Shown: positions 1-64,000 of the stretch, piece by piece
Layout of the letters: each line of letters begins with the position of its first letter
How positions within the stretch are numbered: the stretch's first letter is position 1
Assembly (NCBI GenBank): GCA_018056165.1
Contig: JAGPGD010000007.1
Span: 1 to 64,000, forward strand
DNA from: Paludibacteraceae bacterium
GTDB taxonomy: Bacteria > Bacteroidota > Bacteroidia > Bacteroidales > Paludibacteraceae
Length of the DNA stretch: 64,000 bases
Reading direction: 5' to 3'
The notes under the pieces: generated by a model
The model's input: the letters and a program-made list of their open reading frames with translations, nothing else
What the model was told of the DNA's origin: nothing
Database searches by the model: none
Position numbers and translations under genes: made by a program

Positions 1-8
1 CAAAGTAA

Positions 9-50
9 AGCATTTATTCCATCAGGGCAAAGGGGAAATGCTCTTTTTTC
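9..50 (+). terminator. Rho-independent terminator of an upstream gene
   Basis: AGCATTT (9-15) pairs with AAATGCT (36-42). A few more C-G pairs are possible inside the loop (TCC with GGG). The hairpin is followed directly by CTTTTTTC. It would end transcription of a plus-strand gene lying left of the window. Confidence 0.6.
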
Positions 51-131
51 TCCTTTGTCTTGAAAAATAATTTTTTCTTTACCTTTTATTTCCCCTGAAA
101 AAGTTGCATTAATTACTTGAATTTACGCATT

Positions 132-746
132 ATGAAAAAGGCAGTATTTTTATTTTTTTCGTTGTTATTGATAACAGGATGGGCATCCTCAAAAAATGTA
201 GCCATTGATAGTGTAAAACCAGATGTGACGGTCACAAAAAATTTAAGTAAAGAAGTTAAAGATTCACTCTTGCTCCAAAAACTTTCGCCTCAACAGTTGA
301 TTGAATTGAAAAAAGCAGAATTGGAAAACGAAAGGAAAAAAATTGAAGCTGAAGCACGAGAAGATATGCCTTTTACAGGGTTTCAGTTATTCTTAATTTG
401 TGTTTTACCTTTTCTTTTTGTCATTGTTATCATCTGGATTATTTACTCTCAGAAAGGAAAAGAATCGAAACAAAGATATGAATTGTACTTAAAATCACTG
501 GAGCTTGGTCAAACCTTACCCGAAGACTTTTTTGAGAAAAAAGCCAAAAATAAACCTAACTCTGATTTAAAGAAAGGAGTTTTATGGTTGGCTGTTGGTC
601 TATCGTTGTTGATTTATTTTCTGATTGTAAAAAACATGGGAGCACTCATTTTGGGAATTGTTCCAGCTTTTGTTGGGATAGGTTACTTACTGGTTTATTT
701 TTTGGAGAAACCTAAATCGCCAGACGATACCGATAAAGATGAATAA
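132..746 (+). CDS. DUF6249-like membrane protein of a sigma-factor operon
   Basis: A small membrane protein of unknown function. Taking the ATG at 132 rather than the in-frame TTG at 117 gives a normal signal peptide (MKKAVFLFFSLLLITGWA), 204 residues in all. A charged, helix-rich stretch follows (Glu/Lys-rich, roughly residues 40-75), then one membrane segment near residues 83-105, a cytoplasmic linker, and two more membrane segments near 148-190 before an acidic tail. The layout resembles DUF6249 proteins, which I recall next to ECF sigma factors in Bacteroidota. Its last 8 bases overlap the sigma-factor gene, so the two are translationally coupled. A role in the sigma-factor circuit is inferred from position only. 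Confidence 0.7.
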   Translation: MKKAVFLFFSLLLITGWASSKNVAIDSVKPDVTVTKNLSKEVKDSLLLQKLSPQQLIELKKAELENERKKIEAEAREDMPFTGFQLFLICVLPFLFVIVIIWIIYSQKGKESKQRYELYLKSLELGQTLPEDFFEKKAKNKPNSDLKKGVLWLAVGLSLLIYFLIVKNMGALILGIVPAFVGIGYLLVYFLEKPKSPDDTDKDE

Positions 747-1284
747 TGCGGAAGATCTTCGATGGATTGCTCAAGTCATTTTATCCAGAGATGAGAGAGC
801 CTTTGAGAAATTGATACGCAAATATCAGTCACCCATTCGTCGATTCTTTTTGAACCTGACAATGGGTGATGTTTTTCTCAGTGACGATCTGGCTCAGGAA
901 ACTTTTATTAAAGCTTTTCTTTATTTGCCTACTTTTAAGGCTTTATCGAATTTTTCGACCTGGCTTTTTCGTATCGCTTACAATGTGTATTATGATGCCG
1001 TTCGAGCTAGAAAAGATTTTTATGATCTGGACGAGAAAGAAATCAATCAGCTATATCAAGTGAACAATTCCTATTCAACTTACAAAGAAGATTTTTACAA
1101 AGCTTTAATCAATTTGAATGAAATGGAAAAAATAGCCGTTTTGCTTTATTATATGGAAGACAAAACACAACGTGAAATTGCAACTATTATGAAATGTCCT
1201 ATTGGTAGTGTAAAAAATTATATTCGAAAAGGTAAAGAAAAAATTGCGAATTTTTTAAAAGAAAATGGATATGGAAACGAATGA
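739..1284 (+). CDS. ECF-type RNA polymerase sigma factor (sigma-70 family)
   Basis: An alternative sigma factor of 181 residues, normal for the ECF group. The sigma-2 region covers roughly residues 20-95, with the helix DDLAQETFIKAF and the -10-binding segment FSTWLFRIAYNVYYD. The sigma-4 region covers roughly residues 125-175 and contains the helix-turn-helix TQREIATIMKCPIGSVKNYI. No sigma-1.1 or sigma-3 region is present. The gene overlaps its neighbour on both sides: 8 bases with the upstream membrane protein and 20 bases with the downstream small membrane protein. This argues for one co-translated unit. One of the two membrane proteins may act as anti-sigma factor or sensor, although neither has a recognisable zinc anti-sigma motif. 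Confidence 0.9.
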   Translation: MNNAEDLRWIAQVILSRDERAFEKLIRKYQSPIRRFFLNLTMGDVFLSDDLAQETFIKAFLYLPTFKALSNFSTWLFRIAYNVYYDAVRARKDFYDLDEKEINQLYQVNNSYSTYKEDFYKALINLNEMEKIAVLLYYMEDKTQREIATIMKCPIGSVKNYIRKGKEKIANFLKENGYGNE

Positions 1285-1582
1285 AACAGACAAAAATTTT
1301 CAGGATTTTTTTAAACTACACAAGCATGATATAGCTGATAATGGTTTCGCCAGCAGAACTTTACGGCATTTGCCGCAGCGAAAAGACAATTCGTGGATCG
1401 TTTGGCTTTTTACAACCATTGGAATTGCTACAGCTTTGTATATTGGAATTTTCTCTGACTGGTTGATGAACTTTATAGAACATATGTTCAATTTGCCATT
1501 CATTTATCTGTTAATTGGGGTTGCACTTTTCCCCTTGGTAATTGGACTTTGCATTATGTTCTGGGAAAAAGAACAATATTGA
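1265..1582 (+). CDS. Small DUF5056-like membrane protein, candidate anti-sigma partner
   Basis: A 105-residue protein. The first 42 or so residues are hydrophilic and look cytoplasmic. Two membrane segments follow (about residues 44-65 and 75-98) and then a short charged tail. It resembles DUF5056 proteins that I recall after ECF sigma-factor genes in Bacteroides relatives. The start at 1265 lies inside the sigma-factor gene; an in-frame ATG at 1271 is an equal alternative. The soluble N-terminus facing the cytoplasm plus membrane anchor is the shape expected of a small anti-sigma factor, but no known anti-sigma motif is visible, so this role is inferred. Confidence 0.65.
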   Translation: MDMETNETDKNFQDFFKLHKHDIADNGFASRTLRHLPQRKDNSWIVWLFTTIGIATALYIGIFSDWLMNFIEHMFNLPFIYLLIGVALFPLVIGLCIMFWEKEQY

Positions 1583-1630
1583 AAAGCGATTAATAGGTGG
1601 TAAAAAGCGTAAGAAATTAAATACTGTTTT

Positions 1631-1662
1631 AAACAAAAAAGAGAGAAAATTGACTTTCTCTC
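1631..1662 (-). terminator. Terminator of rplS
   Basis: GAGAGAAA (1641-1648) pairs perfectly with TTTCTCTC (1655-1662) around a 6-base loop. Read on the minus strand the hairpin is followed by TTTTTTGTTT. It lies just past the rplS stop codon. Confidence 0.75.
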
Positions 1663-1678
1663 TTCCAAATTTCTTTCT

Positions 1679-2026
1679 TTAATAACGTTTTTCTTTTATC
1701 CTTGCTTTTTTACCTGTTAACTTACGTAAATAAAACAGTTTTGCACGACGTACTTTACCTCTTTTATTTACAGTAATGCTTTCTATAAAAGGCGAATCCA
1801 TCGGAAAAATTCTTTCCACACCGACATTTCCCGACATTTTGCGGACAGTAAAACGTTTTTTCCCTTCCTGTCCTTTAATGCTGATAACTACACCACGAAA
1901 TTCCTGAATTCTTTCTTTGTTCCCTTCTTTAATTCGATAGGCAACTGTTATGGTATCACCACTTTTAAATTCAGGGAAACTTTTTTCTACCTGAAAAGCC
2001 TGTTCTGCAACCTTTAATAAGTCCAT
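1679..2026 (-). CDS. rplS: 50S ribosomal protein L19
   Basis: Structural protein of the large ribosomal subunit at the interface with the 30S subunit. At 115 residues it has the usual length. The family core is visible: a central beta region with [13 protein letters not shown], the segment [12 protein letters not shown], the motif [12 protein letters not shown], and the basic tail [13 protein letters not shown] followed by KARIKEKRY. The gene stands alone, with its own promoter and terminator, divergent from typA across 458 bases. Confidence 0.97.
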
Positions 2027-2108
2027 TTTTATTAATTTTATTTATTTATTACAGCACAATATTTACATACTTTTCGTTTCTGCCAGAGATTGTGCTTAAA
2101 TTGGAACG

Positions 2109-2139
2109 CAAAAATACTATTTTTTTTTATTGCATACAA
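2109..2139 (-). promoter_or_regulatory. rplS promoter, Bacteroidota type
   Basis: On the minus strand TATTTTTG (2116-2109) fits the -7 consensus TAnnTTTG. TTG (2139-2137) sits 20 bases further upstream, the expected -33/-7 spacing. Transcription would start near 2100, leaving a leader of about 75 bases. Confidence 0.6.
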
Positions 2140-2448
2140 TAATTTCATCCTTTTTTGAATTAAAAACTTTTTTAATTGTTAACTATCAATGATTTAAGTG
2201 TAAAAAAGCTTATCTTTGTTGTTGATGAATTGAATTGATGCTTTTTAAAATTTATTATGAGTTGTTGATTTTTAAAAGGTTGATAAGATTTCAATCATTT
2301 TTTTATTCTTACATTTTTCCCTATTCCTTTGTTTTTATTATCCTAAAAGGAAATTTCAAGTAATTTTTTCCTTTTTTTGTTGTCCAATAATAGATGATTA
2401 TTCAAGTAATTTGAATAATATAGCCAATTAAAATTCAATTTTTTTGAT

Positions 2449-2456
2449 TAAATTTG
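2449..2456 (+). promoter_or_regulatory. Candidate -7 box of typA
   Basis: TAAATTTG matches TAnnTTTG and lies 28 bases before the typA ATG. No TTG is found at the expected -33 distance, so this is a half-site call. Confidence 0.4.
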
Positions 2457-2484
2457 CAAGCTTAAAAAATGAGGAGTTGGATAC

Positions 2485-4299
2485 ATGCAAAAAATTAGAA
2501 ATGTTGCAATTATTGCTCATGTTGATCACGGAAAAACTACACTGGTTGATAAGATGTTGTTGGCTGGTCATCTTTTCAGAGACAATGAAAAGGTCGGCGA
2601 ATTAATCATGGACAATAATGAAATAGAACGTGAAAGAGGAATTACAATTCTGGCAAAAAATGCTTCGATCAATTATAATGGCTATAAAATCAATATTATT
2701 GATACGCCAGGTCATGCCGACTTTGGTGGTGAAGTAGAGCGGGTACTCAACATGGCTGACGGAGTTTTACTGTTGGTAGATGCTTTTGAAGGACCAATGC
2801 CTCAAACACGATTTGTTTTACAAAAAGCTTTGCAATTGGGACTTATTCCTATTGTTGTGATTAACAAGGTGGATAAGCCTAATTGTCGACCGGATGAAGT
2901 TCAGGAAGAAGTTTTTGATTTAATGTATCATTTGAATGCCACAGAAGAACAACTGAATTTCCATACAATTTTTGGTTCTGCCAAACAAAATTGGATGTCA
3001 GAAGATTGGAGAAAACCAACAAACAATATTTTCCCGCTATTGGATGCTATTATAAAATATATTCCTGAGCCTTTCTATCTGGAAGGAACACCTCAAATGC
3101 TGATTACTTCTTTGGACTATTCTCCTTATGTAGGTAGAATTGCAGTGGGACGTGTTCATCGTGGTACGCTGTACGAAGGTATGGATGTAAGTTTAGTGAA
3201 GCGAGATGGTTTTGTGGTGAAAACTAAAATTAAAGAACTATACACTTTTATCGGACTGGAACGAAAAAGAATTTCAGAAGTAAAATCAGGAGATATTTGT
3301 GCTTTAATCGGGATTGATAATTTTGAAATTGGTGATTCCATTGCAGATATTAATCAGCCTGAGCCTTTAAAACCCATTGCTGTTGATGAACCAACCATGA
3401 GTATGGTGTTTACCATTAACAATTCTCCTTTTTATGGGCAGGAAGGAAAATACATCACTTCAAGGCACTTACATGAACGATTGATGCGTGAATTGGATAA
3501 AGATCTTGCTTTGCGAGTAAAAAAGGAACCTGATAAAGATATTTGGCATGTTTATGGCAGAGGTGTGCTTCATTTATCTATTTTAATAGAAACCATGCGC
3601 CGCGAAGGTTATGAATTGCAAGTGGGACAACCGCAAGTAATTTTCAAGATGATAAATGGCATCCGTTGTGAACCTGTTGAACAACTGATAATTAATCTCC
3701 CTGAAGAATATAGTGGCAGAATTATTGAAATTATAGCTTCTCGTAAGGGAGAAATGTTGAAAATGGAAACGATGAACGATCGTATTCAATTAGAATTTAT
3801 AATTCCTTCACGAGGCATTATTGGACTTCGCAATCAAGTGCTAACTGCATCAGGCGGTGAAGCTATTATGAGTCATCGTTTTCTTGAATATCAACCTTAT
3901 AAAGGACCTATCGAAAAAAGAACAAATGGTTCATTAATTGCAATGGAAACAGGCACAGCTTTTGCATACGCATTGGACAAATTACAAGATCGAGGTAGAT
4001 TTTTTATTTCACCCCAAGAAGAAGTTTATGCGGGACAGGTGGTAGGAGAAAGCTCAAAAGAGGGTGATATTGTAGTAAATGTCACTAAATCTAAAAAATT
4101 AACCAATATGAGAGCTTCTGGCTCAGATGAAAAAATCAAACTTACTCCTCCTGTCATATTTAGTCTCGAAGAAGCGTTGGAATACATAAAAGAGGATGAA
4201 TATGTGGAAATTACTCCTTCCAATATTCGATTACGAAAAATCTATCTTGATGAGAATGAACGAAAACGAATGTCAAAAAATGTTTCTGCTACTGTATAA
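2485..4299 (+). CDS. typA: Ribosome-associated translational GTPase TypA/BipA
   Basis: A GTPase of the EF-G/LepA group that binds the ribosome and aids 50S assembly and growth under stress. The G1 loop is AHVDHGKTT near residues 11-19, G2 has RERGITI, G3 is DTPGHADF, and G4 is NKVD. An EF-Tu domain-2-like region, an EF-G domain V-like region and the C-terminal TypA domain follow, including IPSRGIIGLRNQVLT. The 604 residues match the family. GAGG lies about 11 bases before the ATG. The last residues beyond the family core (KRMSKNVSATV) are a short tail typical of this phylum. Confidence 0.97.
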   Translation: MQKIRNVAIIAHVDHGKTTLVDKMLLAGHLFRDNEKVGELIMDNNEIERERGITILAKNASINYNGYKINIIDTPGHADFGGEVERVLNMADGVLLLVDAFEGPMPQTRFVLQKALQLGLIPIVVINKVDKPNCRPDEVQEEVFDLMYHLNATEEQLNFHTIFGSAKQNWMSEDWRKPTNNIFPLLDAIIKYIPEPFYLEGTPQMLITSLDYSPYVGRIAVGRVHRGTLYEGMDVSLVKRDGFVVKTKIKELYTFIGLERKRISEVKSGDICALIGIDNFEIGDSIADINQPEPLKPIAVDEPTMSMVFTINNSPFYGQEGKYITSRHLHERLMRELDKDLALRVKKEPDKDIWHVYGRGVLHLSILIETMRREGYELQVGQPQVIFKMINGIRCEPVEQLIINLPEEYSGRIIEIIASRKGEMLKMETMNDRIQLEFIIPSRGIIGLRNQVLTASGGEAIMSHRFLEYQPYKGPIEKRTNGSLIAMETGTAFAYALDKLQDRGRFFISPQEEVYAGQVVGESSKEGDIVVNVTKSKKLTNMRASGSDEKIKLTPPVIFSLEEALEYIKEDEYVEITPSNIRLRKIYLDENERKRMSKNVSATV

Positions 4300-4358
4300 T
4301 TAAATTCTTTTATTTCTCATTGATATTTAAAACAAGGAAGTATAAAAATTTATTTTTC

Positions 4359-4991
4359 ATGAAAAAAGAATTTTGGGTTGTATTATTTCTTTTACTGATA
4401 TTTAGTTCAAAAATTTTAGCTCAATTTGGCGTGAAAATCGGTATCAATGAAGCAAATGAAGTTATTACTTCAAGTAATTTATCTACTCCCATCGAAAAGC
4501 CTACTTTGCAGAACTTAACTGCTTATCACATAGGAGTAATTTATCAATATACTTCAAAAATTGGCTTAGGCTTTGATATTGGCACATCTTTCTCTCAAAA
4601 AGGTTGTTTCCTTCAATCAGACAGCATTTGTGATATCTATAGAGAATTAAACTATATTGAAATACCTTTCAATATTCGTTATCGTTTATCATGGGGAATC
4701 ATCGGAATTTATGGCTTTGGAGGTTTATATGGAGCCTATCTTTTAAAAGGACAAAAAATCACTGAAACAAATGCTTCTTCTAATCCAGAAAAATTTTCTT
4801 ATACCAATTTCAATGATCGAACCGATTATGGCTATACCTTTGGTGGTGGGATTGAAGCTTTTAAAAAAATTCAGTTAGGAGTAAGTTGGAATAAAGGCTT
4901 GAAAGAAAATATTTATTATACAAATTCAGACACACAAATTTTTACTACAAAAAATAATGTCTTCTCTTTTAACCTTACATTTATATTCTAA
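4359..4991 (+). CDS. Outer-membrane beta-barrel protein (PorT-like)
   Basis: Predicted outer-membrane barrel of about 210 residues. Taking the ATG at 4359 instead of the in-frame TTG at 4320 gives a clean signal peptide (MKKEFWVVLFLLLIFSS, cleavage after ILA). The mature part is a run of alternating short strands with Gly and aromatic residues, such as GLGFDIGTSFSQKG and YGYTFGGGIEAF, and ends in a terminal aromatic residue (FNLTFIF), as barrels do. It fits the outer-membrane beta-barrel domain family common in Bacteroidota. There are two cysteines (Cys in KGCFLQ and in SICDIY). Cargo or partner is unknown. It lies 59 bases after typA and ends at a strong hairpin. Confidence 0.75.
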   Translation: MKKEFWVVLFLLLIFSSKILAQFGVKIGINEANEVITSSNLSTPIEKPTLQNLTAYHIGVIYQYTSKIGLGFDIGTSFSQKGCFLQSDSICDIYRELNYIEIPFNIRYRLSWGIIGIYGFGGLYGAYLLKGQKITETNASSNPEKFSYTNFNDRTDYGYTFGGGIEAFKKIQLGVSWNKGLKENIYYTNSDTQIFTTKNNVFSFNLTFIF

Positions 4992-4993
4992 TT

Positions 4994-5052
4994 ATGAATA
5001 ATTTATTAATTATTTGATAATCAAATAATTAAATTTATTCATAGAGTTTTTT
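4994..5052 (+). terminator. Long AT-rich hairpin with T-run
   Basis: The inner arms are a perfect 12-base match: 5006-5017 pairs with 5021-5032 around the loop TAA. The outer arms (4994-5005 and 5033-5042) extend the pairing with a small bulge. GAGTTTTTT follows at 5044-5052. It begins just after the stop codon of the barrel gene and separates it from tig. Confidence 0.55.
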
Positions 5053-5086
5053 AAACATAAAATGTCTTCTATCAGTTCTTTTTTCG

Positions 5087-5094
5087 TACCTTTG
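5087..5094 (+). promoter_or_regulatory. Candidate -7 box of tig
   Basis: TACCTTTG fits TAnnTTTG and lies 48 bases before the tig start. No clear -33 TTG at the usual distance. Confidence 0.45.
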
Positions 5095-5141
5095 TCTTCA
5101 TTAAAAAACTAAATATCAGAAAATTAATTAAAAAATAAGTT

Positions 5142-6500
5142 ATGAATGTCATTAGAAAAGACCTTGATCAAAACAACGCTGTACTTACTTTAAGCATCAA
5201 AAAAGACGATTATGCAGAAAATGTAGAAAAAAGATTGCGGGAATTACGTAAAAAATCAAATATGCCAGGATTTCGTCCAGGAATGGTACCTTTGCAGTTG
5301 GTAAGAAAAATGTATGGGAAATCAGTCCTTGTAGAAGAAATTAACCAACTCATATCTCAAAAGCTGCAAGATTATATCGAAGAAAACAAAATTGATATTC
5401 TGGGCGAACCTCTTCCACGAGAAGAAGATCAGCAAAATATAGATTTTAACTTACAGGAAGAATTTGAATTTAATTTTGATTTAGGATTGGCTCCTCAATT
5501 TGAAATATCATTTTCCAAAGAAGATAAGATTAAATATTACCACATCGAGGTTACTGATGAAATGATTGACAATAGAATCAAAGCTTATGCTTCTCGTTTT
5601 GGAAAATATCAGGAAGAAGAAACCGTTGAAGAAAAAGACATGTTGAAAGGAGAATTAGTGCAATTGGAAAATGGTAAAGTCAAAGAAAATGGGATTCATA
5701 TTACTGATGCAGTACTTACACCAGCTTATATGAAGGATGACGGTCAAAAATCATTGTTTATTGGTGCAAAAAAAGGAGACACGATTACTTTTAATCCAGC
5801 TACTGCTTATCAAAACAACGAAACAGAATTATCTTCCTTATTAAAAATTTCAAAAGAAGAAGTAAACAATATTAAAGAAGATTTTCAATTTAAAATTGAG
5901 AGTATTACTCGTTTTTATCCTGCTGAAATCAATCAAGAATTATTCAATAAGGTTTATGGTGAAAATATAGTGTCAAGCGAAGAGGAGTTTCGTGAAAAAA
6001 TAAAACAAGAAATTGAGAAAGAACTTGCTGCTGAAAGTAATTATAAATTTCAATTGGATGTTCGTACGATGTTGATAGATCGATATAAAAACTTGAACTA
6101 TCCTGATGAATTTTTAAAACGCTGGTTATTGCTCAAAAATAAAGACCTAACGCCAGAAAAATTGGAAGAAGAGTATCCAAAAATCATTGAAGATGTTACC
6201 TGGCAATTGATTAGAGAAAAATTGCTGAAAGCTTTTAATATAAATGTGGAACCCGATGAAGTAGAAAATTATGCCAAAGAAGAAGCAAAAAGTCAGTTTG
6301 CGCAATACGGATTTATTAATGTTAGCGAAGACATCCTTGAAAATTATGCAAAAGATATGATAAATAAAGAGGATACTTTAAAAAACTTAATTGAGAATTT
6401 GTTTGATCAAAAGATTTTTTCTTCCATAAAGGAAGTTGTAACTTTAGAGACGAATAATGTTACCTTAGAAGAATTTGATAAATTGTTTGAAACCAAATAA
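5142..6500 (+). CDS. tig: Trigger factor, ribosome-bound chaperone
   Basis: A chaperone that docks at the ribosome exit tunnel and shields nascent chains. The N-terminal ribosome-binding signature GFRPGMVP is present near residues 44-51 (family pattern G-F-R-x-G-x-x-P). The middle peptidyl-prolyl isomerase region is poorly conserved, as is usual in Bacteroidota. The C-terminal helical arms, rich in Glu and Lys, fill the last 200 residues. The 452 residues are normal for this phylum. clpP and clpX follow, the classic trigger factor-ClpXP arrangement that links folding to degradation. clpP seems to have its own promoter in between. Confidence 0.95.
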   Translation: MNVIRKDLDQNNAVLTLSIKKDDYAENVEKRLRELRKKSNMPGFRPGMVPLQLVRKMYGKSVLVEEINQLISQKLQDYIEENKIDILGEPLPREEDQQNIDFNLQEEFEFNFDLGLAPQFEISFSKEDKIKYYHIEVTDEMIDNRIKAYASRFGKYQEEETVEEKDMLKGELVQLENGKVKENGIHITDAVLTPAYMKDDGQKSLFIGAKKGDTITFNPATAYQNNETELSSLLKISKEEVNNIKEDFQFKIESITRFYPAEINQELFNKVYGENIVSSEEEFREKIKQEIEKELAAESNYKFQLDVRTMLIDRYKNLNYPDEFLKRWLLLKNKDLTPEKLEEEYPKIIEDVTWQLIREKLLKAFNINVEPDEVENYAKEEAKSQFAQYGFINVSEDILENYAKDMINKEDTLKNLIENLFDQKIFSSIKEVVTLETNNVTLEEFDKLFETK

Positions 6501-6526
6501 TTTTAAAAGACAATTTGAATTTAGAA

Positions 6527-6557
6527 TTGAAACTGAAACTTTTTTAAAATAATTTTG
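6527..6557 (+). promoter_or_regulatory. clpP promoter, Bacteroidota type
   Basis: TTG (6527-6529) is followed after 20 bases by TAATTTTG (6550-6557), matching the -33/-7 consensus and spacing. A short hairpin (GTTCTC 6568-6573 with GAGAAC 6581-6586) would lie in the leader, just upstream of clpP. Confidence 0.55.
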
Positions 6558-6617
6558 TTTATAAAAAGTTCTCTACCAATGAGAACGATAAATTTTTTAT
6601 AAAAACAAATAACTATT

Positions 6618-7307
6618 ATGGATAAAAATAATGAATTTCGCAAATATGCAACCAAAAAGTTGGGAATAAATGGCTTGTTAATTGACCAATACAGCGATAT
6701 TGTAAATACAAGTTATATTTCTCCTACCATTCTTGAAGAACGTCAACTGAATGTCACTCAAATGGATGTGTTTTCAAGATTAATGATGGATCGAATTATT
6801 TTTCTGGGTACCGAAGTAGATGATTATGCTGCCAACGTAATTGAAGCTCAATTACTTTATCTTGATTCAGCAGAACCAGGGAAGGATATTTCTATTTATC
6901 TGAATACACCAGGAGGTTCAGTTTATGCTGGTCTGGGTATTTATGATACTATGCAGTTCATTACTTCTGATGTTTCTACTATCTGTACTGGCATGGCAGC
7001 TTCGATGGGAGCGGTACTATTATCTGCTGGTGCAAAAGGGAAACGTTTTGCTCTTAAACATTCACGTATCATGATTCATCAGCCGATGGGTGGAGCTCAA
7101 GGGCAAGCCTCAGACATTGAAATCACGGCTCGTGAAATCCAGAAAATGAAAAAAGAACTCTACAATATTCTGGCAGAACATACGGGCAATCCTTACGAAA
7201 AAATTGAAAAAGATGCTGATCGAGATTATTGGATGACTTCTTACGAAGCCCTGGAATATGGAATGATTGATAAAGTTCTCATCAACGAAAAGAAAACAAA
7301 AAAATAA
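6618..7307 (+). CDS. clpP: ATP-dependent Clp protease proteolytic subunit
   Basis: The serine protease barrel of ClpXP. The catalytic serine is in [11 protein letters not shown] (Ser129), the histidine in IMIHQPMGG (His154), and the acid is probably Asp203 in DRDYW. The oxyanion strand [10 protein letters not shown] is present. The 229 residues include an N-terminal extension of about 30 residues compared with E. coli, common in Bacteroidota. clpX starts 9 bases after the stop codon, so protease and unfoldase are co-transcribed. Confidence 0.97.
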
Positions 7308-7316
7308 TGCTTAAAA

Positions 7317-8552
7317 ATGCCTAAAACCAAAAAATATTGTAATTTTTGTGGTCGTTCAGAGGATGAAGTAGAATTTTTTATTTTAGGAATGGATGGCGTT
7401 CAGATTTGCAACGATTGTGCTATGATTGCCGCAGAAATTGCGAAAGAAAACACCCAAGCCAAAAAACAAACTCTTTCTTTTGAAAAGTCGCAAATACCCA
7501 AGCCAAAAGAAATAAAACAATATCTGGATCAATATGTTATCGGGCAAGAGGAGGCAAAAAAATATTTATCAGTAGCCGTTTATAATCATTATAAACGTTT
7601 AATGCAGGAAAAAACCGATGATGATGTAGAAATAGAAAAATCCAACATTATCATGGTAGGACCTACAGGTACTGGTAAAACCTTGCTGGCAAGAACAATA
7701 GCAAAAAAACTACATGTACCTTTTACTATTGTTGATGCAACGGTATTTACTGAAGCAGGTTATGTGGGGGAGGATGTAGAAAGTATTCTTACACGACTTC
7801 TTCAGGTAGCAGATTATGATGTAGAAGCTGCTGAAAAAGGTATTGTTTTCATTGATGAAATCGATAAAATAGCTCGAAAAAGTGATAATCCAAGCATTAC
7901 CCGCGATGTAAGTGGTGAAGGAGTGCAACAAGGTTTGCTGAAATTGTTGGAAGGAACCATTGTCAATGTACCACCACAAGGAGGTAGAAAACATCCAGAA
8001 CAAAAAATGATTCCTGTAAATACACAGAATATTTTGTTTATTTGTGGCGGAGCCTTTGAAGGCATCGAAAGAAAAATTGCAGCTCGTCTCAATACCAGAG
8101 TGGTCGGATATAATTCAATAGAAGGCACTAAGCAAATTGATCGGAATAATCTTATAAAATACATTATGCCTCAAGATCTCAAATCTTTTGGACTAATTCC
8201 GGAAATTGTAGGCCGTCTTCCTGTTTTGACTTATCTTAATCCTTTAGATAGAGATGCTTTGCGTCAAATTCTTACTGAACCTAAAAATTCTATTGTCAAG
8301 CAGTATATTAAACTGTTTAAAATGGACAATATAGAATTAACTTTTGATGAAGAAGTTTTAGATTACATCGTGGATAAAGCCATTGAATTCAAGTTGGGCG
8401 CCAGAGGATTGCGTTCCATTACAGAAACAATTATGATGGATGCCATGTATGAAATGCCATCAAAAAAAGCAGCAAAAAAGCTAACTATTACGTTAGACTA
8501 CGCTCAGAATAAATTGCAACAAACCAACTTGGATCAATTAAAAATAGCCTGA
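7317..8552 (+). CDS. clpX: ATP-dependent Clp protease ATP-binding subunit ClpX
   Basis: The AAA+ unfoldase that recognises tagged substrates and feeds them to ClpP. The N-terminal zinc finger has Cys8, Cys11, Cys31 and Cys34. Walker A is GPTGTGKT, Walker B is IVFIDEIDK, and sensor 2 is in ARGLRSI near the C-terminus. The ClpP-docking IGF-type loop is expected around residues 265-275, but I did not pin its exact triplet. The 411 residues match the family. The operon ends at a good terminator shortly after. Confidence 0.97.
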
Positions 8553-8583
8553 AATAATATTTCTAAAATTTTCATTAAAAAGC

Positions 8584-8621
8584 AGGATATTAATTATTTT
8601 TATTAATGTCCTCTTTTTTTT
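8584..8621 (+). terminator. Terminator of the clpP-clpX operon
   Basis: AGGATATTAAT (8584-8594) pairs with ATTAATGTCCT (8602-8612), with one T-G wobble, followed by CTTTTTTTT. It lies 31 bases after the clpX stop codon. Confidence 0.75.
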
Positions 8622-8782
8622 AAAAAATGCTTGTATATTTGAAAAGTGTTTATAATTTTGTTTGCCTGTAAATGTGAAAAAATAAATCAAGAAAGGAAAT
8701 AAAAGATTTTTCATTAAAGTAGAAAAATTCATACTAATTTTTAAATACTAATTTTACTTATTTTGTGATCGAGGATTGTTGT

Positions 8783-10966
8783 ATGGCTAAGAAAACTGCT
8801 TTAGCAGTGCATTTAAAAAAATATTTTGGTTTTGATACTTTCAAAGGTAATCAGGAAGAAATTATTCAAAATGTATTGGATGGCAATGATACTTTTGTTT
8901 TAATGCCAACAGGAGGAGGTAAATCTTTATGCTATCAGTTGCCTTCTTTAATAATGGATGGCACGGCGATAGTTATTTCACCCTTAATTGCTTTAATGAA
9001 AAATCAGGTAGATGCCATGCGTAATTTCAGTGAAGAAGATGGTGTGGCACATTTCCTTAATTCATCATTAACACGGCAAGCAATCGATCAAGTTAAAGCT
9101 GATGTTTTATCAGGTAAGACGAAATTGCTGTATGTGGCTCCTGAATCACTTACGAAAGAAGAAAATACTGAATTTCTAAAAGATGTAAAAATTTCTTTTT
9201 ATGCCATTGATGAGGCACATTGTATTTCGGAATGGGGGCATGATTTCCGTCCTGAATACCGCCGAATCAGACCCATTATCAATGAAATAGGAGTTGCTCC
9301 CATCATAGCTCTAACAGCTACTGCAACCCCAAAGGTTCAACATGACATTCTTAAAAATTTAGGAATATTAGAAGCTAAGATATTTAAATCTTCTTTCAAT
9401 CGTCCTAATTTATATTATGAAGTTCGGCAAAAAACTGACAATATTGACAAAGAAATTATTAAATATATCCGTTCACAGGAAGGGAAATCAGGTATTATTT
9501 ATTGTTTGAGTAGACGAAAAGTCGAAGAATTGGCCGAAATGTTGCAAGTAAATGGTATAGCCGCTTTACCGTACCATGCAGGAATGGATTCAGAACAACG
9601 CACAATCAATCAGGATAAATTTTTAATGGAAGAAGCCAATGTAATTGTAGCAACCATTGCATTTGGTATGGGAATTGATAAACCGGATGTACGATATGTT
9701 ATTCATTATGATATTCCTAAAAGTTTAGAAGGCTATTATCAGGAAACGGGTCGAAGTGGCCGCGATGGAGGAGAAGGACAATGTATAGCTTTTTATTCAA
9801 GAAAAGATTTAGATAAATTACGAAAATTTATGCAAAGGAAACCAATTGCTGAACAAGAAATTGGTTATCAACTTTTGCTTGAAACGCAAGCTTATGCTGA
9901 ATCTTCCGTTTGTAGAAGAAAATTATTACTTCATTATTTTGGAGAAAATTATATAGAAGAAAATTGTGGAAATTGTGATAACTGTTTGAAACCACGAAAA
10001 TTTATGGAAGGGCAAGAATTATTAACTTTAATATTAGAAACTATTTCTCAAGTAAAAGAAAAGTTCAAAGAAGAACACATTGTAGATATTCTTAAAGGAA
10101 ATGAAACTACAGATGTTCTTTCTTATCAGCACAATGAGCTGGAAAATTTTGGAGCAGCGATGGACGAGGATGAACAATTATTGCATGCTGTTATTCGGCA
10201 AGCAATGATTGCAGGATATATTGCAAAAGATATTGAAAATTATGGATTATTGAAATTGACTCCACAAGGGAAAGCTTTCTTAAAAAATCCTATTTCTTTT
10301 CCTATTGTGAAAGATAATGAATTTGAGGAGGCAGAAGAAATAGGTACTTTAAATGCTGCCAGTACTTGTGCAGCAGATGATGCATTGTTTTCTATTTTAA
10401 AAGATTTACGCAAAAAACTTTCTAAAAAACTTGGAGTACCACCTTTCGCATTATTTCAAGATCCTTCGTTGGAAGCTATGGCTACTTCTTATCCTATTAC
10501 GTTGGAAGAATTACAAAATATCCCCGGTGTAGGAACTGGCAAAGCAAAACGCTACGGAGAAGAATTTTTAAAAGTGATTAAAGAATATGTAAAAGAAAAC
10601 GAAGTAGTTCGTCCAGATGATTTGCGTGTAAGAACGGTAGCTAATAAATCAAAACTAAAAGTATCTATTATTCAGGCAATTGACCGAAAAATTGCACTTG
10701 ATGATATTGCTATATCGAAAGGTCTGGATTTCAATGATTTACTCAACGAAATCGAAGCTATCGTATATTCTGGTACAAAAATCAATATCGACTATTTTTT
10801 AGATGATGTAATGGATCCGGAACGTGTAGACGAAATTTTTGAATATTTCAGAACGGCTGAAACTGATGATATTGATGTTGCATTAGAAGAATTAGGCGAG
10901 GATGATTTCAGCGAAACAGAAATTCGATTGGTGAGAATTAAATTCTTATCGGAAGTAGGAAATTAA
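8783..10966 (+). CDS. recQ: ATP-dependent DNA helicase RecQ
   Basis: A 3'-5' DNA helicase for recombination and fork repair. Walker A is PTGGGKSLCYQ, motif II is IDEAHCISEWGHDFR with DEAH, and motif VI lies in QETGRSGRDG. The RecQ zinc site is formed by the cysteines of CRRKLLLHYF and CGNCDNC. A winged-helix region follows, then an HRDC domain around residues 510-590 (LFSILKDLRKKLSKKLGV). About 130 further residues form an extra C-terminal helical tail, as in Bacteroidota RecQ. I prefer ATG 8783, which has GAGG upstream at 8771, to the GTG at 8765. It gives 727 residues. Confidence 0.95.
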   Translation: MAKKTALAVHLKKYFGFDTFKGNQEEIIQNVLDGNDTFVLMPTGGGKSLCYQLPSLIMDGTAIVISPLIALMKNQVDAMRNFSEEDGVAHFLNSSLTRQAIDQVKADVLSGKTKLLYVAPESLTKEENTEFLKDVKISFYAIDEAHCISEWGHDFRPEYRRIRPIINEIGVAPIIALTATATPKVQHDILKNLGILEAKIFKSSFNRPNLYYEVRQKTDNIDKEIIKYIRSQEGKSGIIYCLSRRKVEELAEMLQVNGIAALPYHAGMDSEQRTINQDKFLMEEANVIVATIAFGMGIDKPDVRYVIHYDIPKSLEGYYQETGRSGRDGGEGQCIAFYSRKDLDKLRKFMQRKPIAEQEIGYQLLLETQAYAESSVCRRKLLLHYFGENYIEENCGNCDNCLKPRKFMEGQELLTLILETISQVKEKFKEEHIVDILKGNETTDVLSYQHNELENFGAAMDEDEQLLHAVIRQAMIAGYIAKDIENYGLLKLTPQGKAFLKNPISFPIVKDNEFEEAEEIGTLNAASTCAADDALFSILKDLRKKLSKKLGVPPFALFQDPSLEAMATSYPITLEELQNIPGVGTGKAKRYGEEFLKVIKEYVKENEVVRPDDLRVRTVANKSKLKVSIIQAIDRKIALDDIAISKGLDFNDLLNEIEAIVYSGTKINIDYFLDDVMDPERVDEIFEYFRTAETDDIDVALEELGEDDFSETEIRLVRIKFLSEVGN

Positions 10967-11156
10967 AAATAGTTTTTCGACTTTTTAAAAAATCTCGCAC
11001 CTTAAAGTAATTTTTTTTGAAACGGATTTTCCTTTCAAAGGAGGTATATTTTATGTACAACAAATTGATTATTATTTGTTTAATATATTTTTTTAAAATA
11101 ATTTCTTGCTTACAGTGTAATTATTAGTTGTTTATCATATATTGAACATTTCATAA

Positions 11157-11196
11157 AAACAAAAAAACATCGACTGGAATAAATTTCCAGCCGATG
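11157..11196 (-). terminator. Terminator of the T9SS-cargo gene
   Basis: The 12-base arms 11168-11179 and 11185-11196 pair with a single A-C mismatch around a 5-base loop. On the minus strand the hairpin is followed by TTTTTTTG. It lies 55 bases past the stop codon of the minus-strand gene. Confidence 0.75.
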
Positions 11197-11251
11197 AAAA
11201 AATCGAATAAAAACAAAAGAGAAGAAACTTTTTAAAATTGAATACGATTTT

Positions 11252-12493
11252 TTAACGAACTACTATTTTATAAGATTTTCCCTTTAATTGAAGCAGATAA
11301 ACACCTGGTTTAACTTGTTGAGTAAATTCATTCTCGCAATTTTTAGAAGCAATTAATTGACCAGTGACAGAATATAACTTAATTTGAGCATTACCTTCAA
11401 AATTCACTTTTATCTGATGTTGATCACATTGAATTAAAATATCCTTTTTTGGTAAAACTAATTTTGTTTCAATATCATAAGTAAAAGTAGCTACATAATT
11501 TTGGCCAAAATTGCTATTCCACAACGTAACACTACCATCAGTAGCATAAAACCAAACTTTCAAAGAATAAGTCGTTCCTTTCACCAAATTATAACCTTCA
11601 AATACATTTATGCCCGATGTGCATTTCCATTTTGTAGAAGTTGTGCCATTATTTGAATCCCAAGGAATTACAACTTCTTTTACTTCCATCTCGTCAATTT
11701 GATAGCACATTTTTACTGTAACACCATCCATGACCGGTGTTGTGATTGCTTCTCCTCCAATATAAAGAGCCGAAGTAATTGAGCCTAAATTCTTTCCATG
11801 GAAATTTTCAGCTTGATAGGTTGCGCTGCCATTGTACCTTGTAGCTGTAGCTGGGTCTTGTCCTACAAAAATATAAGTGTCTGACAAAGTTTGTAATGAT
11901 AGCACTGGTTCTCCATTCAATGTAGCAGAAACTGTAAAAGTTGCAAACTCTAATTTGAGGGTATAATTTCCAGAAGTTGGAATAGATTGATTAGAAAGTG
12001 TAATATCATCCCAAACAATGTTTCCATTTTTATCCAGGCTAACAATTTTATATTCCCCAGTTACAACATCACCTCTATAAGTAGCATCAGTGGTAGAATT
12101 AGTCATTAATTTCATATTGCTTTTATCCCATCCTCCAACAGTAGAACCAATTACATACAATTGCTGAGCATCGCAGAAAAAATAAATGTTAGTACCATCT
12201 TCTTTCGCATAAAACTTCACTGTTTTTTCCTCACTTAACGAAAAAATCCGATTATCACCTTCTCTGGGTCCATTCCATGTGCCTGTATAAAAAACCTTAT
12301 ATTCATAATTTCCTGCTGGAAGCGTTTTTTCAAGCATATAAACGCCCGAAGTACCTATTTGCGTCATTTTGTAATCGGCATTGCTATTATTCCAATTATT
12401 ATTAGGAAAATTTCCTGTAACAGTTAAATCTGCCGAATACACCCACAAGTTTGCCAATAAAATGGCAGCAAAAAACGTAATTAATTTTTTCAT
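11252..12493 (-). CDS. Secreted protein with starch-module-like domain and type IX sorting tail
   Basis: A 413-residue exported protein. Residues 1-20 form a signal peptide (MKKLITFFAAILLANLWVYS). Residues about 22-100 (GNFPNNNWN, LPAGNYEYKVFYTGTW, REGDNRIFSL) resemble the X25 or SusE/F-type modules found in pullulanases and starch-binding proteins. The middle is a set of beta-sandwich-like segments with no catalytic motif that I recognise. The last 70 or so residues look like a type A sorting domain of the type IX secretion system: IKLYSVTGQLIAS, then VKPGVYLLQLKGKSYKIVVR. It is therefore probably a cell-surface or released glucan-binding protein. It is monocistronic, with its own terminator. 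Confidence 0.7.
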   Translation of the reverse strand: MKKLITFFAAILLANLWVYSADLTVTGNFPNNNWNNSNADYKMTQIGTSGVYMLEKTLPAGNYEYKVFYTGTWNGPREGDNRIFSLSEEKTVKFYAKEDGTNIYFFCDAQQLYVIGSTVGGWDKSNMKLMTNSTTDATYRGDVVTGEYKIVSLDKNGNIVWDDITLSNQSIPTSGNYTLKLEFATFTVSATLNGEPVLSLQTLSDTYIFVGQDPATATRYNGSATYQAENFHGKNLGSITSALYIGGEAITTPVMDGVTVKMCYQIDEMEVKEVVIPWDSNNGTTSTKWKCTSGINVFEGYNLVKGTTYSLKVWFYATDGSVTLWNSNFGQNYVATFTYDIETKLVLPKKDILIQCDQHQIKVNFEGNAQIKLYSVTGQLIASKNCENEFTQQVKPGVYLLQLKGKSYKIVVR

Positions 12494-12533
12494 AACATTT
12501 AAGTTTTAAAGGTGAATAATTTTTTTGATATTT

Positions 12534-12541
12534 CAAATATA
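12534..12541 (-). promoter_or_regulatory. Candidate -7 box of the T9SS-cargo gene
   Basis: On the minus strand TATATTTG fits TAnnTTTG and lies about 40 bases before the start codon. No -33 TTG at the usual spacing. Confidence 0.35.
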
Positions 12542-12706
12542 GAAATGAAATTTATAAAAAGTATCGTAAATTTATAATATTTGCCTAAAAATCATTGCAA
12601 ACGATTGCGAATTATTAAAAATAATAAAAAAACATTTATTTCAGATTCATGAGATTTTCATATTACTTCAAAAACAAAAAACAAAATTCAATTGCCAAAA
12701 ATATTA

Positions 12707-12714
12707 TATATTTG
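12707..12714 (+). promoter_or_regulatory. Candidate -7 box of purU
   Basis: TATATTTG fits TAnnTTTG, 26 bases before the purU ATG. No -33 TTG at the usual spacing. Confidence 0.4.
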
Positions 12715-12739
12715 TAACGTCAAAATAATTTCATTTTAA

Positions 12740-13606
12740 ATGAAAACCAAAAACGACACAGCCATCTTATTGATTTACTGCCCTGATAAACCAGGAATTC
12801 TGGCATCAGTAACCGAATTTATCAATCGCCAACAAGGAAATATTATTTATCTGGATCAATATGTAAACAGAGAAGAAAAAGTTTTTTTTATGCGTATTGA
12901 ATGGGACATCAGCCATTTTCAGATACCTAAAAGCAAAATTGAAGAATATTTTAGTAGATTGATTGCCTTGCGTTTTGAAATGAATTTTAAACTTTATTTT
13001 TCGGACAACAAACCTCGCATGGCTATTTTTGTTTCCAAACTTTCTCATTGTTTGTATGATTTGCTTGCTCGATATGCATCACACGAATGGAATGTAGAAA
13101 TTCCATTGATTATCAGCAATCATCGTGATCTAGAGCCTGTTGCCAGACAATTTGGAATCGATTTTCACTTTTTCCCTATTGATAAGTCAAATAAAAAAGA
13201 ACAAGAATCACGAGAACTTGAATTGTTGAAAAATCAAAATATTAATTTTTGTGTATTGGCACGTTACATGCAAGTCCTTTCTCCAAAATTTATCGAAAAA
13301 TATCCCAACAAAATCATCAACATTCATCATTCTTTTTTGCCTGCTTTTGCCGGTGCAAAACCGTATCATGCTGCCTATGAGCGAGGAGTAAAAATAATTG
13401 GAGCTACCAGTCATTACGTTACGCAGGAACTTGATGCGGGTCCGATCATTGAACAGGATGTTGCTCGCGTTTCTCACAAAGATTCTGTGGACGACTTAAT
13501 CAGGAAAGGAAGAGATCTTGAAAAAATTGTTCTTTCACGTGCTGTTGAAAAACACATCGAAAGAAAAATTCTTACTTATAAAAACAGAACCATCGTTTTT
13601 CAATAA
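12740..13606 (+). CDS. purU: Formyltetrahydrofolate deformylase
   Basis: Hydrolyses 10-formyl-tetrahydrofolate to formate and tetrahydrofolate, balancing the one-carbon pool and supplying formate to purine synthesis. Residues about 5-85 form an ACT-like regulatory domain (ILLIYCPDKPGILASVTEF). The formyltransferase-type catalytic domain follows, with the hallmark INIHHSFLPAFAGAKPYHAA and the catalytic Asp in QELDAGPIIEQD. The 288 residues match the family. The acyl-CoA ligase gene starts 12 bases downstream, so the two are probably one transcript, although no metabolic link is obvious. Confidence 0.95.
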   Translation: MKTKNDTAILLIYCPDKPGILASVTEFINRQQGNIIYLDQYVNREEKVFFMRIEWDISHFQIPKSKIEEYFSRLIALRFEMNFKLYFSDNKPRMAIFVSKLSHCLYDLLARYASHEWNVEIPLIISNHRDLEPVARQFGIDFHFFPIDKSNKKEQESRELELLKNQNINFCVLARYMQVLSPKFIEKYPNKIINIHHSFLPAFAGAKPYHAAYERGVKIIGATSHYVTQELDAGPIIEQDVARVSHKDSVDDLIRKGRDLEKIVLSRAVEKHIERKILTYKNRTIVFQ

Positions 13607-13618
13607 ATTACCAATATC

Positions 13619-15379
13619 ATGGAAACAACTCGTTTATTTGATATTCTGGATCGTTATATGGAAAAATATCCTCAACAAGAAGCAGCTTTGGCTTGCAAAC
13701 GAAATGGAGAATGGAAAAAATTCAGCATTCAGGAATATGTAGAAACTACTAACAATATTAGCTATGGAATGCTAAAACTTGATATTCAGCCAGGTGATAA
13801 AGTTTGTATTATTAGCAATAATCGACCAGAATGGAATATGATTGATTTTGCCACTATGCAAATTGGGGCTCTTTCTGTTCCTATTTACCCTACTATTAGC
13901 CAGGATGATTATCTCTACATTCTGAATCATGCTGAAATAAAAATGATTTTTGTGGAAGGAAAAGAATTGCGAAACAAACTGATGCCTATTTTCCCGCAAA
14001 TTAAAACACTACAGTACATTTATACTTTTGTAGATCAAGGTGTTAATCTTCCTTATCTGGACCAGTTGATTGAATTAGGAAAAGAAAATCCACAACCAGA
14101 AAAACTCACTGAATTAAAAAACAACATTCATTCTTCTGATGTAGCCACAATTGTATATACTTCGGGTACGACAGGTGTTCCAAAGGGAGTGATGCTGTCA
14201 CATAATAATATTGTTCAGCAGGTTTTGCATCTTTATGATATTCCTTCACCTCGCGATAGAATTGCTTTAAGTTTCTTACCATTATGTCATGCTTACGAAA
14301 GAATGCTGGTATATTTATACCAATATATAGGGTTATCGATATATTATGCTGAAAATCTTGGAACTATAGCGGAAAACATTAAGAAAGTGAATCCACAGAT
14401 AATGGCTACTGTTCCTCGTGTTCTGGAAAAAATGTATGATAAAATATATCTTGCTGGGAAAAAATTGCCTTATTTCAGCAAAGTGATTTATTATTGGGCT
14501 TTAAATCTTGCCAATAGCTATCAAATTGAAAATGAGTGGTGGAAACGTTTTAAACTTAAAATTGCCGACAAATTAGTTTATTCAAAATGGAGAGAAAATA
14601 TTGGAGGCGATTTTGATATTATTGTTTCTGGTGGTTCTTCGTTACGTCCACAACTGGCATCTTTCTTTTCTGCTATTGGAATGCCGGTTTTCGAAGGATA
14701 TGGTTTGACTGAAACTTCCCCTGTTATTGCGGTCCATCAAAAAGTAAAAAATGGAAGAAAATTTGGAACCGTAGGCTTGCCCATTCCTGGAGTAGAAGTC
14801 AAAATTGGAGAACAAAACGAAATTCTTTGTCGGGGTCACAATGTAATGGTAGGTTATTACAAAGATCCAGAACTAACAGCTCAAGTAATAGACAAGGATG
14901 GTTGGTTTCATACAGGAGACACAGGAAAATTTACGCCGGAAGGTCAGCTAATTATTACAGGAAGGTTAAAAAGCCTTTTCAAAACTTCGAATGGCAAATA
15001 TATTAACCCAGAAATCATCGAAACAAAATTTACCGAATCACCTTTTATTGAAAACATGATTGTGGTAGGAGAAAATAAAAAATTTGCGGCTGCTTTAATT
15101 TCTCCTGATTTTGTCTTTTTAAGAAGCTGGTGTGAAAAACATAAAATCCCCTATACAAGTGATGCAGAAATGGTTGAACATCCTGAAGTGATAAAACGTT
15201 TTCAAAAAGAGATTCAAAAATACAATGTTCATTTTGGTGATTTTGAACAAATAAAACGTTTTCAATTAGTACCAGATGAATGGACACCTCAAAATGGATT
15301 TTTATCTCCTAATCTGAAAATAAAGAGAAACGTTATCGAAAAATATTATGCTGATAAAATTGAAAAATTATTTGCTTAA
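13619..15379 (+). CDS. Long-chain fatty acid-CoA ligase (AMP-forming)
   Basis: Activates a long-chain carboxylic acid to its acyl-CoA through an acyl-adenylate. The P-loop-like motif is VYTSGTTGVPKGVMLSHNN near residues 178-196. The A5 motif is EGYGLTETSPV, and the GWFHTGDTGKF and ITGRLKSLFKTSNGKYINP segments bring the hinge and the C-terminal domain. Total length is 586 residues, close to the long-chain ligases of Bacteroidota. I see no membrane segment. Substrate length cannot be read from the sequence. It lies 12 bases behind purU. Confidence 0.88.
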   Translation: METTRLFDILDRYMEKYPQQEAALACKRNGEWKKFSIQEYVETTNNISYGMLKLDIQPGDKVCIISNNRPEWNMIDFATMQIGALSVPIYPTISQDDYLYILNHAEIKMIFVEGKELRNKLMPIFPQIKTLQYIYTFVDQGVNLPYLDQLIELGKENPQPEKLTELKNNIHSSDVATIVYTSGTTGVPKGVMLSHNNIVQQVLHLYDIPSPRDRIALSFLPLCHAYERMLVYLYQYIGLSIYYAENLGTIAENIKKVNPQIMATVPRVLEKMYDKIYLAGKKLPYFSKVIYYWALNLANSYQIENEWWKRFKLKIADKLVYSKWRENIGGDFDIIVSGGSSLRPQLASFFSAIGMPVFEGYGLTETSPVIAVHQKVKNGRKFGTVGLPIPGVEVKIGEQNEILCRGHNVMVGYYKDPELTAQVIDKDGWFHTGDTGKFTPEGQLIITGRLKSLFKTSNGKYINPEIIETKFTESPFIENMIVVGENKKFAAALISPDFVFLRSWCEKHKIPYTSDAEMVEHPEVIKRFQKEIQKYNVHFGDFEQIKRFQLVPDEWTPQNGFLSPNLKIKRNVIEKYYADKIEKLFA

Positions 15380-15486
15380 AAATCAGTATTTTACTAAGTT
15401 AAAATAAAAATATTACTAACGTTATAACCTTTCTTTTAGAAAATCGCCAAAATAGATTTTTAATTATTCAAAGATTATCTCTGATT

Positions 15487-16245
15487 GTGAAACGCTATTT
15501 TATTTACATAGCTTTTAAAGGCACAGCCTATCATGGTTGGCAACAACAACCTAACAGTATTTCCGTGCAAGAAGTTTTGACAAACGCTATGAATATGATA
15601 TTGCGTAGCAAAATAAATCTTGTTGGTGCCGGAAGGACTGATACCGGTGTGCATGCAAAATCGATGGTAGCTCATTTTGACTATGAAGGAACCATAAATG
15701 AACAAAGTTTTCTATCTCATTTAAATTGTGTTTTGCCAAAAGATATTGCCGTCTTCAAGCTCATTGAAGTAAAACCAACTGCCCATGCACGTTTTGATGC
15801 TATCACTAGAAAATATGAATATCACGTTGTTACTCAAAAAAATGTTTTCAAAACAGATATAACTCTACTAATAAATAAAAAAATCGACTTTCAATTGATG
15901 AATGAAGCAGCTCAACTCTTGAAAGAATACAATGATTTTACAAGTTTCAGTAAGTTGCACACCCATGTAAAAACTAATTATTGTACTATTTATCAAGCAG
16001 AATGGCAGCAACAAGATGAGGAATGGATTTTTACGGTAGAAGCCAATCGTTTCCTCAGAAATATGGTACGAAGCATTGTAGGGACTTTGTTTGAAATTGG
16101 ATTTAAAAAGATTAATATTGAACAATTTAAAGAAATCATTGAAGCAAAAAATCGTTGCAAAGCAGGAATGTCTGTACCAGCCAAAGGATTATTGCTTTCT
16201 GAAATCAAATATCCAGAAAAAATTTTTGTGGTGGAAAATAATTGA
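15487..16245 (+). CDS. truA: tRNA pseudouridine(38-40) synthase
   Basis: Converts uridines 38-40 in the tRNA anticodon arm to pseudouridine. The catalytic aspartate lies in GAGRTDTGVHA (Asp near residue 53). The second family block, RFDAITRKYEYHV, and the C-terminal NRFLRNMVRSIVGTLFEIG are present. The 252 residues are the usual length. The start is a GTG; the N-terminus KRYFIYIAFKGTAYHGWQ aligns with other TruA proteins from this point. Confidence 0.95.
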   Translation: MKRYFIYIAFKGTAYHGWQQQPNSISVQEVLTNAMNMILRSKINLVGAGRTDTGVHAKSMVAHFDYEGTINEQSFLSHLNCVLPKDIAVFKLIEVKPTAHARFDAITRKYEYHVVTQKNVFKTDITLLINKKIDFQLMNEAAQLLKEYNDFTSFSKLHTHVKTNYCTIYQAEWQQQDEEWIFTVEANRFLRNMVRSIVGTLFEIGFKKINIEQFKEIIEAKNRCKAGMSVPAKGLLLSEIKYPEKIFVVENN

Positions 16246-16339
16246 TCAACATTATTTGGGTCAAATTTATTAATTTTACCTCCTCAATTTATAGGAAAAT
16301 CAACATTTAGAATAAATTAAAATATAATTGTCTATCAAT

Positions 16340-17095
16340 ATGTTAGCTAAACGCATCATCCCTTGTCTGGATGTAAAAGATGGAAAAACGGTAAAAGGAA
16401 TAAATTTCGAAAACATTAAAAACGTAGGTGACCCTGTAGAATTAGGAGCTTATTATGCACAAATGGGAGCTGATGAACTGGTTTTTCTGGATATTACTGC
16501 TACTAACGAAAAAAGGAAAACATTATCAGAGTTGGTAACACGGATTGCTAAAGAAATCAATATACCTTTTACTGTAGGTGGAGGCATTTCAAGTATTGAT
16601 GATGTTTCATTTTTAATGGCTTGTGGAGCTGATAAAATTTCAATAAATACAGCAGCGGTTTTGCATCCGGAACTTATTACTGAGCTGGCAAAAAATTTTG
16701 GCAGTCAATGTATAGTTTTAGCCATTGATACAAAATTTATCAATGGAGAATGGTATGTTTTTTTGAATGGAGGCAGAGTTCCAACTGACATCAAAACTAT
16801 AGAATGGGCAAAGAAAGCTGTCGATCTGGGTGCAGGAGAAATTTTACTGACTTCTATGGATCACGATGGGACCAAAAATGGTTTTGCTATTGATATTACC
16901 AGAGCGGTTTCAGAAAGTGTCAATGTCCCCGTCATTGCCAGTGGTGGAGCAGGTACGATGGAACATTTTGTAGAAGTTTTTAAAGAAGGGAAAGCTGATG
17001 CGGCATTGGCAGCCAGTATTTTTCACTATAAAGAAATAGAAATTCCTGCTCTCAAAGCTTATTTAAAACAAAAAGGAATCGAAGTAAGATTGTAA
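16340..17095 (+). CDS. hisF: Imidazole glycerol phosphate synthase cyclase subunit
   Basis: A (beta/alpha)8-barrel that makes imidazole glycerol phosphate and AICAR from PRFAR and ammonia delivered by HisH. Both catalytic aspartates are visible, in IPCLDVKDG (Asp11-type) and VLAIDTK (Asp130-type). The phosphate-binding loops TVGGGIS and [12 protein letters not shown] are present. ATG 16340 ([12 protein letters not shown]) is the family start; the TTG at 16328 is not needed. Length is 251 residues. No hisH, hisA or hisI is adjacent, although these normally sit in one operon in Bacteroidales. Confidence 0.92.
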
Positions 17096-17128
17096 TACAT
17101 TTTGTTTCAAAAAAATTTATATAGTTTC

Positions 17129-17161
17129 GAGTTTTGAGTAGAGACATTTTGCGAAATGTCT
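17129..17161. repeat. Small palindrome next to a repeated motif
   Basis: AGACATTT (17142-17149) and AAATGTCT (17154-17161) form a perfect 8-base stem with loop TGCG. GAGTTTTGAGT (17129-17139) lies just before it; the same string recurs near 57660-57670 and, inverted, near 29993. Palindromic extragenic elements of this shape are common in Bacteroidota. There is no T-run, so it is a poor terminator. Confidence 0.4.
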
Positions 17162-17313
17162 GATAAATAAATAATTTTGAGTTTGGAATAGAATTGTTGC
17201 TTGCGATTTTCAATAATTTATGAGGTTTGATTTTCACAATAAATAAAATATCAGATTACAAATCCAACAGAACAAAGGATGAAAAACCAAAATTCTTTTT
17301 ACAATTAAAGGAT

Positions 17314-18087
17314 TTATTTTTTTATTTCAAAAGTATCTGCATCTTTCCACACGGGAAATCTTTCTCTATAAGAAATTAAAGGAGCTTTATCCAGTTCGGT
17401 TGTTTGAATAGAAAATTCATTTTCAGGAAAAGCAAGAAGAGGGCGTCCTTTAAAATCGAGTAAAGCTGAATGCCCATTGTATTCAATTCCAAGACCATCA
17501 GTACCAATTCTGTTTACCCCCGCCACATAAGTTTGATTTTCAATAGCACGAGCTTGTAATAATACGTCCCAATCATTGATTCGCTTCAAGGGAAAGTTGG
17601 CCACATAAATCAATAAATCATATTCATTGTTCACATTTCGTGACCAAACAGGAAAACGAACATCGTAACAAACCAACACACAAATGTTAAAACCATAATA
17701 GCTTACCTGAAGACGTTTATTCCCTTTAGTAAAAAATTTATTTTCGCCTCCCGCTTGAAACAAATGTCGTTTATCGGCTGTTACCATTTCACCGGTAGGA
17801 AAAATAAAAAAGGCTCGATTATAAAATTTACCATTTTCTGTAGCAATAAAACTTCCTGTGATGGCTAATCGATATTTTAAAGCATAAGAGCGAAGCATCT
17901 GTATTGTTTCGCCTTCCATTGTTTCAGCTAAATTTAGTTGATCGGTGCAAAAGCCGGTTGAAAACATTTCGGGCAAAATAACCAAATCTGTTTTTCCTGA
18001 GAGAAATTCCGAATGTTGACCAACTTTTCGTAAATTAGTTGTTTTGTCTGTCCAAAAAATTTCATCTTGTATTAAAGTAACTTTCAT
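17314..18087 (-). CDS. Omega-amidase / carbon-nitrogen hydrolase
   Basis: A nitrilase-superfamily amidase, most similar to omega-amidases (YafV type) that hydrolyse alpha-ketoglutaramate and alpha-ketosuccinamate. The Glu-Lys-Cys triad is visible: Glu in VILPEMFSTGF, Lys in ADKRHLF and Cys in CVLVCYDVRFPVW. The frame stays open further upstream, but that part lies inside the acyltransferase gene and is not nitrilase-like. The ATG at 18087 (MKVTLIQ) is the family start and gives 257 residues. It begins 10 bases after the acyltransferase stop codon, so the two are co-transcribed. Confidence 0.88.
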   Translation of the reverse strand: MKVTLIQDEIFWTDKTTNLRKVGQHSEFLSGKTDLVILPEMFSTGFCTDQLNLAETMEGETIQMLRSYALKYRLAITGSFIATENGKFYNRAFFIFPTGEMVTADKRHLFQAGGENKFFTKGNKRLQVSYYGFNICVLVCYDVRFPVWSRNVNNEYDLLIYVANFPLKRINDWDVLLQARAIENQTYVAGVNRIGTDGLGIEYNGHSALLDFKGRPLLAFPENEFSIQTTELDKAPLISYRERFPVWKDADTFEIKK

Positions 18088-18097
18088 AAACAAATGA

Positions 18098-18646
18098 TTA
18101 AAAAATTTTTCTGTTGTATTTCTCAGGATATTTTGGCTGAACACTTTCATAAAAATTCTGAATTTCTTGAAAATCAGCATCAATATTTCCTGTTGGATAA
18201 AAAATTTTAGTAATACCCAATTCCTTCTTTTTATAATCAATATAAGACAACTGAATGGGGACATTTGCTCCCAAAGCAATATAATAAAAACCTTTTTTCC
18301 ATGCTGTTACATAACCTCGAGTTCCTTCGGGAGTAATGACTAAATGAAAACTGTCAAGTTTCTGAAATTTATCGATCATTTGTTGAGTAAGTGAATTGCG
18401 TTTTGAACGGTCAATAGGAATGCCACCTAACGATTTGAAAAAGAAATTCAATGGAAAAATGAACCATGATTTTTTGATAAGAAAAGAAGCTTTTCGCCCG
18501 ATGGACCAATAAGACAGTTCACCAATTACAAAATCCCAATTAGAAGTATGAGGTGCCAGGCAAATTACGCTCTTTTGTGGCTCAGGTAAAGGATATATCA
18601 TTTGCCAGCCAAAATATTTGAAAATCAAACGTACTAATTTTTTCAT
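18098..18646 (-). CDS. PlsC-like 1-acyl-glycerophosphate acyltransferase
   Basis: A small acyltransferase, 182 residues, of the lysophospholipid family. The catalytic HX4D motif is HTSNWD near residue 33. The glycerol-phosphate binding motifs are IPIDRSKRNS and ITPEGTRG. It is shorter than classical PlsC and has no clear membrane segment beyond hydrophobic patches (FPLNFFFKSLGG). This short type is common in Bacteroidota and may act in phospholipid or ornithine-lipid synthesis. The substrate is not clear from sequence. Confidence 0.82.
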   Translation of the reverse strand: MKKLVRLIFKYFGWQMIYPLPEPQKSVICLAPHTSNWDFVIGELSYWSIGRKASFLIKKSWFIFPLNFFFKSLGGIPIDRSKRNSLTQQMIDKFQKLDSFHLVITPEGTRGYVTAWKKGFYYIALGANVPIQLSYIDYKKKELGITKIFYPTGNIDADFQEIQNFYESVQPKYPEKYNRKIF

Positions 18647-18693
18647 CCTATCGTCTTTTGCCTTTAAATTTGATTATTTCAAACTCTTTATAT

Positions 18694-18701
18694 CAAAAGT
18701 A
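18694..18701 (-). promoter_or_regulatory. Candidate -7 box of the acyltransferase-amidase pair
   Basis: On the minus strand TACTTTTG fits TAnnTTTG, about 48 bases before the start codon. A TTG lies 24 bases upstream, longer than the usual 19-21. Confidence 0.35.
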
Positions 18702-18841
18702 ATAAAAAAATTATTATAAGTATTCCAACTTTATAAAAATTCAAGTTGTAAAATTATTATATCTCAGTCATAATAAGAAATTAACTCTTCAAAATTTACG
18801 AAAAACTATTCCTTCTACATTTAAAAGTGGGGTAAGTTTAT

Positions 18842-18849
18842 TAACTTTG
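18842..18849 (+). promoter_or_regulatory. Candidate -7 box of the UvrD/PcrA helicase gene
   Basis: TAACTTTG fits TAnnTTTG and lies 55 bases before the start codon. No -33 TTG at the usual spacing. Confidence 0.4.
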
Positions 18850-18903
18850 CAATAAGTTAATGTAATTTTTGTTCTTCCAAAACAGCATAATATAAATTTT
18901 TAA

Positions 18904-21219
18904 ATGATTGAAAGAGAGAAAGATACAAATTTTGATTTTTTAAATGAACTCAATGAAAGTCAACGTCTGGCAGTAGAATATACTGATGGACCTTCGCTGG
19001 TGATTGCGGGTGCTGGATCAGGAAAAACTCGTGTGCTAACTTACAAGGTAGCTTATTTACTGAAAAAAGGATTTCCACCTTCTTCCATTTTAGCTCTAAC
19101 TTTCACCAACAAGGCAGCTCGAGAAATGAAAGAACGAATAGCTGAAATTGTTGGAAATAAAATTGCTCGTTATTTATGGATGGGTACTTTTCATTCTATT
19201 TTTTCACGCATTCTACGGTCTGAAGCTCAATATACTGGATTTACACAAAATTTTAGCATTTACGATCAATCCGACTCAAAAAGTCTATTAAGAAGCATTA
19301 TAAAAGAAATGGAGCTGGACAGTAAAATCTATACTCCTGGTTTAGTTCAATCCCGTATTTCGATGGCAAAAAATAATCTGATAACACCTAAAGCCTATGC
19401 TGCTGATTACAGCTTAATTGAAAAAGATAGAAAAAATCATGTAGGTAAATTATGTGATGTTTATCAGACTTATTGTATTCGCTGCAAGCAAGCCAATGCT
19501 ATGGATTTTGATGATTTATTGCTACAAACTAATTTGCTGTTTCGTGATCACCCTGAAGTTTTACAAAAATATCAGCAACTTTTTCGATATATTCTGGTGG
19601 ATGAATATCAAGATACCAATTTCGCACAATATCTAATTATAAAAAAGCTGGCTGAACGTCATAAAAATATTTGTGTAGTAGGAGATGACGCTCAAAGTAT
19701 TTATTCTTTTCGCGGAGCAAATATTGATAATATTTTTCAATTTAAAAATTCTTACCAGGATGCCAAGATTTTCAAACTGGAACAAAATTATCGTTCTACA
19801 AAAACCATTGTCAAGGCAGCCAACAGTTTAATAAAGAAAAATAAGGAACAAATACAAAAAACTATTTTTTCTGAAAAAGAGCCTGGTGCACCAATTAAAG
19901 TCTTTAGCACTTACACCGACCTGGAAGAAGGAATCGTTGTTGCCAATTGTGTAGCAAAGCTATACTCAGAAAATTTTCAATATCAGGATATTGCAATTCT
20001 TTATCGAACTAATTCCCAATCGCGGGTGCTGGAAGAAGCCTTGCGAAATAGAAATATTCCTTACCGAATTTATGGAGGTTTATCTTTTTATGAAAGAAAA
20101 GAAATAAAGGATGTCATTGCTTATTGCAGATTGATTTGCAATCAACAGGACGAAGAAGCTTTAAAACGTATTATTAATTATCCTACTCGTGGCATTGGCG
20201 AAACCACTGTGAACAAGATCATTGAATGTGCTCAGCAGAACCAAATAAGTCTCTGGGAAGTAATATCAAACTTGGCAGAATATAAATTACCAATCAATTC
20301 AAGAACGGTAACAAAAATTGAACAATTTAAGGAATTAATTGATGTTTTTGTAGGACAAGTAAACACACAAAATGCTTATGATTTGGTCAATCAACTCATT
20401 AATGTCACTGGCATCTTTCAGGATATTTATTCTGACAATTCGCCTGAAAATCTTAGTAAACAGGAAAATATTCAGGAACTTTTGAAAGCTCTCCATGAAT
20501 TTTGTGAAAGAAAAGAAAAGGAAGAAGACAAAGGCTTTTTACCTGATTTTTTATCAGAAATTTCTTTATTAACTGATCAGGATACAGATAAATCAGAAGG
20601 AGACAGAGTAACTTTAATGACCGTTCATTCTGCAAAAGGATTGGAATTCAGAGCAGTTTTTATTGTTGGAATGGAAGAACAATTGTTCCCTTCTATTTTT
20701 AGCATCTTCAATGAACGTGAGTTGGAAGAAGAACGACGTTTATTTTATGTCGCTATTACACGAGCTAAAGAACATTGTTTTATCAGCTATGCAAAATCTC
20801 GTTTCAGAAACGGAAAAACTTATTTTTCAGAACCCAGTAGATTTATCAAAGATATTGATAAACAATATCTTGATTTGCCAAGCGAAGAAACGATTTCCCA
20901 ACAAACTAGCACAAGTTGGGATGATACATTAGTAACTGAACGGAAACATTTTTACCAGCAATCTAATGGTCAGGGAACAGTAGAAAATTCTTTCTCTCAG
21001 AAACGACTGGTAAAGTTAAATGATTTGAAGGAAGAAAAAGTTCTTATTGAAAAACCTTCTCTTCCTGTTGGCAGTTTAGTGAAGCACAGCCAGTTTGGAA
21101 TTGGAAAAGTAATTGAAACCTGTATTGTAAATGGAAATGAACGAGCTGAAATAGATTTCGGCGAAAAAGGAAAAAAATCTTTATTGCTGAAATTTGCAAA
21201 ATTAGAAGTGTTGAAATAA
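18904..21219 (+). CDS. UvrD/PcrA-type superfamily 1 DNA helicase
   Basis: A 3'-5' DNA helicase for excision repair and removal of proteins from DNA. Motif I is AGAGSGKT, motif II is VDEYQDTN, motif III covers GDDAQSIYSFRGA, motif IV is QNYRST, motif V is VTLMTVHSAKGLEF and motif VI is YVAITRAKE. The last 50 or so residues form the Tudor-like tail typical of PcrA (SLVKHSQFGIGKVIE, AEIDFGEKGKKSLLL) that contacts RNA polymerase. Its 771 residues match the family. recA follows after 89 bases with its own -7 box. Confidence 0.95.
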   Translation: MIEREKDTNFDFLNELNESQRLAVEYTDGPSLVIAGAGSGKTRVLTYKVAYLLKKGFPPSSILALTFTNKAAREMKERIAEIVGNKIARYLWMGTFHSIFSRILRSEAQYTGFTQNFSIYDQSDSKSLLRSIIKEMELDSKIYTPGLVQSRISMAKNNLITPKAYAADYSLIEKDRKNHVGKLCDVYQTYCIRCKQANAMDFDDLLLQTNLLFRDHPEVLQKYQQLFRYILVDEYQDTNFAQYLIIKKLAERHKNICVVGDDAQSIYSFRGANIDNIFQFKNSYQDAKIFKLEQNYRSTKTIVKAANSLIKKNKEQIQKTIFSEKEPGAPIKVFSTYTDLEEGIVVANCVAKLYSENFQYQDIAILYRTNSQSRVLEEALRNRNIPYRIYGGLSFYERKEIKDVIAYCRLICNQQDEEALKRIINYPTRGIGETTVNKIIECAQQNQISLWEVISNLAEYKLPINSRTVTKIEQFKELIDVFVGQVNTQNAYDLVNQLINVTGIFQDIYSDNSPENLSKQENIQELLKALHEFCERKEKEEDKGFLPDFLSEISLLTDQDTDKSEGDRVTLMTVHSAKGLEFRAVFIVGMEEQLFPSIFSIFNERELEEERRLFYVAITRAKEHCFISYAKSRFRNGKTYFSEPSRFIKDIDKQYLDLPSEETISQQTSTSWDDTLVTERKHFYQQSNGQGTVENSFSQKRLVKLNDLKEEKVLIEKPSLPVGSLVKHSQFGIGKVIETCIVNGNERAEIDFGEKGKKSLLLKFAKLEVLK

Positions 21220-21227
21220 AAAATTTT

Positions 21228-21235
21228 TATCTTTG
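21228..21235 (+). promoter_or_regulatory. Candidate -7 box of recA
   Basis: TATCTTTG fits TAnnTTTG, 74 bases before the recA ATG. No -33 TTG at the usual distance. The leader carries an 11-base tandem repeat (21271-21281 and 21282-21292). Confidence 0.4.
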
Positions 21236-21308
21236 TAAAACAATAATTTTCTAAAATTTTCCTCAATCATCAATTAAAAATCAATTAAAAATCAAAAACT
21301 GAATTATC

Positions 21309-22337
21309 ATGGCAGAAAAAACAGCAGACGAAATAAAAACAACTTCCCCTAACGCCGAAAAATTAAAAGCCTTGCAACTGGCAATGGACAAAATTGAAAA
21401 AGACTATGGGAAAGGAACCATTATGCGAATGGGTGACAACAAAGTAGTTGATATTGATGTGATCCCAACTGGTTCACTTGGTTTAGACATTGCCCTTGGT
21501 GTAGGAGGTTATCCACGTGGAAGGATTATTGAAATATACGGACCAGAATCTTCTGGAAAAACCACACTTGCCATTCACGCTATTGCCGAAGCTCAAAAAG
21601 CGGGTGGCATTGCTGCTTTTATTGATGCTGAACATGCTTTTGATAGGGCTTATGCAGAAAATTTAGGCGTAAATACCGATGAACTTTTAATTTCGCAACC
21701 CGATAATGGGGAACAAGCCCTCGAAATTGCCGATCAACTGATTCGGTCTTCCGCAGTAGATATTATTGTGATCGATTCAGTAGCAGCTCTTACACCAAAA
21801 GCTGAACTGGAAGGCGATATGGGTGATGCTAAATTAGGACTTCAAGCTCGCTTGATGTCGCAAGCTTTGCGAAAATTGACAGCCAACATTAGCAAGACTA
21901 AAACTACGTGTATTTTTATCAATCAGTTGCGTGAAAAAATTGGCGTCATGTTTGGTAATCCAGAAACAACTACGGGGGGAAATGCTTTAAAATTCTATTC
22001 TTCTGTCCGATTAGATATACGTAGAGTAACTCCTATAAAAGATGGTGAAGAAGTAATTGGATATCAAACTCGTGTAAAAGTGGTAAAAAATAAAGTGGCT
22101 CCTCCTTTCCGAAAGGCTGAATTCGACATTATGTTTGGAGAAGGTATTTCTAAAGCCGGTGAAATTTTGGATTTAGGCGTTGACTATGGTATCATTAAAA
22201 AAAGTGGTTCTTGGTTTAGTTACAATGACACCAAATTAGCACAAGGAAGAGATGCTGCAAAAATGGTGATTAAAGATAATCCCGAGTTGGCAGCAGAATT
22301 GGAAGCAAAAATCAAGGAAGCGATAAAGCAAAAATAA
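21309..22337 (+). CDS. recA: Recombinase RecA
   Basis: Catalyses strand exchange in homologous recombination and drives LexA-type self-cleavage. Walker A is GPESSGKTT near residues 73-81, Walker B is [12 protein letters not shown], loop L1 contains [19 protein letters not shown], and loop L2 contains [18 protein letters not shown]. The 342 residues match the family, and no intein is present. The next gene starts one base after the stop codon, so it is read through. Confidence 0.98.
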
Positions 22338-22338
22338 A

Positions 22339-22890
22339 TTGTTATTAGAAAACGAGAGCATACGTTTGAGGGCAGTAGAACCTGAGGATCTGGGAAAACT
22401 TTATAAATGGGAAAACAATCCTCAACTGTGGTTGGTGGGAAATGCGAGAAATCCTTATTCTCACTTTACGTTGAAACAATATATTTTAAATTCCGATAAA
22501 GATATTTATGAAAGCAAGCAATTGCGTTTGATGATTGTATTAAAAGAAAATAATGAAACCATCGGAACCATTGACTTATTTGATTTTGATATTCATAACA
22601 GTCGTATTTCTCTGGGAATATATGTGGAAAATAAATTTCAAAGAAAGGGATATGCTACTGATAGTCTTCGCTTGGTTCAAGAATATGTTTTCGATTATTT
22701 AAAAATCAATCAAATATATGCTTTTGTAGCAGAAAAAAATACACCCAGCATTCACATTTTTGAACAGGAAAAATTTGAAAAAAATGGTATTTTGAAAAAT
22801 TGGATAAAAACTTTAGATGATTTTCAAAATATTTTTGTTTTCCAAAAGTTCCGGGAAAATTATTTGTTACAGAAGAATAAAATCACTTAA
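22339..22890 (+). CDS. GNAT-family N-acetyltransferase (RimJ/RimL type)
   Basis: A 183-residue acetyl-CoA-dependent acyltransferase. The start SIRLRAVEPEDLGKLYKWEN is typical of the RimL group. The acetyl-CoA loop is FQRKGYATDSL near residues 110-120, and the later beta-strand block is NQIYAFVAEKNTPSIHIFEQ. The only upstream start is a TTG at 22339; the first in-frame ATG would remove a third of the domain. Translation is thus probably coupled to recA, whose stop codon lies one base before. The acceptor is unknown. Confidence 0.82.
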   Translation: MLLENESIRLRAVEPEDLGKLYKWENNPQLWLVGNARNPYSHFTLKQYILNSDKDIYESKQLRLMIVLKENNETIGTIDLFDFDIHNSRISLGIYVENKFQRKGYATDSLRLVQEYVFDYLKINQIYAFVAEKNTPSIHIFEQEKFEKNGILKNWIKTLDDFQNIFVFQKFRENYLLQKNKIT

Positions 22891-22905
22891 CTAATTGATT
22901 AACAG

Positions 22906-22943
22906 AAAACAGCAGAAAAACTTGAAAATTTTTCTGCTGTTTT
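22906..22943. terminator. Bidirectional terminator between recA-GNAT and manA
   Basis: The arms 22906-22920 and 22929-22943 form a perfect 15-base stem around an 8-base loop, with A-runs on the left and T-runs on the right. It serves both convergent transcripts. Confidence 0.85.
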
Positions 22944-22946
22944 TTA

Positions 22947-23921
22947 TCAGTCTATATACACTTCCAGTAATTTTACGGTTCCTTCAGCAGGAATTAAATT
23001 AACTTCATCCATTGAAGCAGGAATCAAGACTGTTTCTCCTTTTTCAACTGGTGTTCGGCTATTTTCATATTCAATAATAAAATTTCCTTCCAAGCACATA
23101 TAAACTACAAATGAATCTATTTGAATATAATTTCGTAACAAGTTTTGATTAAAGGCAAGTAAATTGGTAGTAAAGTATTGACAGGAAACCAATGTGGTAA
23201 CTTCATTCATTTTTTCTACATAATCTACGAGTGGATTCTTACATGCACTGAAATCAATCACTTCAAGAGCGGCTTCAAGATGTAAATCCCTTTCTTTCCC
23301 ATTTTCGTCTTTCCGTTGATAGTCATAAATACGATAAGTAAGATCACTATTTTCTTGAATTTCAGCAACAACCACTCCTTTTTTTATTGCGTGTACCAAA
23401 CCTGGATGAATAAAAATAACATCTCCTTTTTTTACCGAAACACGTTGTAATAAATCTTCAAGGTTTTTTTCGTTTAAAGCTGTTAAAAATTCCGCCGCTG
23501 AACAATCATTCTTAAAACCAACTATAAGCTCTCCGTTTTCATCCGCATCTACCACATACCACATTTCAGTTTTTCCTAATGAGTCATGTTTTTTTAAAGC
23601 TGTTTCATCATTAGGATGTACTTGAATAGACAAATCGTCATTGGCATCAATAAATTTAAAAAGGAGAGGGAAGGTTAATCCATAGCGATCAAATACTTTT
23701 CCACCAACCAATTCGTCCATATAAACTTCTATTAATTCATTGAGCTGATTGCCAGCTAAAAAACCATTCGCTACAACGGATTCATCACCTGGATAACCTG
23801 ATAATTCCCAGCTTTCACCAATTTTGTCGGACTCGGTAGGCTTATTAAACAATTTTTTTAGACGACTGCCTCCCCAAATTTTTTCTTTTAAAATAGGATG
23901 AAATTTTAATGGATATAGCAT
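22947..23921 (-). CDS. manA: Mannose-6-phosphate isomerase, class I
   Basis: A zinc enzyme that interconverts mannose 6-phosphate and fructose 6-phosphate. The metal-site motif QVHPNDETALKKHDSLGKTEMWYV gives the Gln, His and Glu ligands. The second block is HPGLVHAIKKGVVVAEIQENSD. The 324 residues correspond to the short bacterial type (as in Bacillus) with a C-terminal cupin half (VEKGETVLIPA). It starts 15 bases after the galE stop codon and is the last gene of a sugar-nucleotide operon. Confidence 0.93.
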   Translation of the reverse strand: MLYPLKFHPILKEKIWGGSRLKKLFNKPTESDKIGESWELSGYPGDESVVANGFLAGNQLNELIEVYMDELVGGKVFDRYGLTFPLLFKFIDANDDLSIQVHPNDETALKKHDSLGKTEMWYVVDADENGELIVGFKNDCSAAEFLTALNEKNLEDLLQRVSVKKGDVIFIHPGLVHAIKKGVVVAEIQENSDLTYRIYDYQRKDENGKERDLHLEAALEVIDFSACKNPLVDYVEKMNEVTTLVSCQYFTTNLLAFNQNLLRNYIQIDSFVVYMCLEGNFIIEYENSRTPVEKGETVLIPASMDEVNLIPAEGTVKLLEVYID

Positions 23922-23936
23922 TATTTTAAAAAGTGA

Positions 23937-24995
23937 TTAAGATTCAGTTTTGGTATGATCTTTTTCTTTTGCACGGCTTGCCAATTTCTTTTCCCATTCC
24001 CACGCACTACGCAAAGTCTCTTCCATCGTTCTTTCAGCTTTCCAACCTAATTCCTTATTTGCCAGAGAGGGATCAGCCCAAACTTTTTCAATATCTCCAG
24101 GTCGGCGTCCTACAATTTTATAAGGAACTTTCACACCATTTACTTTTTCAAAAGTTTTGATAATTTCCAGTACGGATAAACCTCTTCCAGTTCCCAAATT
24201 GAAAACTTCAAGATTCGTTTTTTGTTGTTGTTTTAGCATGCGTTTTAAAGCAACAACATGAGCTTTGGCTAAATCAACTACATCAATGTAATCACGAATA
24301 CAAGTGCCATCAGGCGTGTTATAATCATTTCCATAAACCAGAAGCTGTTTACGAATCCCAATAGCCGTTTGGGTAATAAATGGTAATAAATTATTAGGAA
24401 CACCGATTGGTAATTCACCAATTTCAGCCGAAGGATGAGCACCAATTGGATTAAAATATCTCAATACAATACTTCGGTAAAGGTTAGGAGTGGCATGAAT
24501 AGTATCTCTTATGATTTCTTCACAAATTTGTTTTGTATTACCATAAGGTGATAACGCTGGTTTAAAAGGGGTATCTTCTCTAACAGGCAAAATCTCAGGC
24601 TGCCCATAAACTGTACAGGAAGAGGAAAAAACGATATTCTTTATCTTGTGGACTGGCATCAATTGGAGAAGATTGATTAAAGAAACCAAATTGTTACGAT
24701 AATACATTAAAGGTTTTTCCACCGATTCTCCTACCGCTTTTAAAGCTGCAAAATGAACAATTGCTTTAATATTTTGATATTTTTCAAACATTCGATCCAT
24801 ATTTATATAATCCGTGCAGTCAATATTTTCAAACATGGGTCGAATGCCCGTAATTTTTTCAATACCATTTAATACTTCTATGTTGGAGTTACAAAGATTA
24901 TCAACAATAATCACTTCAAAACCTTCCTGTTGTAATTCTACTACAGTATGAGAACCAATATAACCTGTGCCTCCGGTAACTAAAATTTTCGTCAT
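23937..24995 (-). CDS. galE: UDP-glucose 4-epimerase
   Basis: Interconverts UDP-glucose and UDP-galactose. The Rossmann motif is VTGGTGYIGSHT at the N-terminus. The active site shows Ser in FSSSCTVYG and the Tyr-x3-Lys pair in SPYGNTKQICEE. The C-terminal block IVGRRPGDIEKVWADPSLANKE is typical. The ATG at 24995 is the family start; the ATG at 25013 only adds MIKFFI and overlaps the previous gene. Length is 352 residues. The 11-base gap to the upstream nucleotidyltransferase suggests one operon. Confidence 0.94.
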   Translation of the reverse strand: MTKILVTGGTGYIGSHTVVELQQEGFEVIIVDNLCNSNIEVLNGIEKITGIRPMFENIDCTDYINMDRMFEKYQNIKAIVHFAALKAVGESVEKPLMYYRNNLVSLINLLQLMPVHKIKNIVFSSSCTVYGQPEILPVREDTPFKPALSPYGNTKQICEEIIRDTIHATPNLYRSIVLRYFNPIGAHPSAEIGELPIGVPNNLLPFITQTAIGIRKQLLVYGNDYNTPDGTCIRDYIDVVDLAKAHVVALKRMLKQQQKTNLEVFNLGTGRGLSVLEIIKTFEKVNGVKVPYKIVGRRPGDIEKVWADPSLANKELGWKAERTMEETLRSAWEWEKKLASRAKEKDHTKTES

Positions 24996-25005
24996 GATAA
25001 AAAAT

Positions 25006-25911
25006 TTAATCAAATAATTTTTCTGGATAAATTCCCTTGCGAATTAGTTCATTGATTTTCAATACGCTTTGAGGTTTGTCCTCAGCATAAGTAACACCAA
25101 ACCATTTTGAAGGGGTATTCAAAACTTTGCAAACAATCTTTTTTTCGTGGATGAGTTGATTGACCACCGTAGGAATATAAAATTCAGCTTTTATGTTTTG
25201 ACTGTTTTCTTCTAAAAACTTTTTAAAATATTCCAGAGAATAATCAAAATAATCAGGAGTAAAACCCCACATATTCATCGATACAATTGTCTCAGGTGGA
25301 ATTGTAACTTCTCTACCATTTTCGTCCAAATAAATAATTGCTCCACCTTTTTCTTGAATAGAAGTACGTTCTACTACACCCAACAATTCATTATTTTCAT
25401 TCACTATACAAATACCTCGACTTACGGGTCCATTTTCCGAGAGGGTATTCTCAACCCGATAACCTATCATACAATATTCATTTTTTTTATCGGTTACACT
25501 TTGTAAAAAATTTGATAAAATCTCAAATGATTCTCTTCCATAAAAATCATCTGCATTAATTGCTCCAAAAGGTTCGTGAATCACATCTTTAGCCATCAAC
25601 ACAGCATGATTTGTTCCCCATGGTTTTTCGCGACGAGGCGAATAAGTATAACCTTCGGGTATTTTGTCTAAATCTTGAAAAACCACCTCGATGTCTATCA
25701 AATTTTTAAATTTTTTAATGATCAACTCATTGAATTCTTTTTCAAAACTTTTGCGGATGACAAATACCACTTTTCCAAAACCGGCTTTGATGGCATCATA
25801 AATAGAGTAATCCATAATTGTTTCACCATGAGGTCCGATGCCATCCAATTGTTTTAGCCCACCATAACGGCTTCCCATTCCTGCTGCTAATATCAATAAT
25901 GTAGGTTTCAT
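25006..25911 (-). CDS. Sugar-phosphate nucleotidyltransferase
   Basis: A 301-residue NTP transferase fold protein. The nucleotide-binding start is LILAAGMGSRYGGLKQLDGIGP, and the metal-site region is FGAINADDFYGRESFEIL. It resembles proteins annotated simply as nucleotidyltransferase across Bacteroidales, close to UTP-glucose-1-phosphate uridylyltransferases. With galE and manA downstream it probably supplies an activated sugar such as UDP-glucose for surface polysaccharides. The exact sugar cannot be read from sequence. Confidence 0.82.
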   Translation of the reverse strand: MKPTLLILAAGMGSRYGGLKQLDGIGPHGETIMDYSIYDAIKAGFGKVVFVIRKSFEKEFNELIIKKFKNLIDIEVVFQDLDKIPEGYTYSPRREKPWGTNHAVLMAKDVIHEPFGAINADDFYGRESFEILSNFLQSVTDKKNEYCMIGYRVENTLSENGPVSRGICIVNENNELLGVVERTSIQEKGGAIIYLDENGREVTIPPETIVSMNMWGFTPDYFDYSLEYFKKFLEENSQNIKAEFYIPTVVNQLIHEKKIVCKVLNTPSKWFGVTYAEDKPQSVLKINELIRKGIYPEKLFD

Positions 25912-26041
25912 AATTAATTATCAAAATTTAAAAATTGAGTCCATGTATATGTGATATTTTTTTCAATTGAAATTAGAAAATGTCATAACATTTGTGATAA
26001 CTTTATCAATTTCAATTGAAAAGTTTGGTGTACTGCATATT

Positions 26042-27694
26042 CTATATAATTGAAAGAATTTTTTTATATTTATCTTCTGATTGAAGAACATCAAGAGCAC
26101 TTTGCAAATCATTATCATTTCTCAGCGAATATTGAATTTGCCCTTTTTGAAAGTAATATCTTTTAATGATTTCCAAGCTTAAAAAATCAACAATATCATT
26201 TTTATTAGCTTGAATATTTTTATCTATATCAGGTGTCAATTTTTTCTTCAATGCTTCAAATTCTGGTTGAGCAATGCTGTCAAGTCCTTCAATTTCTGCT
26301 ATCTGGTAAAGCTGATTATAATATTTTTCAGTTTGTGATGTATAAGTAAAATTTCTTTCTTTTAAAAAATTTATAAAGTCATTGAAATCTTTTTCAGAAA
26401 GTTCAAAACTATCAGGTGGTGCAATAGTAGGATGTTGATAAGCATATTGAGTAGCAAAATCAAAATATAAATTTTGAGCATAAATGTAATGGGCAATATT
26501 GAGTTTTCGACTACTATCCGTCTGGATATCAGGTACAATGCCTCCGCCATCGCGTACTTTTCGACCATTTCGAGTAGAAAATTCTGAAGTCAAACTATCG
26601 GGAACATAACCCACACTACCATCTTCGTTTCGATGACTGTAATCAATGGCTTGAATACATCTACCACTGGGAATATAATATTTTGCAGTAGTTACTTTTA
26701 AATGTCCTCCAAAGTTGATGGCTCGTATATTTTGAACCAGTCCTTTTCCGAAAGTACGTTCGCCAATAATAACTCCTCTGTCCAGATCTTGAATTGCACC
26801 AGCCAAAATTTCAGAAGCTGATGCTGAAGAACGATTAACCAAAATAGCCAGTTTCATGTCAGGATAAATAGGCTCAGTAGGTGTTTTGTAAATTCGATCC
26901 AATTCCTTGTTTTTCCCTCTTGTTGTTACTACTTCTGTTCCTTTGGGAAGAAAATATCCTAAAATTTTAACAGCTTCATCAACCAGACCTCCTCCATTGC
27001 TACGGATATCAAGGACTAAAGAAGTGATATGATAATTTTTCACAAGCTCATTTAAAGATGATTTTAATTCAAAAGCAACGCCATCTGTAAATTCTCCCAA
27101 CTGAATATAACCAATCTTTTCTGCCACTTGCCCTGCATAAACAATAGGTTTAATTTGAATTTTTTCACGAATAAATTTTTTTTCAATGATCTTTTTTTCA
27201 CCAAAACGCTTTATTTTAATTTTTATTTGAGTATTTGGTAAGCCACGCAATAAAGCACTAACTTTATCTACACTCATTCCTGTTGTTTTTTGCCCATCAA
27301 CTTCCAAAATAACATCTCCCGCTCTAATATCGTTTCGTTGAGCTGGCATACCTTCATATACTTCCGAAACCACTACTTCGTCACCTTTTTTCATAATTAA
27401 AGCACCAATACCTGCATATTCACCAGTAGTCATAAAAGTTAAATCTTCTGTTTCTTCCTCAGGAATATAAACCGTATAAGGATCTAGATTATCTAACATT
27501 TTATCAATAGAAGTTCTTACTATTTTATCATAATTAAGTGTGTCAACATAAAACATATCCAATTCTCTGAAAATAGAATTATAAATATTGAGGTTTTTAC
27601 TGATACGAAAAGTTCGGTTACTGGTTTGATTTTGAGCAAAAATGATGAAAGGCATTAGTAACAGCAAAAATGATAAAAGACTGGTTTTTTTCAT
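26042..27694 (-). CDS. S41-family C-terminal processing protease
   Basis: A periplasmic serine protease of the CtpA/Prc type. The ATG at 27694 gives a signal peptide (MKKTSLLSFLLLLMPFIIFA); the longer open frame up to 27763 only runs into coaD. A PDZ domain lies around residues 75-165 (GALIMKKGDEVVVSEVYEGMPA). The catalytic Ser is in NRSSASASEIL and the Lys in GERTFGKGLVQ. The substrate strand is IRSNGGGLVDEAVKILGYF. The 550 residues include about 150 C-terminal residues beyond the protease core. It starts 22 bases after coaD. Confidence 0.92.
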   Translation of the reverse strand: MKKTSLLSFLLLLMPFIIFAQNQTSNRTFRISKNLNIYNSIFRELDMFYVDTLNYDKIVRTSIDKMLDNLDPYTVYIPEEETEDLTFMTTGEYAGIGALIMKKGDEVVVSEVYEGMPAQRNDIRAGDVILEVDGQKTTGMSVDKVSALLRGLPNTQIKIKIKRFGEKKIIEKKFIREKIQIKPIVYAGQVAEKIGYIQLGEFTDGVAFELKSSLNELVKNYHITSLVLDIRSNGGGLVDEAVKILGYFLPKGTEVVTTRGKNKELDRIYKTPTEPIYPDMKLAILVNRSSASASEILAGAIQDLDRGVIIGERTFGKGLVQNIRAINFGGHLKVTTAKYYIPSGRCIQAIDYSHRNEDGSVGYVPDSLTSEFSTRNGRKVRDGGGIVPDIQTDSSRKLNIAHYIYAQNLYFDFATQYAYQHPTIAPPDSFELSEKDFNDFINFLKERNFTYTSQTEKYYNQLYQIAEIEGLDSIAQPEFEALKKKLTPDIDKNIQANKNDIVDFLSLEIIKRYYFQKGQIQYSLRNDNDLQSALDVLQSEDKYKKILSII

Positions 27695-27716
27695 AAAGTC
27701 AGAATAAAAATATTTA

Positions 27717-28169
27717 TTAAAGTTGAACATTGGGAGGTAAAAATGCTGAAATATCTTTTCCATAAGAAATCAAGTCACGAACTACCGTAGAGGAAATGTA
27801 TGAATATTCATATTCGGTGAATAAAATAACTGTTTCAATACCAGCAATTTTTCGGTTAGCATCAGCTATACTGTGTTCGTATTCAAAATCGGTCACCGAT
27901 CTCAGCCCTCGAAGGATAAAGTTAGCTTGGATGGAGCGAGCAAAATCCACCGTTAAACTGTCGTAAATCATGATTTTTACTCTTAGCTCATTTACGAATG
28001 CTTGATTGATAATTTCTTTTCTTTTTTCGAGAGAAAAAAAAGTTTTTTTTGCCTGATTGGTTCCAATGGCAATTACTATTTCATCAAACAACTTCAAACC
28101 ACGTTGCACAATACTGTAATGGCCAATTGTAAAAGGGTCAAAGGTCCCTGGGAAAATAGCACGTTTCAT
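27717..28169 (-). CDS. coaD: Phosphopantetheine adenylyltransferase
   Basis: Transfers AMP from ATP to 4'-phosphopantetheine, the fourth step of coenzyme A synthesis. The nucleotidyltransferase motif is PGTFDPFTIGHYSIV, with TIGH. The second signature is FTEYEYSYISSTVVRDLISYG (residues about 116-136), the ISST-type block. The 150 residues match the family. The S41 protease gene follows, probably on the same transcript. Confidence 0.96.
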   Translation of the reverse strand: MKRAIFPGTFDPFTIGHYSIVQRGLKLFDEIVIAIGTNQAKKTFFSLEKRKEIINQAFVNELRVKIMIYDSLTVDFARSIQANFILRGLRSVTDFEYEHSIADANRKIAGIETVILFTEYEYSYISSTVVRDLISYGKDISAFLPPNVQL

Positions 28170-28233
28170 AAATACAGTATTAACGTTGAAATTAATATTT
28201 GAAATTAAAGTACTTAATAAAAAATTTGAATTA

Positions 28234-28267
28234 CAAAGATAAAAAATTTGCTCTCAGTAATACCAAA
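28234..28267 (-). promoter_or_regulatory. Candidate promoter of coaD
   Basis: On the minus strand TATCTTTG (28241-28234) fits TAnnTTTG. TTTGG lies 22 bases upstream (28267-28263), one base wider than the usual spacing. Confidence 0.4.
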
Positions 28268-28457
28268 TCACTAAGATAAGTTTATATTTTTTAATTTATG
28301 AAGTATTTTTTTCATATAAAAAGTATTTTTTATTTTGCATTATTGATAGAAATTCAGTTGAAAAATTAAAAAAATGAAAATATTTTGACAAAGAAGGATA
28401 TTTTTTAAAATAATTTTCTTTACTTTGAAATTAGTTTAATTTTAAAAGTAAAATATT

Positions 28458-29123
28458 ATGAAAAAGTTCGTTTATTCGGCAATTTTTCTACTATGTGGTA
28501 TTTTTGCCTATGGTCAAATAGATTTTGGCTTTAAGTTAGGATATAATTCTTCCGTTGGATTGAATGATTTGAATTCCATTACTAAAGGAAAATATACATT
28601 GGATTCTGCAAAAATTGATGCAAAAAATAACTTTATGGTAGGTGCTTTTTCTCGCATAAATTTTGGGAAAATATATTTACAACCTGAATTATTATATGTA
28701 GGTGGCAAGAAAAATTATTCAGAAACTGTTATTGTCTCAGAAGGTAATACCGCAAGTTACGATAAAAAGGTGACTATGAGTATGATTGATATTCCTGTAC
28801 TTTTGGGTTATAAACTATTGGATTTAAAATTAGCCAATGTAAGGGTATTTGTAGGACCAAAATTTCGTTTTAATGCAGGTTCAAAATTCAAAGTAGAAAA
28901 TTTTAATTTTACTGGAGAAATTAGTACGGATGACATAACAAAAGAAATAAAAAAATCTCAGGTTGGGTTAGAAAGTGGATTGGGAGTGGATATATTAAAA
29001 CTTACTATTGATGCCCGTTTCAATTTGATAAAAGATATGTATCAAACCAAATTGAAAGAGGTAACTATCGATGATTTTCAGGCCAATACTATACAAATAT
29101 CTGTAGGATGGAAGATCTTTTAA
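28458..29123 (+). CDS. Outer-membrane beta-barrel protein
   Basis: A predicted 221-residue outer-membrane barrel. The signal peptide is MKKFVYSAIFLLCGIFAYG, then QIDFGFKLGYNSSVGLND. Strands with the alternating pattern recur (IYLQPELLYVGGKK, VRVFVGPKFRFNAGS), and the protein ends in a terminal aromatic (ISVGWKIF). It belongs to the PorT/outer-membrane beta-barrel domain group and is similar in plan to the products at 4359-4991 and 54011-54628. It has its own terminator. Function unknown. Confidence 0.75.
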   Translation: MKKFVYSAIFLLCGIFAYGQIDFGFKLGYNSSVGLNDLNSITKGKYTLDSAKIDAKNNFMVGAFSRINFGKIYLQPELLYVGGKKNYSETVIVSEGNTASYDKKVTMSMIDIPVLLGYKLLDLKLANVRVFVGPKFRFNAGSKFKVENFNFTGEISTDDITKEIKKSQVGLESGLGVDILKLTIDARFNLIKDMYQTKLKEVTIDDFQANTIQISVGWKIF

Positions 29124-29169
29124 TTTTTTTAGATAAATCATTTCTTTTTTAAATGAAAATTACAATGAA

Positions 29170-29196
29170 GTCTCTTACTTTTTAAGAGGCTTTTTT
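29170..29196 (+). terminator. Terminator of the beta-barrel gene
   Basis: GTCTCTTA (29170-29177) pairs with TAAGAGGC (29183-29190), with one G-T wobble, followed by TTTTTTATTC. Confidence 0.75.
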
Positions 29197-29490
29197 ATTC
29201 GTTGTAAGGTATTAACCTTATTCTTTTTTATGCTTAAAAACTTGCCTTGTAGGATTCAATAATGTTTAATTTTAATTATTTTGGCGAATTTTGCTTCGCT
29301 CAATTGCCTTAATACAAAATTAAATTGTTTTTATCATTTTATTTATTTTTGATTTTTTTCTTCGTTTAATTTTGTGGAAATTTTCGGGGCTACAAAAAAT
29401 ATCGGCGCTATGAACCTTTTTTGATATACATTCCAGGTAATGATTCTGAACGGCGTTGCTAATTTTTTGTATAAAACGTAATAAATTTTT

Positions 29491-29522
29491 CAAACCTTAT
29501 TTTGCTGACAACCTTAATAACA
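29491..29522 (+). repeat. Dispersed 32-base repeat, copy 1
   Basis: A CTTATTTTGCTGA core flanked by CAAAC on the left and CAACCTTAATAACA on the right. Copy 2 (29704-29735) differs at one base. A diverged copy lies at 36133-36163. Confidence 0.7.
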
Positions 29523-29703
29523 GATACAAATTACCAAAAAATCAGAACTCAATAGATGTTTCATGAAATGTCTCTCACCGTCCTGTCAGATTACAAATCC
29601 TTTGTGACAGAGAAAAGATTTTTTAACACCAACTTCTCTAATTTTTCGGTTCACCGGCTAATGTCAATTCAAAGAATATGACTGTCCCGTGACATTGTTT
29701 TTT

Positions 29704-29735
29704 CAAACCTTATTTTGCTGATAACCTTAATAACA
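29704..29735 (+). repeat. Dispersed 32-base repeat, copy 2
   Basis: Identical to copy 1 at 29491 except for one base after GCTGA. The surrounding T-run (29698-29703) is also shared. Confidence 0.7.
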
Positions 29736-30170
29736 AAACAAATCCTCCAAAAAAGTTAACCTTATTAGCTTATTAAAAACTGAACGAAATAAGGTAATAA
29801 GGTTATAAGCTATAGGGAACATTCCTTGTTATGAAGGTTATAGGTTTTTAATAAGGTTTTTTATGACAAATATTGGTTTAGCAAACCGTTTAATTATATC
29901 AGCGGTTAAAATCAAGAGATTTTATTTTTTATGCGAGGTAGCCAAGAGACTACGCTGAACAAGGATGGGACACAGAAATTTTTTCTTCATTTACTCAAAA
30001 CTCAGAACTTTATAATTTAGTTCATATAAAAATCTACAAAAAATTCACTTTTCATTGGATAAATTTTTAGATTATGATTAAATAAAAGGACAATGATTAT
30101 TTTTTAAAATTTATTTACTCGATTTTAAATAGAAAAATAATTGAAAGAATGAATTACAGAAAAAATTCTT

Positions 30171-30178
30171 TAATTTTG
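30171..30178 (+). promoter_or_regulatory. Candidate -7 box of the fumarase gene
   Basis: TAATTTTG fits TAnnTTTG, 46 bases before the start codon. No -33 TTG within the usual spacing. Confidence 0.4.
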
Positions 30179-30223
30179 TAAGTTTTTCAAGTTTATTTTT
30201 TTATCAATCAAGAAAATTAATCT

Positions 30224-31855
30224 ATGACAAAAGAATTCAAATATCAGGAACCTTTTCCTCTTAGTGAAGATAAAACTGAATATTATTTGCTTACCAAAGG
30301 TCAGGTATCAGTATCTCAGTTTGAAGGACAGGAAATTTTAAAAGTTTCACCCGAAGGATTAACTCTGTTGGCTCGCACTGCATTTCGCGATTGTGCTTTT
30401 CTTCTTCGCCCTGAACATCAAAAACAAGTGGCGGCCATTCTTAAAGATCCAGAAGCTAGCGAAAACGATAAATATGTGGCTTTGACTATGCTTCGCAATG
30501 CGGAAATTTCTGCCAAAGGAGTTTTGCCATTTTGCCAGGACACAGGTACTGCTCTTGTTTATGCAAAAAAAGGGAATCGGGTATGGACTGATGGTAGTGA
30601 TGAAGAAGCTCTTTCGAAAGGAATTTATGAAACCTATACACAGGAGAATTTGCGTTATTCGCAGAATGCTCCGCTCACCATGTATGAAGAAGTAAATACC
30701 GGTACCAATCTGCCTGGGCAAATTGATATTATGGCTGATCAAGGCGAAGAGTATAAATTTCTTTTTATGGCAAAGGGAGGTGGCTCTTCGAATAAAACTT
30801 TCTTGTTTCAGGAAACGAAAGCTTTACTGAACCCTGAAACTTTGGAAAAATTTTTGGCTGAAAAGTTGAAATTATTAGGAACTTCGGCTTGCCCACCATA
30901 TCATATTGGGTTTGCTATTGGTGGAACTTCAGCAGAAGCTTGCTTGAAAACTGCTAAATTAGCATCAACCAAATATTATGATGAACTTCCAACTACAGGC
31001 AATGAACTTGGCAGAGCTTTTCGTGATTTGGAACTGGAAGAAAAAATTTTAAAAGCAGCTCAACAATTAGGAATTGGAGCTCAATTTGGAGGAAAATATT
31101 TTGCTCATGATATTAGGATTGTTCGTCTGCCACGACATGGAGCTTCTTGTTTTGTGGGTTTGGCTGTTTCTTGTTCTGCCGATAGGAACATCAAGGCTAA
31201 AATTAATCGAGAAGGAATTTGGGTAGAAAAGCTGGAAGATAATCCCGGAAAATATATTCCTGAAGAATATCGTCAGGTTGGCGAAGAAGGTGGTGTGAAA
31301 ATTAATCTGAATCAACCAATGAAAGATATTTTAGCCACATTGACAAAATATCCTGTTTCTACTCGTCTGTCGCTTACAGGTACTATGGTGGTAGCACGCG
31401 ATATTGCTCATGCTAAGATGAAAGAAATGCTTGATGCGGGGTATGATTTGCCTCAATATATGAAAGACCATCCTGTTTATTATGCGGGTCCTGCAAAAAC
31501 TCCCAAAGGGATGCCTTCTGGATCGTTTGGCCCTACAACTGCTGGACGAATGGATTCGTATGTAGAGCTTTTTCAAGCACATGGTGGTAGTTTAGTGATG
31601 ATTGCAAAAGGTAATCGAAGTCAACAAGTAGTGGATGCTTGTAAAAAATATGGTGGTTTTTATTTGGGTTCAATTGGTGGACCTGCAGCAATATTGGCAC
31701 AAAATAACATTAAAAAAGTAGAATGTATTGATTTTCTAGAATTAGGAATGGAAGCTGTTTGGAAAATTGAAGTAGTTGATTTTCCAGCCTTTATTCTGAT
31801 TGATGATAAAGGAAATGATTTTTTTAAGTTAATCAAACCAGTTGTGGTTTGTTAA
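30224..31855 (+). CDS. Fumarate hydratase, class I (iron-sulfur)
   Basis: Interconverts fumarate and malate with an oxygen-sensitive 4Fe-4S cluster, in the reductive branch used by anaerobes to make succinate. At 543 residues it is the single-chain type. Cysteines for the cluster are expected from [11 protein letters not shown] near residue 105 and from the blocks [17 protein letters not shown] and [17 protein letters not shown]. The C-terminal beta domain shows [43 protein letters not shown] and LGSIGGPAA. It is monocistronic, between a -7 box and a strong terminator. Confidence 0.95.
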
Positions 31856-31976
31856 AAAAAATTATGACCTTCTTTCCTTATTTAAATATTTCATTTTAGA
31901 TCGAAACTTGGTAATAAACGATAGTTTTGATTTCAAAATGTCCTAACAAAAGATTTTTTCTGATTTAACAGGAAAC

Positions 31977-32013
31977 AAAAAAGGCATCTGAAAAAATATT
32001 AGATGCCTTTTTT
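31977..32013. terminator. Bidirectional terminator between fumarase and TPR gene
   Basis: The 13-base arms 31977-31989 and 32001-32013 pair perfectly (AAAAAAGGCATCT with AGATGCCTTTTTT), with an A-run and a T-run on the two sides. The two genes converge here. Confidence 0.85.
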
Positions 32014-32036
32014 GTTTTACAATTTAGACGAAAAAA

Positions 32037-33266
32037 TTAATCATTTTCCATTGCTTTAATTTCTGCATCAATTTCTGCTGCTTCTTTATCCATTTGCAAT
32101 CTGTAATACAAAGAACGCAAATTGCGTTTATATTCTATATCATCTGGCTTCAATTCCACTGCTTTTTTAAAATAAGGAATAGCTTCTTTGAATATATTGT
32201 TTATTTTGTCTCTCTCGGCATTATATAGTTTTATGTCTTTAATTTCATTAGCGGCTTCCATCATCTTAACTGCTTGATTGTAATAAAGTCTGCCTATACT
32301 AGCATAGGCATCGGCAAAATTTGGATCCAATTCAAGTGCCTTATTAAAAGCTTTTTTTGCTTCTTCTATGTTTCCAAGATTTTCTTCCAAATTCCCCTTC
32401 ACAAAATAATATTGAGCTACATTTGGTTCTTTTTCAATCGCCGCATCCAAGTATTTTAAGGCTTCTTCTATTTGCCCAGTATAAATATAATGATTGATAA
32501 GATTTTGTAAAAACCATGGTTCAGCGGGGAATTTTTCAAAACCTTCCTTTAAGGTAGCTATGTAATTAACTGTATCATTGATATTGTAGTATTCTTGAGC
32601 CAACAACTGATACACACTTAATGTTTCGTAATCGTCATCTTTTAGGTCTTCATATAGTTTGATTGCTTTATCGTGTATGCCTGCACTCGTAGCTGAAATA
32701 GCTGCGAAATATTTAATCATATTATAAGTAGTATCAATTTTTATTTCGTTTTGCATATAGGGTAAAGTTGGAATCTCAAGATAAGTTTCAAAAACTTTCA
32801 AAGCACCTGCATAATCTTTTTTTTCATAGAGATAGGCACCGTAAGCAATTAAATTTGGTTGCAGGGAATAATACTCCTTCATTTTTGTTTTGATATCTTT
32901 TAGATATTTTGGTTTAACTTTCCCCTTTTCATTCGGCAATTGGTCTAAATCTGCAGCTTTTTTAAAATAATTGTACGATTCAAGAATAGCCTGTCCTTTT
33001 GCGTCAGGATCATAATTTTGATTTAGCAACATTTTTTTGTACCAATAATCATTTTCTTGATAACCAATCAAGCCTGCTACATACCATGTGGTAGGATCAT
33101 TTTTAGTAGTGGAGTCATTTAACGCCTGTTGAATTAATTCACGCGCACCTGTAAAATCAGGATTTTCCATTAAAACTTTGTTCTTCGCTTTTGAGACATT
33201 GCTCTTTTGAGCATAGGAAAAAACAAAGCTTACTATCAGAAACAAGGTAAGAATGGACTTTTTCAT
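32037..33266 (-). CDS. Exported tetratricopeptide-repeat protein
   Basis: A 409-residue exported protein. The signal peptide is MKKSILTLFLIVSFVFSYA. Most of the rest is helical, with TPR repeats that are clearest in the second half: ALKYLDAAIEKEPNVAQYYF, then EAKKAFNKALELDPNFADAY and AIPYFKKAVELKPDDIEYKR. TPR arrays hold protein complexes together; no enzyme motif is present. It is probably periplasmic. It sits 94 bases downstream of gyrA on the same strand, and may share its transcript. Confidence 0.85.
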   Translation of the reverse strand: MKKSILTLFLIVSFVFSYAQKSNVSKAKNKVLMENPDFTGARELIQQALNDSTTKNDPTTWYVAGLIGYQENDYWYKKMLLNQNYDPDAKGQAILESYNYFKKAADLDQLPNEKGKVKPKYLKDIKTKMKEYYSLQPNLIAYGAYLYEKKDYAGALKVFETYLEIPTLPYMQNEIKIDTTYNMIKYFAAISATSAGIHDKAIKLYEDLKDDDYETLSVYQLLAQEYYNINDTVNYIATLKEGFEKFPAEPWFLQNLINHYIYTGQIEEALKYLDAAIEKEPNVAQYYFVKGNLEENLGNIEEAKKAFNKALELDPNFADAYASIGRLYYNQAVKMMEAANEIKDIKLYNAERDKINNIFKEAIPYFKKAVELKPDDIEYKRNLRSLYYRLQMDKEAAEIDAEIKAMEND

Positions 33267-33360
33267 ATTTTCAATAAAGTTTTTTGTTTATAATTGATTG
33301 AATAATTTATTAGACTGTAAAAATACAATAGATCAAAAGATTGAACAAATTCTTTTAAAA

Positions 33361-35913
33361 TTAATTTTCTAAAAATTCATTAGATGTTGCTAATAAATTT
33401 TCTTCTTTATTTTCCTCATCAATTTCAAATTCTTGGCTTTCATTCGTTTCAGAAGACACTTTGCAAACAGAAGCTATTTCATCGCTCCGTTTTTCGAGGT
33501 TGATGAGGCGAACACCTTGTGTGGCACGACCGATCACAGGAATATCAGAAACTTTCAACCTGATGGTAATGCCTGATTTATTGATAATCATTAAATCATT
33601 TTCGTCAGTAACACTTTTGATGGCTACCAATTTACCAGTTTTTTCTGTGATATTCATTGTTTTAACACCTTTACCGCCCCGATTAGTAATTCTATAAATA
33701 GGTTCACCGTTTTCATCATCAAGCAAAGTCCGTTTTCCGTAACCTTGTTCTGAAACCACCAAAATATTTTCTCCACTATCTTTATTTACACAAATCATGC
33801 CAATTACTTCATCTTCTCCATCTTCATCAAGTGTCATTCCACGAACACCGGTTGCAGTACGTCCCATTTCACGAACATTTGACTCGTGAAAGCGAATGGC
33901 TCGCCCATTTCGATTGGCCATGATAATTTCAGAATTTCCATCGGTCAACCTTACCTGAATGACTTCATCGTTTTCCCTTAACTGAATGGCAATTACACCA
34001 TTTTGTCGTGGACGTGAATAAGCTTCCAAACTTGTTTTTTTGATAACCCCTTTCTTTGTGCAAAAAATCAAATAATGGGATTGATTATAATCAGGATCAG
34101 ATAAGCTTTCGATGCGAATAAACACATTTACTTTGTCATCAGGATCAATGTTCAGAATATTTTGAATGGCTCTTCCTTTGGAATTTTTACTTCCTTCTGG
34201 AATTTCGTAAACTTTCAGCCAGTAACATTTTCCTTTTTGGGTAAAAAATAGCATGGTGTTATGCATGGAAGCCGGATAAATATATTCTATAAAATCTTCA
34301 TCTCTTGAATCACTTCCTTTTGAACCAATGCCGCCTCGTCCTTGCGCACGGAATTCGCTTAATGGTGTCCGTTTGATATAGCCAAGATGAGAAATGGTAA
34401 TAATCATTTGTTCATTGGCATAAAAATCTTCTGGATTAAATTCTTCAGAAGAATAAACAATTTCAGTCCGACGTGGATCGCCATATTGCTTTTTGATTTC
34501 AAGAAGCTCATCTTTAATAATTTGCATACGCAAAGATTCTTTTTCTAATATCTCTTTTAAATGAGCTATTAATTGTAGCACTTCTTGATACTCTGCTCGC
34601 AATTTATCTTGCTCCATACCCGTAAGTTGGCGTAATCGCATTTCAACAATGGCTCTTGACTGAACTTCCGTAAGATTAAAACGTTCCATTAAACGAGTGC
34701 GTGCTTCATCAGGATTTTTTGAATCACGAATGATTTGAATAGCTTCATCCAGATTATCCAGGATAATCATAAATCCTTCCAGTAAATGTGCCCGTTTTTC
34801 AGCTTCTGCCAATTCAAACTTGGTACGACGAGTAATAACCGTGTGGCGATGATTTACAAAGTGACGAATTAAATCTTTTAATGTCAATAAATAAGGTCGG
34901 TAATTTACTAATGCAATATTATTGACATTGAAAGAGGATTGTAAGGGCGTGTTTTTGAATAGTTTATTTAAAATAACATTGGAATTCGCATCCTTCTTAA
35001 CATCAATTACAATGCGCATCCCTTCACGGTCAGATTCATCATTGATATTTGAAATTCCTTCAATTTTCTTGTCTTCTACCAGAGAAGCAATAATTTTTAT
35101 CAACTCAACTTTATTTATCTGATAGGGAATTTCTTTTATAATGATTTTCTCATGACCTGAAGCATCAACTTCAATTTCAGTTTTTCCACGAATAATAATT
35201 CGTCCTCGTCCTGTTTCAAAAGCTTCCTTCACACCATCGTAGCCATAAATGATGCCACCTGTCGGAAAATCAGGAGCTTTGAGGTATTTCATCAATTCTG
35301 GTATGGTAATTTCTTTATTATCAATGTAAGCAATGATAGCATCGATAGTTTCGGAAAGATTGTGAGGAGCCATGTTGGTTGCCATTCCAACAGCAATCCC
35401 TGACGAGCCATTTATTAACAGATTGGGTAAACGTGATGGCAATACCACAGGTTCTTTCAATGTTTCGTCGAAATTCGGTTGAAAATCAACAGTATCTTTG
35501 TCAATGTCAGCCAACATTTCTTCGGCTATTTTTTGCAGGCGAGCTTCAGTATATCGCATAGCAGCAGGACTGTCCCCGTCAATAGAACCAAAATTGCCTT
35601 GTCCATCAACCAGTGGATAACGCATTGACCACGGTTGTGCCAAACGAACCAGTGTCCCGTAAATAGAAGAATCGCCATGTGGATGATATTTTCCCATCAC
35701 TTCACCGACAATTCTTGCACATTTTTTATAAGGTTTATCAGAAGTATTGCCCAATTCATTCATTGCATATAGCACTCTTCGGTGCACGGGCTTAAAACCG
35801 TCACGCACATCAGGCAATGCTCTTGATACAATCACAGACATTGAATAATCAATGTACGAAGATTTCATTTCTTCGTCAATGTTCACTTTAATAATTCTTT
35901 CTTCTTCAGCCAT
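33361..35913 (-). CDS. gyrA: DNA gyrase subunit A
   Basis: The breakage-reunion subunit of gyrase. The active-site tyrosine lies in [11 protein letters not shown], near residue 122. The quinolone-determining region reads [19 protein letters not shown], with the Ser (HGDSS) and a Thr in place of the usual downstream Asp/Glu region (Tyr-Gly-Thr). The C-terminal half carries the beta-pinwheel repeats, and the GyrA box is [10 protein letters not shown]. Length 850 residues, with an acidic C-terminal tail ([14 protein letters not shown]). The ATG at 35913 starts [16 protein letters not shown], as in relatives. Confidence 0.96.
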
Positions 35914-36132
35914 TTATATTGTTTTTATATCTTCTTGAAAAATTGTACTAAATTACTCATTTTTCTTCAGATGGGCAATTTTTAAAAGTTAATTTATGGT
36001 AAGAATTCCCTTTTACAGAGCACTGGGAAGTTTTTTGATTTTCAGTTCAGGCAATGGAGGAAATCTAATTTGAAATAAGATGAGGTTACTTTTGCAAATA
36101 AACAGTGAAATAAAATTCAGGCAATATTTTTT

Positions 36133-36163
36133 CAATCTTATTTTGCTGAAAACCGTCATAACA
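36133..36163 (+). repeat. Dispersed repeat, diverged copy 3
   Basis: Shares the core CTTATTTTGCTGA and the right part AACC-T-ATAACA with the two copies near 29.5 kb. One base is missing and several are changed. Confidence 0.5.
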
Positions 36164-36243
36164 AATCTGAAAATTTAATTTTTAGTGTAAGATGGTGAGA
36201 AAGGTACACCGAACAAGAGGATAAATTTGTCTAAAGTATAGAC

Positions 36244-36290
36244 GCAGCTTTTCGAATTTGTTCAAAGCGTTTGATTAAGCTGCATTTTTT
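36244..36290 (+). terminator. Terminator-like hairpin without an assigned gene
   Basis: GCAGCTT (36244-36250) pairs with AAGCTGC (36277-36283) around a 26-base loop and is followed by ATTTTTT. No plus-strand gene ends nearby, so it could end a small RNA or be chance. Confidence 0.3.
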
Positions 36291-36366
36291 AGCTAAGTTT
36301 TATTTCTTTCTTCATCTTATTAAAAATAATTTTCAGCTCCGTGGTTTCAACTTTTAAAAATTGCTG

Positions 36367-36374
36367 TACTTTTG
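36367..36374 (+). promoter_or_regulatory. Candidate -7 box of the DUF2784-like gene
   Basis: TACTTTTG fits TAnnTTTG, 18 bases before the ATG at 36393. It overlaps the alternative TTG start at 36372, which argues against that start. Confidence 0.4.
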
Positions 36375-36392
36375 TTGTACAAGAAATTTTTT

Positions 36393-36782
36393 ATGCATAC
36401 CGTCTATTCCATACTGGATATTTTCTTCGTCATTTTTCATACCTCACTAACTATTTTCAATGCCATTGGTTGGGTATGGAAGAAAACTCGATTGCTTAAT
36501 CTGATCACGCTTCTTCTTACGGGCTCTTCGTGGCTATTTCTGGGAATGATTGTCGGTACACCGGGTTATTGTCCACTCACCGACTGGCATTTTATGGTAC
36601 TGGAAAAACTGGGGAAAACAAATCTTCCAAATTCTTATCTCAAATACCTTTTTGATAGAATTACAGGGTTGAACATTAATGCTGAACTGGTCGACAAGGT
36701 GACATTAATTGTGTTTCTTGCAGCTTTAGCAATTTCTATTTTTCTCAACATTCTGGATAAAGTTGTTTTAAAACGCAAATAA
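36393..36782 (+). CDS. DUF2784-like inner-membrane protein
   Basis: A 129-residue membrane protein of unknown function. Three or four hydrophobic segments are visible: residues about 4-24 (VYSILDIFFVIFHTSLTIF), 31-52 and 105-122. Between them lies a conserved-looking polar loop with TPGYCPLTDWHF. The pattern of membrane helices plus CPLT-x-WH matches what I recall of DUF2784 proteins in Bacteroidota. The open frame starts earlier at a TTG (36372), but the ATG at 36393 fits the family and the -7 box better. Confidence 0.65.
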   Translation: MHTVYSILDIFFVIFHTSLTIFNAIGWVWKKTRLLNLITLLLTGSSWLFLGMIVGTPGYCPLTDWHFMVLEKLGKTNLPNSYLKYLFDRITGLNINAELVDKVTLIVFLAALAISIFLNILDKVVLKRK

Positions 36783-36883
36783 TATTTTGCATTTGCCATT
36801 GCTCGTGTCAAAACTTTGACGAGTCGATACACTTCGCCAAATAAGCTATCTAAATTTATGCTGTTTATTTTTATTATTTGTTG

Positions 36884-36891
36884 TAAATTTG
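36884..36891 (+). promoter_or_regulatory. Candidate -7 box of the ACT-PaaK operon
   Basis: TAAATTTG fits TAnnTTTG, 30 bases before the start codon of the ACT-domain gene. No -33 TTG at the usual spacing. Confidence 0.4.
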
Positions 36892-36921
36892 CATTTTTAA
36901 ATTTTTAAAATTATTTCTGCA

Positions 36922-37350
36922 ATGAAAATCCGTCAACTTTCTGTTTTTGTGGAGAACAAAACTGGTCATCTCAACGAAATTTTAAATATTTTGGCTCGCA
37001 ATAATATCAACATTATTGCCTTAACACTTGCCGATAGCAGCGATTATGGCCTTTTACGTATGTTGGTGTCCGATCCGTTAAAAGCAGTAGAAGTACTCAG
37101 AGCTGAAAATTGTTCTGTCCGCATTCACGACGTTCTTTCTTTGGAATTGGAAGGTGTTCCTGGCTCATTAGCTCGCATCCTTGATAAATTTACGGCTGAA
37201 AACATTTCTATTGAATATCTTTATGCTTTTAGTTTTGGAAGCAAATCCATTATGGTAATGCGAACCAACAATATGGATAAGGCAACAGAAGTAATTAAAA
37301 AATATCAATTCAAACCCATTTATGAATCAGATTTAAAACTGACGGTATGA
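36922..37350 (+). CDS. Tandem ACT-domain protein
   Basis: A 142-residue protein made of two ACT domains. The first is residues about 3-68 (IRQLSVFVENKTGHLNEILNIL), the second about 72-138 (SLELEGVPGSLARILDKFTAENI). ACT domains bind amino acids and regulate partner enzymes. The gene overlaps the phenylacetate-CoA ligase start by four bases (ATGA), so the two are translationally coupled. In Bacteroidales and archaea such proteins accompany aryl-CoA ligases and indolepyruvate oxidoreductases, so it probably senses an aromatic amino acid. The ligand is inferred. Confidence 0.85.
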   Translation: MKIRQLSVFVENKTGHLNEILNILARNNINIIALTLADSSDYGLLRMLVSDPLKAVEVLRAENCSVRIHDVLSLELEGVPGSLARILDKFTAENISIEYLYAFSFGSKSIMVMRTNNMDKATEVIKKYQFKPIYESDLKLTV

Positions 37351-38657
37351 TCTGGAATGAGGAAGTAGAGTGTATGTCGCACGAAGAAATGCGAGAACTT
37401 CAAAGTGAACGTTTAAGAAATTTAGTGAACAGAGTATATCGAAATGTGCCTTTTTATCGCAAAAAAATGGAGGAAATGAATATTACTCCCTCTGATATTC
37501 ACTCCATTGATGATATTTCCAAACTGCCTTTTACTTATAAAAACGATTTACGTGACAATTATCCATTTGGACTTTTTGCTGTCCCAATGAAAGATATTGT
37601 TAGAGTACATGCTTCCAGTGGCACAACAGGTAAACCCACTACGGTAGGTTATACAAAAAATGATATTCAAAACTGGTGCGAATCACTTGCTCGCTGCTTG
37701 ACGATGGCAGGTGTGACAAAAGAAGATGTGGTGCAAGTTTCTTATGGATATGGTTTGTTTACAGGTGGCTTGGGTTTGCACTATGGAGCTGAAACAATTG
37801 GTGCTACGGTTATCCCAGCTTCAGGAGGGAATACGAAACGTCAATTACAGTTAATGTCTGATTATGGTGTTACAGTCCTTGCGTGTACACCTTCGTATGC
37901 TCTTCATCTGGTAGATGCGATGCCGGAATTTGGTTATTCACGTGCCGATATGAAATTGCGATTGGGTATTTTCGGAGCAGAACCATGGACTGAAAACATG
38001 CGGCTTGAATTGGAAAGAAAATGGGGAATCCAGGCTTTTGATATTTATGGATTAAGTGAAGTAATGGGACCGGGTGTTGCTCATGATTGTAGTTTTCATC
38101 AAGGATTACATATCAATGAGGATCATTTTTTTCCAGAAATTGTCGACCCGAAAACCAAACAGCCATTACCAGATGGATGTGAAGGAGAACTTGTTTTTAC
38201 CACATTGACCAAAGAAGGTATTCCGCTTTTGCGATACAATACGCGCGATCTTTCTATGCTCAATCATGAAAAATGCGAATGTGAACGTACGCTGGTTAGA
38301 ATGAAGAAGATTACTGGCAGAAGTGATGATATGCTCATTATTCGGGGTGTGAATTTATTTCCTTCTCAAATTGAACAAGTTTTGTTGGAAATGTGCGAAA
38401 CGAGTGCCCATTATCTTTTATATGTAGATAGAAAAGATAACCTGGATTATCTGGAATTGAAAGTGGAATTGGATGAATCTAAAATGGTGGAGACTATTCG
38501 TGAACTGGAAAGTCTATCGAAAAGAATTGAACATTCCCTTCGCAGTGCTATTGGTTTAAGCATCAAAGTTACACTTGTTGAGCCTCGTTCCATTCCGCGA
38601 AGCGAAGGAAAAGCAGTCAGGGTAATTGATAACCGAAAAAAGGAAGAAAGCAAATAA
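37347..38657 (+). CDS. Phenylacetate-CoA ligase
   Basis: An AMP-forming ligase that makes aryl-acetyl-CoA, such as phenylacetyl-CoA, from the acid, ATP and CoA. The PaaK motif HASSGTTGKPTTVGYTKND lies near residues 90-108. Later blocks are DIYGLSEVMGPGVAHDC and YNTRDLSMLN, with the C-terminal IIRGVNLFPSQIE. The 436 residues fit the anaerobic PaaK type. It is coupled to the ACT-domain gene and followed 84 bases later by an aminotransferase. Since this is a likely anaerobe, it probably works in arylacetate activation (aromatic amino acid synthesis by reductive carboxylation, or breakdown) rather than aerobic phenylacetate catabolism. Confidence 0.9.
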   Translation: MIWNEEVECMSHEEMRELQSERLRNLVNRVYRNVPFYRKKMEEMNITPSDIHSIDDISKLPFTYKNDLRDNYPFGLFAVPMKDIVRVHASSGTTGKPTTVGYTKNDIQNWCESLARCLTMAGVTKEDVVQVSYGYGLFTGGLGLHYGAETIGATVIPASGGNTKRQLQLMSDYGVTVLACTPSYALHLVDAMPEFGYSRADMKLRLGIFGAEPWTENMRLELERKWGIQAFDIYGLSEVMGPGVAHDCSFHQGLHINEDHFFPEIVDPKTKQPLPDGCEGELVFTTLTKEGIPLLRYNTRDLSMLNHEKCECERTLVRMKKITGRSDDMLIIRGVNLFPSQIEQVLLEMCETSAHYLLYVDRKDNLDYLELKVELDESKMVETIRELESLSKRIEHSLRSAIGLSIKVTLVEPRSIPRSEGKAVRVIDNRKKEESK

Positions 38658-38741
38658 TTTTTTGATGGAATATACGATTTGATATTTTTGAAAAACTCAA
38701 TTATTCCGTAAAATATAAAGATATTATTAGAATTTTTAATC

Positions 38742-40052
38742 ATGATTATTGATAAGGAACTTGTTGATTCACTATTTGCCCAATTTGGTACTTCTGATAT
38801 CAATCAACTCTCTATTCGTGAAATCGGTAAACTGGTTTCTCAAATTGAAAAACAAAGCGGTATAGAATTTATTCACATGGAAATGGGTGTGCCGGGTTTG
38901 CCCACTTTACCTGTTACCGTTCAGGCAGAAAAGGAAGCATTAGATAAAGGTTTAACCTCACTTTATTCCGACATTGAAGGAATTCCATTTTTTAAAACGG
39001 AGACAGCACGTTTTGCTAAATTATTCATAAATCTTGAAGTCAGTCCTTTAAATTGTATTCCAACAGTAGGAGCAATGCAAGGAAGTTTTGCAGCTTTATT
39101 AGCATCTGCTCGTACCAATGTTAAAAAGCCCTATACACTTTTTATCGATCCAGGTTTCCCTGTTAATAAATCACAGTTACAACTGTTGGGATTACCTTAT
39201 AAATCGTTTGATATTTTAAATTTCAGAGGTGAGAAACTTCGAGAGAAATTGCTTTCCTATTTAAAAGAAGGGGATATTTGTACAATTACTTATTCGTCTC
39301 CTAATAATCCCTCATGGATTAACTTGACAGAAGAAGAATTGCAAATCATTGGTGAACTGGCTACTCAATATGATGTGATCGTGGTAGAAGATCTGGCTTA
39401 CTTTGGAATGGATTTTCGTTACGATTATGGAAAGCCTGGTGTCCCGCCTTATCAACCCACAGTGGCACATTATACAGATAATTATATTTTGTTACTTTCT
39501 GCTTCGAAAATTTTTAGCTATGCTGGTCAACGAATAGGAATGATGATCATTTCTGAAAAGTTACGAACTCGACATTATCCACTTTTGAAAAATTATTTTA
39601 CCAGTGATGTGCTGGGACATTTCATTCCTTATGGAGTTTTGTATGCAACAACTGCTGGGACTTCACATACTGCACAATATGCGGTAGCTGCTACCTTGAA
39701 AGCAATAAACGATGGCGAGGTTGATTTTTTAAAAGAACTTGCTGTTTATGGAGAAAAAGCCCGACAAATGAAATCATTGTTTTTAAAAAATGGTTTTTAT
39801 CTCGTTTATGATGAAGGTGGAAAATTGGCAGATGGTTTTTATTTTACTGTTGCCTACCCTGGAATGACGAGCAACGAATTATTGAAAGAATTTCTTTATT
39901 ATGGTTTAAGTGCCATTTCGTTGACCATTACAGGAAGCAGCGACCCAAATGGTTTGCGAATTTGTGTCTCCTTTGTAAGAGAAGACCAAATTCCTGAATT
40001 AGAAAAACGATTAGCAGATTTTTCAAAAGAAAGAACAAGAAAAAAATTTTGA
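38742..40052 (+). CDS. PLP-dependent aminotransferase, class I/II
   Basis: A 436-residue aspartate-aminotransferase-fold enzyme. The PLP lysine is in SASKIFSYAGQRIG (Lys256). The PLP-contact blocks are TITYSSPNNPSWINLTEEE and VVVEDLAYFGMDFRYDYG. The end of the large domain contains LRICVSFVREDQI. Its substrate cannot be read, but the position behind ACT-PaaK makes an aromatic or branched amino acid plausible. An 84-base gap separates it from PaaK. Confidence 0.88.
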   Translation: MIIDKELVDSLFAQFGTSDINQLSIREIGKLVSQIEKQSGIEFIHMEMGVPGLPTLPVTVQAEKEALDKGLTSLYSDIEGIPFFKTETARFAKLFINLEVSPLNCIPTVGAMQGSFAALLASARTNVKKPYTLFIDPGFPVNKSQLQLLGLPYKSFDILNFRGEKLREKLLSYLKEGDICTITYSSPNNPSWINLTEEELQIIGELATQYDVIVVEDLAYFGMDFRYDYGKPGVPPYQPTVAHYTDNYILLLSASKIFSYAGQRIGMMIISEKLRTRHYPLLKNYFTSDVLGHFIPYGVLYATTAGTSHTAQYAVAATLKAINDGEVDFLKELAVYGEKARQMKSLFLKNGFYLVYDEGGKLADGFYFTVAYPGMTSNELLKEFLYYGLSAISLTITGSSDPNGLRICVSFVREDQIPELEKRLADFSKERTRKKF

Positions 40053-40219
40053 GTTAATTCTTACCAAATTTGTCATTAGGATTGAATTTCTAATGGCAGT
40101 CATTAGAAAAAGTACTTTATAATTATTTAAATTTCAATATAATGCATCGACAAAATATTCAAAAAATTGAGACTTTTCAAAATTGAATGTAAGAAATTTT
40201 TACTCAATTTTTTTTATTG

Positions 40220-40269
40220 TTTTGGCAATTTCAGCTTTGCTTCAGTTGTTTTGATACAAATTAAAATTT
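40220..40269 (+). repeat. Degenerate motif shared with 29278-29327
   Basis: Both stretches run TTTTGGC, then an AATTT/GCTT-rich part, then ATACAAA-TTAAA, at roughly two-thirds identity by eye. It lies in the 273-base gap between the aminotransferase and the VIT1 gene. I see no gene here. Confidence 0.35.
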
Positions 40270-40325
40270 CCCTACAAAAAAATCTTCATTCTTCCCGCAA
40301 CTTCGTAAACTCAAAACTTTTTCTA

Positions 40326-41189
40326 TTAAGCATTTACGCCTAATACACTATTAAGTATATAACCTATAAAAAATGAAAAGGCTGCTACTCCTAAGCTGAT
40401 AAAGCACATTTCAAAAAAACGAGATTTAAACTCGAGATCTTTTGCCACAGAGATATAATAATTAAAAAAGAAAATTATTAATACTGCCAGTAATAATGTT
40501 AGCGATAAAGCAAAAAATCTGCTGGATAATAATAAAAATGGAAGAATAAGAAAAATAACAGTGAAAAAATAAGTTATACCTGTATAAGCAGCCGATTTTT
40601 TGGCTTTTTTATTACCTTCTGCTTTCGAGGAAAGATAATCGGAAGCCGCCATAGACAAGGCAGCAGATATTCCTGTAACTAATCCTGCTAATGAAATGAT
40701 TCTGGTTGTTCCCAAAGTTAAAGTAAAACCTGCCAGTGCTCCGGTTAATTCGACGAGAGCATCATTAAGACCTAACACAATAGAACCGACATATTGTAAT
40801 CGCTCTTCATCGAGCATTGTTAATAATTGTTGTTCGTGAATGCTTTCTTCTTCAGCAAAAAATTTTGTCTCCGGAATAATATTTGACAATTCATTATAAA
40901 GTTTTGAACCTGTTCCTTCGCGTTTTTCCATTTGTTTTAATACAAACGACAGTCCCAATAAACGAGCCAGAAAAACAGTGTAAGTAATTCTCCAATAGTT
41001 TGGTTTAACTTTAAGGTTGGTTTTTTCTTGCCAAAATGCTGCATGTTGTTTTTCTTGTTCACTTATGGTGTGTAAAATTTCAGCATTTTTTTGATCTTTA
41101 CATTCTTCTGCTAAACGTTTATAAATAAAATGTTCAGTGATTTCATTTCGTTGTACTGATATTAACAGTTTTCTCGTTTTTTTGTCCAT
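40326..41189 (-). CDS. Ferritin-like / VIT1 family iron transporter
   Basis: A 287-residue membrane protein that joins two modules. Residues 1-130 or so are a cytoplasmic rubrerythrin/ferritin-like domain with the diiron-type motifs NEITEHFIYKRLAEE, EQEKQHAAFW and EEESIHEQQLL. Residues about 135-287 are a CCC1/VIT1 transporter with the signatures IVLGLNDALVELTGALAGF and SMAASDYLSSKAEG, then further membrane helices. VIT1 proteins move Fe2+ or Mn2+ out of the cytoplasm; the ferritin-like module would bind and perhaps oxidise the iron. The membrane-bound ferritin MbfA is a comparable fusion. Role in iron or peroxide stress is inferred. No ferric-uptake box is visible to me upstream. Confidence 0.85.
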   Translation of the reverse strand: MDKKTRKLLISVQRNEITEHFIYKRLAEECKDQKNAEILHTISEQEKQHAAFWQEKTNLKVKPNYWRITYTVFLARLLGLSFVLKQMEKREGTGSKLYNELSNIIPETKFFAEEESIHEQQLLTMLDEERLQYVGSIVLGLNDALVELTGALAGFTLTLGTTRIISLAGLVTGISAALSMAASDYLSSKAEGNKKAKKSAAYTGITYFFTVIFLILPFLLLSSRFFALSLTLLLAVLIIFFFNYYISVAKDLEFKSRFFEMCFISLGVAAFSFFIGYILNSVLGVNA

Positions 41190-41310
41190 AGTATATTTAT
41201 TTTGATTTTGATTTTATAAGACAATTAATTTTAATTAGAAATAAACTAAGAAAAACAAAGTAAAAAAAATATTAATCCGTTCCAATGCAGAAAAATAAGA
41301 TTTTAAAAAA

Positions 41311-41350
41311 CAAAAAACCCTCGTTGAAAGTTTATTGTCAACCAGGGTTT
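41311..41350 (-). terminator. Terminator of the FKBP array
   Basis: AAACCCT (41315-41321) pairs with AGGGTTT (41344-41350), and inside GTTGA (41323-41327) pairs with TCAAC (41338-41342), with one C-C mismatch between. On the minus strand TTTTGTTTTTTAAAA follows. It ends the three-gene FKBP transcript. Confidence 0.75.
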
Positions 41351-41406
41351 ATTAAAATTTCTTTTATATCCTTTTATAAGATATTGAAATTGCTATAAAG
41401 CTGCTT

Positions 41407-42270
41407 TTATTTTTCAATTGAAAGTAATTCAATTTCAAAAATAAGAGGTGAATAGGGTTTAATTAATCCCTGTTCCTGACCACCATAAGCCAATTCCTGA
41501 GGAACATAAATTTTATATTTCGAACCTACTGGCATTAATTTTAGAATTTCCTGCCAACCTTTGATTACTTGATTGACATAGAATACACTAGGTTCTTTAC
41601 GTTCCACAGAACTGTCAAAAACAGTTCCATCTATCAACGTACCGTGATAATGAACTTTTACTTTACTACTATCAGTTGGTATGGGACCATTTCCTTTTTT
41701 GATAATTTCGTATTGTAAGCCACTTGGAGTGATAATTACTCCCGGTCTTTTGGCATTTTCTTTTAAAAATAATTCTCCTGCAGCTTTAGTGGCAGCATAT
41801 TCTTTTTCAATTTGTTTAGCCTGCCGATTCTGCATGGTGCTCTGCAAATATACTTTTGCTTCTTCAGGTTCCATTTGAATGTTTGATCCCCTTAGTCCAT
41901 TCACCAATCCTTGTTTAATTAGGTTGATATCAGTTTTTAAAGTTGAGTCACCCATTAAGCCAATTTTTTCCTGCTCTTTTAGTGAAGACCCAATTTGAGT
42001 ACCTAAAAAAGAAATTTCCAGATGTTCTTTTTCTACTTTCGATTTAAGTCCATCATTCATGCCTTTGATAAGAGATTTTATAGTTTCATCAGAAGAGTCG
42101 CCTTGTAAATAATAATTTTTAATACCATCTCCATTGGCAACACCAAAAGCATAGTTTAAACTGTCAAGTTGGTTTTTCAGAACTGGTTTAGCTGGTTTGT
42201 TACTATTACAGGAAACAATGGCAAAAGCAATTAGAATGATGAGAACCGAGAATATATTAATCTTTTTCAT
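41407..42270 (-). CDS. FKBP-type peptidyl-prolyl isomerase lipoprotein
   Basis: An exported isomerase of 287 residues. The lipobox is in FAIVSCNSNKP, so it is membrane-anchored by lipid at Cys21. A FKBP_N dimerisation domain follows (residues about 35-165: QLDSLNYAFGVANGDGIKNYY). The FKBP_C catalytic domain occupies about 185-285: KVKVHYHGTLIDGTVFDSS, VIKGWQEILKLMPVGSKYKIYVP, QELAYG, PLIFEIELL. It is a folding helper in the periplasm. It is the last of three FKBP_N genes and starts 26 bases after the middle one. Confidence 0.92.
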   Translation of the reverse strand: MKKINIFSVLIILIAFAIVSCNSNKPAKPVLKNQLDSLNYAFGVANGDGIKNYYLQGDSSDETIKSLIKGMNDGLKSKVEKEHLEISFLGTQIGSSLKEQEKIGLMGDSTLKTDINLIKQGLVNGLRGSNIQMEPEEAKVYLQSTMQNRQAKQIEKEYAATKAAGELFLKENAKRPGVIITPSGLQYEIIKKGNGPIPTDSSKVKVHYHGTLIDGTVFDSSVERKEPSVFYVNQVIKGWQEILKLMPVGSKYKIYVPQELAYGGQEQGLIKPYSPLIFEIELLSIEK

Positions 42271-42296
42271 TTCGAATTAGTTTATTGTTATAAATT

Positions 42297-42818
42297 TTAT
42301 TTCGTATTAAGAGTATCTAATGTGCTATCTTTTTCAGGAACAGATGGTAAAGCTTGTTCAGAAGCTTTTTTAGCCTGCAATTCGTACATAGTTTTTTGAA
42401 GATATTCTTGAGCTTGTTGAGGGCTCATTCCTCCATCAAAATTGTATAAAGCATTGATAATTCCTTGCTTTACCAGCTTTGTATTGAAAGCCAGAGTAGT
42501 GTCAGCCATCAAACCGTGAGATTCTTGAAATTTTAGCGAAGTGCCAATCTGATAACCTAATTGATACCATTTGTCAGTTTTCTTGCTTTTGTAAGCTTTG
42601 TCAAGAGCGTTCATAAATGCTTCGATAGGTTTATCGGAAGAATCATTTTGTAAATAGTAATTTTTTATACCTTCTCCATTCACCAGACCGAGTGTGTAAT
42701 TTAAGCTATCATTCTGATTGCTCAATTCACTTTTTTTGGCTTCGTACTTATTTTTACACGAAACCATTAAAAATGTAGTCATTACTACTATTAAGGACAA
42801 AATACTTAATTTTTTCAT
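42297..42818 (-). CDS. FKBP_N-domain lipoprotein lacking the isomerase domain
   Basis: A 173-residue lipoprotein (lipobox LMVSCKNK) with only the FKBP_N dimerisation domain. It is clearly paralogous to the next gene: both have DSLNY, then GLVNGEGIKNYYLQ (here) against GVANGDGIKNYYLQ. The sequence stops after a short low-complexity tail (ALPSVPEKDSTLDTLNTK), with no FKBP_C domain. There is no sign of a frameshifted remainder in the 26 bases before the next gene. It may be a dimerisation partner or a decayed duplicate; its reading frame and signal are intact, which favours a working protein. Confidence 0.85.
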   Translation of the reverse strand: MKKLSILSLIVVMTTFLMVSCKNKYEAKKSELSNQNDSLNYTLGLVNGEGIKNYYLQNDSSDKPIEAFMNALDKAYKSKKTDKWYQLGYQIGTSLKFQESHGLMADTTLAFNTKLVKQGIINALYNFDGGMSPQQAQEYLQKTMYELQAKKASEQALPSVPEKDSTLDTLNTK

Positions 42819-42841
42819 TGCATCATTTTTTGATAATGTTA

Positions 42842-43576
42842 TTATTGGTTGTTTTCTTCGTCAGGATTAATTTCGAGCAATTCTACTTCAAAAATTAGAG
42901 GTGAAAAAGGAGGTATTACATTTCCGGCTCCTTGTGCTCCATAAGCAAGTTCGTAAGGAATATAAAATTTATATTTTGAACCTACTGACATTAAACAAAG
43001 TCCTTCACTCCAGCCTGGAATTACCTGATTTAAAGCAAAAACTATAGGTTCTCCTCGATCAATGGAGCTATCGAACTTAGTACCATCTATTAAAAAACCT
43101 TCATAATTGACTTTTACTTTGTCAGTATTAGCAGGTTTAGGTCCTTCAGTAGCTTTTAAAATTTCATATTGTAAGCTACTTTCCGTAGTTATTATTCCTT
43201 CTTTTTTCTTGTTTTGTTCCATAAAGGCAATCGCTGCAGTTTTTCTCTCCTCAGAATCTTTGGCTTGAGCTGCAGTAAAATAATCTCTCAAATAGTTGTT
43301 GGCAGAATCAAAAGACATAATAGCTGAATCGCCTTTCATAGCTGTAGCAAATCCTTTGATTATCAAATCCACATTAGTTTTACCGCCCGGAATGGTTTTT
43401 ATATTTTTTAAAAAATCGTTCCCTACCAGCAGACCTAAGGCATAACTCATTGAATCTACATTATTGGTAAAAGTTATATCTGATTGATTTTTCCTCTCAG
43501 TTTTCTTAGGTTTTTTTGCTTCAGCGGATATAATCAATAATGTGATAGAAAAAAATAAAATGATGGTTTTCTTCAT
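42842..43576 (-). CDS. Periplasmic FKBP-type peptidyl-prolyl isomerase
   Basis: A 244-residue isomerase with an ordinary signal peptide (MKKTIILFFSITLLIISAEA) and no lipobox. A FKBP_N region covers residues about 35-115 (SMSYALGLLVGNDFLKNI), and the FKBP_C domain about 140-240: KVKVNYEGFLIDGTKFDSS, VIPGWSEGLCLMSVGSKYKFYIP, YELAYGAQGAGNVIPPFSPLIFEVELL. The catalytic pattern is complete. It is the first gene of the three-gene array, with a -7 box 66 bases upstream. Unlike its neighbour at 41407 it would be soluble in the periplasm. Confidence 0.92.
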   Translation of the reverse strand: MKKTIILFFSITLLIISAEAKKPKKTERKNQSDITFTNNVDSMSYALGLLVGNDFLKNIKTIPGGKTNVDLIIKGFATAMKGDSAIMSFDSANNYLRDYFTAAQAKDSEERKTAAIAFMEQNKKKEGIITTESSLQYEILKATEGPKPANTDKVKVNYEGFLIDGTKFDSSIDRGEPIVFALNQVIPGWSEGLCLMSVGSKYKFYIPYELAYGAQGAGNVIPPFSPLIFEVELLEINPDEENNQ

Positions 43577-43641
43577 TGATAAAAAATCTAAATGTTTTTA
43601 TACATGTTAACTTAAAATGAACAAGTGATTTATAAGCGGTG

Positions 43642-43649
43642 CAAAGATA
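43642..43649 (-). promoter_or_regulatory. Candidate -7 box of the FKBP array
   Basis: On the minus strand TATCTTTG fits TAnnTTTG, 66 bases before the start codon of the first FKBP gene. No -33 TTG at the usual spacing. Confidence 0.4.
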
Positions 43650-43687
43650 GTTAATTTATTACACAATAACATGTTAATATTTCAAAA

Positions 43688-45472
43688 TTATCGTAGTGAG
43701 ACTACAATAGGAATTTTAGCCTGTTTTTTTATTCCTAAGTCAGGTTGAATCATTTCAAAATAAAGCACATAAATGCCTGGATTGGCAATTTTGCCATCGC
43801 TTGTTTTGCCGTTCCAGAGAAAAAATCCTTCGGAAGCGAGCAGTACATTTGAAAGCAATTGACATACTTTTACACCAACAGCATTAAAAATTGTTGCAGT
43901 AGCAACAAAACCATTCGTTGCTGTTTTGTAATGAATAAGACATACATCTTCCACACCATCATTGTCAGGTGAAAAAGCTTCTGGGTCTGCCCATATAAAT
44001 CTTTCAGGTTCCATTGAAATATCAATTTCTCTATATTGAGAATTTTTATAACCTGGTGTTCCATAATTTACTTCAAAAGCTGCTGAATGCCATGATTGTG
44101 GATCCTGTGAAGGAAGAGAGGGATTAATTTTTTCCAATGAAACACCTTTTGGATTTTTTATCATAATGTGATGCCATTTTACATTATAGGTCAATTCATC
44201 ATAAATCGTATCCTTGTTATTGTTAGCTAATACCAAAGTAGCACTTTCGTTGTTAAGATTTGACCAACTGGTAGTAACAACATAACTTTCAGGTGGATAA
44301 TGGTAATAATTTAGCAATGAATCAGCATTGGGACAAACAGCTAAGCAACCAGCAGGTTTCAAAAGTGTACCTTTGGGAATTTCATATCCTGTGTTAAGAT
44401 TCCCATCTTTTTTTCGAGTAGTAAATACTATACCTGAAACATCCAGCAATTTTTCAGAACGATTGAAAATTTCAAGATACTCCGTTGAATTTAGAGGATT
44501 ATCAAACATGATTTCATTGAAAACCAGATCACCCATTTCAATTGGTTCAGTTATGCCTGTTATTTTTGTTGTATTTAAAAGAGGATTTCCTGCTAAATCA
44601 GTTGCCTCGTTAATTTCCAAAGTATAGATTTTACCACGTTGAAATTCATTTTCAAAAGTGAGTATTACAACGGTTTTGTCGACAGATATTTCAATATTAG
44701 AAGGTGTTCCTATTTCTTCATTTACAGTAAAAGTTGCCTGCAAAAAATCCATCGGCTCAGAAAACTGTAATTTTAACTGATTAGGAGGTAAAAGAGTAAG
44801 TTGTTCCCATTGAGGTGATTCCATATCAACAGCTTTATTGCCCCTAACCAAAATATCGTCAAAATAATAAGCTGAACCAGTTGTGCTAGTATTAGTATAC
44901 ATTAATCCGAAATAAAGACTTTGTTTGATAGCTAAATTCTGAACGGTTCCTTCCAAAAAGTAGTCATTTTCAGATGGCAACTTGCTGTATAGTGAAAAAT
45001 TACCATTCTCGTCACGAGTAACTTTAATTTTTATTTCAACAGGATTTCCGTCTGTACGTTTTTCAACTCCATCAATTAATTTAGTCTTTTTTATTCCCTC
45101 TTGTAGCCATAATGAAACATTATCTTTGGTATCACCAATTTTAACAAAATAGCCATTACAGCCATCGGTTATATCGTTTGTATTTGAAACAATATAAACA
45201 CTTGCATAATTGGACGAGGAAGTAGTATAAGTGATTTTCACCCATACTTCCCAAATAGCATCATCTATGGCTTCAGAAGGCGTGAACAAAAAAGAAGTAG
45301 AAGTCGTTGGAGCTTTAGATTGAAGTTGGAAGGAATTATTAATAAAAAAATTGGAAATATTTCCTGTCCATGTCGGATTGTTGGTAAAATCACCATCTGA
45401 AAAATTCTCGATTAACTGACCAAAACTTAAAAGAGGAGAAAAAAGAATAAAAAGTAAGCTTAATTTTCTCAT
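43688..45472 (-). CDS. Exported lamin-tail-domain protein with FlgD-like tail
   Basis: A 594-residue secreted protein of unknown role. Signal peptide [18 protein letters not shown]. Residues about 20-210 look like a lectin-type or LamG-type beta sandwich ([21 protein letters not shown], then YFDDILVRG). A bacterial Ig-like (SbsA-type) domain follows ([19 protein letters not shown]), then a lamin-tail domain ([24 protein letters not shown]). The last 85 residues, from [12 protein letters not shown] to [11 protein letters not shown], form a FlgD-like Ig fold. The [10 protein letters not shown] start also recalls type B sorting tails of the type IX system. It is probably a surface protein. No catalytic motif seen. 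Confidence 0.8.
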
Positions 45473-45499
45473 TTTTTAGTATATTTCAACGAAATGGAC

Positions 45500-45507
45500 T
45501 ATTTTTG
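45500..45507 (+). promoter_or_regulatory. Candidate -7 box of asd
   Basis: TATTTTTG fits TAnnTTTG. It sits downstream of the first possible ATG (45494), so transcription would begin after that codon and the ATG at 45596 must be the start. Confidence 0.45.
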
Positions 45508-45595
45508 TAATCTGAAATTTAAAGATAAATCGAACAAAAATAATAAATTATCTAATCAATTCAAGAAAGTTTTCAGAAAAATAAAAAATTTAAAA

Positions 45596-46606
45596 ATGAT
45601 GAGAGTAGCAATTGTTGGTGCCAGTGGTGCCGTTGGACAAGAATTTTTGCGTGTGTTGTCAGAACGCAATTTCCCGGTTACAGAATTATTCCTTTTTGGT
45701 TCTCACCGGAGTGCAGGGAAAGAATATGAATTTAACGGGAAAAAAATTCCTGTCAAAGAATTGAAACATGGTGATGACTTTAAAAATATAGATTTAGCTT
45801 TTACTTCGGCTGGAGCAAGCGTATCCAAAGAATTCGCTAAAGATATTACCAAATTTGGTACCGTAATGATCGATAATTCTTCTGCCTTCAGGATGGATGA
45901 GGATGTTCCTTTAGTAGTACCAGAAGTAAATGCCAGTGACGCAAAAAGCCGTCCCAGAGGAATTATTGCCAACCCAAACTGTACCACTATTCAAATGGTA
46001 GTAGCTTTGAATGCAATAGAAAACATTTCTCATATCAAAAGAGTACATGTTGCAACTTATCAAGCTGCAAGTGGAGCTGGCTCCGCTGCTATGGCTGAAT
46101 TGGAATTGCAATACAAGCAAATTTTAGCTGGTGAATCACCCACTGTAAACAAATTTCCTTATCAATTGGCATTTAATGTTATACCACAAGTTGATGTCTT
46201 TACTGAGAATGGTTATACTAAAGAAGAAATGAAAATGTATAATGAAACGCGCAAAATTATGCATTCTGACGTCGAAGTAAGCGCTATGTGTGTAAGAGTT
46301 CCAACCCTGAGAGCTCATTCTGAAAGCATTTGGGTAGAAACAGAACGTCCAATTAGTGTAGAAGAAGCTCGCAAAGCTTTTAAAAATGCTAAAGGAGTGA
46401 TTGTGATGGATAATCCTGAGGAGAAAGTCTATCCTATGCCAGCATTTCTTTCTGGGAAAGATGAAGTATTTGTAGGACGCATTCGTAAAGATTTAAGTTG
46501 CCCAAATGGAATTACTTTTTGGTGTGTTTCCGATCAAATAAGGAAAGGTGCAGCATTGAATGCGGTACAAATAGCTGAATATCTGATTAATGAGCATGAT
46601 ATTTAA
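45596..46606 (+). CDS. asd: Aspartate-semialdehyde dehydrogenase
   Basis: Reduces aspartyl phosphate to aspartate semialdehyde with NADPH, the branch point for lysine/diaminopimelate, threonine and methionine. The N-terminal Rossmann motif is [15 protein letters not shown]. The catalytic cysteine is in [10 protein letters not shown] (Cys near residue 128). [13 protein letters not shown] and the active-site His in [12 protein letters not shown] are present. I take the ATG at 45596 (336 residues, the usual length); the open frame up to 45494 begins before the likely transcription start and is not asd-like. Confidence 0.95.
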
Positions 46607-46640
46607 TTATATGTTTTGGAATTATTCCTGGGACTAATCG

Positions 46641-46677
46641 AGGAGGTAGAGGAATTGTTCCTCTGCCTTCTTATTTT
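46641..46677 (+). terminator. Terminator of asd
   Basis: The 14-base arms 46641-46654 and 46658-46671 pair with two G-T wobbles around the loop TTG, followed by TATTTT. It lies 35 bases after the asd stop codon. Confidence 0.65.
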
Positions 46678-46805
46678 ACTGTCGCTGCTCTCGTACACGG
46701 CGATTTGTTACTAACGTTACTAATTATTCATACCTCAATTAATGATTTGATAGACAAGAAATAATGAAGTTCGATTTGACTATTTCCACCCTGATTATCA
46801 ATATA

Positions 46806-46970
46806 TTAACAATTATATTTACTCAAACTTTTTTCTGTAGCGAAGGAGCAGATATTTTTCAAAACCAGCTCTGCTGTTTTAGGGTAGTTCATGATCAATA
46901 CAAATAGTTCATCAATATCCTTTTCTAATGCTTCATATATTTCAGTTATAAAAATAATTTCCAAAGACAT
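46806..46970 (-). CDS. Possible small protein or gene remnant, 54 residues
   Basis: An ORF from ATG 46970 to TAA 46806. It begins MSLEIIFITEIYEALEKDID and looks protein-like: two amphipathic helical stretches, IYEALEKDIDELFVLIM and TAELVLKNICSFATEKSL. A stop codon lies two codons before the ATG. I do not recognise it. It may be a true small protein or the tail of a decayed mobile-element gene, since inverted repeats lie beside it. No promoter could be assigned. Confidence 0.3.
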   Translation of the reverse strand: MSLEIIFITEIYEALEKDIDELFVLIMNYPKTAELVLKNICSFATEKSLSKYNC

Positions 46971-47007
46971 TTGTCAAGTGTTTGCTGTAAACATTCAGTA
47001 TTCATTG

Positions 47008-47065
47008 CCCTGAAAAGTTCACCTATTGTTCGTAAATTCAACTAATTAATGCAACTTTTTCAGGG
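47008..47065. repeat. Inverted repeat next to the small ORF
   Basis: CCCTGAAAAGTT (47008-47019) and AACTTTTTCAGGG (47053-47065) are complementary with one extra T, about 33 bases apart. The spacing is long for a terminator, so it may be a remnant of an element end. Confidence 0.4.
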
Positions 47066-47136
47066 GAAATAAAAGGTTAATAAAATATTTTTTTAAGACA
47101 AGAGGCTGTTTCAAAAAATAAAACAACCTATTATAA

Positions 47137-48585
47137 TTACAAACTATCGCCAAAATCTTCCTTAAATTTTGTCATAAGTTTTTGTGGCCAATCATTTACC
47201 GGCTCAAGACCTCCCATAAAGAAACGAAGTACGGGTGGCTCATAAACAAATCGAAGTCCACCGATGAGCTCACGATTATCGTACAGCCAATTCACGCGGT
47301 CCTCGACATATTTTATTTGGGATAGTGTGAACACGCGTCGTGGAATAGCTAAACGCAACAATTCCATATCAGCATAGGTTTCATTACCATATTCGTCACG
47401 CTGATTCGAGATAGTTCCCCGTTCCATTCCCCGAATTCCTGAAATCAGAAAAAGTGCCGCGGCAAGTGATCCGGCAGGATATTCTTTTTGTGGAATGTGT
47501 GCACATATCTGCATCGCATCCAAATGAACACCGAGTACGCCGGCTGGTTTTATGACTGGAATGCCTTTCTCATCAAGTGCTTGTACAAGATACTTAATGA
47601 AATTAGGACTTTGACAGATAATTGTTTCATCCAATGTTTCATACAGTCCAACTGCCATAGCTTCCATTTCGCGTACTGACATGCCGCCGTAGGTGAGAAA
47701 TCCTTCAAAAAGCGGAATCAGCGCTTCCAATTCGTGATAAATTTCATCGCTGTTTGTACATATTCCACCACCGCGTGATGAACTGAGTTTACGAGCCGAA
47801 AAATATACCAAATCAGCTAAACCGGTCATGGTTTTTATTATTTCACCTAATGAAGCATCTTTAAATTCTTCCTCACGCTGCTTCACCAGATAAGCATTTT
47901 CGCCAATCAGGCTTGCGTCGAGCACAAGTCGAATCTTATATTTGTCGGCTATAGCTCTCACATCACGTAAATTTTGTACTGAAAAAGGTTGTCCTCCAAT
48001 CAAATTGGTAGATGCTTCCATGCGAATGAACGGGATATTTTCTGGTCCATGTAGTTGAATAATTTCTTCCAATTTTTCGAGATTCATATTTCCTTTGAAA
48101 GGATGCGAAGAATCAATCACATAAGCTTCATTATAAAGCAGTTCGGCAATTTTCCCACCATATTGGGTGATATGTGCCATTGCTGTGGTAAAATGGTAGT
48201 TCATTGGTATGATGCTTCCTTTTTTTACATAAGCGTATGAAATAATGTTTTCGGCTGCACGACCTTGATGAACAGGTAGATAATATTTTTTATCCAAAAC
48301 ATCCTGAACAGCTTTCAACAGCCTGTAAAAACTCTGGGATCCAGCATAAGCGTCATCAGCCTGCATCATAGCAGCCATTTGATTATCGCTCATAGCATTG
48401 GTGCCACTATCGGTTAGCATATCCAAAAAAACGTCTTTGGTGTTCAACCTGAAGGTGTTATATCCCCCTTCCTGCAAAGCTTCCAAACGTCTTTCGATTG
48501 GCACAAGATGTAATTTCTGCACTATTCTTACTTTGTGTAATTCGAGAGGAATGTTTTCGCCTTTGTAAAATTTGATTTCTTGCAT
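47137..48585 (-). CDS. Divergent tyrosine phenol-lyase/tryptophanase-like beta-eliminating lyase
   Basis: A 482-residue PLP enzyme of the tyrosine phenol-lyase (TPL)/tryptophanase family, which splits aromatic amino acids into phenol or indole, pyruvate and ammonia. Specificity residues look TPL-like: Thr133 (MNYHFTTAM) in the place of TPL Thr124 and Arg389 (GMERG) in the place of TPL Arg381, where tryptophanases have Asp and Ile. The PLP lysine is kept (Lys266 in SARKLSSS), as are Tyr80, Arg109 in HQGRAAEN, Asp223 and the IPRR carboxylate block. But the Arg after Asp214 in TPL is Leu226 here, and the usual GGHA block is AGVLGVH. It is therefore an unusual member; substrate uncertain. It is monocistronic and flanked by gene-poor DNA. 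Confidence 0.8.
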   Translation of the reverse strand: MQEIKFYKGENIPLELHKVRIVQKLHLVPIERRLEALQEGGYNTFRLNTKDVFLDMLTDSGTNAMSDNQMAAMMQADDAYAGSQSFYRLLKAVQDVLDKKYYLPVHQGRAAENIISYAYVKKGSIIPMNYHFTTAMAHITQYGGKIAELLYNEAYVIDSSHPFKGNMNLEKLEEIIQLHGPENIPFIRMEASTNLIGGQPFSVQNLRDVRAIADKYKIRLVLDASLIGENAYLVKQREEEFKDASLGEIIKTMTGLADLVYFSARKLSSSRGGGICTNSDEIYHELEALIPLFEGFLTYGGMSVREMEAMAVGLYETLDETIICQSPNFIKYLVQALDEKGIPVIKPAGVLGVHLDAMQICAHIPQKEYPAGSLAAALFLISGIRGMERGTISNQRDEYGNETYADMELLRLAIPRRVFTLSQIKYVEDRVNWLYDNRELIGGLRFVYEPPVLRFFMGGLEPVNDWPQKLMTKFKEDFGDSL

Positions 48586-48676
48586 GATAAAAATGATTAA
48601 TAATATAGAAGTTAATTTATTTAATATAAAACAGTAGTATTCTAAAAAGTGTGTAAAGAATAATTTTAATTGAATG

Positions 48677-48684
48677 CAAAATTA
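48677..48684 (-). promoter_or_regulatory. Candidate -7 box of the TPL-like gene
   Basis: On the minus strand TAATTTTG fits TAnnTTTG, about 90 bases before the start codon. No -33 TTG at the usual spacing. Confidence 0.35.
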
Positions 48685-48881
48685 GTCATTTTCCCATTGA
48701 AATTTCATCATTTCATAAATAAGATGAGGAACAGCTTAATTTGCAATTTCTCTATCCTTTCATTTTGTGCTTTTTATTTGATTTTCCACGTTTTTTGAAA
48801 CGTTTTTTGTGTCGGACAACAATAAATGTGGGATTTACTCAAACACGCTACATATTTTTTATCTTATCATAAAAAGTAAGC

Positions 48882-48930
48882 AAAAAACGGTCAACTTTTT
48901 TCAGGACGTGACATTAACAATTCAAAACTC
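48882..48930 (-). repeat. Dispersed repeat sharing GTTGACCGTTTTTT, copy 1
   Basis: On the minus strand: GAGTTTTGA (48930-48922), GTTAATG (48918-48912), GTTGACCGTTTTTT (48895-48882). The same three blocks occur in order on the plus strand before the TlpA-like gene. Confidence 0.5.
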
Positions 48931-48950
48931 CCAACCTCGCAACTTTTCAA

Positions 48951-50069
48951 TTATTTTTTCTGTTTATTTTTCTGGATAATCTCTACTTTTTTGGTTTTTG
49001 CCATTGTTGCATTTCTAATGTTCGTATTTTTTACTACCTTTTCTGCCAGTTCACGAAAAACAGTAGAAAGAATACTATTTTCATTCAGGGCAAGTGGCTC
49101 ACCTGCATCACTTGATACTCTGATACTTTCTACTATAGGTATTTGTGCCAAAAGAGGAATGTTGAATTCTTCTGCTAACTTTTTTCCTCCTTCTTTTCCA
49201 AAAATATAATACTTATTTTGTGGCAATTCAGCAGGCGTAAACCACGACATATTTTCGACCAGTCCCAGAAGTGGCACATTGATTTTTTCGTCCCGAAACA
49301 TATTTATAGCTTTCCGTGCATCGGTCAATGCTACTTCTTGAGGGGTGGTAACAACAATTGCTCCAGTAATTCCTATTGTTTGTACCAAAGTTAAGTGAAT
49401 ATCACTGGTTCCAGGCGGTAAATCCATGATGAAATAATCCAATTCTCCCCAATAAGTATCTGTAATAAGCTGATTAAGAGCATTACTTGCCATCATGCCT
49501 CTCCAAATCAACGGACTTTCAGGATCAATAAAAAAGCCTATAGAAAGAATTTTTACTCCATATTTCTCAACTGGAATAATCATATCTTTCCCATTAATAT
49601 TTTCTAAGAAAGGACGAGCATCTTCAATTCCAAACATTTTAGGAATAGAAGGACCGTAAATATCGGCATCCAATAAACCCACTTTGTAACCTAAAGAAGC
49701 AAGAGCAGCCGCTAAATTCGCTGCTATAGTTGATTTCCCTACACCACCCTTCCCAGAAAAAACGGCAATAATATTTTCTACTTCTGGCAAAACGGGAGCT
49801 GGTTTGGGTACTTCTTTGGTAATCGGTGTAATGTTGCCTTTGATATCCACTTCTGGCGAAACATAAGTTAAAATAGCTTGTTCAGCAGCTTTCACAACTG
49901 ATTTTATAAAGGGATCGTTCGGTTTATCAAAAATCAGCGAAAAACTGACTTTGTTCCCTTCAATACGAATATTATCCTGTACCATCTCGAGAGAAACAAT
50001 GTCTTTCCCTTTTCCAGGATATTTTACATGACTTAATGCGTCAAGAATTAACTTTGGGTAAATTTCCAT
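48951..50069 (-). CDS. Mrp/NBP35-family iron-sulfur carrier ATPase
   Basis: A P-loop ATPase that carries iron-sulfur clusters to target proteins. Residues about 5-80 form a MIP18/DUF59-type domain (ILDALSHVKYPGKGKDIVSL). The deviant Walker A is FSGKGGVGKSTIAANLA near residue 105. Walker B is FIMDLPPGTSDIHLTL. The cluster-binding CxxC of E. coli Mrp is missing: after ENMSWFTP the sequence runs AELPQNKYYIFGKEGG. Other Bacteroidota Mrp proteins appear to share this. It closes the holB-ricT-gldH-trmB operon, 46 bases after trmB. Confidence 0.92.
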   Translation of the reverse strand: MEIYPKLILDALSHVKYPGKGKDIVSLEMVQDNIRIEGNKVSFSLIFDKPNDPFIKSVVKAAEQAILTYVSPEVDIKGNITPITKEVPKPAPVLPEVENIIAVFSGKGGVGKSTIAANLAAALASLGYKVGLLDADIYGPSIPKMFGIEDARPFLENINGKDMIIPVEKYGVKILSIGFFIDPESPLIWRGMMASNALNQLITDTYWGELDYFIMDLPPGTSDIHLTLVQTIGITGAIVVTTPQEVALTDARKAINMFRDEKINVPLLGLVENMSWFTPAELPQNKYYIFGKEGGKKLAEEFNIPLLAQIPIVESIRVSSDAGEPLALNENSILSTVFRELAEKVVKNTNIRNATMAKTKKVEIIQKNKQKK

Positions 50070-50115
50070 AATTGAATTTGAATAATGTTGACCTGATTAA
50101 TGTAAAATACATAAA

Positions 50116-50859
50116 CTAATTTTTGTTTCTACCAAAGCTTCTATATGTATCACGTTCAATTTCAATATCAGGCTCAAAAAATGTTTCTCTTTTTTCTAAA
50201 TTGAATTGTAAGTATTTAATTTTTAATCCTCTTTCTATCCATTGTGACTCATAAAAGGTTTGAATTTTAAGAGCAGGATCATTGTTGTCAGAATTATAAA
50301 CATCTTCTGTTATATATCTTACAGGATAATGATTAATTTTTACCATTTCACAAGTATAAGTAAACATAAAATTGCTGTCGGTCTTTAAATGAATAAGTCC
50401 ACTAGGTTTTACAAATTGCTGATAAATTTTCATAAAATGAGTAGAAGTCAACCTTTTTCGAACTTTTTTCATTTGGGGATCGGGAAAAGGCAACCAGATT
50501 TCACTTACTTCGTTCTCGCCAAAAAAATAATGAACAGCTTCAATGTTGGTTCGTAAAAAAGCCACATTTTTCATTTGCTTTTCAAACGAATATTTTGCAC
50601 CTGTCCACATTCGTGCTCCTTTGATATCAATGCCAATGATATTTTTTTCAGGATAAAGTTCTGCCAATCCAATGGTGTATTCTCCTTTCCCGCAACCCAA
50701 TTCGAGAATAATGGGAAAATCATTTTGAAAAAAATCCTTGTTCCATTTTCCTTTTAAATTGAATTCGGTATCACTTCGGTAAAAAGGGTAAGCAGGAAAT
50801 TGAAAAACATGAGGAAATGAATTCATATCCGCAAATTTCGATAATTTATTTCTGCTCAC
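50116..50859 (-). CDS. trmB: tRNA (guanine-N7)-methyltransferase
   Basis: Methylates G46 of tRNA with S-adenosylmethionine. The SAM motif is [18 protein letters not shown]. The catalytic-region blocks are [16 protein letters not shown] and [13 protein letters not shown] choose the GTG at 50859, one base after the gldH stop codon. It gives [19 protein letters not shown], which is the normal start in Bacteroidales, and 247 residues. The open frame extends back to a TTG (50895) inside gldH, but that part is not TrmB-like. The tight spacing suggests translational coupling. Confidence 0.92.
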
Positions 50860-50860
50860 T

Positions 50861-51358
50861 TTAATTGTGTTTTTTGGGTGAAGAAATTTTTTCAACTTTC
50901 AGCCCAATATTGCTGATGCCCGGAAGTACTTCATTTCTCATTCCCTGAATAATTTGAAAAGTATAAGTGCCACTTTGTTTAAAACACTCATTTTGCTTGT
51001 ATAAGACAGGCATTTCAAAAACATTGCCTACACCGGAGCCAAGCCATTTTCCATGAATATCAGCCAAATAGCATTCTATCGTGTCTTTGATAGGCAACGT
51101 ACTATGTGGTGGTTGAATGTTAAGAAAAAGCCATAAGTTCTGATAAGGATATTCCCCTCTATTACGGATGTTTATATAGATATTATAAAGTGAAGAAGTG
51201 TCTGTGATATTTACTTGAAAAGTCAGAACACTGTCTTTATTCCAGCCTTGTGGAGGTAAAGTTTTGTATTCCAGAAAAGTTTCATGATGAACGCAAGCTG
51301 TTCCTATTATTCCTACAAAAAAGAAAATTATAAGTTTACTTATCTTCTTTATTTTCAT
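50861..51358 (-). CDS. gldH: Gliding-motility lipoprotein GldH
   Basis: A 165-residue lipoprotein of the GldH family, needed for gliding in Flavobacteria but present in many non-gliding Bacteroidota. The lipobox is in [10 protein letters not shown], giving a lipidated Cys22. The core reads [32 protein letters not shown], here best described by its block [17 protein letters not shown] and the following [13 protein letters not shown]. It overlaps the end of ricT by 23 bases. Together with the sorting-tail protein at 11252 it points to a type IX secretion background. Confidence 0.9.
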
Positions 51359-52535
51359 TTGTTCTATTGTTTTCTGTGTTTTTTCTCAACTTTAGTGACT
51401 GATTAGTTGAATTTGCCTGCTTTTTTTTATTTTTTCCTTTATTTTTATGCTGATGATAATTTCTTTTTTCGTCAAAGCGAGTAATATTATCTTGGCATAC
51501 ATAATTTTCTGTATTTTGCTCTTGTTGAGCTATTTCTTCGGATACTTGGTCTTCCAATTTGTCAGGTTTAATGCCTTGCTTATTGAGAGCTATGACTTCT
51601 TTTGCTCGTTGAACTGAAATAGTAATGAGGTTAGCCCCCATATTTTGAGCAGTGGAATAAGATATTAATCCTTTAAACACATCGGTTTTAAAATGAAAAT
51701 AAGTATTGTCTAAGGTTTCCAATTGAATTTCTTTTGAAGGGAAATCTTTTATGGCATCCTGATAAGAGTCGAGTTCGTAATTCATACAACATTTCAACTT
51801 ACAACACTGACCTGCCAATTTTTGTGGATTTAACGACAGGTCTTGACAACGGGCAGAGCTTGTGACTACTGAATTAAAATTAGTCATCCAGCTCGCACAA
51901 CACAATTCTCGTCCGCAGGGACCAATTCCGCCAATGCGTCCAGCTTCCTGACGAGCTCCGATTTGTTTCATTTCAATACGCACGTGAAAAGTTTCGGCAA
52001 AAACTTTTATTAATTCTCTGAAATCTACGCGTTCATCAGCAATGTAATAAAAAATAGCTTTACTGCCATCTCCCTGATATTCTACGTCGCCAATTTTCAT
52101 TTTCAGATTCATCTTTTCAGCAATCTGACGGGCTTTAATCATGGTACTGTGTTCCTTATTTTTGGCTTCCTTGTATTTTTCAAGGTCGGTTTCTTTCGCT
52201 TTTCGATAAATACGCTTAATTTCTATTTTCTCAGGATCAATTTTATTTTTTTTCATTTGCAGTAACACCAGCTTTCCAACCAGTGTAACTTCTCCTATAT
52301 CATGGCCGGGAGAAGCTTCTACTGCCACCATATCTCCTTTTTCCAATGGAATTTTATTGCTGTTCAGATAATAACCTTTTCGTGTGTTTTTAAATTGAAC
52401 TTCAACAAAATCAGTTTCTTTTACTGACTCAGGAAGATCACACATCCAGTCAATTGCACTCAATTTGAGGGCACTGGTACGGTGACATCCTTTTTTGTTA
52501 ATATTATAGCCACCAATATCTAATTTGTATTTCAT
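51336..52535 (-). CDS. PSP1-domain protein, RicT-like
   Basis: A 399-residue protein of the PSP1 (RicT/YaaT) family. In Bacillus the RicT protein acts in a complex with an iron-sulfur cluster that guides RNase Y; the role in Bacteroidota is less clear. The signature EVQFKNTRKGYY near residue 47 and GDMVAVEASPGHDIG are present. Cysteine clusters are CGRELCCASWMTNF and GQCCKLKCCMNYE. The last 80 residues are low-complexity, rich in Lys, Asn and Gln. It lies between holB and gldH, an order conserved in the phylum. Confidence 0.9.
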   Translation of the reverse strand: MKYKLDIGGYNINKKGCHRTSALKLSAIDWMCDLPESVKETDFVEVQFKNTRKGYYLNSNKIPLEKGDMVAVEASPGHDIGEVTLVGKLVLLQMKKNKIDPEKIEIKRIYRKAKETDLEKYKEAKNKEHSTMIKARQIAEKMNLKMKIGDVEYQGDGSKAIFYYIADERVDFRELIKVFAETFHVRIEMKQIGARQEAGRIGGIGPCGRELCCASWMTNFNSVVTSSARCQDLSLNPQKLAGQCCKLKCCMNYELDSYQDAIKDFPSKEIQLETLDNTYFHFKTDVFKGLISYSTAQNMGANLITISVQRAKEVIALNKQGIKPDKLEDQVSEEIAQQEQNTENYVCQDNITRFDEKRNYHQHKNKGKNKKKQANSTNQSLKLRKNTENNRTNENKEDK

Positions 52536-52606
52536 ATCTAAAATAAACTAAAAACAAGAATTTATTAAAAAATATCTTTTTGAAAATGCCAATGTGAAAT
52601 TACAAT

Positions 52607-53761
52607 TTATTTTTTCAACAGCATAACTACTTTCATTAGCAAATCAAAAAATACCATTTTAGGATTTACATTACGTTCAATATGATTTTCTGCTAAAGCA
52701 AATTCATTCATCAACTCCTCAACATTTCGTTCGTTGATGAAAGGTGAAAAACCCGATGAAAAATCTTTTTCAAAGGAAGTCATGTAATTCAATGCAGGTT
52801 CATTCAGGTTAAAAATAAAATTTTCACGAATCATTCTTTGAGCATAAGTCAGAAAATTTTTCTGTCGTTCCCTTCCGCCATTCGACGTAGTAGCCATTTC
52901 TTCTGCCCAATTTTTCAAGCTTTTCAAAGCAGCATAATCTTTTTTATTCCCTAACTTCCAGGCTAAACGCATAATCTTCACAAAATGTTCAAAATTCTGC
53001 TTATTAATATCGTCTTCATTCAAATAGGATAATGCTTTCAAATAACTTCCTTCTGAAATCTGAGCTACATTAAAAGCTTCTTCTTCAGCAATATGTTCGT
53101 TTTTTATCAATCCTTCAATAATTTCTTCTTTATTTAAACGTGGTATCTGAATTTGCTGGGTTCGCGATAAAATAGTAGGAATTATTTTATCAGGCGAATT
53201 TGAAACCAAAAGAAAAACGGTTTTTTCAGGTGGTTCTTCGAGAATTTTCAATAATTTATTGGCAGTTTCAAGATTCATTCTTTCTGGCAGCCAGATAATC
53301 ATTACTTTATATTCAGCTTCGTAAGTTTTTAAATTTAATTTCCTGATGATTTCTTCACTTTCGCTGGTATAAATCATTCCTTGCTTGTTCTCACTACCTA
53401 TTTTAGCGTACCATTCATTTTCACTGAAGTAAGGATTGTCCACTACCATTTTCCGAAATTGTGCTATGTAATCATCACAAACCACTAATTTTTTTTTCTC
53501 TTGTTTGATGATAGGAAATACCAGATGTAAATCAGGATGAGTGAGTTTTTGATATTTAATGCAGGAAGGACACACGCCGCAAGCATCTGTTTCGGTTTTG
53601 TTTTCGCAGCAAATATATTGAGCATAAGCCAAAGCCAATGCAAATTTACCAATACCTTCAGGTCCACATAGCATTTGAGCATGAGGAATACGCTGTTCAT
53701 TAACGCTCTGGAGAAGTCTTTCTTTTATTTTCTTTTGACCGATGATTTGAGAAAACAACAT
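52607..53761 (-). CDS. holB: DNA polymerase III delta' subunit
   Basis: A clamp-loader subunit that opens the sliding clamp at replication forks. The AAA+ start is IIGQKKIKERLLQSVNEQRIPHAQ-type, with CGPEGIGKFALALAYAQ in place of a full Walker A, as usual for delta'. The zinc site is formed by cysteines in CCENKTETDACGVCPSC. Sensor 1 lies in IPTILSRTQQIQIPRL (SRTQ). Its 384 residues match Bacteroidota. It is the first gene of the operon running through ricT, gldH, trmB and mrp. Confidence 0.92.
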   Translation of the reverse strand: MLFSQIIGQKKIKERLLQSVNEQRIPHAQMLCGPEGIGKFALALAYAQYICCENKTETDACGVCPSCIKYQKLTHPDLHLVFPIIKQEKKKLVVCDDYIAQFRKMVVDNPYFSENEWYAKIGSENKQGMIYTSESEEIIRKLNLKTYEAEYKVMIIWLPERMNLETANKLLKILEEPPEKTVFLLVSNSPDKIIPTILSRTQQIQIPRLNKEEIIEGLIKNEHIAEEEAFNVAQISEGSYLKALSYLNEDDINKQNFEHFVKIMRLAWKLGNKKDYAALKSLKNWAEEMATTSNGGRERQKNFLTYAQRMIRENFIFNLNEPALNYMTSFEKDFSSGFSPFINERNVEELMNEFALAENHIERNVNPKMVFFDLLMKVVMLLKK

Positions 53762-53793
53762 AATAAAGATTTGAAAATATCCTCTATAAAATG

Positions 53794-53801
53794 CAAATTT
53801 A
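53794..53801 (-). promoter_or_regulatory. Candidate -7 box of the holB operon
   Basis: On the minus strand TAAATTTG fits TAnnTTTG, 33 bases before the holB start codon. No -33 TTG at the usual spacing. Confidence 0.45.
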
Positions 53802-53938
53802 CAAGATAATTTTCAATTTTCATTCGATTATGAGAGGTTAAAAAATACTTTATGCTGAGTTGGTTCATATATTTTTGCAAAATAATCTCTTTCGATTTCT
53901 TTTAAACTGGATTCATTTTATCCAAAAATTTTTTTCAT

Positions 53939-53970
53939 AAAAAAACCGTCGACGAAGAAACCGCCGACGG
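53939..53970 (-). terminator. Terminator of the outer-membrane barrel gene
   Basis: CCGTCG (53946-53951) pairs with CGACGG (53965-53970), and two more C-G pairs lie beyond one mismatch. On the minus strand it is followed by TTTTTTT. It stands 40 bases past the stop codon. Confidence 0.75.
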
Positions 53971-54010
53971 GAATGTTAAAAATTACTTGTTAAATTTCTA
54001 TACAATTTTT

Positions 54011-54628
54011 CTATAAAACAAAAGCAACAGAAGCTTTTAGTTCATCACGCGTCAGACTGTAATTATCACTGTTGTTCGTGTCCAGCAATCCCCAATCATA
54101 ACTCAACCGAAATTGCAAGTTCTGTAATTTAATGCCGGCACCTACACCCATTTGAATATCAAAGCGGGATTGACGACTGTCTCCATTATCATCGGTTTTG
54201 TAATAATCAATAGGTTCAAGAGATTTTGAATCAACTTTTATGGTTGTTTTTTTACTGATGCCAACATTAAAACTTGGACCTCCAAATACAAAAACACCAA
54301 CAGGTGAACCGGTAGGAATAGTGAATGCAAGATGTACGGGAATATCAACAGAATGAAAAGTAGTAGTCATTTTTGTTTTTATTAAATTAAAAGTTTTTGT
54401 TCCTGTCTGATAATTATAGAACAAACCGTACCGCAAACTGAAAGGTCCCTGAATTCTTAGTTCTGCTATTGGACCAACATGAAAACCATTCAGGTTTGAC
54501 AGGGTATCACCTTCACCAATAAAAGTAGTAGAATTGCTGTAACCTGCTTGCACACCAAAACCTTGTGCATTTAAACTTGAAGCAGCGATAATCGCTAAAG
54601 ATGCCAACAAAAATTTCACTTTTTTCAT
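54011..54628 (-). CDS. Outer-membrane beta-barrel protein
   Basis: A 205-residue predicted outer-membrane barrel. Signal peptide MKKVKFLLASLAIIAASSLNA, then QGFGVQAGYSNSTTFIGEG. Strand patterns with Gly and aromatics recur (FSLRYGLFYNYQTGTKTF, VGVFVFGGPSFNVGIS, FRLSYDWGLLDTNN). The end, LKASVAFVL, is strand-like. It is of the same type as the barrels at 4359 and 28458. Monocistronic with a clear terminator. Function unknown. Confidence 0.78.
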   Translation of the reverse strand: MKKVKFLLASLAIIAASSLNAQGFGVQAGYSNSTTFIGEGDTLSNLNGFHVGPIAELRIQGPFSLRYGLFYNYQTGTKTFNLIKTKMTTTFHSVDIPVHLAFTIPTGSPVGVFVFGGPSFNVGISKKTTIKVDSKSLEPIDYYKTDDNGDSRQSRFDIQMGVGAGIKLQNLQFRLSYDWGLLDTNNSDNYSLTRDELKASVAFVL

Positions 54629-54776
54629 TTGCTTTGTTTTTTAAAAGTTAATGTTAAAAATGTTTATTCCTGGAAAGATACAAAAAATATACCGTTCTTT
54701 ATAAATAGAAAAGTACTCGATGAAAAATTAATGATTATCAGTATATAACTCGGCAATTGAATATTTGTTCATTCTT

Positions 54777-55784
54777 TTATTTCTTGGAAAGAGGGAACCA
54801 CTGACATTGCTTTAAGTCATGAATAATATTGTTCATTGTTTCGTCAATTTCAGGATCGATTGGTTGATGAATGGTATTTTCTTTGAACCAACTTATAATT
54901 TCTTTGGCTCCTTCACGGAAAGAAACTTGTGGATGGAATTCAGGAACAAACTTTTTGATTTTCGAATTGTCAAATATCATACTGTGCGATTTGTCACCAA
55001 GTAACCCATCACCCATTTCTTGATTATATTTTGCAATAATTTCTGAGGGAACATGCACCAACTGAGGTTTTACGCCCAATTCATTTGCTATAATTTCATA
55101 AATAGCATTCCAACTAAGCCATTCATCAGAAGTAATATGAAAAGCCTCGTGAATAGCATCCATATTCCCAAGTAAACCTATTACTCCTACTGCAAAATCT
55201 TTATTATAAGTTAGTGTCCAGATGGAAGTTCCATCCCCGTGAACAATCACCGGTTCGCCTTTCAACATTCTATGCAGAACCGTATAACCACCAATTAAAG
55301 GAACGGTTGTTTTTCCATAAGTATGTGAAGGACGGATAATGGTGTAAGGAAAACCTGATTTTTGATATTCTTCTACCAATAATTTTTCACAGGCAATTTT
55401 CTTCCTCGAATATTCCCAATAAGGGTTGTATAGCGGTGTCTCTTCTATAATGGGAAGTTTTTCAGGCGGTTTTTGATAAGCTGAGGCAGTGCTTATAAAT
55501 ACATACTGATGCGTTTTATCCTTAAAAAGTTGAATATCATTCAGAATATCTGTCGGTTCATAAGCAATAAAATCAACCACACTGTCAAAAGTCATTTCTC
55601 TGAGTGATTCTGCCACTTTTTTCGTGTCGTGAATGTCAGCAATAATAGTTTTTACTTTTTTAGTTGACTGTATTTCTTGTGTTAATCCTCTGTTTAAGTG
55701 ATAAACTTCTATTCCTTTATTAATAGCTATCTCTGTGCAGGCTGAGCTTAAATTCCCTGTTCCACCTATAAATAAGACTTTCAT
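54777..55784 (-). CDS. NAD-dependent epimerase/dehydratase-family protein
   Basis: A 335-residue extended short-chain dehydrogenase. The Rossmann motif is LFIGGTGNLSSACTEIA. The YxxxK pair lies in NPYWEYSRKKIACEKLL, and a Ser-Thr pair stands in VFISTASAYQKP. It resembles nucleotide-sugar epimerases or the plant chloroplast CSP41 group more than GalE. Substrate unknown. It is divergent from sufS and 150 bases upstream of the barrel gene. Confidence 0.78.
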   Translation of the reverse strand: MKVLFIGGTGNLSSACTEIAINKGIEVYHLNRGLTQEIQSTKKVKTIIADIHDTKKVAESLREMTFDSVVDFIAYEPTDILNDIQLFKDKTHQYVFISTASAYQKPPEKLPIIEETPLYNPYWEYSRKKIACEKLLVEEYQKSGFPYTIIRPSHTYGKTTVPLIGGYTVLHRMLKGEPVIVHGDGTSIWTLTYNKDFAVGVIGLLGNMDAIHEAFHITSDEWLSWNAIYEIIANELGVKPQLVHVPSEIIAKYNQEMGDGLLGDKSHSMIFDNSKIKKFVPEFHPQVSFREGAKEIISWFKENTIHQPIDPEIDETMNNIIHDLKQCQWFPLSKK

Positions 55785-55904
55785 AAGCGATTATTTTTAT
55801 ATTTCTGAAAATTATTACAATTAATATAACTTGCTTTTGTAATAAAGAGATAAAGAAAACCAAAAGCTACACGACAAATTTATAAGCTTTTCTTCATTTT
55901 TTTG

Positions 55905-55912
55905 TACTTTTG
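55905..55912 (+). promoter_or_regulatory. Candidate -7 box of sufS-sufE
   Basis: TACTTTTG fits TAnnTTTG. It overlaps the upstream TTG (55902) of the sufS frame, which argues that the real start is the ATG at 55947. Confidence 0.45.
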
Positions 55913-55946
55913 CAAATTAAAATCATTAAAAATTTATTTCTATCTC

Positions 55947-57179
55947 ATGAATGAAAATCAAATACGCAAAATACGGGAAGATTTTCCTATTTTAAGCGAA
56001 AAAATATACAACAGAAATTTAATTTATCTGGATAATGCAGCCACTACGCAAAAGCCTCGTTGTGTGGTGGAGGGAATGGAATATGCTTATTATCATTTGA
56101 ATGCAAATATTCATCGTGGCGTTCATTATTTAAGTCAAAAAGCTACAGAAGCTTATGAAGAGGCTCGCAGCACTGTTGCTCAATTTTTGAATGCTGAAAA
56201 ACGGGAAGAGATTATTTTTACGCGTGGTGCTACTGAATCCATCAATCTGGTTGCTTTTTCGTTTGGTGAAGCTTTTTGCAAGCCGGGTGATGAAATTGTG
56301 GTTTCAGCAATGGAACATCATTCCAATTTGGTTCCCTGGCAGATGCTTTGCGAACGAAAAAGAATGAAACTCCGCATAATTCCTATGAACGAAAAAGGCG
56401 AACTGCAATTAGATGCTTTTCCTCATTTGCTCAACGAACATACAAAAATAGTAGCAGTGACGCATGTTTCAAATGTATTGGGAACGATAAATCCTGTTAA
56501 GGAAATCATTGAAATAGCTCACCGGAAAAATATTCCAGTGTTAGTGGACGGAGCTCAGGCAGTTCCTCATTTTGCAGTCGATGTAACAGCTCTAGATGCC
56601 GATTTTTATGTATTTTCAGGGCATAAAATTTATGGACCAACAGGAATTGGTGTTCTTTATGGGAAAGAAAAATGGTTAAATGCTCTTCCACCTTATCAGG
56701 GAGGTGGAGAAATGATTGCTACGGTTACTTTTGAAAAAACTACTTATAGTGAAATTCCGTTTAAATTTGAAGCAGGAACACCTGATTATATTGGTTCGAT
56801 GGCATTGGCGGAAGCATTGCTGTATGTCCAAAAAATTGGTTTGGATGTCATTGCCAATTATGAGAACGAACTACTAAATTATGCAATTAAAAGGCTGAAA
56901 GAGATCGAAGGCATTCGTTTTTTTGGTACAGCCGAGAGGAAATGTTCTGTTATTTCTTTTCTGATAAACGATATTCATCCTTATGATATTGGTATGATGC
57001 TCGATAAATTGGGTATAGCTGTTCGTACTGGTCATCATTGTGCCCAGCCAGTGATCGACGCTTTTGGAATTCCCGGTACGATTCGTATTTCATTTGCTTT
57101 TTACAACACGAAAGAAGAGATTGATGAATTCATTGTTGCATTGAAACGAATTGTACCCATGTTTATTTCAAGAAAATAA
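55947..57179 (+). CDS. sufS: Cysteine desulfurase SufS
   Basis: Takes sulfur from cysteine for iron-sulfur cluster assembly, as a persulfide on its own cysteine. The PLP lysine is in FSGHKIYGPTGIGVLYG. The catalytic Cys is in VRTGHHCAQPVID near residue 360. The class II block YLDNAATTQKP and the segment RGVHYLSQKATEAYEEAR are present. From ATG 55947 (MNENQIRKIREDFP) it is 410 residues, the usual length. sufE follows 47 bases later, giving the sulfur-transfer pair. No sufBCD is in the window. Confidence 0.95.
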   Translation: MNENQIRKIREDFPILSEKIYNRNLIYLDNAATTQKPRCVVEGMEYAYYHLNANIHRGVHYLSQKATEAYEEARSTVAQFLNAEKREEIIFTRGATESINLVAFSFGEAFCKPGDEIVVSAMEHHSNLVPWQMLCERKRMKLRIIPMNEKGELQLDAFPHLLNEHTKIVAVTHVSNVLGTINPVKEIIEIAHRKNIPVLVDGAQAVPHFAVDVTALDADFYVFSGHKIYGPTGIGVLYGKEKWLNALPPYQGGGEMIATVTFEKTTYSEIPFKFEAGTPDYIGSMALAEALLYVQKIGLDVIANYENELLNYAIKRLKEIEGIRFFGTAERKCSVISFLINDIHPYDIGMMLDKLGIAVRTGHHCAQPVIDAFGIPGTIRISFAFYNTKEEIDEFIVALKRIVPMFISRK

Positions 57180-57226
57180 TTTTACAAAGAGAAAGAAGAA
57201 AAAGTTTTAGACAATAGAAAATAATC

Positions 57227-57655
57227 ATGACAATCAATGAAATTCAAGAGGAAATTATAGAAGAATTTAATCAGTTTGACGATTGGTTAGAAAAGTATTC
57301 TTTGCTGATAGATATGGGGAATTCCCTTGAACCACTTGACAGTAAATATAAAATGCCAGAAAATTTGATTGAAGGTTGCCAGAGTAAAGTTTGGTTGCAA
57401 GCAGAAATGAAAGATGGAAAAGTATATTTTCGCGGCGACAGTGATGCGGTATTGGTGAAAGGAATAATAGCTTTGTTAATAAAAGTGCTTTCAGGACATA
57501 CTCCTGATGAAATTCTCAATGCAGATCTTTATTTTATCGATCAAATTGGGTTGCGTGAACATTTGTCACCCACACGTTCCAATGGATTACTTGCTATGCT
57601 CAAGCAAATGAAATTGTATGCGTTAGCTTTTAAATCGAAAGGCGAACAATATTAG
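57227..57655 (+). CDS. sufE: SufE-family sulfur acceptor
   Basis: Takes the persulfide from SufS and passes it on to the Suf scaffold. The acceptor cysteine is in ENLIEGCQSKVWL (near residue 51), in the family context. The later blocks are FRGDSDAVLVKGIIALLIKV and LREHLSPTRSNGLLAMLKQM. The 142 residues match the family. The gene follows sufS on the same strand. Confidence 0.95.
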   Translation: MTINEIQEEIIEEFNQFDDWLEKYSLLIDMGNSLEPLDSKYKMPENLIEGCQSKVWLQAEMKDGKVYFRGDSDAVLVKGIIALLIKVLSGHTPDEILNADLYFIDQIGLREHLSPTRSNGLLAMLKQMKLYALAFKSKGEQY

Positions 57656-57716
57656 TTCTGAGTTTTGAGTGTTATGTTGTTAATTGTTAATGCCTAAATA
57701 ACGTTGACCGTTTTTT
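57654..57716 (+). repeat. Dispersed repeat sharing GTTGACCGTTTTTT, copy 2
   Basis: Begins within the sufE stop codon. AGTTCTGAGTTTTGAGT (57654-57670) is the exact inverse of 29993-30009. GTTAATG (57686-57692) and GTTGACCGTTTTTT (57703-57716) match the blocks at 48882-48918 in order. It lies about 270 bases before the GC-rich TlpA-like gene. Confidence 0.55.
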
Positions 57717-57984
57717 ACAATTTTATCATTTAAAAAGCTCAAGATAATAATTATGATTTACTAAAATTTCAGAAATCTTTTTTCTAACTTTGTCCTGTAG
57801 CATATTTTTCTGTTTTGTAATTATACGGCTAATATACTCATTCTTAATGGGATATTAGATAAAATATACTACTTTTTTTACTTTCTTGACTCTTTTTTTT
57901 CTTTATTTTCAACCCTTTCTGAAATGCGAAACTTTAGTTATTTATCACAAATTGATTTTAATAAGAACTTAATTCGTTAAACTG
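57717..57984. other. Region before the TlpA-like gene
   Basis: 268 AT-rich bases without an ORF. A -7-like box TAACTTTG lies at 57785-57792, almost 200 bases before the next start codon, so the leader would be long. I see no structured RNA. Confidence 0.4.
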
Positions 57985-60054
57985 ATGAAAACGACAAAAT
58001 TTTTAATCGTAGCCATGTTGACGCTGCTGAGTGCAGGTGTCAAGGCAAAAGACAACGTAGTTGAACTTCCTCCGGCCGTATTTAGCAATACACGGTCTGT
58101 GGAAATCGGCAAAGTAACCCTGTCCGATACGGCTACCGTGTTGGATATCGCGGCTTTTTATCGTCCGGGTTGGTGGATAAAAATTGTTTCCGACAGTTAT
58201 CTGCTGGCCGACGGCAAGAAGTACATGATTCGCAGCGGGGAGGGCATCGACCTCGATTCGCTCTTTTGGATGCCTCCATCGGGTGAAGCTTCCTTTAAAC
58301 TCGCTTTCGAACCGCTGCCCCTCAACACCCTTACTTTTGATTTTATAGAAAGCGATTGCGAGAATTGTTTTAAAATCTACGGCGTGGATCTCAAGAATAA
58401 ACGGTTGAAATCCCCCAATATTCCGGAAGAATATAGCCGTGATTATCCACCAGAAAACGATCTTGAGCTGAAATTGGTGAAAGGCGAAGCCATTGTGAGC
58501 GGCACGTTGTGGGGTTACCGTCCCAACTTTGGCAATGTTAAGCTGGTGTACGGCAATCCGATTACCGGTAAAGAAGACGAAGTGCCGGTAAACGTCGATG
58601 CCGATGGTTCGTTTCGTGCGGCAATTACAGTATGCAGTCCCACCAACCTTTATCTCCGCCTGGGATCGGCTTCGTTTCCCGTGAAGGCAGCTCCGGGTAA
58701 GACATCGAAACTGCTGGTCAATCTTCCCGAATACACCCGGAAGTACTCCCGTCTGCATAAAAAGGAAGAACCTTACGGCAAGGAGGTGTATTATGCCGGT
58801 TATCTGGCAAAGCTCAATACCGATTTGCAGAACGAAGCGCTTACGGATCTTTCTACTGCGGATATTTTTGATGTTGCGGCCGATAGGAATGCCGATGAAT
58901 TGAAAACTTTCCTGATGGAGCGCTACGAACAATTGCTCGCAACAAGTGCTTCGGCCGGTATCAGTCCGCTTGCCCAACAGGTTTTCAATACCCGTCAGGC
59001 ATTTTTGCTGACCAATATATTGATGAATGCCAATTCTTATATCCTGAGCGCCTATGCTCAAAAATACAAGGTTTCTTATGCCGAGGCTGCGAAAAAAATG
59101 AGGCGTTCGTCACAAACCGATGATTATAACGACTTTTATCGGTTGTTGCCCTATGATGACCCCACTATTTTGTTGGTTCCCGATATACCCCTTTATATCC
59201 AAAGTTTGGGATACGCCCGTGGGGATTCGAACGATCCGACGATAATCATGCGCTATTTGGCCGATTGTGAAGAAGTATCGGCCGACGAAAAAGCGCTTAT
59301 TCGTGCGTATATCAATGCTTATGAAAAGAGAGAAATGTTCGAAAAAACGGATTCGATCGACTTGTTATACAAGAAATACCTACCGCTTGTGAAAGAATAC
59401 AACCGGAAAAATATGGGAGTGGAATATCTGAAGAGGGTGTGGAATACGGAAGATGCTTTTTTGTTTGATCTCATCCGTTCGCAACAAATCAGTTTTGCAT
59501 TGAGGGATTACAATCCGTTGACCGATGAGCAGAAGCAGGAACTGGCTACTTATCCCGAAGTCATACGGACTACGCTGCTGGAGCAGGACGAGGAACTGCT
59601 GGTGAAAATAGAGGAAAACAAGAAGAAAACGGGCTATACGGTGTTGGAAGTGCCGCAAGTTCCTAATGAACAGCTGTTTGACGAAATGGTGAAGCCTTTC
59701 CGAGGTAAAGTGGTGCTGGTGGATTTTTGGGCAACGTGGTGTGGTCCGTGCCGACAGGCAAACAAAGAAATGGAGCCGTTGAAAGCTCAACTGGCCGGTA
59801 AAGATTTGGTATATGTTTATATGACCGGATATACTTCGCCCGAAAACACCTGGCGTAACATGATCACAGACTTGAAAGGCAATCATTATCGGATGAACGA
59901 TGCACAATGGGAATATGTTAGTCAACAGAAGAAAGTTGGAGGAGTGCCCACATACATTATTCTTGACAGAGAAGGGCATCAGACTTTTCACGCCGTAGGT
60001 TTTCTAGGTACCGACACTATGAAACGCGAATTGTTGAAAGCGTTGAATCAGTAA
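57985..60054 (+). CDS. Exported TlpA-like thioredoxin-domain protein, GC-rich
   Basis: A 689-residue protein with signal peptide (MKTTKFLIVAMLTLLSAGVKA). A long N-terminal part, about 540 residues, holds beta-rich segments (VSGTLWGYRPNFGNVKLVYG) followed by helices and has no motif I recognise. The last 140 residues are a TlpA/ResA-type thioredoxin domain with VDFWATWCGPCRQANKEMEP (active site CGPC near residue 587) and cis-Pro block KVGGVPTYIILD. It would be a periplasmic thiol-disulfide protein. Its DNA is clearly richer in G and C than its neighbours (33 of 60 bases at 58681-58740 against 19 of 60 at 61201-61260), and codon use differs, which suggests transfer. Confidence 0.85.
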   Translation: MKTTKFLIVAMLTLLSAGVKAKDNVVELPPAVFSNTRSVEIGKVTLSDTATVLDIAAFYRPGWWIKIVSDSYLLADGKKYMIRSGEGIDLDSLFWMPPSGEASFKLAFEPLPLNTLTFDFIESDCENCFKIYGVDLKNKRLKSPNIPEEYSRDYPPENDLELKLVKGEAIVSGTLWGYRPNFGNVKLVYGNPITGKEDEVPVNVDADGSFRAAITVCSPTNLYLRLGSASFPVKAAPGKTSKLLVNLPEYTRKYSRLHKKEEPYGKEVYYAGYLAKLNTDLQNEALTDLSTADIFDVAADRNADELKTFLMERYEQLLATSASAGISPLAQQVFNTRQAFLLTNILMNANSYILSAYAQKYKVSYAEAAKKMRRSSQTDDYNDFYRLLPYDDPTILLVPDIPLYIQSLGYARGDSNDPTIIMRYLADCEEVSADEKALIRAYINAYEKREMFEKTDSIDLLYKKYLPLVKEYNRKNMGVEYLKRVWNTEDAFLFDLIRSQQISFALRDYNPLTDEQKQELATYPEVIRTTLLEQDEELLVKIEENKKKTGYTVLEVPQVPNEQLFDEMVKPFRGKVVLVDFWATWCGPCRQANKEMEPLKAQLAGKDLVYVYMTGYTSPENTWRNMITDLKGNHYRMNDAQWEYVSQQKKVGGVPTYIILDREGHQTFHAVGFLGTDTMKRELLKALNQ

Positions 60055-60416
60055 ATAAAGTATAGAGGTTAAGTCTCTATTCAAAAATGATTATGATATA
60101 GAAGAAAAAAGGATGCCGTCATTACTAAATATGACATTACTTGTTGTTAAAAAAATATTTTTGCTTCTAAATATTTTGAGAATTTTCCTTTTTATTCGAA
60201 AGATTGCGTTTAATTCGTTGAAGAAAAGACAAGTATAAAGGTTTAATGGTTACCAAATGCTTAAAAGCTGATTGGAACAACCAATTCCTTTTACAATCAT
60301 TGGAAAATTAAATGTGACGATCCTTCAATTCTAATTGTAAGACAGCATAAATTGAAAATTATCTCGTAACTTTGTATCAAATTTTGTTTAGAAAAAGTTA
60401 ATGAGAAAAATAGAAA
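60055..60416. other. Gene-free region between the TlpA-like gene and der
   Basis: 362 bases, back to high AT content. No ORF, hairpin or repeat stands out apart from the der -7 box at its right end. Confidence 0.5.
60367..60374 (+). promoter_or_regulatory. Candidate -7 box of der
   Basis: TAACTTTG fits TAnnTTTG, 43 bases before the der start. No -33 TTG at the usual spacing. Confidence 0.4.
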
Positions 60417-61730
60417 ATGGGGAATATCGTAGCAATTGTTGGACGACCAAATGTAGGGAAATCAACTCTGTTTAATCGATTTACCAGCACCCGTCGAGCC
60501 ATTGTAAGTTCTGTATCGGGAACTACGCGCGACCGTCAATATGGAAAATGTGAATGGTGTGGAACTGAATTTTCTTTGATCGATACAGGTGGTTGGGTAG
60601 TAAATACTTCTGATGTGTTCGAAGAAGAAATTAAACGTCAAATTTTGCTGGCAATAGAAGAGTGTGATGTGGTTCTTTTTTTAGTTGATGTTCAAAGTGG
60701 AATAACAGATTATGATCTGGAAGTGGCGAAAATTTTACGACGTTCCGATAAGCCTGTCATTTTGGTTGCCAATAAAGGTGACACTTTCGAATGGCAATAT
60801 CAGGCAGCAGAATTTTATCGTTTAGGATTAGGTGATCCTTTTTTGATTTCCGCTATCAATGGATTAGGCACAGGTGATTTGCTGGATAAAGTTATCTCTT
60901 ATTTTCCTTCAAAAAAAGAAATGGAAACAGAAGAAAACTTGCCACGTTTTGCAGTAGTAGGTCGTCCTAATGTTGGTAAATCATCATTGATAAATGCATT
61001 CTTGGGAGAAGAGCGGAATATTGTTACCGATATTGCTGGTGCTACTCGCGATTCTATCTATACTCGTTATAATAAATTTGGTTACGATTTTTATCTGGTT
61101 GATACTGCTGGTATTCGAAAAAAAACTAAAGTAAATGAAGATGTGGAGTATTATTCCATTGTTCGTTCTATTCGTGCCATTGAAAACAGCGATGTTTGCA
61201 TTTTAATGATTGATGCTACTGTTGGTATTGAAGGACAGGATTTAAGCATTTTGTCATTGATTCAGAAAAATAAGAAAGGATTGGTGGTTTGTGTCAATAA
61301 ATGGGATTTGATCGAGGATAAAGATAGCCGTTCCGTAAAAGAATATGAAGCAACCATCAGAGAACGTTTTTCTCCTTTTACAGATTTTCCTATTATTTTT
61401 GCTTCAGCTTTGACAAAACAGCGAATTTTCAAAGTGATTGAATCGGCTATGAAAGTTTATGAGAACAAAAACAGAAAAATTCCTACTGCACAATTGAATG
61501 ATTTTTTGCTGCCATTGATTCAAAATTATCCTCCACCAGCATGGAAAGGAAAATATATTAAGATAAAATATGTGACACAATTACCTAATACTCAAATACC
61601 TACTTTTCTCTTTTTTGCCAATTTACCCCAATATGTAAAAGAACCTTATCGTCGTTTTCTGGAAAATAAAATTCGTTCGCAGTGGAATTTTACAGGAACA
61701 CCTATTCAATTATTTATCAGGCAAAAATAA
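60417..61730 (+). CDS. der: Ribosome-assembly GTPase Der (EngA)
   Basis: A GTPase with two G domains in tandem, needed for 50S subunit assembly. The first G1 loop is [14 protein letters not shown] near residue 8 with G3 DTGGWV; the second is [14 protein letters not shown] near residue 181 with G3 DTAGIRKK. G4 motifs are NKGD and NKWD. A KH-like C-terminal domain ends the protein ([14 protein letters not shown]). Length 437 residues, as usual. Start ATG at 60417 begins [12 protein letters not shown]. Confidence 0.97.
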
Positions 61731-61765
61731 AGTTTAGAATAAACTAAAAAACCCTTTAGAATTTA

Positions 61766-63139
61766 TCAAAATCCACTATAAACTAAATTCATTTTCATCG
61801 GTTTGGAAGGATGCTTACCACTGCAAATAGTAACAGCGCTCATTAAGAATTGATGTTTTACTTCGGTGACAGAACCACTGCTATTGTATTTTATCCTAAC
61901 AGGGACCAATAGAAAACTTAATTGGTCAGGAAGTTCCGCAGCGTTTGTTTTAGCAGTTTTCAATTCATTGGTGAGCAAAGTAGCAAGATTAAATGTATAA
62001 TAATAATTATAAGTGTTATCACTATTCTTTGTAGTAGAATAGGTAGCTAAAATGGAACAAGTATCAGAAGGTAATTCATTATTTTTAAAAAATCTATCCA
62101 TTGCTGATTCTTTGATTAACAACAAATATTTTACAAGCGGTTGTGCCAGTGTAGTATCTTCCACTTCTGTTGCATCAACTTGAAGGACAGCACTGTTAAT
62201 AGATAAGTATTTATCGTTGATATTGTTGTCTAATTTTTGTTTGATTTTTTTTAATGGTATAGTAACTTTGGTAAACACATTAGCTGGCGAAGATATATAA
62301 TTTACCTCTTCTCTTTGTTTGATAATTTGTTCCCGATTTGGATGCATAAAACGGTTTACTTGTCTTACTTCTTCGTTTGCAGGAAAAGTAATAACATTGT
62401 TAACAGTTACTGTTGAGTCAGTAATACCATCCAGAGCTTTGCGAATGTAAGTATAATGATAGTAATAATACAAGTCGATTTGATTAATGTAAAACATTGT
62501 TGCTGTCCCAAAATTGGGAGTAATATATATACCTTTGAATTTTTCCAGAAACTCTTGCTGACTCGTATATTTATTTGAAGACGGATAAAACCATCTAACA
62601 AAATCGTCCGACAGCTTAAAGCGGATCATCATAGTATCTGTTTTCGAACCACTGGCATCTTTGGCTGTTACAATTCTTTTACCTAAATGTATGGTTTTAT
62701 CGGTATAATCAGCAGGGTCTATATTGGAAGGATAAGGTTGAGAATAAGAAAAAGTTGCCTTATTCATCTGATAAATATTTATTTCTACTGGTGAATAATT
62801 ATCGCCGAACCATGTGAGGTATCGGAGAACAATATTAGCTGAATCGGGAACAGAACCTTCTGGATAGGTAAAACCGACAGGACAATTTACTTGAGCCAAT
62901 ATATCGGCTTGAGTTATTCCATATTTCTGGTCATAAAATGTTCCAAGAAGAAACGAATCAGGACGGGAATAAATGTAATCTACAAAAACATTTTGAGAGC
63001 TTAAATGGAAAGTATCCGTATAAACACTGATAAAATCTTTTGATGGCTGAATATTTATACCTATTTCACTTAAATCATCACCACAGGAAGAAAATAAAAT
63101 TATAAAAAGAGAAACTAAGAAAATACTTTTGATCTTCAT
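61766..63139 (-). CDS. DUF4270 lipoprotein
   Basis: A 457-residue lipoprotein of the DUF4270 family, widespread in Bacteroidota and of unknown function. The lipobox is LFSSCGDDLSEIG, lipidated at Cys18. The mature part is beta-rich, with typical segments such as FLLGTFYDQKYGITQADILAQ and DSANIVLRYLTW. The ATG at 63139 (MKIKSIFLVSLF) starts a normal lipoprotein signal; the open frame back to 63331 runs into the glycogen-synthase gene and is not used. It lies 55 bases behind that gene, and the pairing is common in the phylum. Confidence 0.85.
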   Translation of the reverse strand: MKIKSIFLVSLFIILFSSCGDDLSEIGINIQPSKDFISVYTDTFHLSSQNVFVDYIYSRPDSFLLGTFYDQKYGITQADILAQVNCPVGFTYPEGSVPDSANIVLRYLTWFGDNYSPVEINIYQMNKATFSYSQPYPSNIDPADYTDKTIHLGKRIVTAKDASGSKTDTMMIRFKLSDDFVRWFYPSSNKYTSQQEFLEKFKGIYITPNFGTATMFYINQIDLYYYYHYTYIRKALDGITDSTVTVNNVITFPANEEVRQVNRFMHPNREQIIKQREEVNYISSPANVFTKVTIPLKKIKQKLDNNINDKYLSINSAVLQVDATEVEDTTLAQPLVKYLLLIKESAMDRFFKNNELPSDTCSILATYSTTKNSDNTYNYYYTFNLATLLTNELKTAKTNAAELPDQLSFLLVPVRIKYNSSGSVTEVKHQFLMSAVTICSGKHPSKPMKMNLVYSGF

Positions 63140-63194
63140 AGTGCGATTGAATAATTTGATTTTTATTAACAAATGATAAGTGGCAAAATTAGGT

Positions 63195-64000
63195 TCATAG
63201 GCTGTTATAGAACTTAATATATTTATCAGCATAGTCATCGTTTGACTCAAATGCAAGGAAATTTGTCTTGGTAGACAAAATATATTCCAAAACAGCCTCA
63301 TTGATGGTAGAGCTTGCCTGAATAACTCCATCCGAATAATCTATTGCCAATTTATTGAGAGCGACATAATCAATGGGTTGATTTTTTAAATGAGAGGCAA
63401 TATGTTTTCTTTGAATACCATCAATCATTAACTTTTCACCAAAATTACTATTGAAAGGTTTTTTGAATTCATCATTAAAAACTGCATAAACTACTTTTGA
63501 GTGCTTAAAAAATGGATCATCATTATATGCTTTTTTTATATACAATGGAACGAGTGCAGTCATCCAACCCTGACAATGGATAACATCAGGTGTCCACCGT
63601 AGTTTTTTTATTGTTTCCAGTACACCACGTGCAAAAAAAATAGTTCTCTCATCATTATCATCATATTCTTCGTTATTTTCATTGGCGACGGTATGTTTCC
63701 GATGAAAATAATCTTCATTATCAATAAAATAGATTTGTAAACGGGCAGGCTGAATAGAAGCAACTTTGATAATAAGTGGATGATCGGTATCGTCAATAAT
63801 CAAATTCATTCCTGAAAGTCGTATTACTTCGTGAAGTTGATTACGCCGCTCATTGATAGAACCAAATTTAGGCATAAATGTGCGGGTCTCCAAACCTTTT
63901 TCTTGAACTTCTTGTGGAAGGTATCTTCCCACCATTGACATTTCAGACTCAGGTAAATAAGGATAAATTTCCTGGGAAATGTATAATACTTTTGATACTT
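63195..64000 (-). CDS. Glycogen/starch synthase, 5' end beyond the window
   Basis: A partial gene: its start lies beyond base 64000. The frame stays open to the window edge, and translation from the edge reads VSKVLYISQEIYPYLPESEMS, the typical N-terminus of the Bacteroidota glycogen/starch-synthase catalytic-domain proteins. Further blocks are FMPKFGSINERRNQLHEVIRL and TPDVIHCQGWMTALVPLYIK, with DVIHCHGW-like context. The protein appears short (about 270 residues here), as in Bacteroidales, where this family has the GT5 N-terminal domain only. It transfers or binds ADP/UDP-glucose; activity is inferred. Confidence 0.8.
   Translation of the reverse strand, partial: VSKVLYISQEIYPYLPESEMSMVGRYLPQEVQEKGLETRTFMPKFGSINERRNQLHEVIRLSGMNLIIDDTDHPLIIKVASIQPARLQIYFIDNEDYFHRKHTVANENNEEYDDNDERTIFFARGVLETIKKLRWTPDVIHCQGWMTALVPLYIKKAYNDDPFFKHSKVVYAVFNDEFKKPFNSNFGEKLMIDGIQRKHIASHLKNQPIDYVALNKLAIDYSDGVIQASSTINEAVLEYILSTKTNFLAFESNDDYADKYIKFYNSL

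Follow-up and report, generated by a model that had tools for sequence, protein, structure and literature searches.

An isomerase-free FKBP_N lipoprotein conserved beside an FKBP lipoprotein in Paludibacteraceae: a candidate holding module

A three-gene FKBP array

The window analysed here is a stretch of 64,000 nucleotides from a Paludibacteraceae genome, and its minus strand carries three consecutive FKBP-related genes, separated by gaps of 23 and 26 bases. The upstream gene (P0003; 43576..42842) encodes a 244-aa FKBP with a signal peptide that lacks a lipobox, one FKBP_N unit and an FKBP_C domain; its product is probably periplasmic and soluble. The middle gene (P0001; 42818..42297) encodes a lipoprotein whose lipobox ends at Cys21 and whose reading frame stops at 173 aa, after an apparently doubled FKBP_N unit and with FKBP_C absent. 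The downstream gene (P0002; 42270..41407) encodes a 287-aa FKBP lipoprotein, called the partner below, which has a lipobox, FKBP_N units at residues 35-78 and 89-178, and FKBP_C at residues 198-283.

Pfam recognizes FKBP_N in all three proteins (cut-off 22), with 30.9 bits for the middle protein, 77.2 for the partner and 70.5 for the upstream FKBP. FKBP_C is found in the two outer proteins only, the middle one giving no match up to an E-value of 1. Over 158 columns, the middle protein shares 45% identity with the partner's N region, the GIKNYYLQ block included; the match between the middle and the upstream protein is far weaker. These results bear out a sequence-only reading of the locus, which had described three adjacent FKBP_N genes, with a middle lipoprotein that resembles its downstream paralogue and ends before the isomerase domain. 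In the assembly from which the window is taken (2.02 Mb, 94.67% complete), the FKBP_N model matches these three places and none elsewhere.

On the minus strand, 3′ of the partner gene, lies a hairpin followed by a U-run (41305..41365; -16.8 kcal/mol, z -3.71, 0 of 200 shuffles as low), a probable terminator closing a three-gene operon. A simple promoter and terminator scan, which takes loops of 3-8 only, missed this hairpin, and its results were at or below shuffle level. The Bacteroidota -7 box, in the form we take it to have, occurs at chance level; two minus-strand copies, at 43642-43649 and 43683-43690, precede the first gene. An Rfam search of positions 40000-46000 matched no family. Beyond the array, a protein with a rubrerythrin-like stretch followed by VIT1-family matches (40326-41189, minus strand) appears to be ordinary.

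Conservation, selection and fusion in relatives

In a single-sequence search of 40 relatives and the window's own genome, 21 of the 41 genomes matched at E ≤ 0.001, and none of the 16 from other families did. Both genomes searched from the same genus, G001 and G002, have the gene in an open frame (identities of 68% and 65%). A scan of named genomes yielded 62 loci, 37 of them with Paludibacter or Paludibacteraceae in the record title and the rest mostly with Bacteroidales or Bacteroidetes; some of these loci appear to come from genomes of the first search (e.g. L034 and G001), and the two samples are not independent. In 44 of the 62 loci the genes are split, an isomerase-free lipoprotein standing directly before an FKBP lipoprotein. 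The remaining 18 encode a fused form, a single chain of 409-430 aa with two N domains and one FKBP_C (N-N-C). The array search in relatives that the sequence-only reading had proposed thus finds the partner reading frame next to the isomerase-free gene in all 44 split loci. Stop-to-start gaps between the two genes are 18-49 bp in 40 of the 42 cases measured, with one 4-bp overlap and one gap of 121 bp. The conservation seen in the two same-genus genomes and in the split loci excludes chance.

At the level of the family, a profile search matched 229 of 250 genomes (151 of 160 among those of good quality), a figure that includes partner and fused proteins, some of them weak matches, and from which arrangements cannot be counted. 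The other 21 family genomes have no profile match, further ones have weak matches only, and eight family loci hold one FKBP lipoprotein with no isomerase-free gene beside it. The isomerase-free protein is therefore dispensable and not universal across the family. Among 119 genomes of the order searched at profile E ≤ 1e-8, 11 matched; nine of these belong to other families, and there the match was always to a frame of 268-315 aa. This suggests that the doubled domain on a complete FKBP is older or wider than the isomerase-free form.

Where the gene occurs, it is under purifying selection and is not a decaying copy. We calculated dN/dS for the mature part of the protein in a sample comprising the window and 42 of the 44 split loci, L045 (partner start unclear) and L053 (partner ending at a contig edge) being left out. 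Seven non-overlapping close pairs gave 0.124, 0.015, 0.077, 0.139, 0.038, 0.104 and 0.110; values among the more distant pairs listed reach 0.77, where dS is near saturation. Over 903 pairs, the median dN is 0.41 for the middle protein, 0.34 for the N region of the partner and 0.19 for its FKBP_C, the N regions evolving about twice as fast as the isomerase domain. The earlier suggestion that an intact frame marks a gene in use has held up: we saw neither frameshift nor loss in the same-genus genomes, and the close pairs do not evolve neutrally.

The same data bear on the view that the middle gene is a functionless, drifting remnant of an FKBP duplicate from which the catalytic half has gone. 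A tandem copy can easily lose FKBP_C, and in one second array (L104, below) the partner copy lacks FKBP_C as well. Against drift stand the low dN/dS of the close pairs and the open frames in both same-genus genomes and the split loci; moreover, in three listed genomes whose profile match crossed a TAA, complete ORFs were found on reading. Decay of a duplicate was rejected on the open frames in relatives and on dN/dS well below 1 in close pairs, and we regard the remnant view as extremely improbable.

Two assemblies have unusual arrays. At L102 (G221:C81; 2632-3135 and 2049-2588, minus strand), two isomerase-free lipoprotein genes stand in tandem ahead of the partner; the signal peptide of the second copy is partner-like, yet its N domain falls in the isomerase-free clade. 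At L104 (G088:C186; 1407-1859 and 1896-2396, minus strand), which is the second array of that assembly, FKBP_C is missing from both lipoprotein genes; the N domain of the last one groups with those of partners, and the array is followed by a regulator-like reading frame similar to that after the array of L030. This second array could be real, decayed or a binning error.

The neighbourhood upstream raises the possibility that the middle lipoprotein serves as an anchor for the upstream soluble FKBP, bringing a single-unit isomerase to the membrane. An FKBP of 235-290 aa ends at most 250 bases upstream in 41 of the 42 split loci where one was sought, as well as in the window, where it has no lipobox. 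However, all 17 fused named loci with enough upstream sequence list no such FKBP directly upstream, while the fused protein stays, and the fusions seen join the downstream gene instead. We think the anchor role very unlikely. Three other fused loci (L011, L017 and L099) do keep the upstream FKBP. A further short FKBP of about 194 aa belongs to the array in 36 of 42 split loci. It does not stand beside the array of the window (43577-43690) or in L034 and L035, and the FKBP_N model gives no copy of it elsewhere in the window's assembly.

Phylogenetic trees connect the isomerase-free proteins with the fused form. The N-domain sample was thinned by hand to 26 plus three extra copies out of 53 isomerase-free proteins, 26 of 50 partners, 20 of 27 distinct fused proteins and all eight single lipoproteins. 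In the resulting tree of 103 N domains, which has few columns for its number of rows, one clade (SH-aLRT 97) unites 24 of the 26 isomerase-free proteins, 15 of the 20 fused first N domains and two of the three extra copies. The same clade holds none of the 26 partner N domains, none of the 20 fused second N domains and none of the eight N domains from single lipoproteins. Outside it are the isomerase-free proteins of L093 and L094, both on long branches, the extra isomerase-free copy L104b, which groups with the partners, and five of the 20 fused first N domains (L013, L019, L020, L024 and L095). By sequence, then, the counterpart of the isomerase-free protein is in most cases the N domain that comes first in its natural fusions with the partner. 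A partner tree of 47 rows (20 of 50 split partners, 19 of 27 fused and all eight single proteins) needs five changes between split and fused states, singles aside, and its starred branches force at least two; split L065 is sister to fused L099 (97/88). The switch between one gene and two has probably occurred more than once.

The linkers of many fused proteins retain what is probably a trace of this history. Once the identical proteins L010 and L089 are taken as one, 27 distinct fused proteins remain, and 19 of these have a cysteine exactly 14 residues ahead of the D-S motif in their second N domain; by manual count, 15 of the 19 read C-x2-K, as in the context C-P-T-K-A-K-x3-L-K. Among 50 separate partners, 45 have their lipid-anchored cysteine 15 residues ahead of this motif, as in C-N-N-T-K-A-K-x3-L-K (L074). 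The fused linkers that we printed have no hydrophobic signal peptide ahead of the cysteine. In the lineage of these 19 proteins, two lipoprotein genes have probably fused, the second losing its signal but keeping its anchor cysteine as a fossil; the other eight of the 27, which lack the linker cysteine, may be separate fusions. Gene fusion suggests, without proving, that the two proteins interact, and the constant pairing in split loci together with the fused form makes a working partnership between the middle protein and the partner likely.

Several details of the fused loci can be added. In L070 the linker cysteine lies around residue 164. At L089 (4294-5547), the fused protein is directly followed by a second protein of 418 aa with two N-domain matches and FKBP_C, and without a lipobox by the pattern used. 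As a raw count, 14 of the 18 titles for the fused loci (L068-L073, L077, L079, L081, L082, L086-L092 and L095) name an animal gut site or faeces. Titles of split loci rarely do, with at least one exception, L093, from goat rumen.

Domain architecture and membrane location

An AlphaFold2 model of the window's isomerase-free protein, made from a 45-row alignment, has five helices of high local confidence (residues 35-55, 62-74, 83-101, 113-124 and 133-155; mean pLDDT 79.8, pTM 0.71). The tail after residue 155 is of low confidence, with pLDDT below 50 at residues 163-173; in 43 aligned separate proteins the tails are rich in P, Q and A, with a median of 17 residues and a range of 3-34. The model of the fused relative L070 comprises two five-helix domains and an FKBP fold (mean pLDDT 90.4, pTM 0.72), joined by a less well predicted linker.

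A profile of the single FKBP_N unit, built from the other FKBPs of these loci, was used to count units, each called at iE < 0.1. Two units are found in 39 of 43 partners and in 14 of 43 isomerase-free proteins, and four units in three of 18 fusions. In the window, both units of the partner are recognized (iE 0.009 for the first and 3e-11 for the second), and the first unit (unit A) of the isomerase-free protein is weak (iE 0.5). Direct profile comparison of units A and B within the isomerase-free set is likewise weak, at 10% probability, or 0.4% in global mode. In the fused model, full-length Mip and FkpA chains align to residues 222-419 (Z 23-25, rmsd 6-9 Å, 181-195 residues), a region made up of the second unit of the second N domain, a long helix and FKBP_C. 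Since this N domain starts at residue 176, a Mip chain matches only the part that begins with the second unit, which leaves the first as an extra. The N domain of both the middle protein and the partner thus appears, from these profiles and models, to hold two copies of the Mip/FkpA dimerisation unit. This would make it a single-chain pseudo-dimer, in which, by analogy, the added unit would take the place of the second chain of the Mip dimer.

A search with Foldseek and VIA using the window model gave no FKBP or Mip row among the matches listed. This absence does not speak against the fold, because in a Mip dimer another chain contributes the second unit. Searching the sequences of solved structures with the middle protein gave no match up to an E-value of 10. 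The partner aligns with Legionella Mip over residues 117-287 (E 3e-39), through all of FKBP_C. The residues that we take to form the FKBP active site (Tyr, Phe-Asp, Val-Ile, Trp, Tyr and Phe) are identical between the two in this alignment. Lacking FKBP_C, the middle protein is not classed as an FKBP isomerase. Its conserved architecture, an apparently doubled FKBP_N without FKBP_C, would otherwise look like a truncated FKBP; among the titles and beginnings of abstracts listed in searches of open-access literature, none describes an isomerase-free FKBP_N lipoprotein.

A permissive lipobox pattern is present in all 53 isomerase-free proteins. In one study (PMC12578637), the criterion for surface exposure is at least two acidic residues within six after the cysteine. 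None of the 53 isomerase-free proteins and four of the 49 partners with a lipobox have such residues. The lipobox and the absence of a surface-export signal point to both lipoproteins lying on the periplasmic face of a membrane. At L098 (3213-4046), a partner FKBP without a lipobox stands beside an isomerase-free protein that has one, and there only the latter would be membrane-anchored.

Location also bears on the proposal that the isomerase-free lipoprotein is a docking subunit, linking the partner to an assembly in the membrane, for example the Bacteroidota BAM complex, and leaving clients untouched. According to two studies (PMC12578637, PMC12611786), Bacteroidota BAM complexes contain lipoproteins with a peptidyl-prolyl isomerase fold, BamJ, BamK and BamM, from the same phylum as the proteins described here, and the NCBIfam BamJ model scores 117.3 bits on the partner (cut-off 100). 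However, this match is confined to FKBP_C and also reaches the upstream FKBP (109.4 bits), and the model matches in 10 of 14 control genomes, above the cut-off in three. A different place in the window's genome (C19:504-929) matches nearly the whole BamJ model, below the cut-off (77.5 bits), and the middle protein has no BamJ match. Furthermore, BamJ, BamK and BamM are surface-exposed, whereas the isomerase-free proteins have an apparently doubled FKBP_N and no surface-export signal; the lack of this signal makes a surface BAM role like that of BamJ unlikely for them. We consider docking rather unlikely. BamJ membership, raised by the NCBIfam score, was rejected on the FKBP_C-only match, the control-genome matches and the absent surface-export signal.

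Possible roles in partnership with the FKBP lipoprotein

Work on FKBP22 offers the closest comparison. As reported there (PMC3179164), Mip-type dimers form via the FKBP_N domain, with helix 1 from one chain packed against helix 2 from the second. On its own, the N-domain dimer has a KD of 3.4 uM for a folding intermediate, compared with 2.2 uM for the whole protein, while binding by the C domain went undetected (PMC3179164). An engineered variant with a tandem N domain, NNC-FKBP22 (Budiman 2009, as recounted in PMC3179164), is a monomer with good peptide isomerisation; it binds the intermediate 6.5 times more weakly than wild type (14.4 uM) and catalyses protein folding far less.

The proteins described here resemble these constructs in several respects. 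The middle protein has FKBP_N by Pfam and, as N-N without C, is like a single-chain version of the FKBP22 N-domain dimer; the partner, which aligns with Legionella Mip, has the N-N-C order of NNC-FKBP22; and full-length Mip and FkpA align with the part of the fused model that contains unit B and FKBP_C. They differ from Mip, FkpA and FKBP22 in that the middle protein lacks FKBP_C, is encoded by a separate lipoprotein gene and has an N domain apparently doubled within one chain. In contrast to NNC-FKBP22, they are natural, lipid-anchored, encoded either by a pair of genes or in fused form with as many as four units, and known from sequence. The best reading, by analogy, is that an isomerase-free holding protein with an adjacent isomerase is the natural counterpart of the engineered enzyme.

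We give about an even chance to the view that the product of the middle gene is a conserved holding module, membrane-anchored and isomerase-free, acting together with the adjacent FKBP lipoprotein. Its helical module would bind unfolded clients and pass them to the FKBP_C of the partner, which would then isomerise their prolyl bonds. Such a pair of holder and foldase would replace the two-armed, V-shaped homodimer of Mip and FkpA, and the fusions of other lineages would be the same pair as one chain. This arrangement would involve both client binding and contact with the partner. If NNC-FKBP22, the closest engineered analogue, is a guide, a single-chain double unit may hold clients poorly, and its weak holding counts against one double unit as a good holder. 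For this reason the claim that we put forward is one of avidity from two modules and not from one: the partner would be a single-chain isomerase that holds clients weakly, and a second holding module, on the same membrane, would be supplied by the middle protein.

Going further, we tentatively suggest, with less than even confidence, that these genes constitute a natural two-gene chaperone, in which the holding and isomerase halves of a Mip-type enzyme exist as separate lipidated single-chain pseudo-dimers acting in trans, occur as one chain in more than one lineage, and in one of these lineages keep a fossil anchor cysteine. To our knowledge, the chaperone and isomerase functions of Mip-type enzymes have so far been separated only by protein engineering. 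Whether periplasmic FKBPs need the isomerase domain, the holding domain or the V-shaped dimer is a question that has been studied with engineered fragments (PMC3179164). In the relatives surveyed above, such fragments exist as separate genes under selection, in fused form and as single proteins, and these are natural variants to which that question can be put.

It has also been proposed, in the sequence-only reading, that the middle protein may be a heterodimer partner that lowers activity. In this scheme it would form mixed, Mip-type swapped dimers with FKBP lipoproteins, each one-armed and less active, and act as a dosage-controlled brake. The adjacency of the genes, the identity to the N region of the partner and the constant pairing in split loci are all compatible with mixed dimers, as is the FKBP_N-mediated dimerisation of Mip-type proteins. 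Partnership, the first half of the proposal, is likely, as set out above. The swapped, activity-lowering heterodimer fares less well: both halves of the dimer core seem to be present within a single chain, though the first unit of the middle protein is weak, and the window protein is predicted to fold alone. In addition, a brake leaves unexplained the repeated fusion into one chain with a fixed 1:1 ratio. A swapped heterodimer is not needed, and we judge it unlikely and a weaker reading than that of a holding module working with a foldase.

Evolutionary rates speak weakly for mixed dimers. In 36 loci where all genes were found (the window, having no short FKBP, was left out), the rates of the middle protein and of the partner N domain covary beyond the two neighbouring FKBPs, with a partial r of 0.68, or 0.74 in 29 loci, values to be read with the caveat that pairs are not independent, the distances come from one shared tree and the two domains are paralogues. 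Covariation with the middle protein is seen for the upstream FKBP too (0.72 and 0.74 given the short FKBP). As a control, the N and C domains of the partner, which belong to the same protein, gave -0.06 and 0.20.
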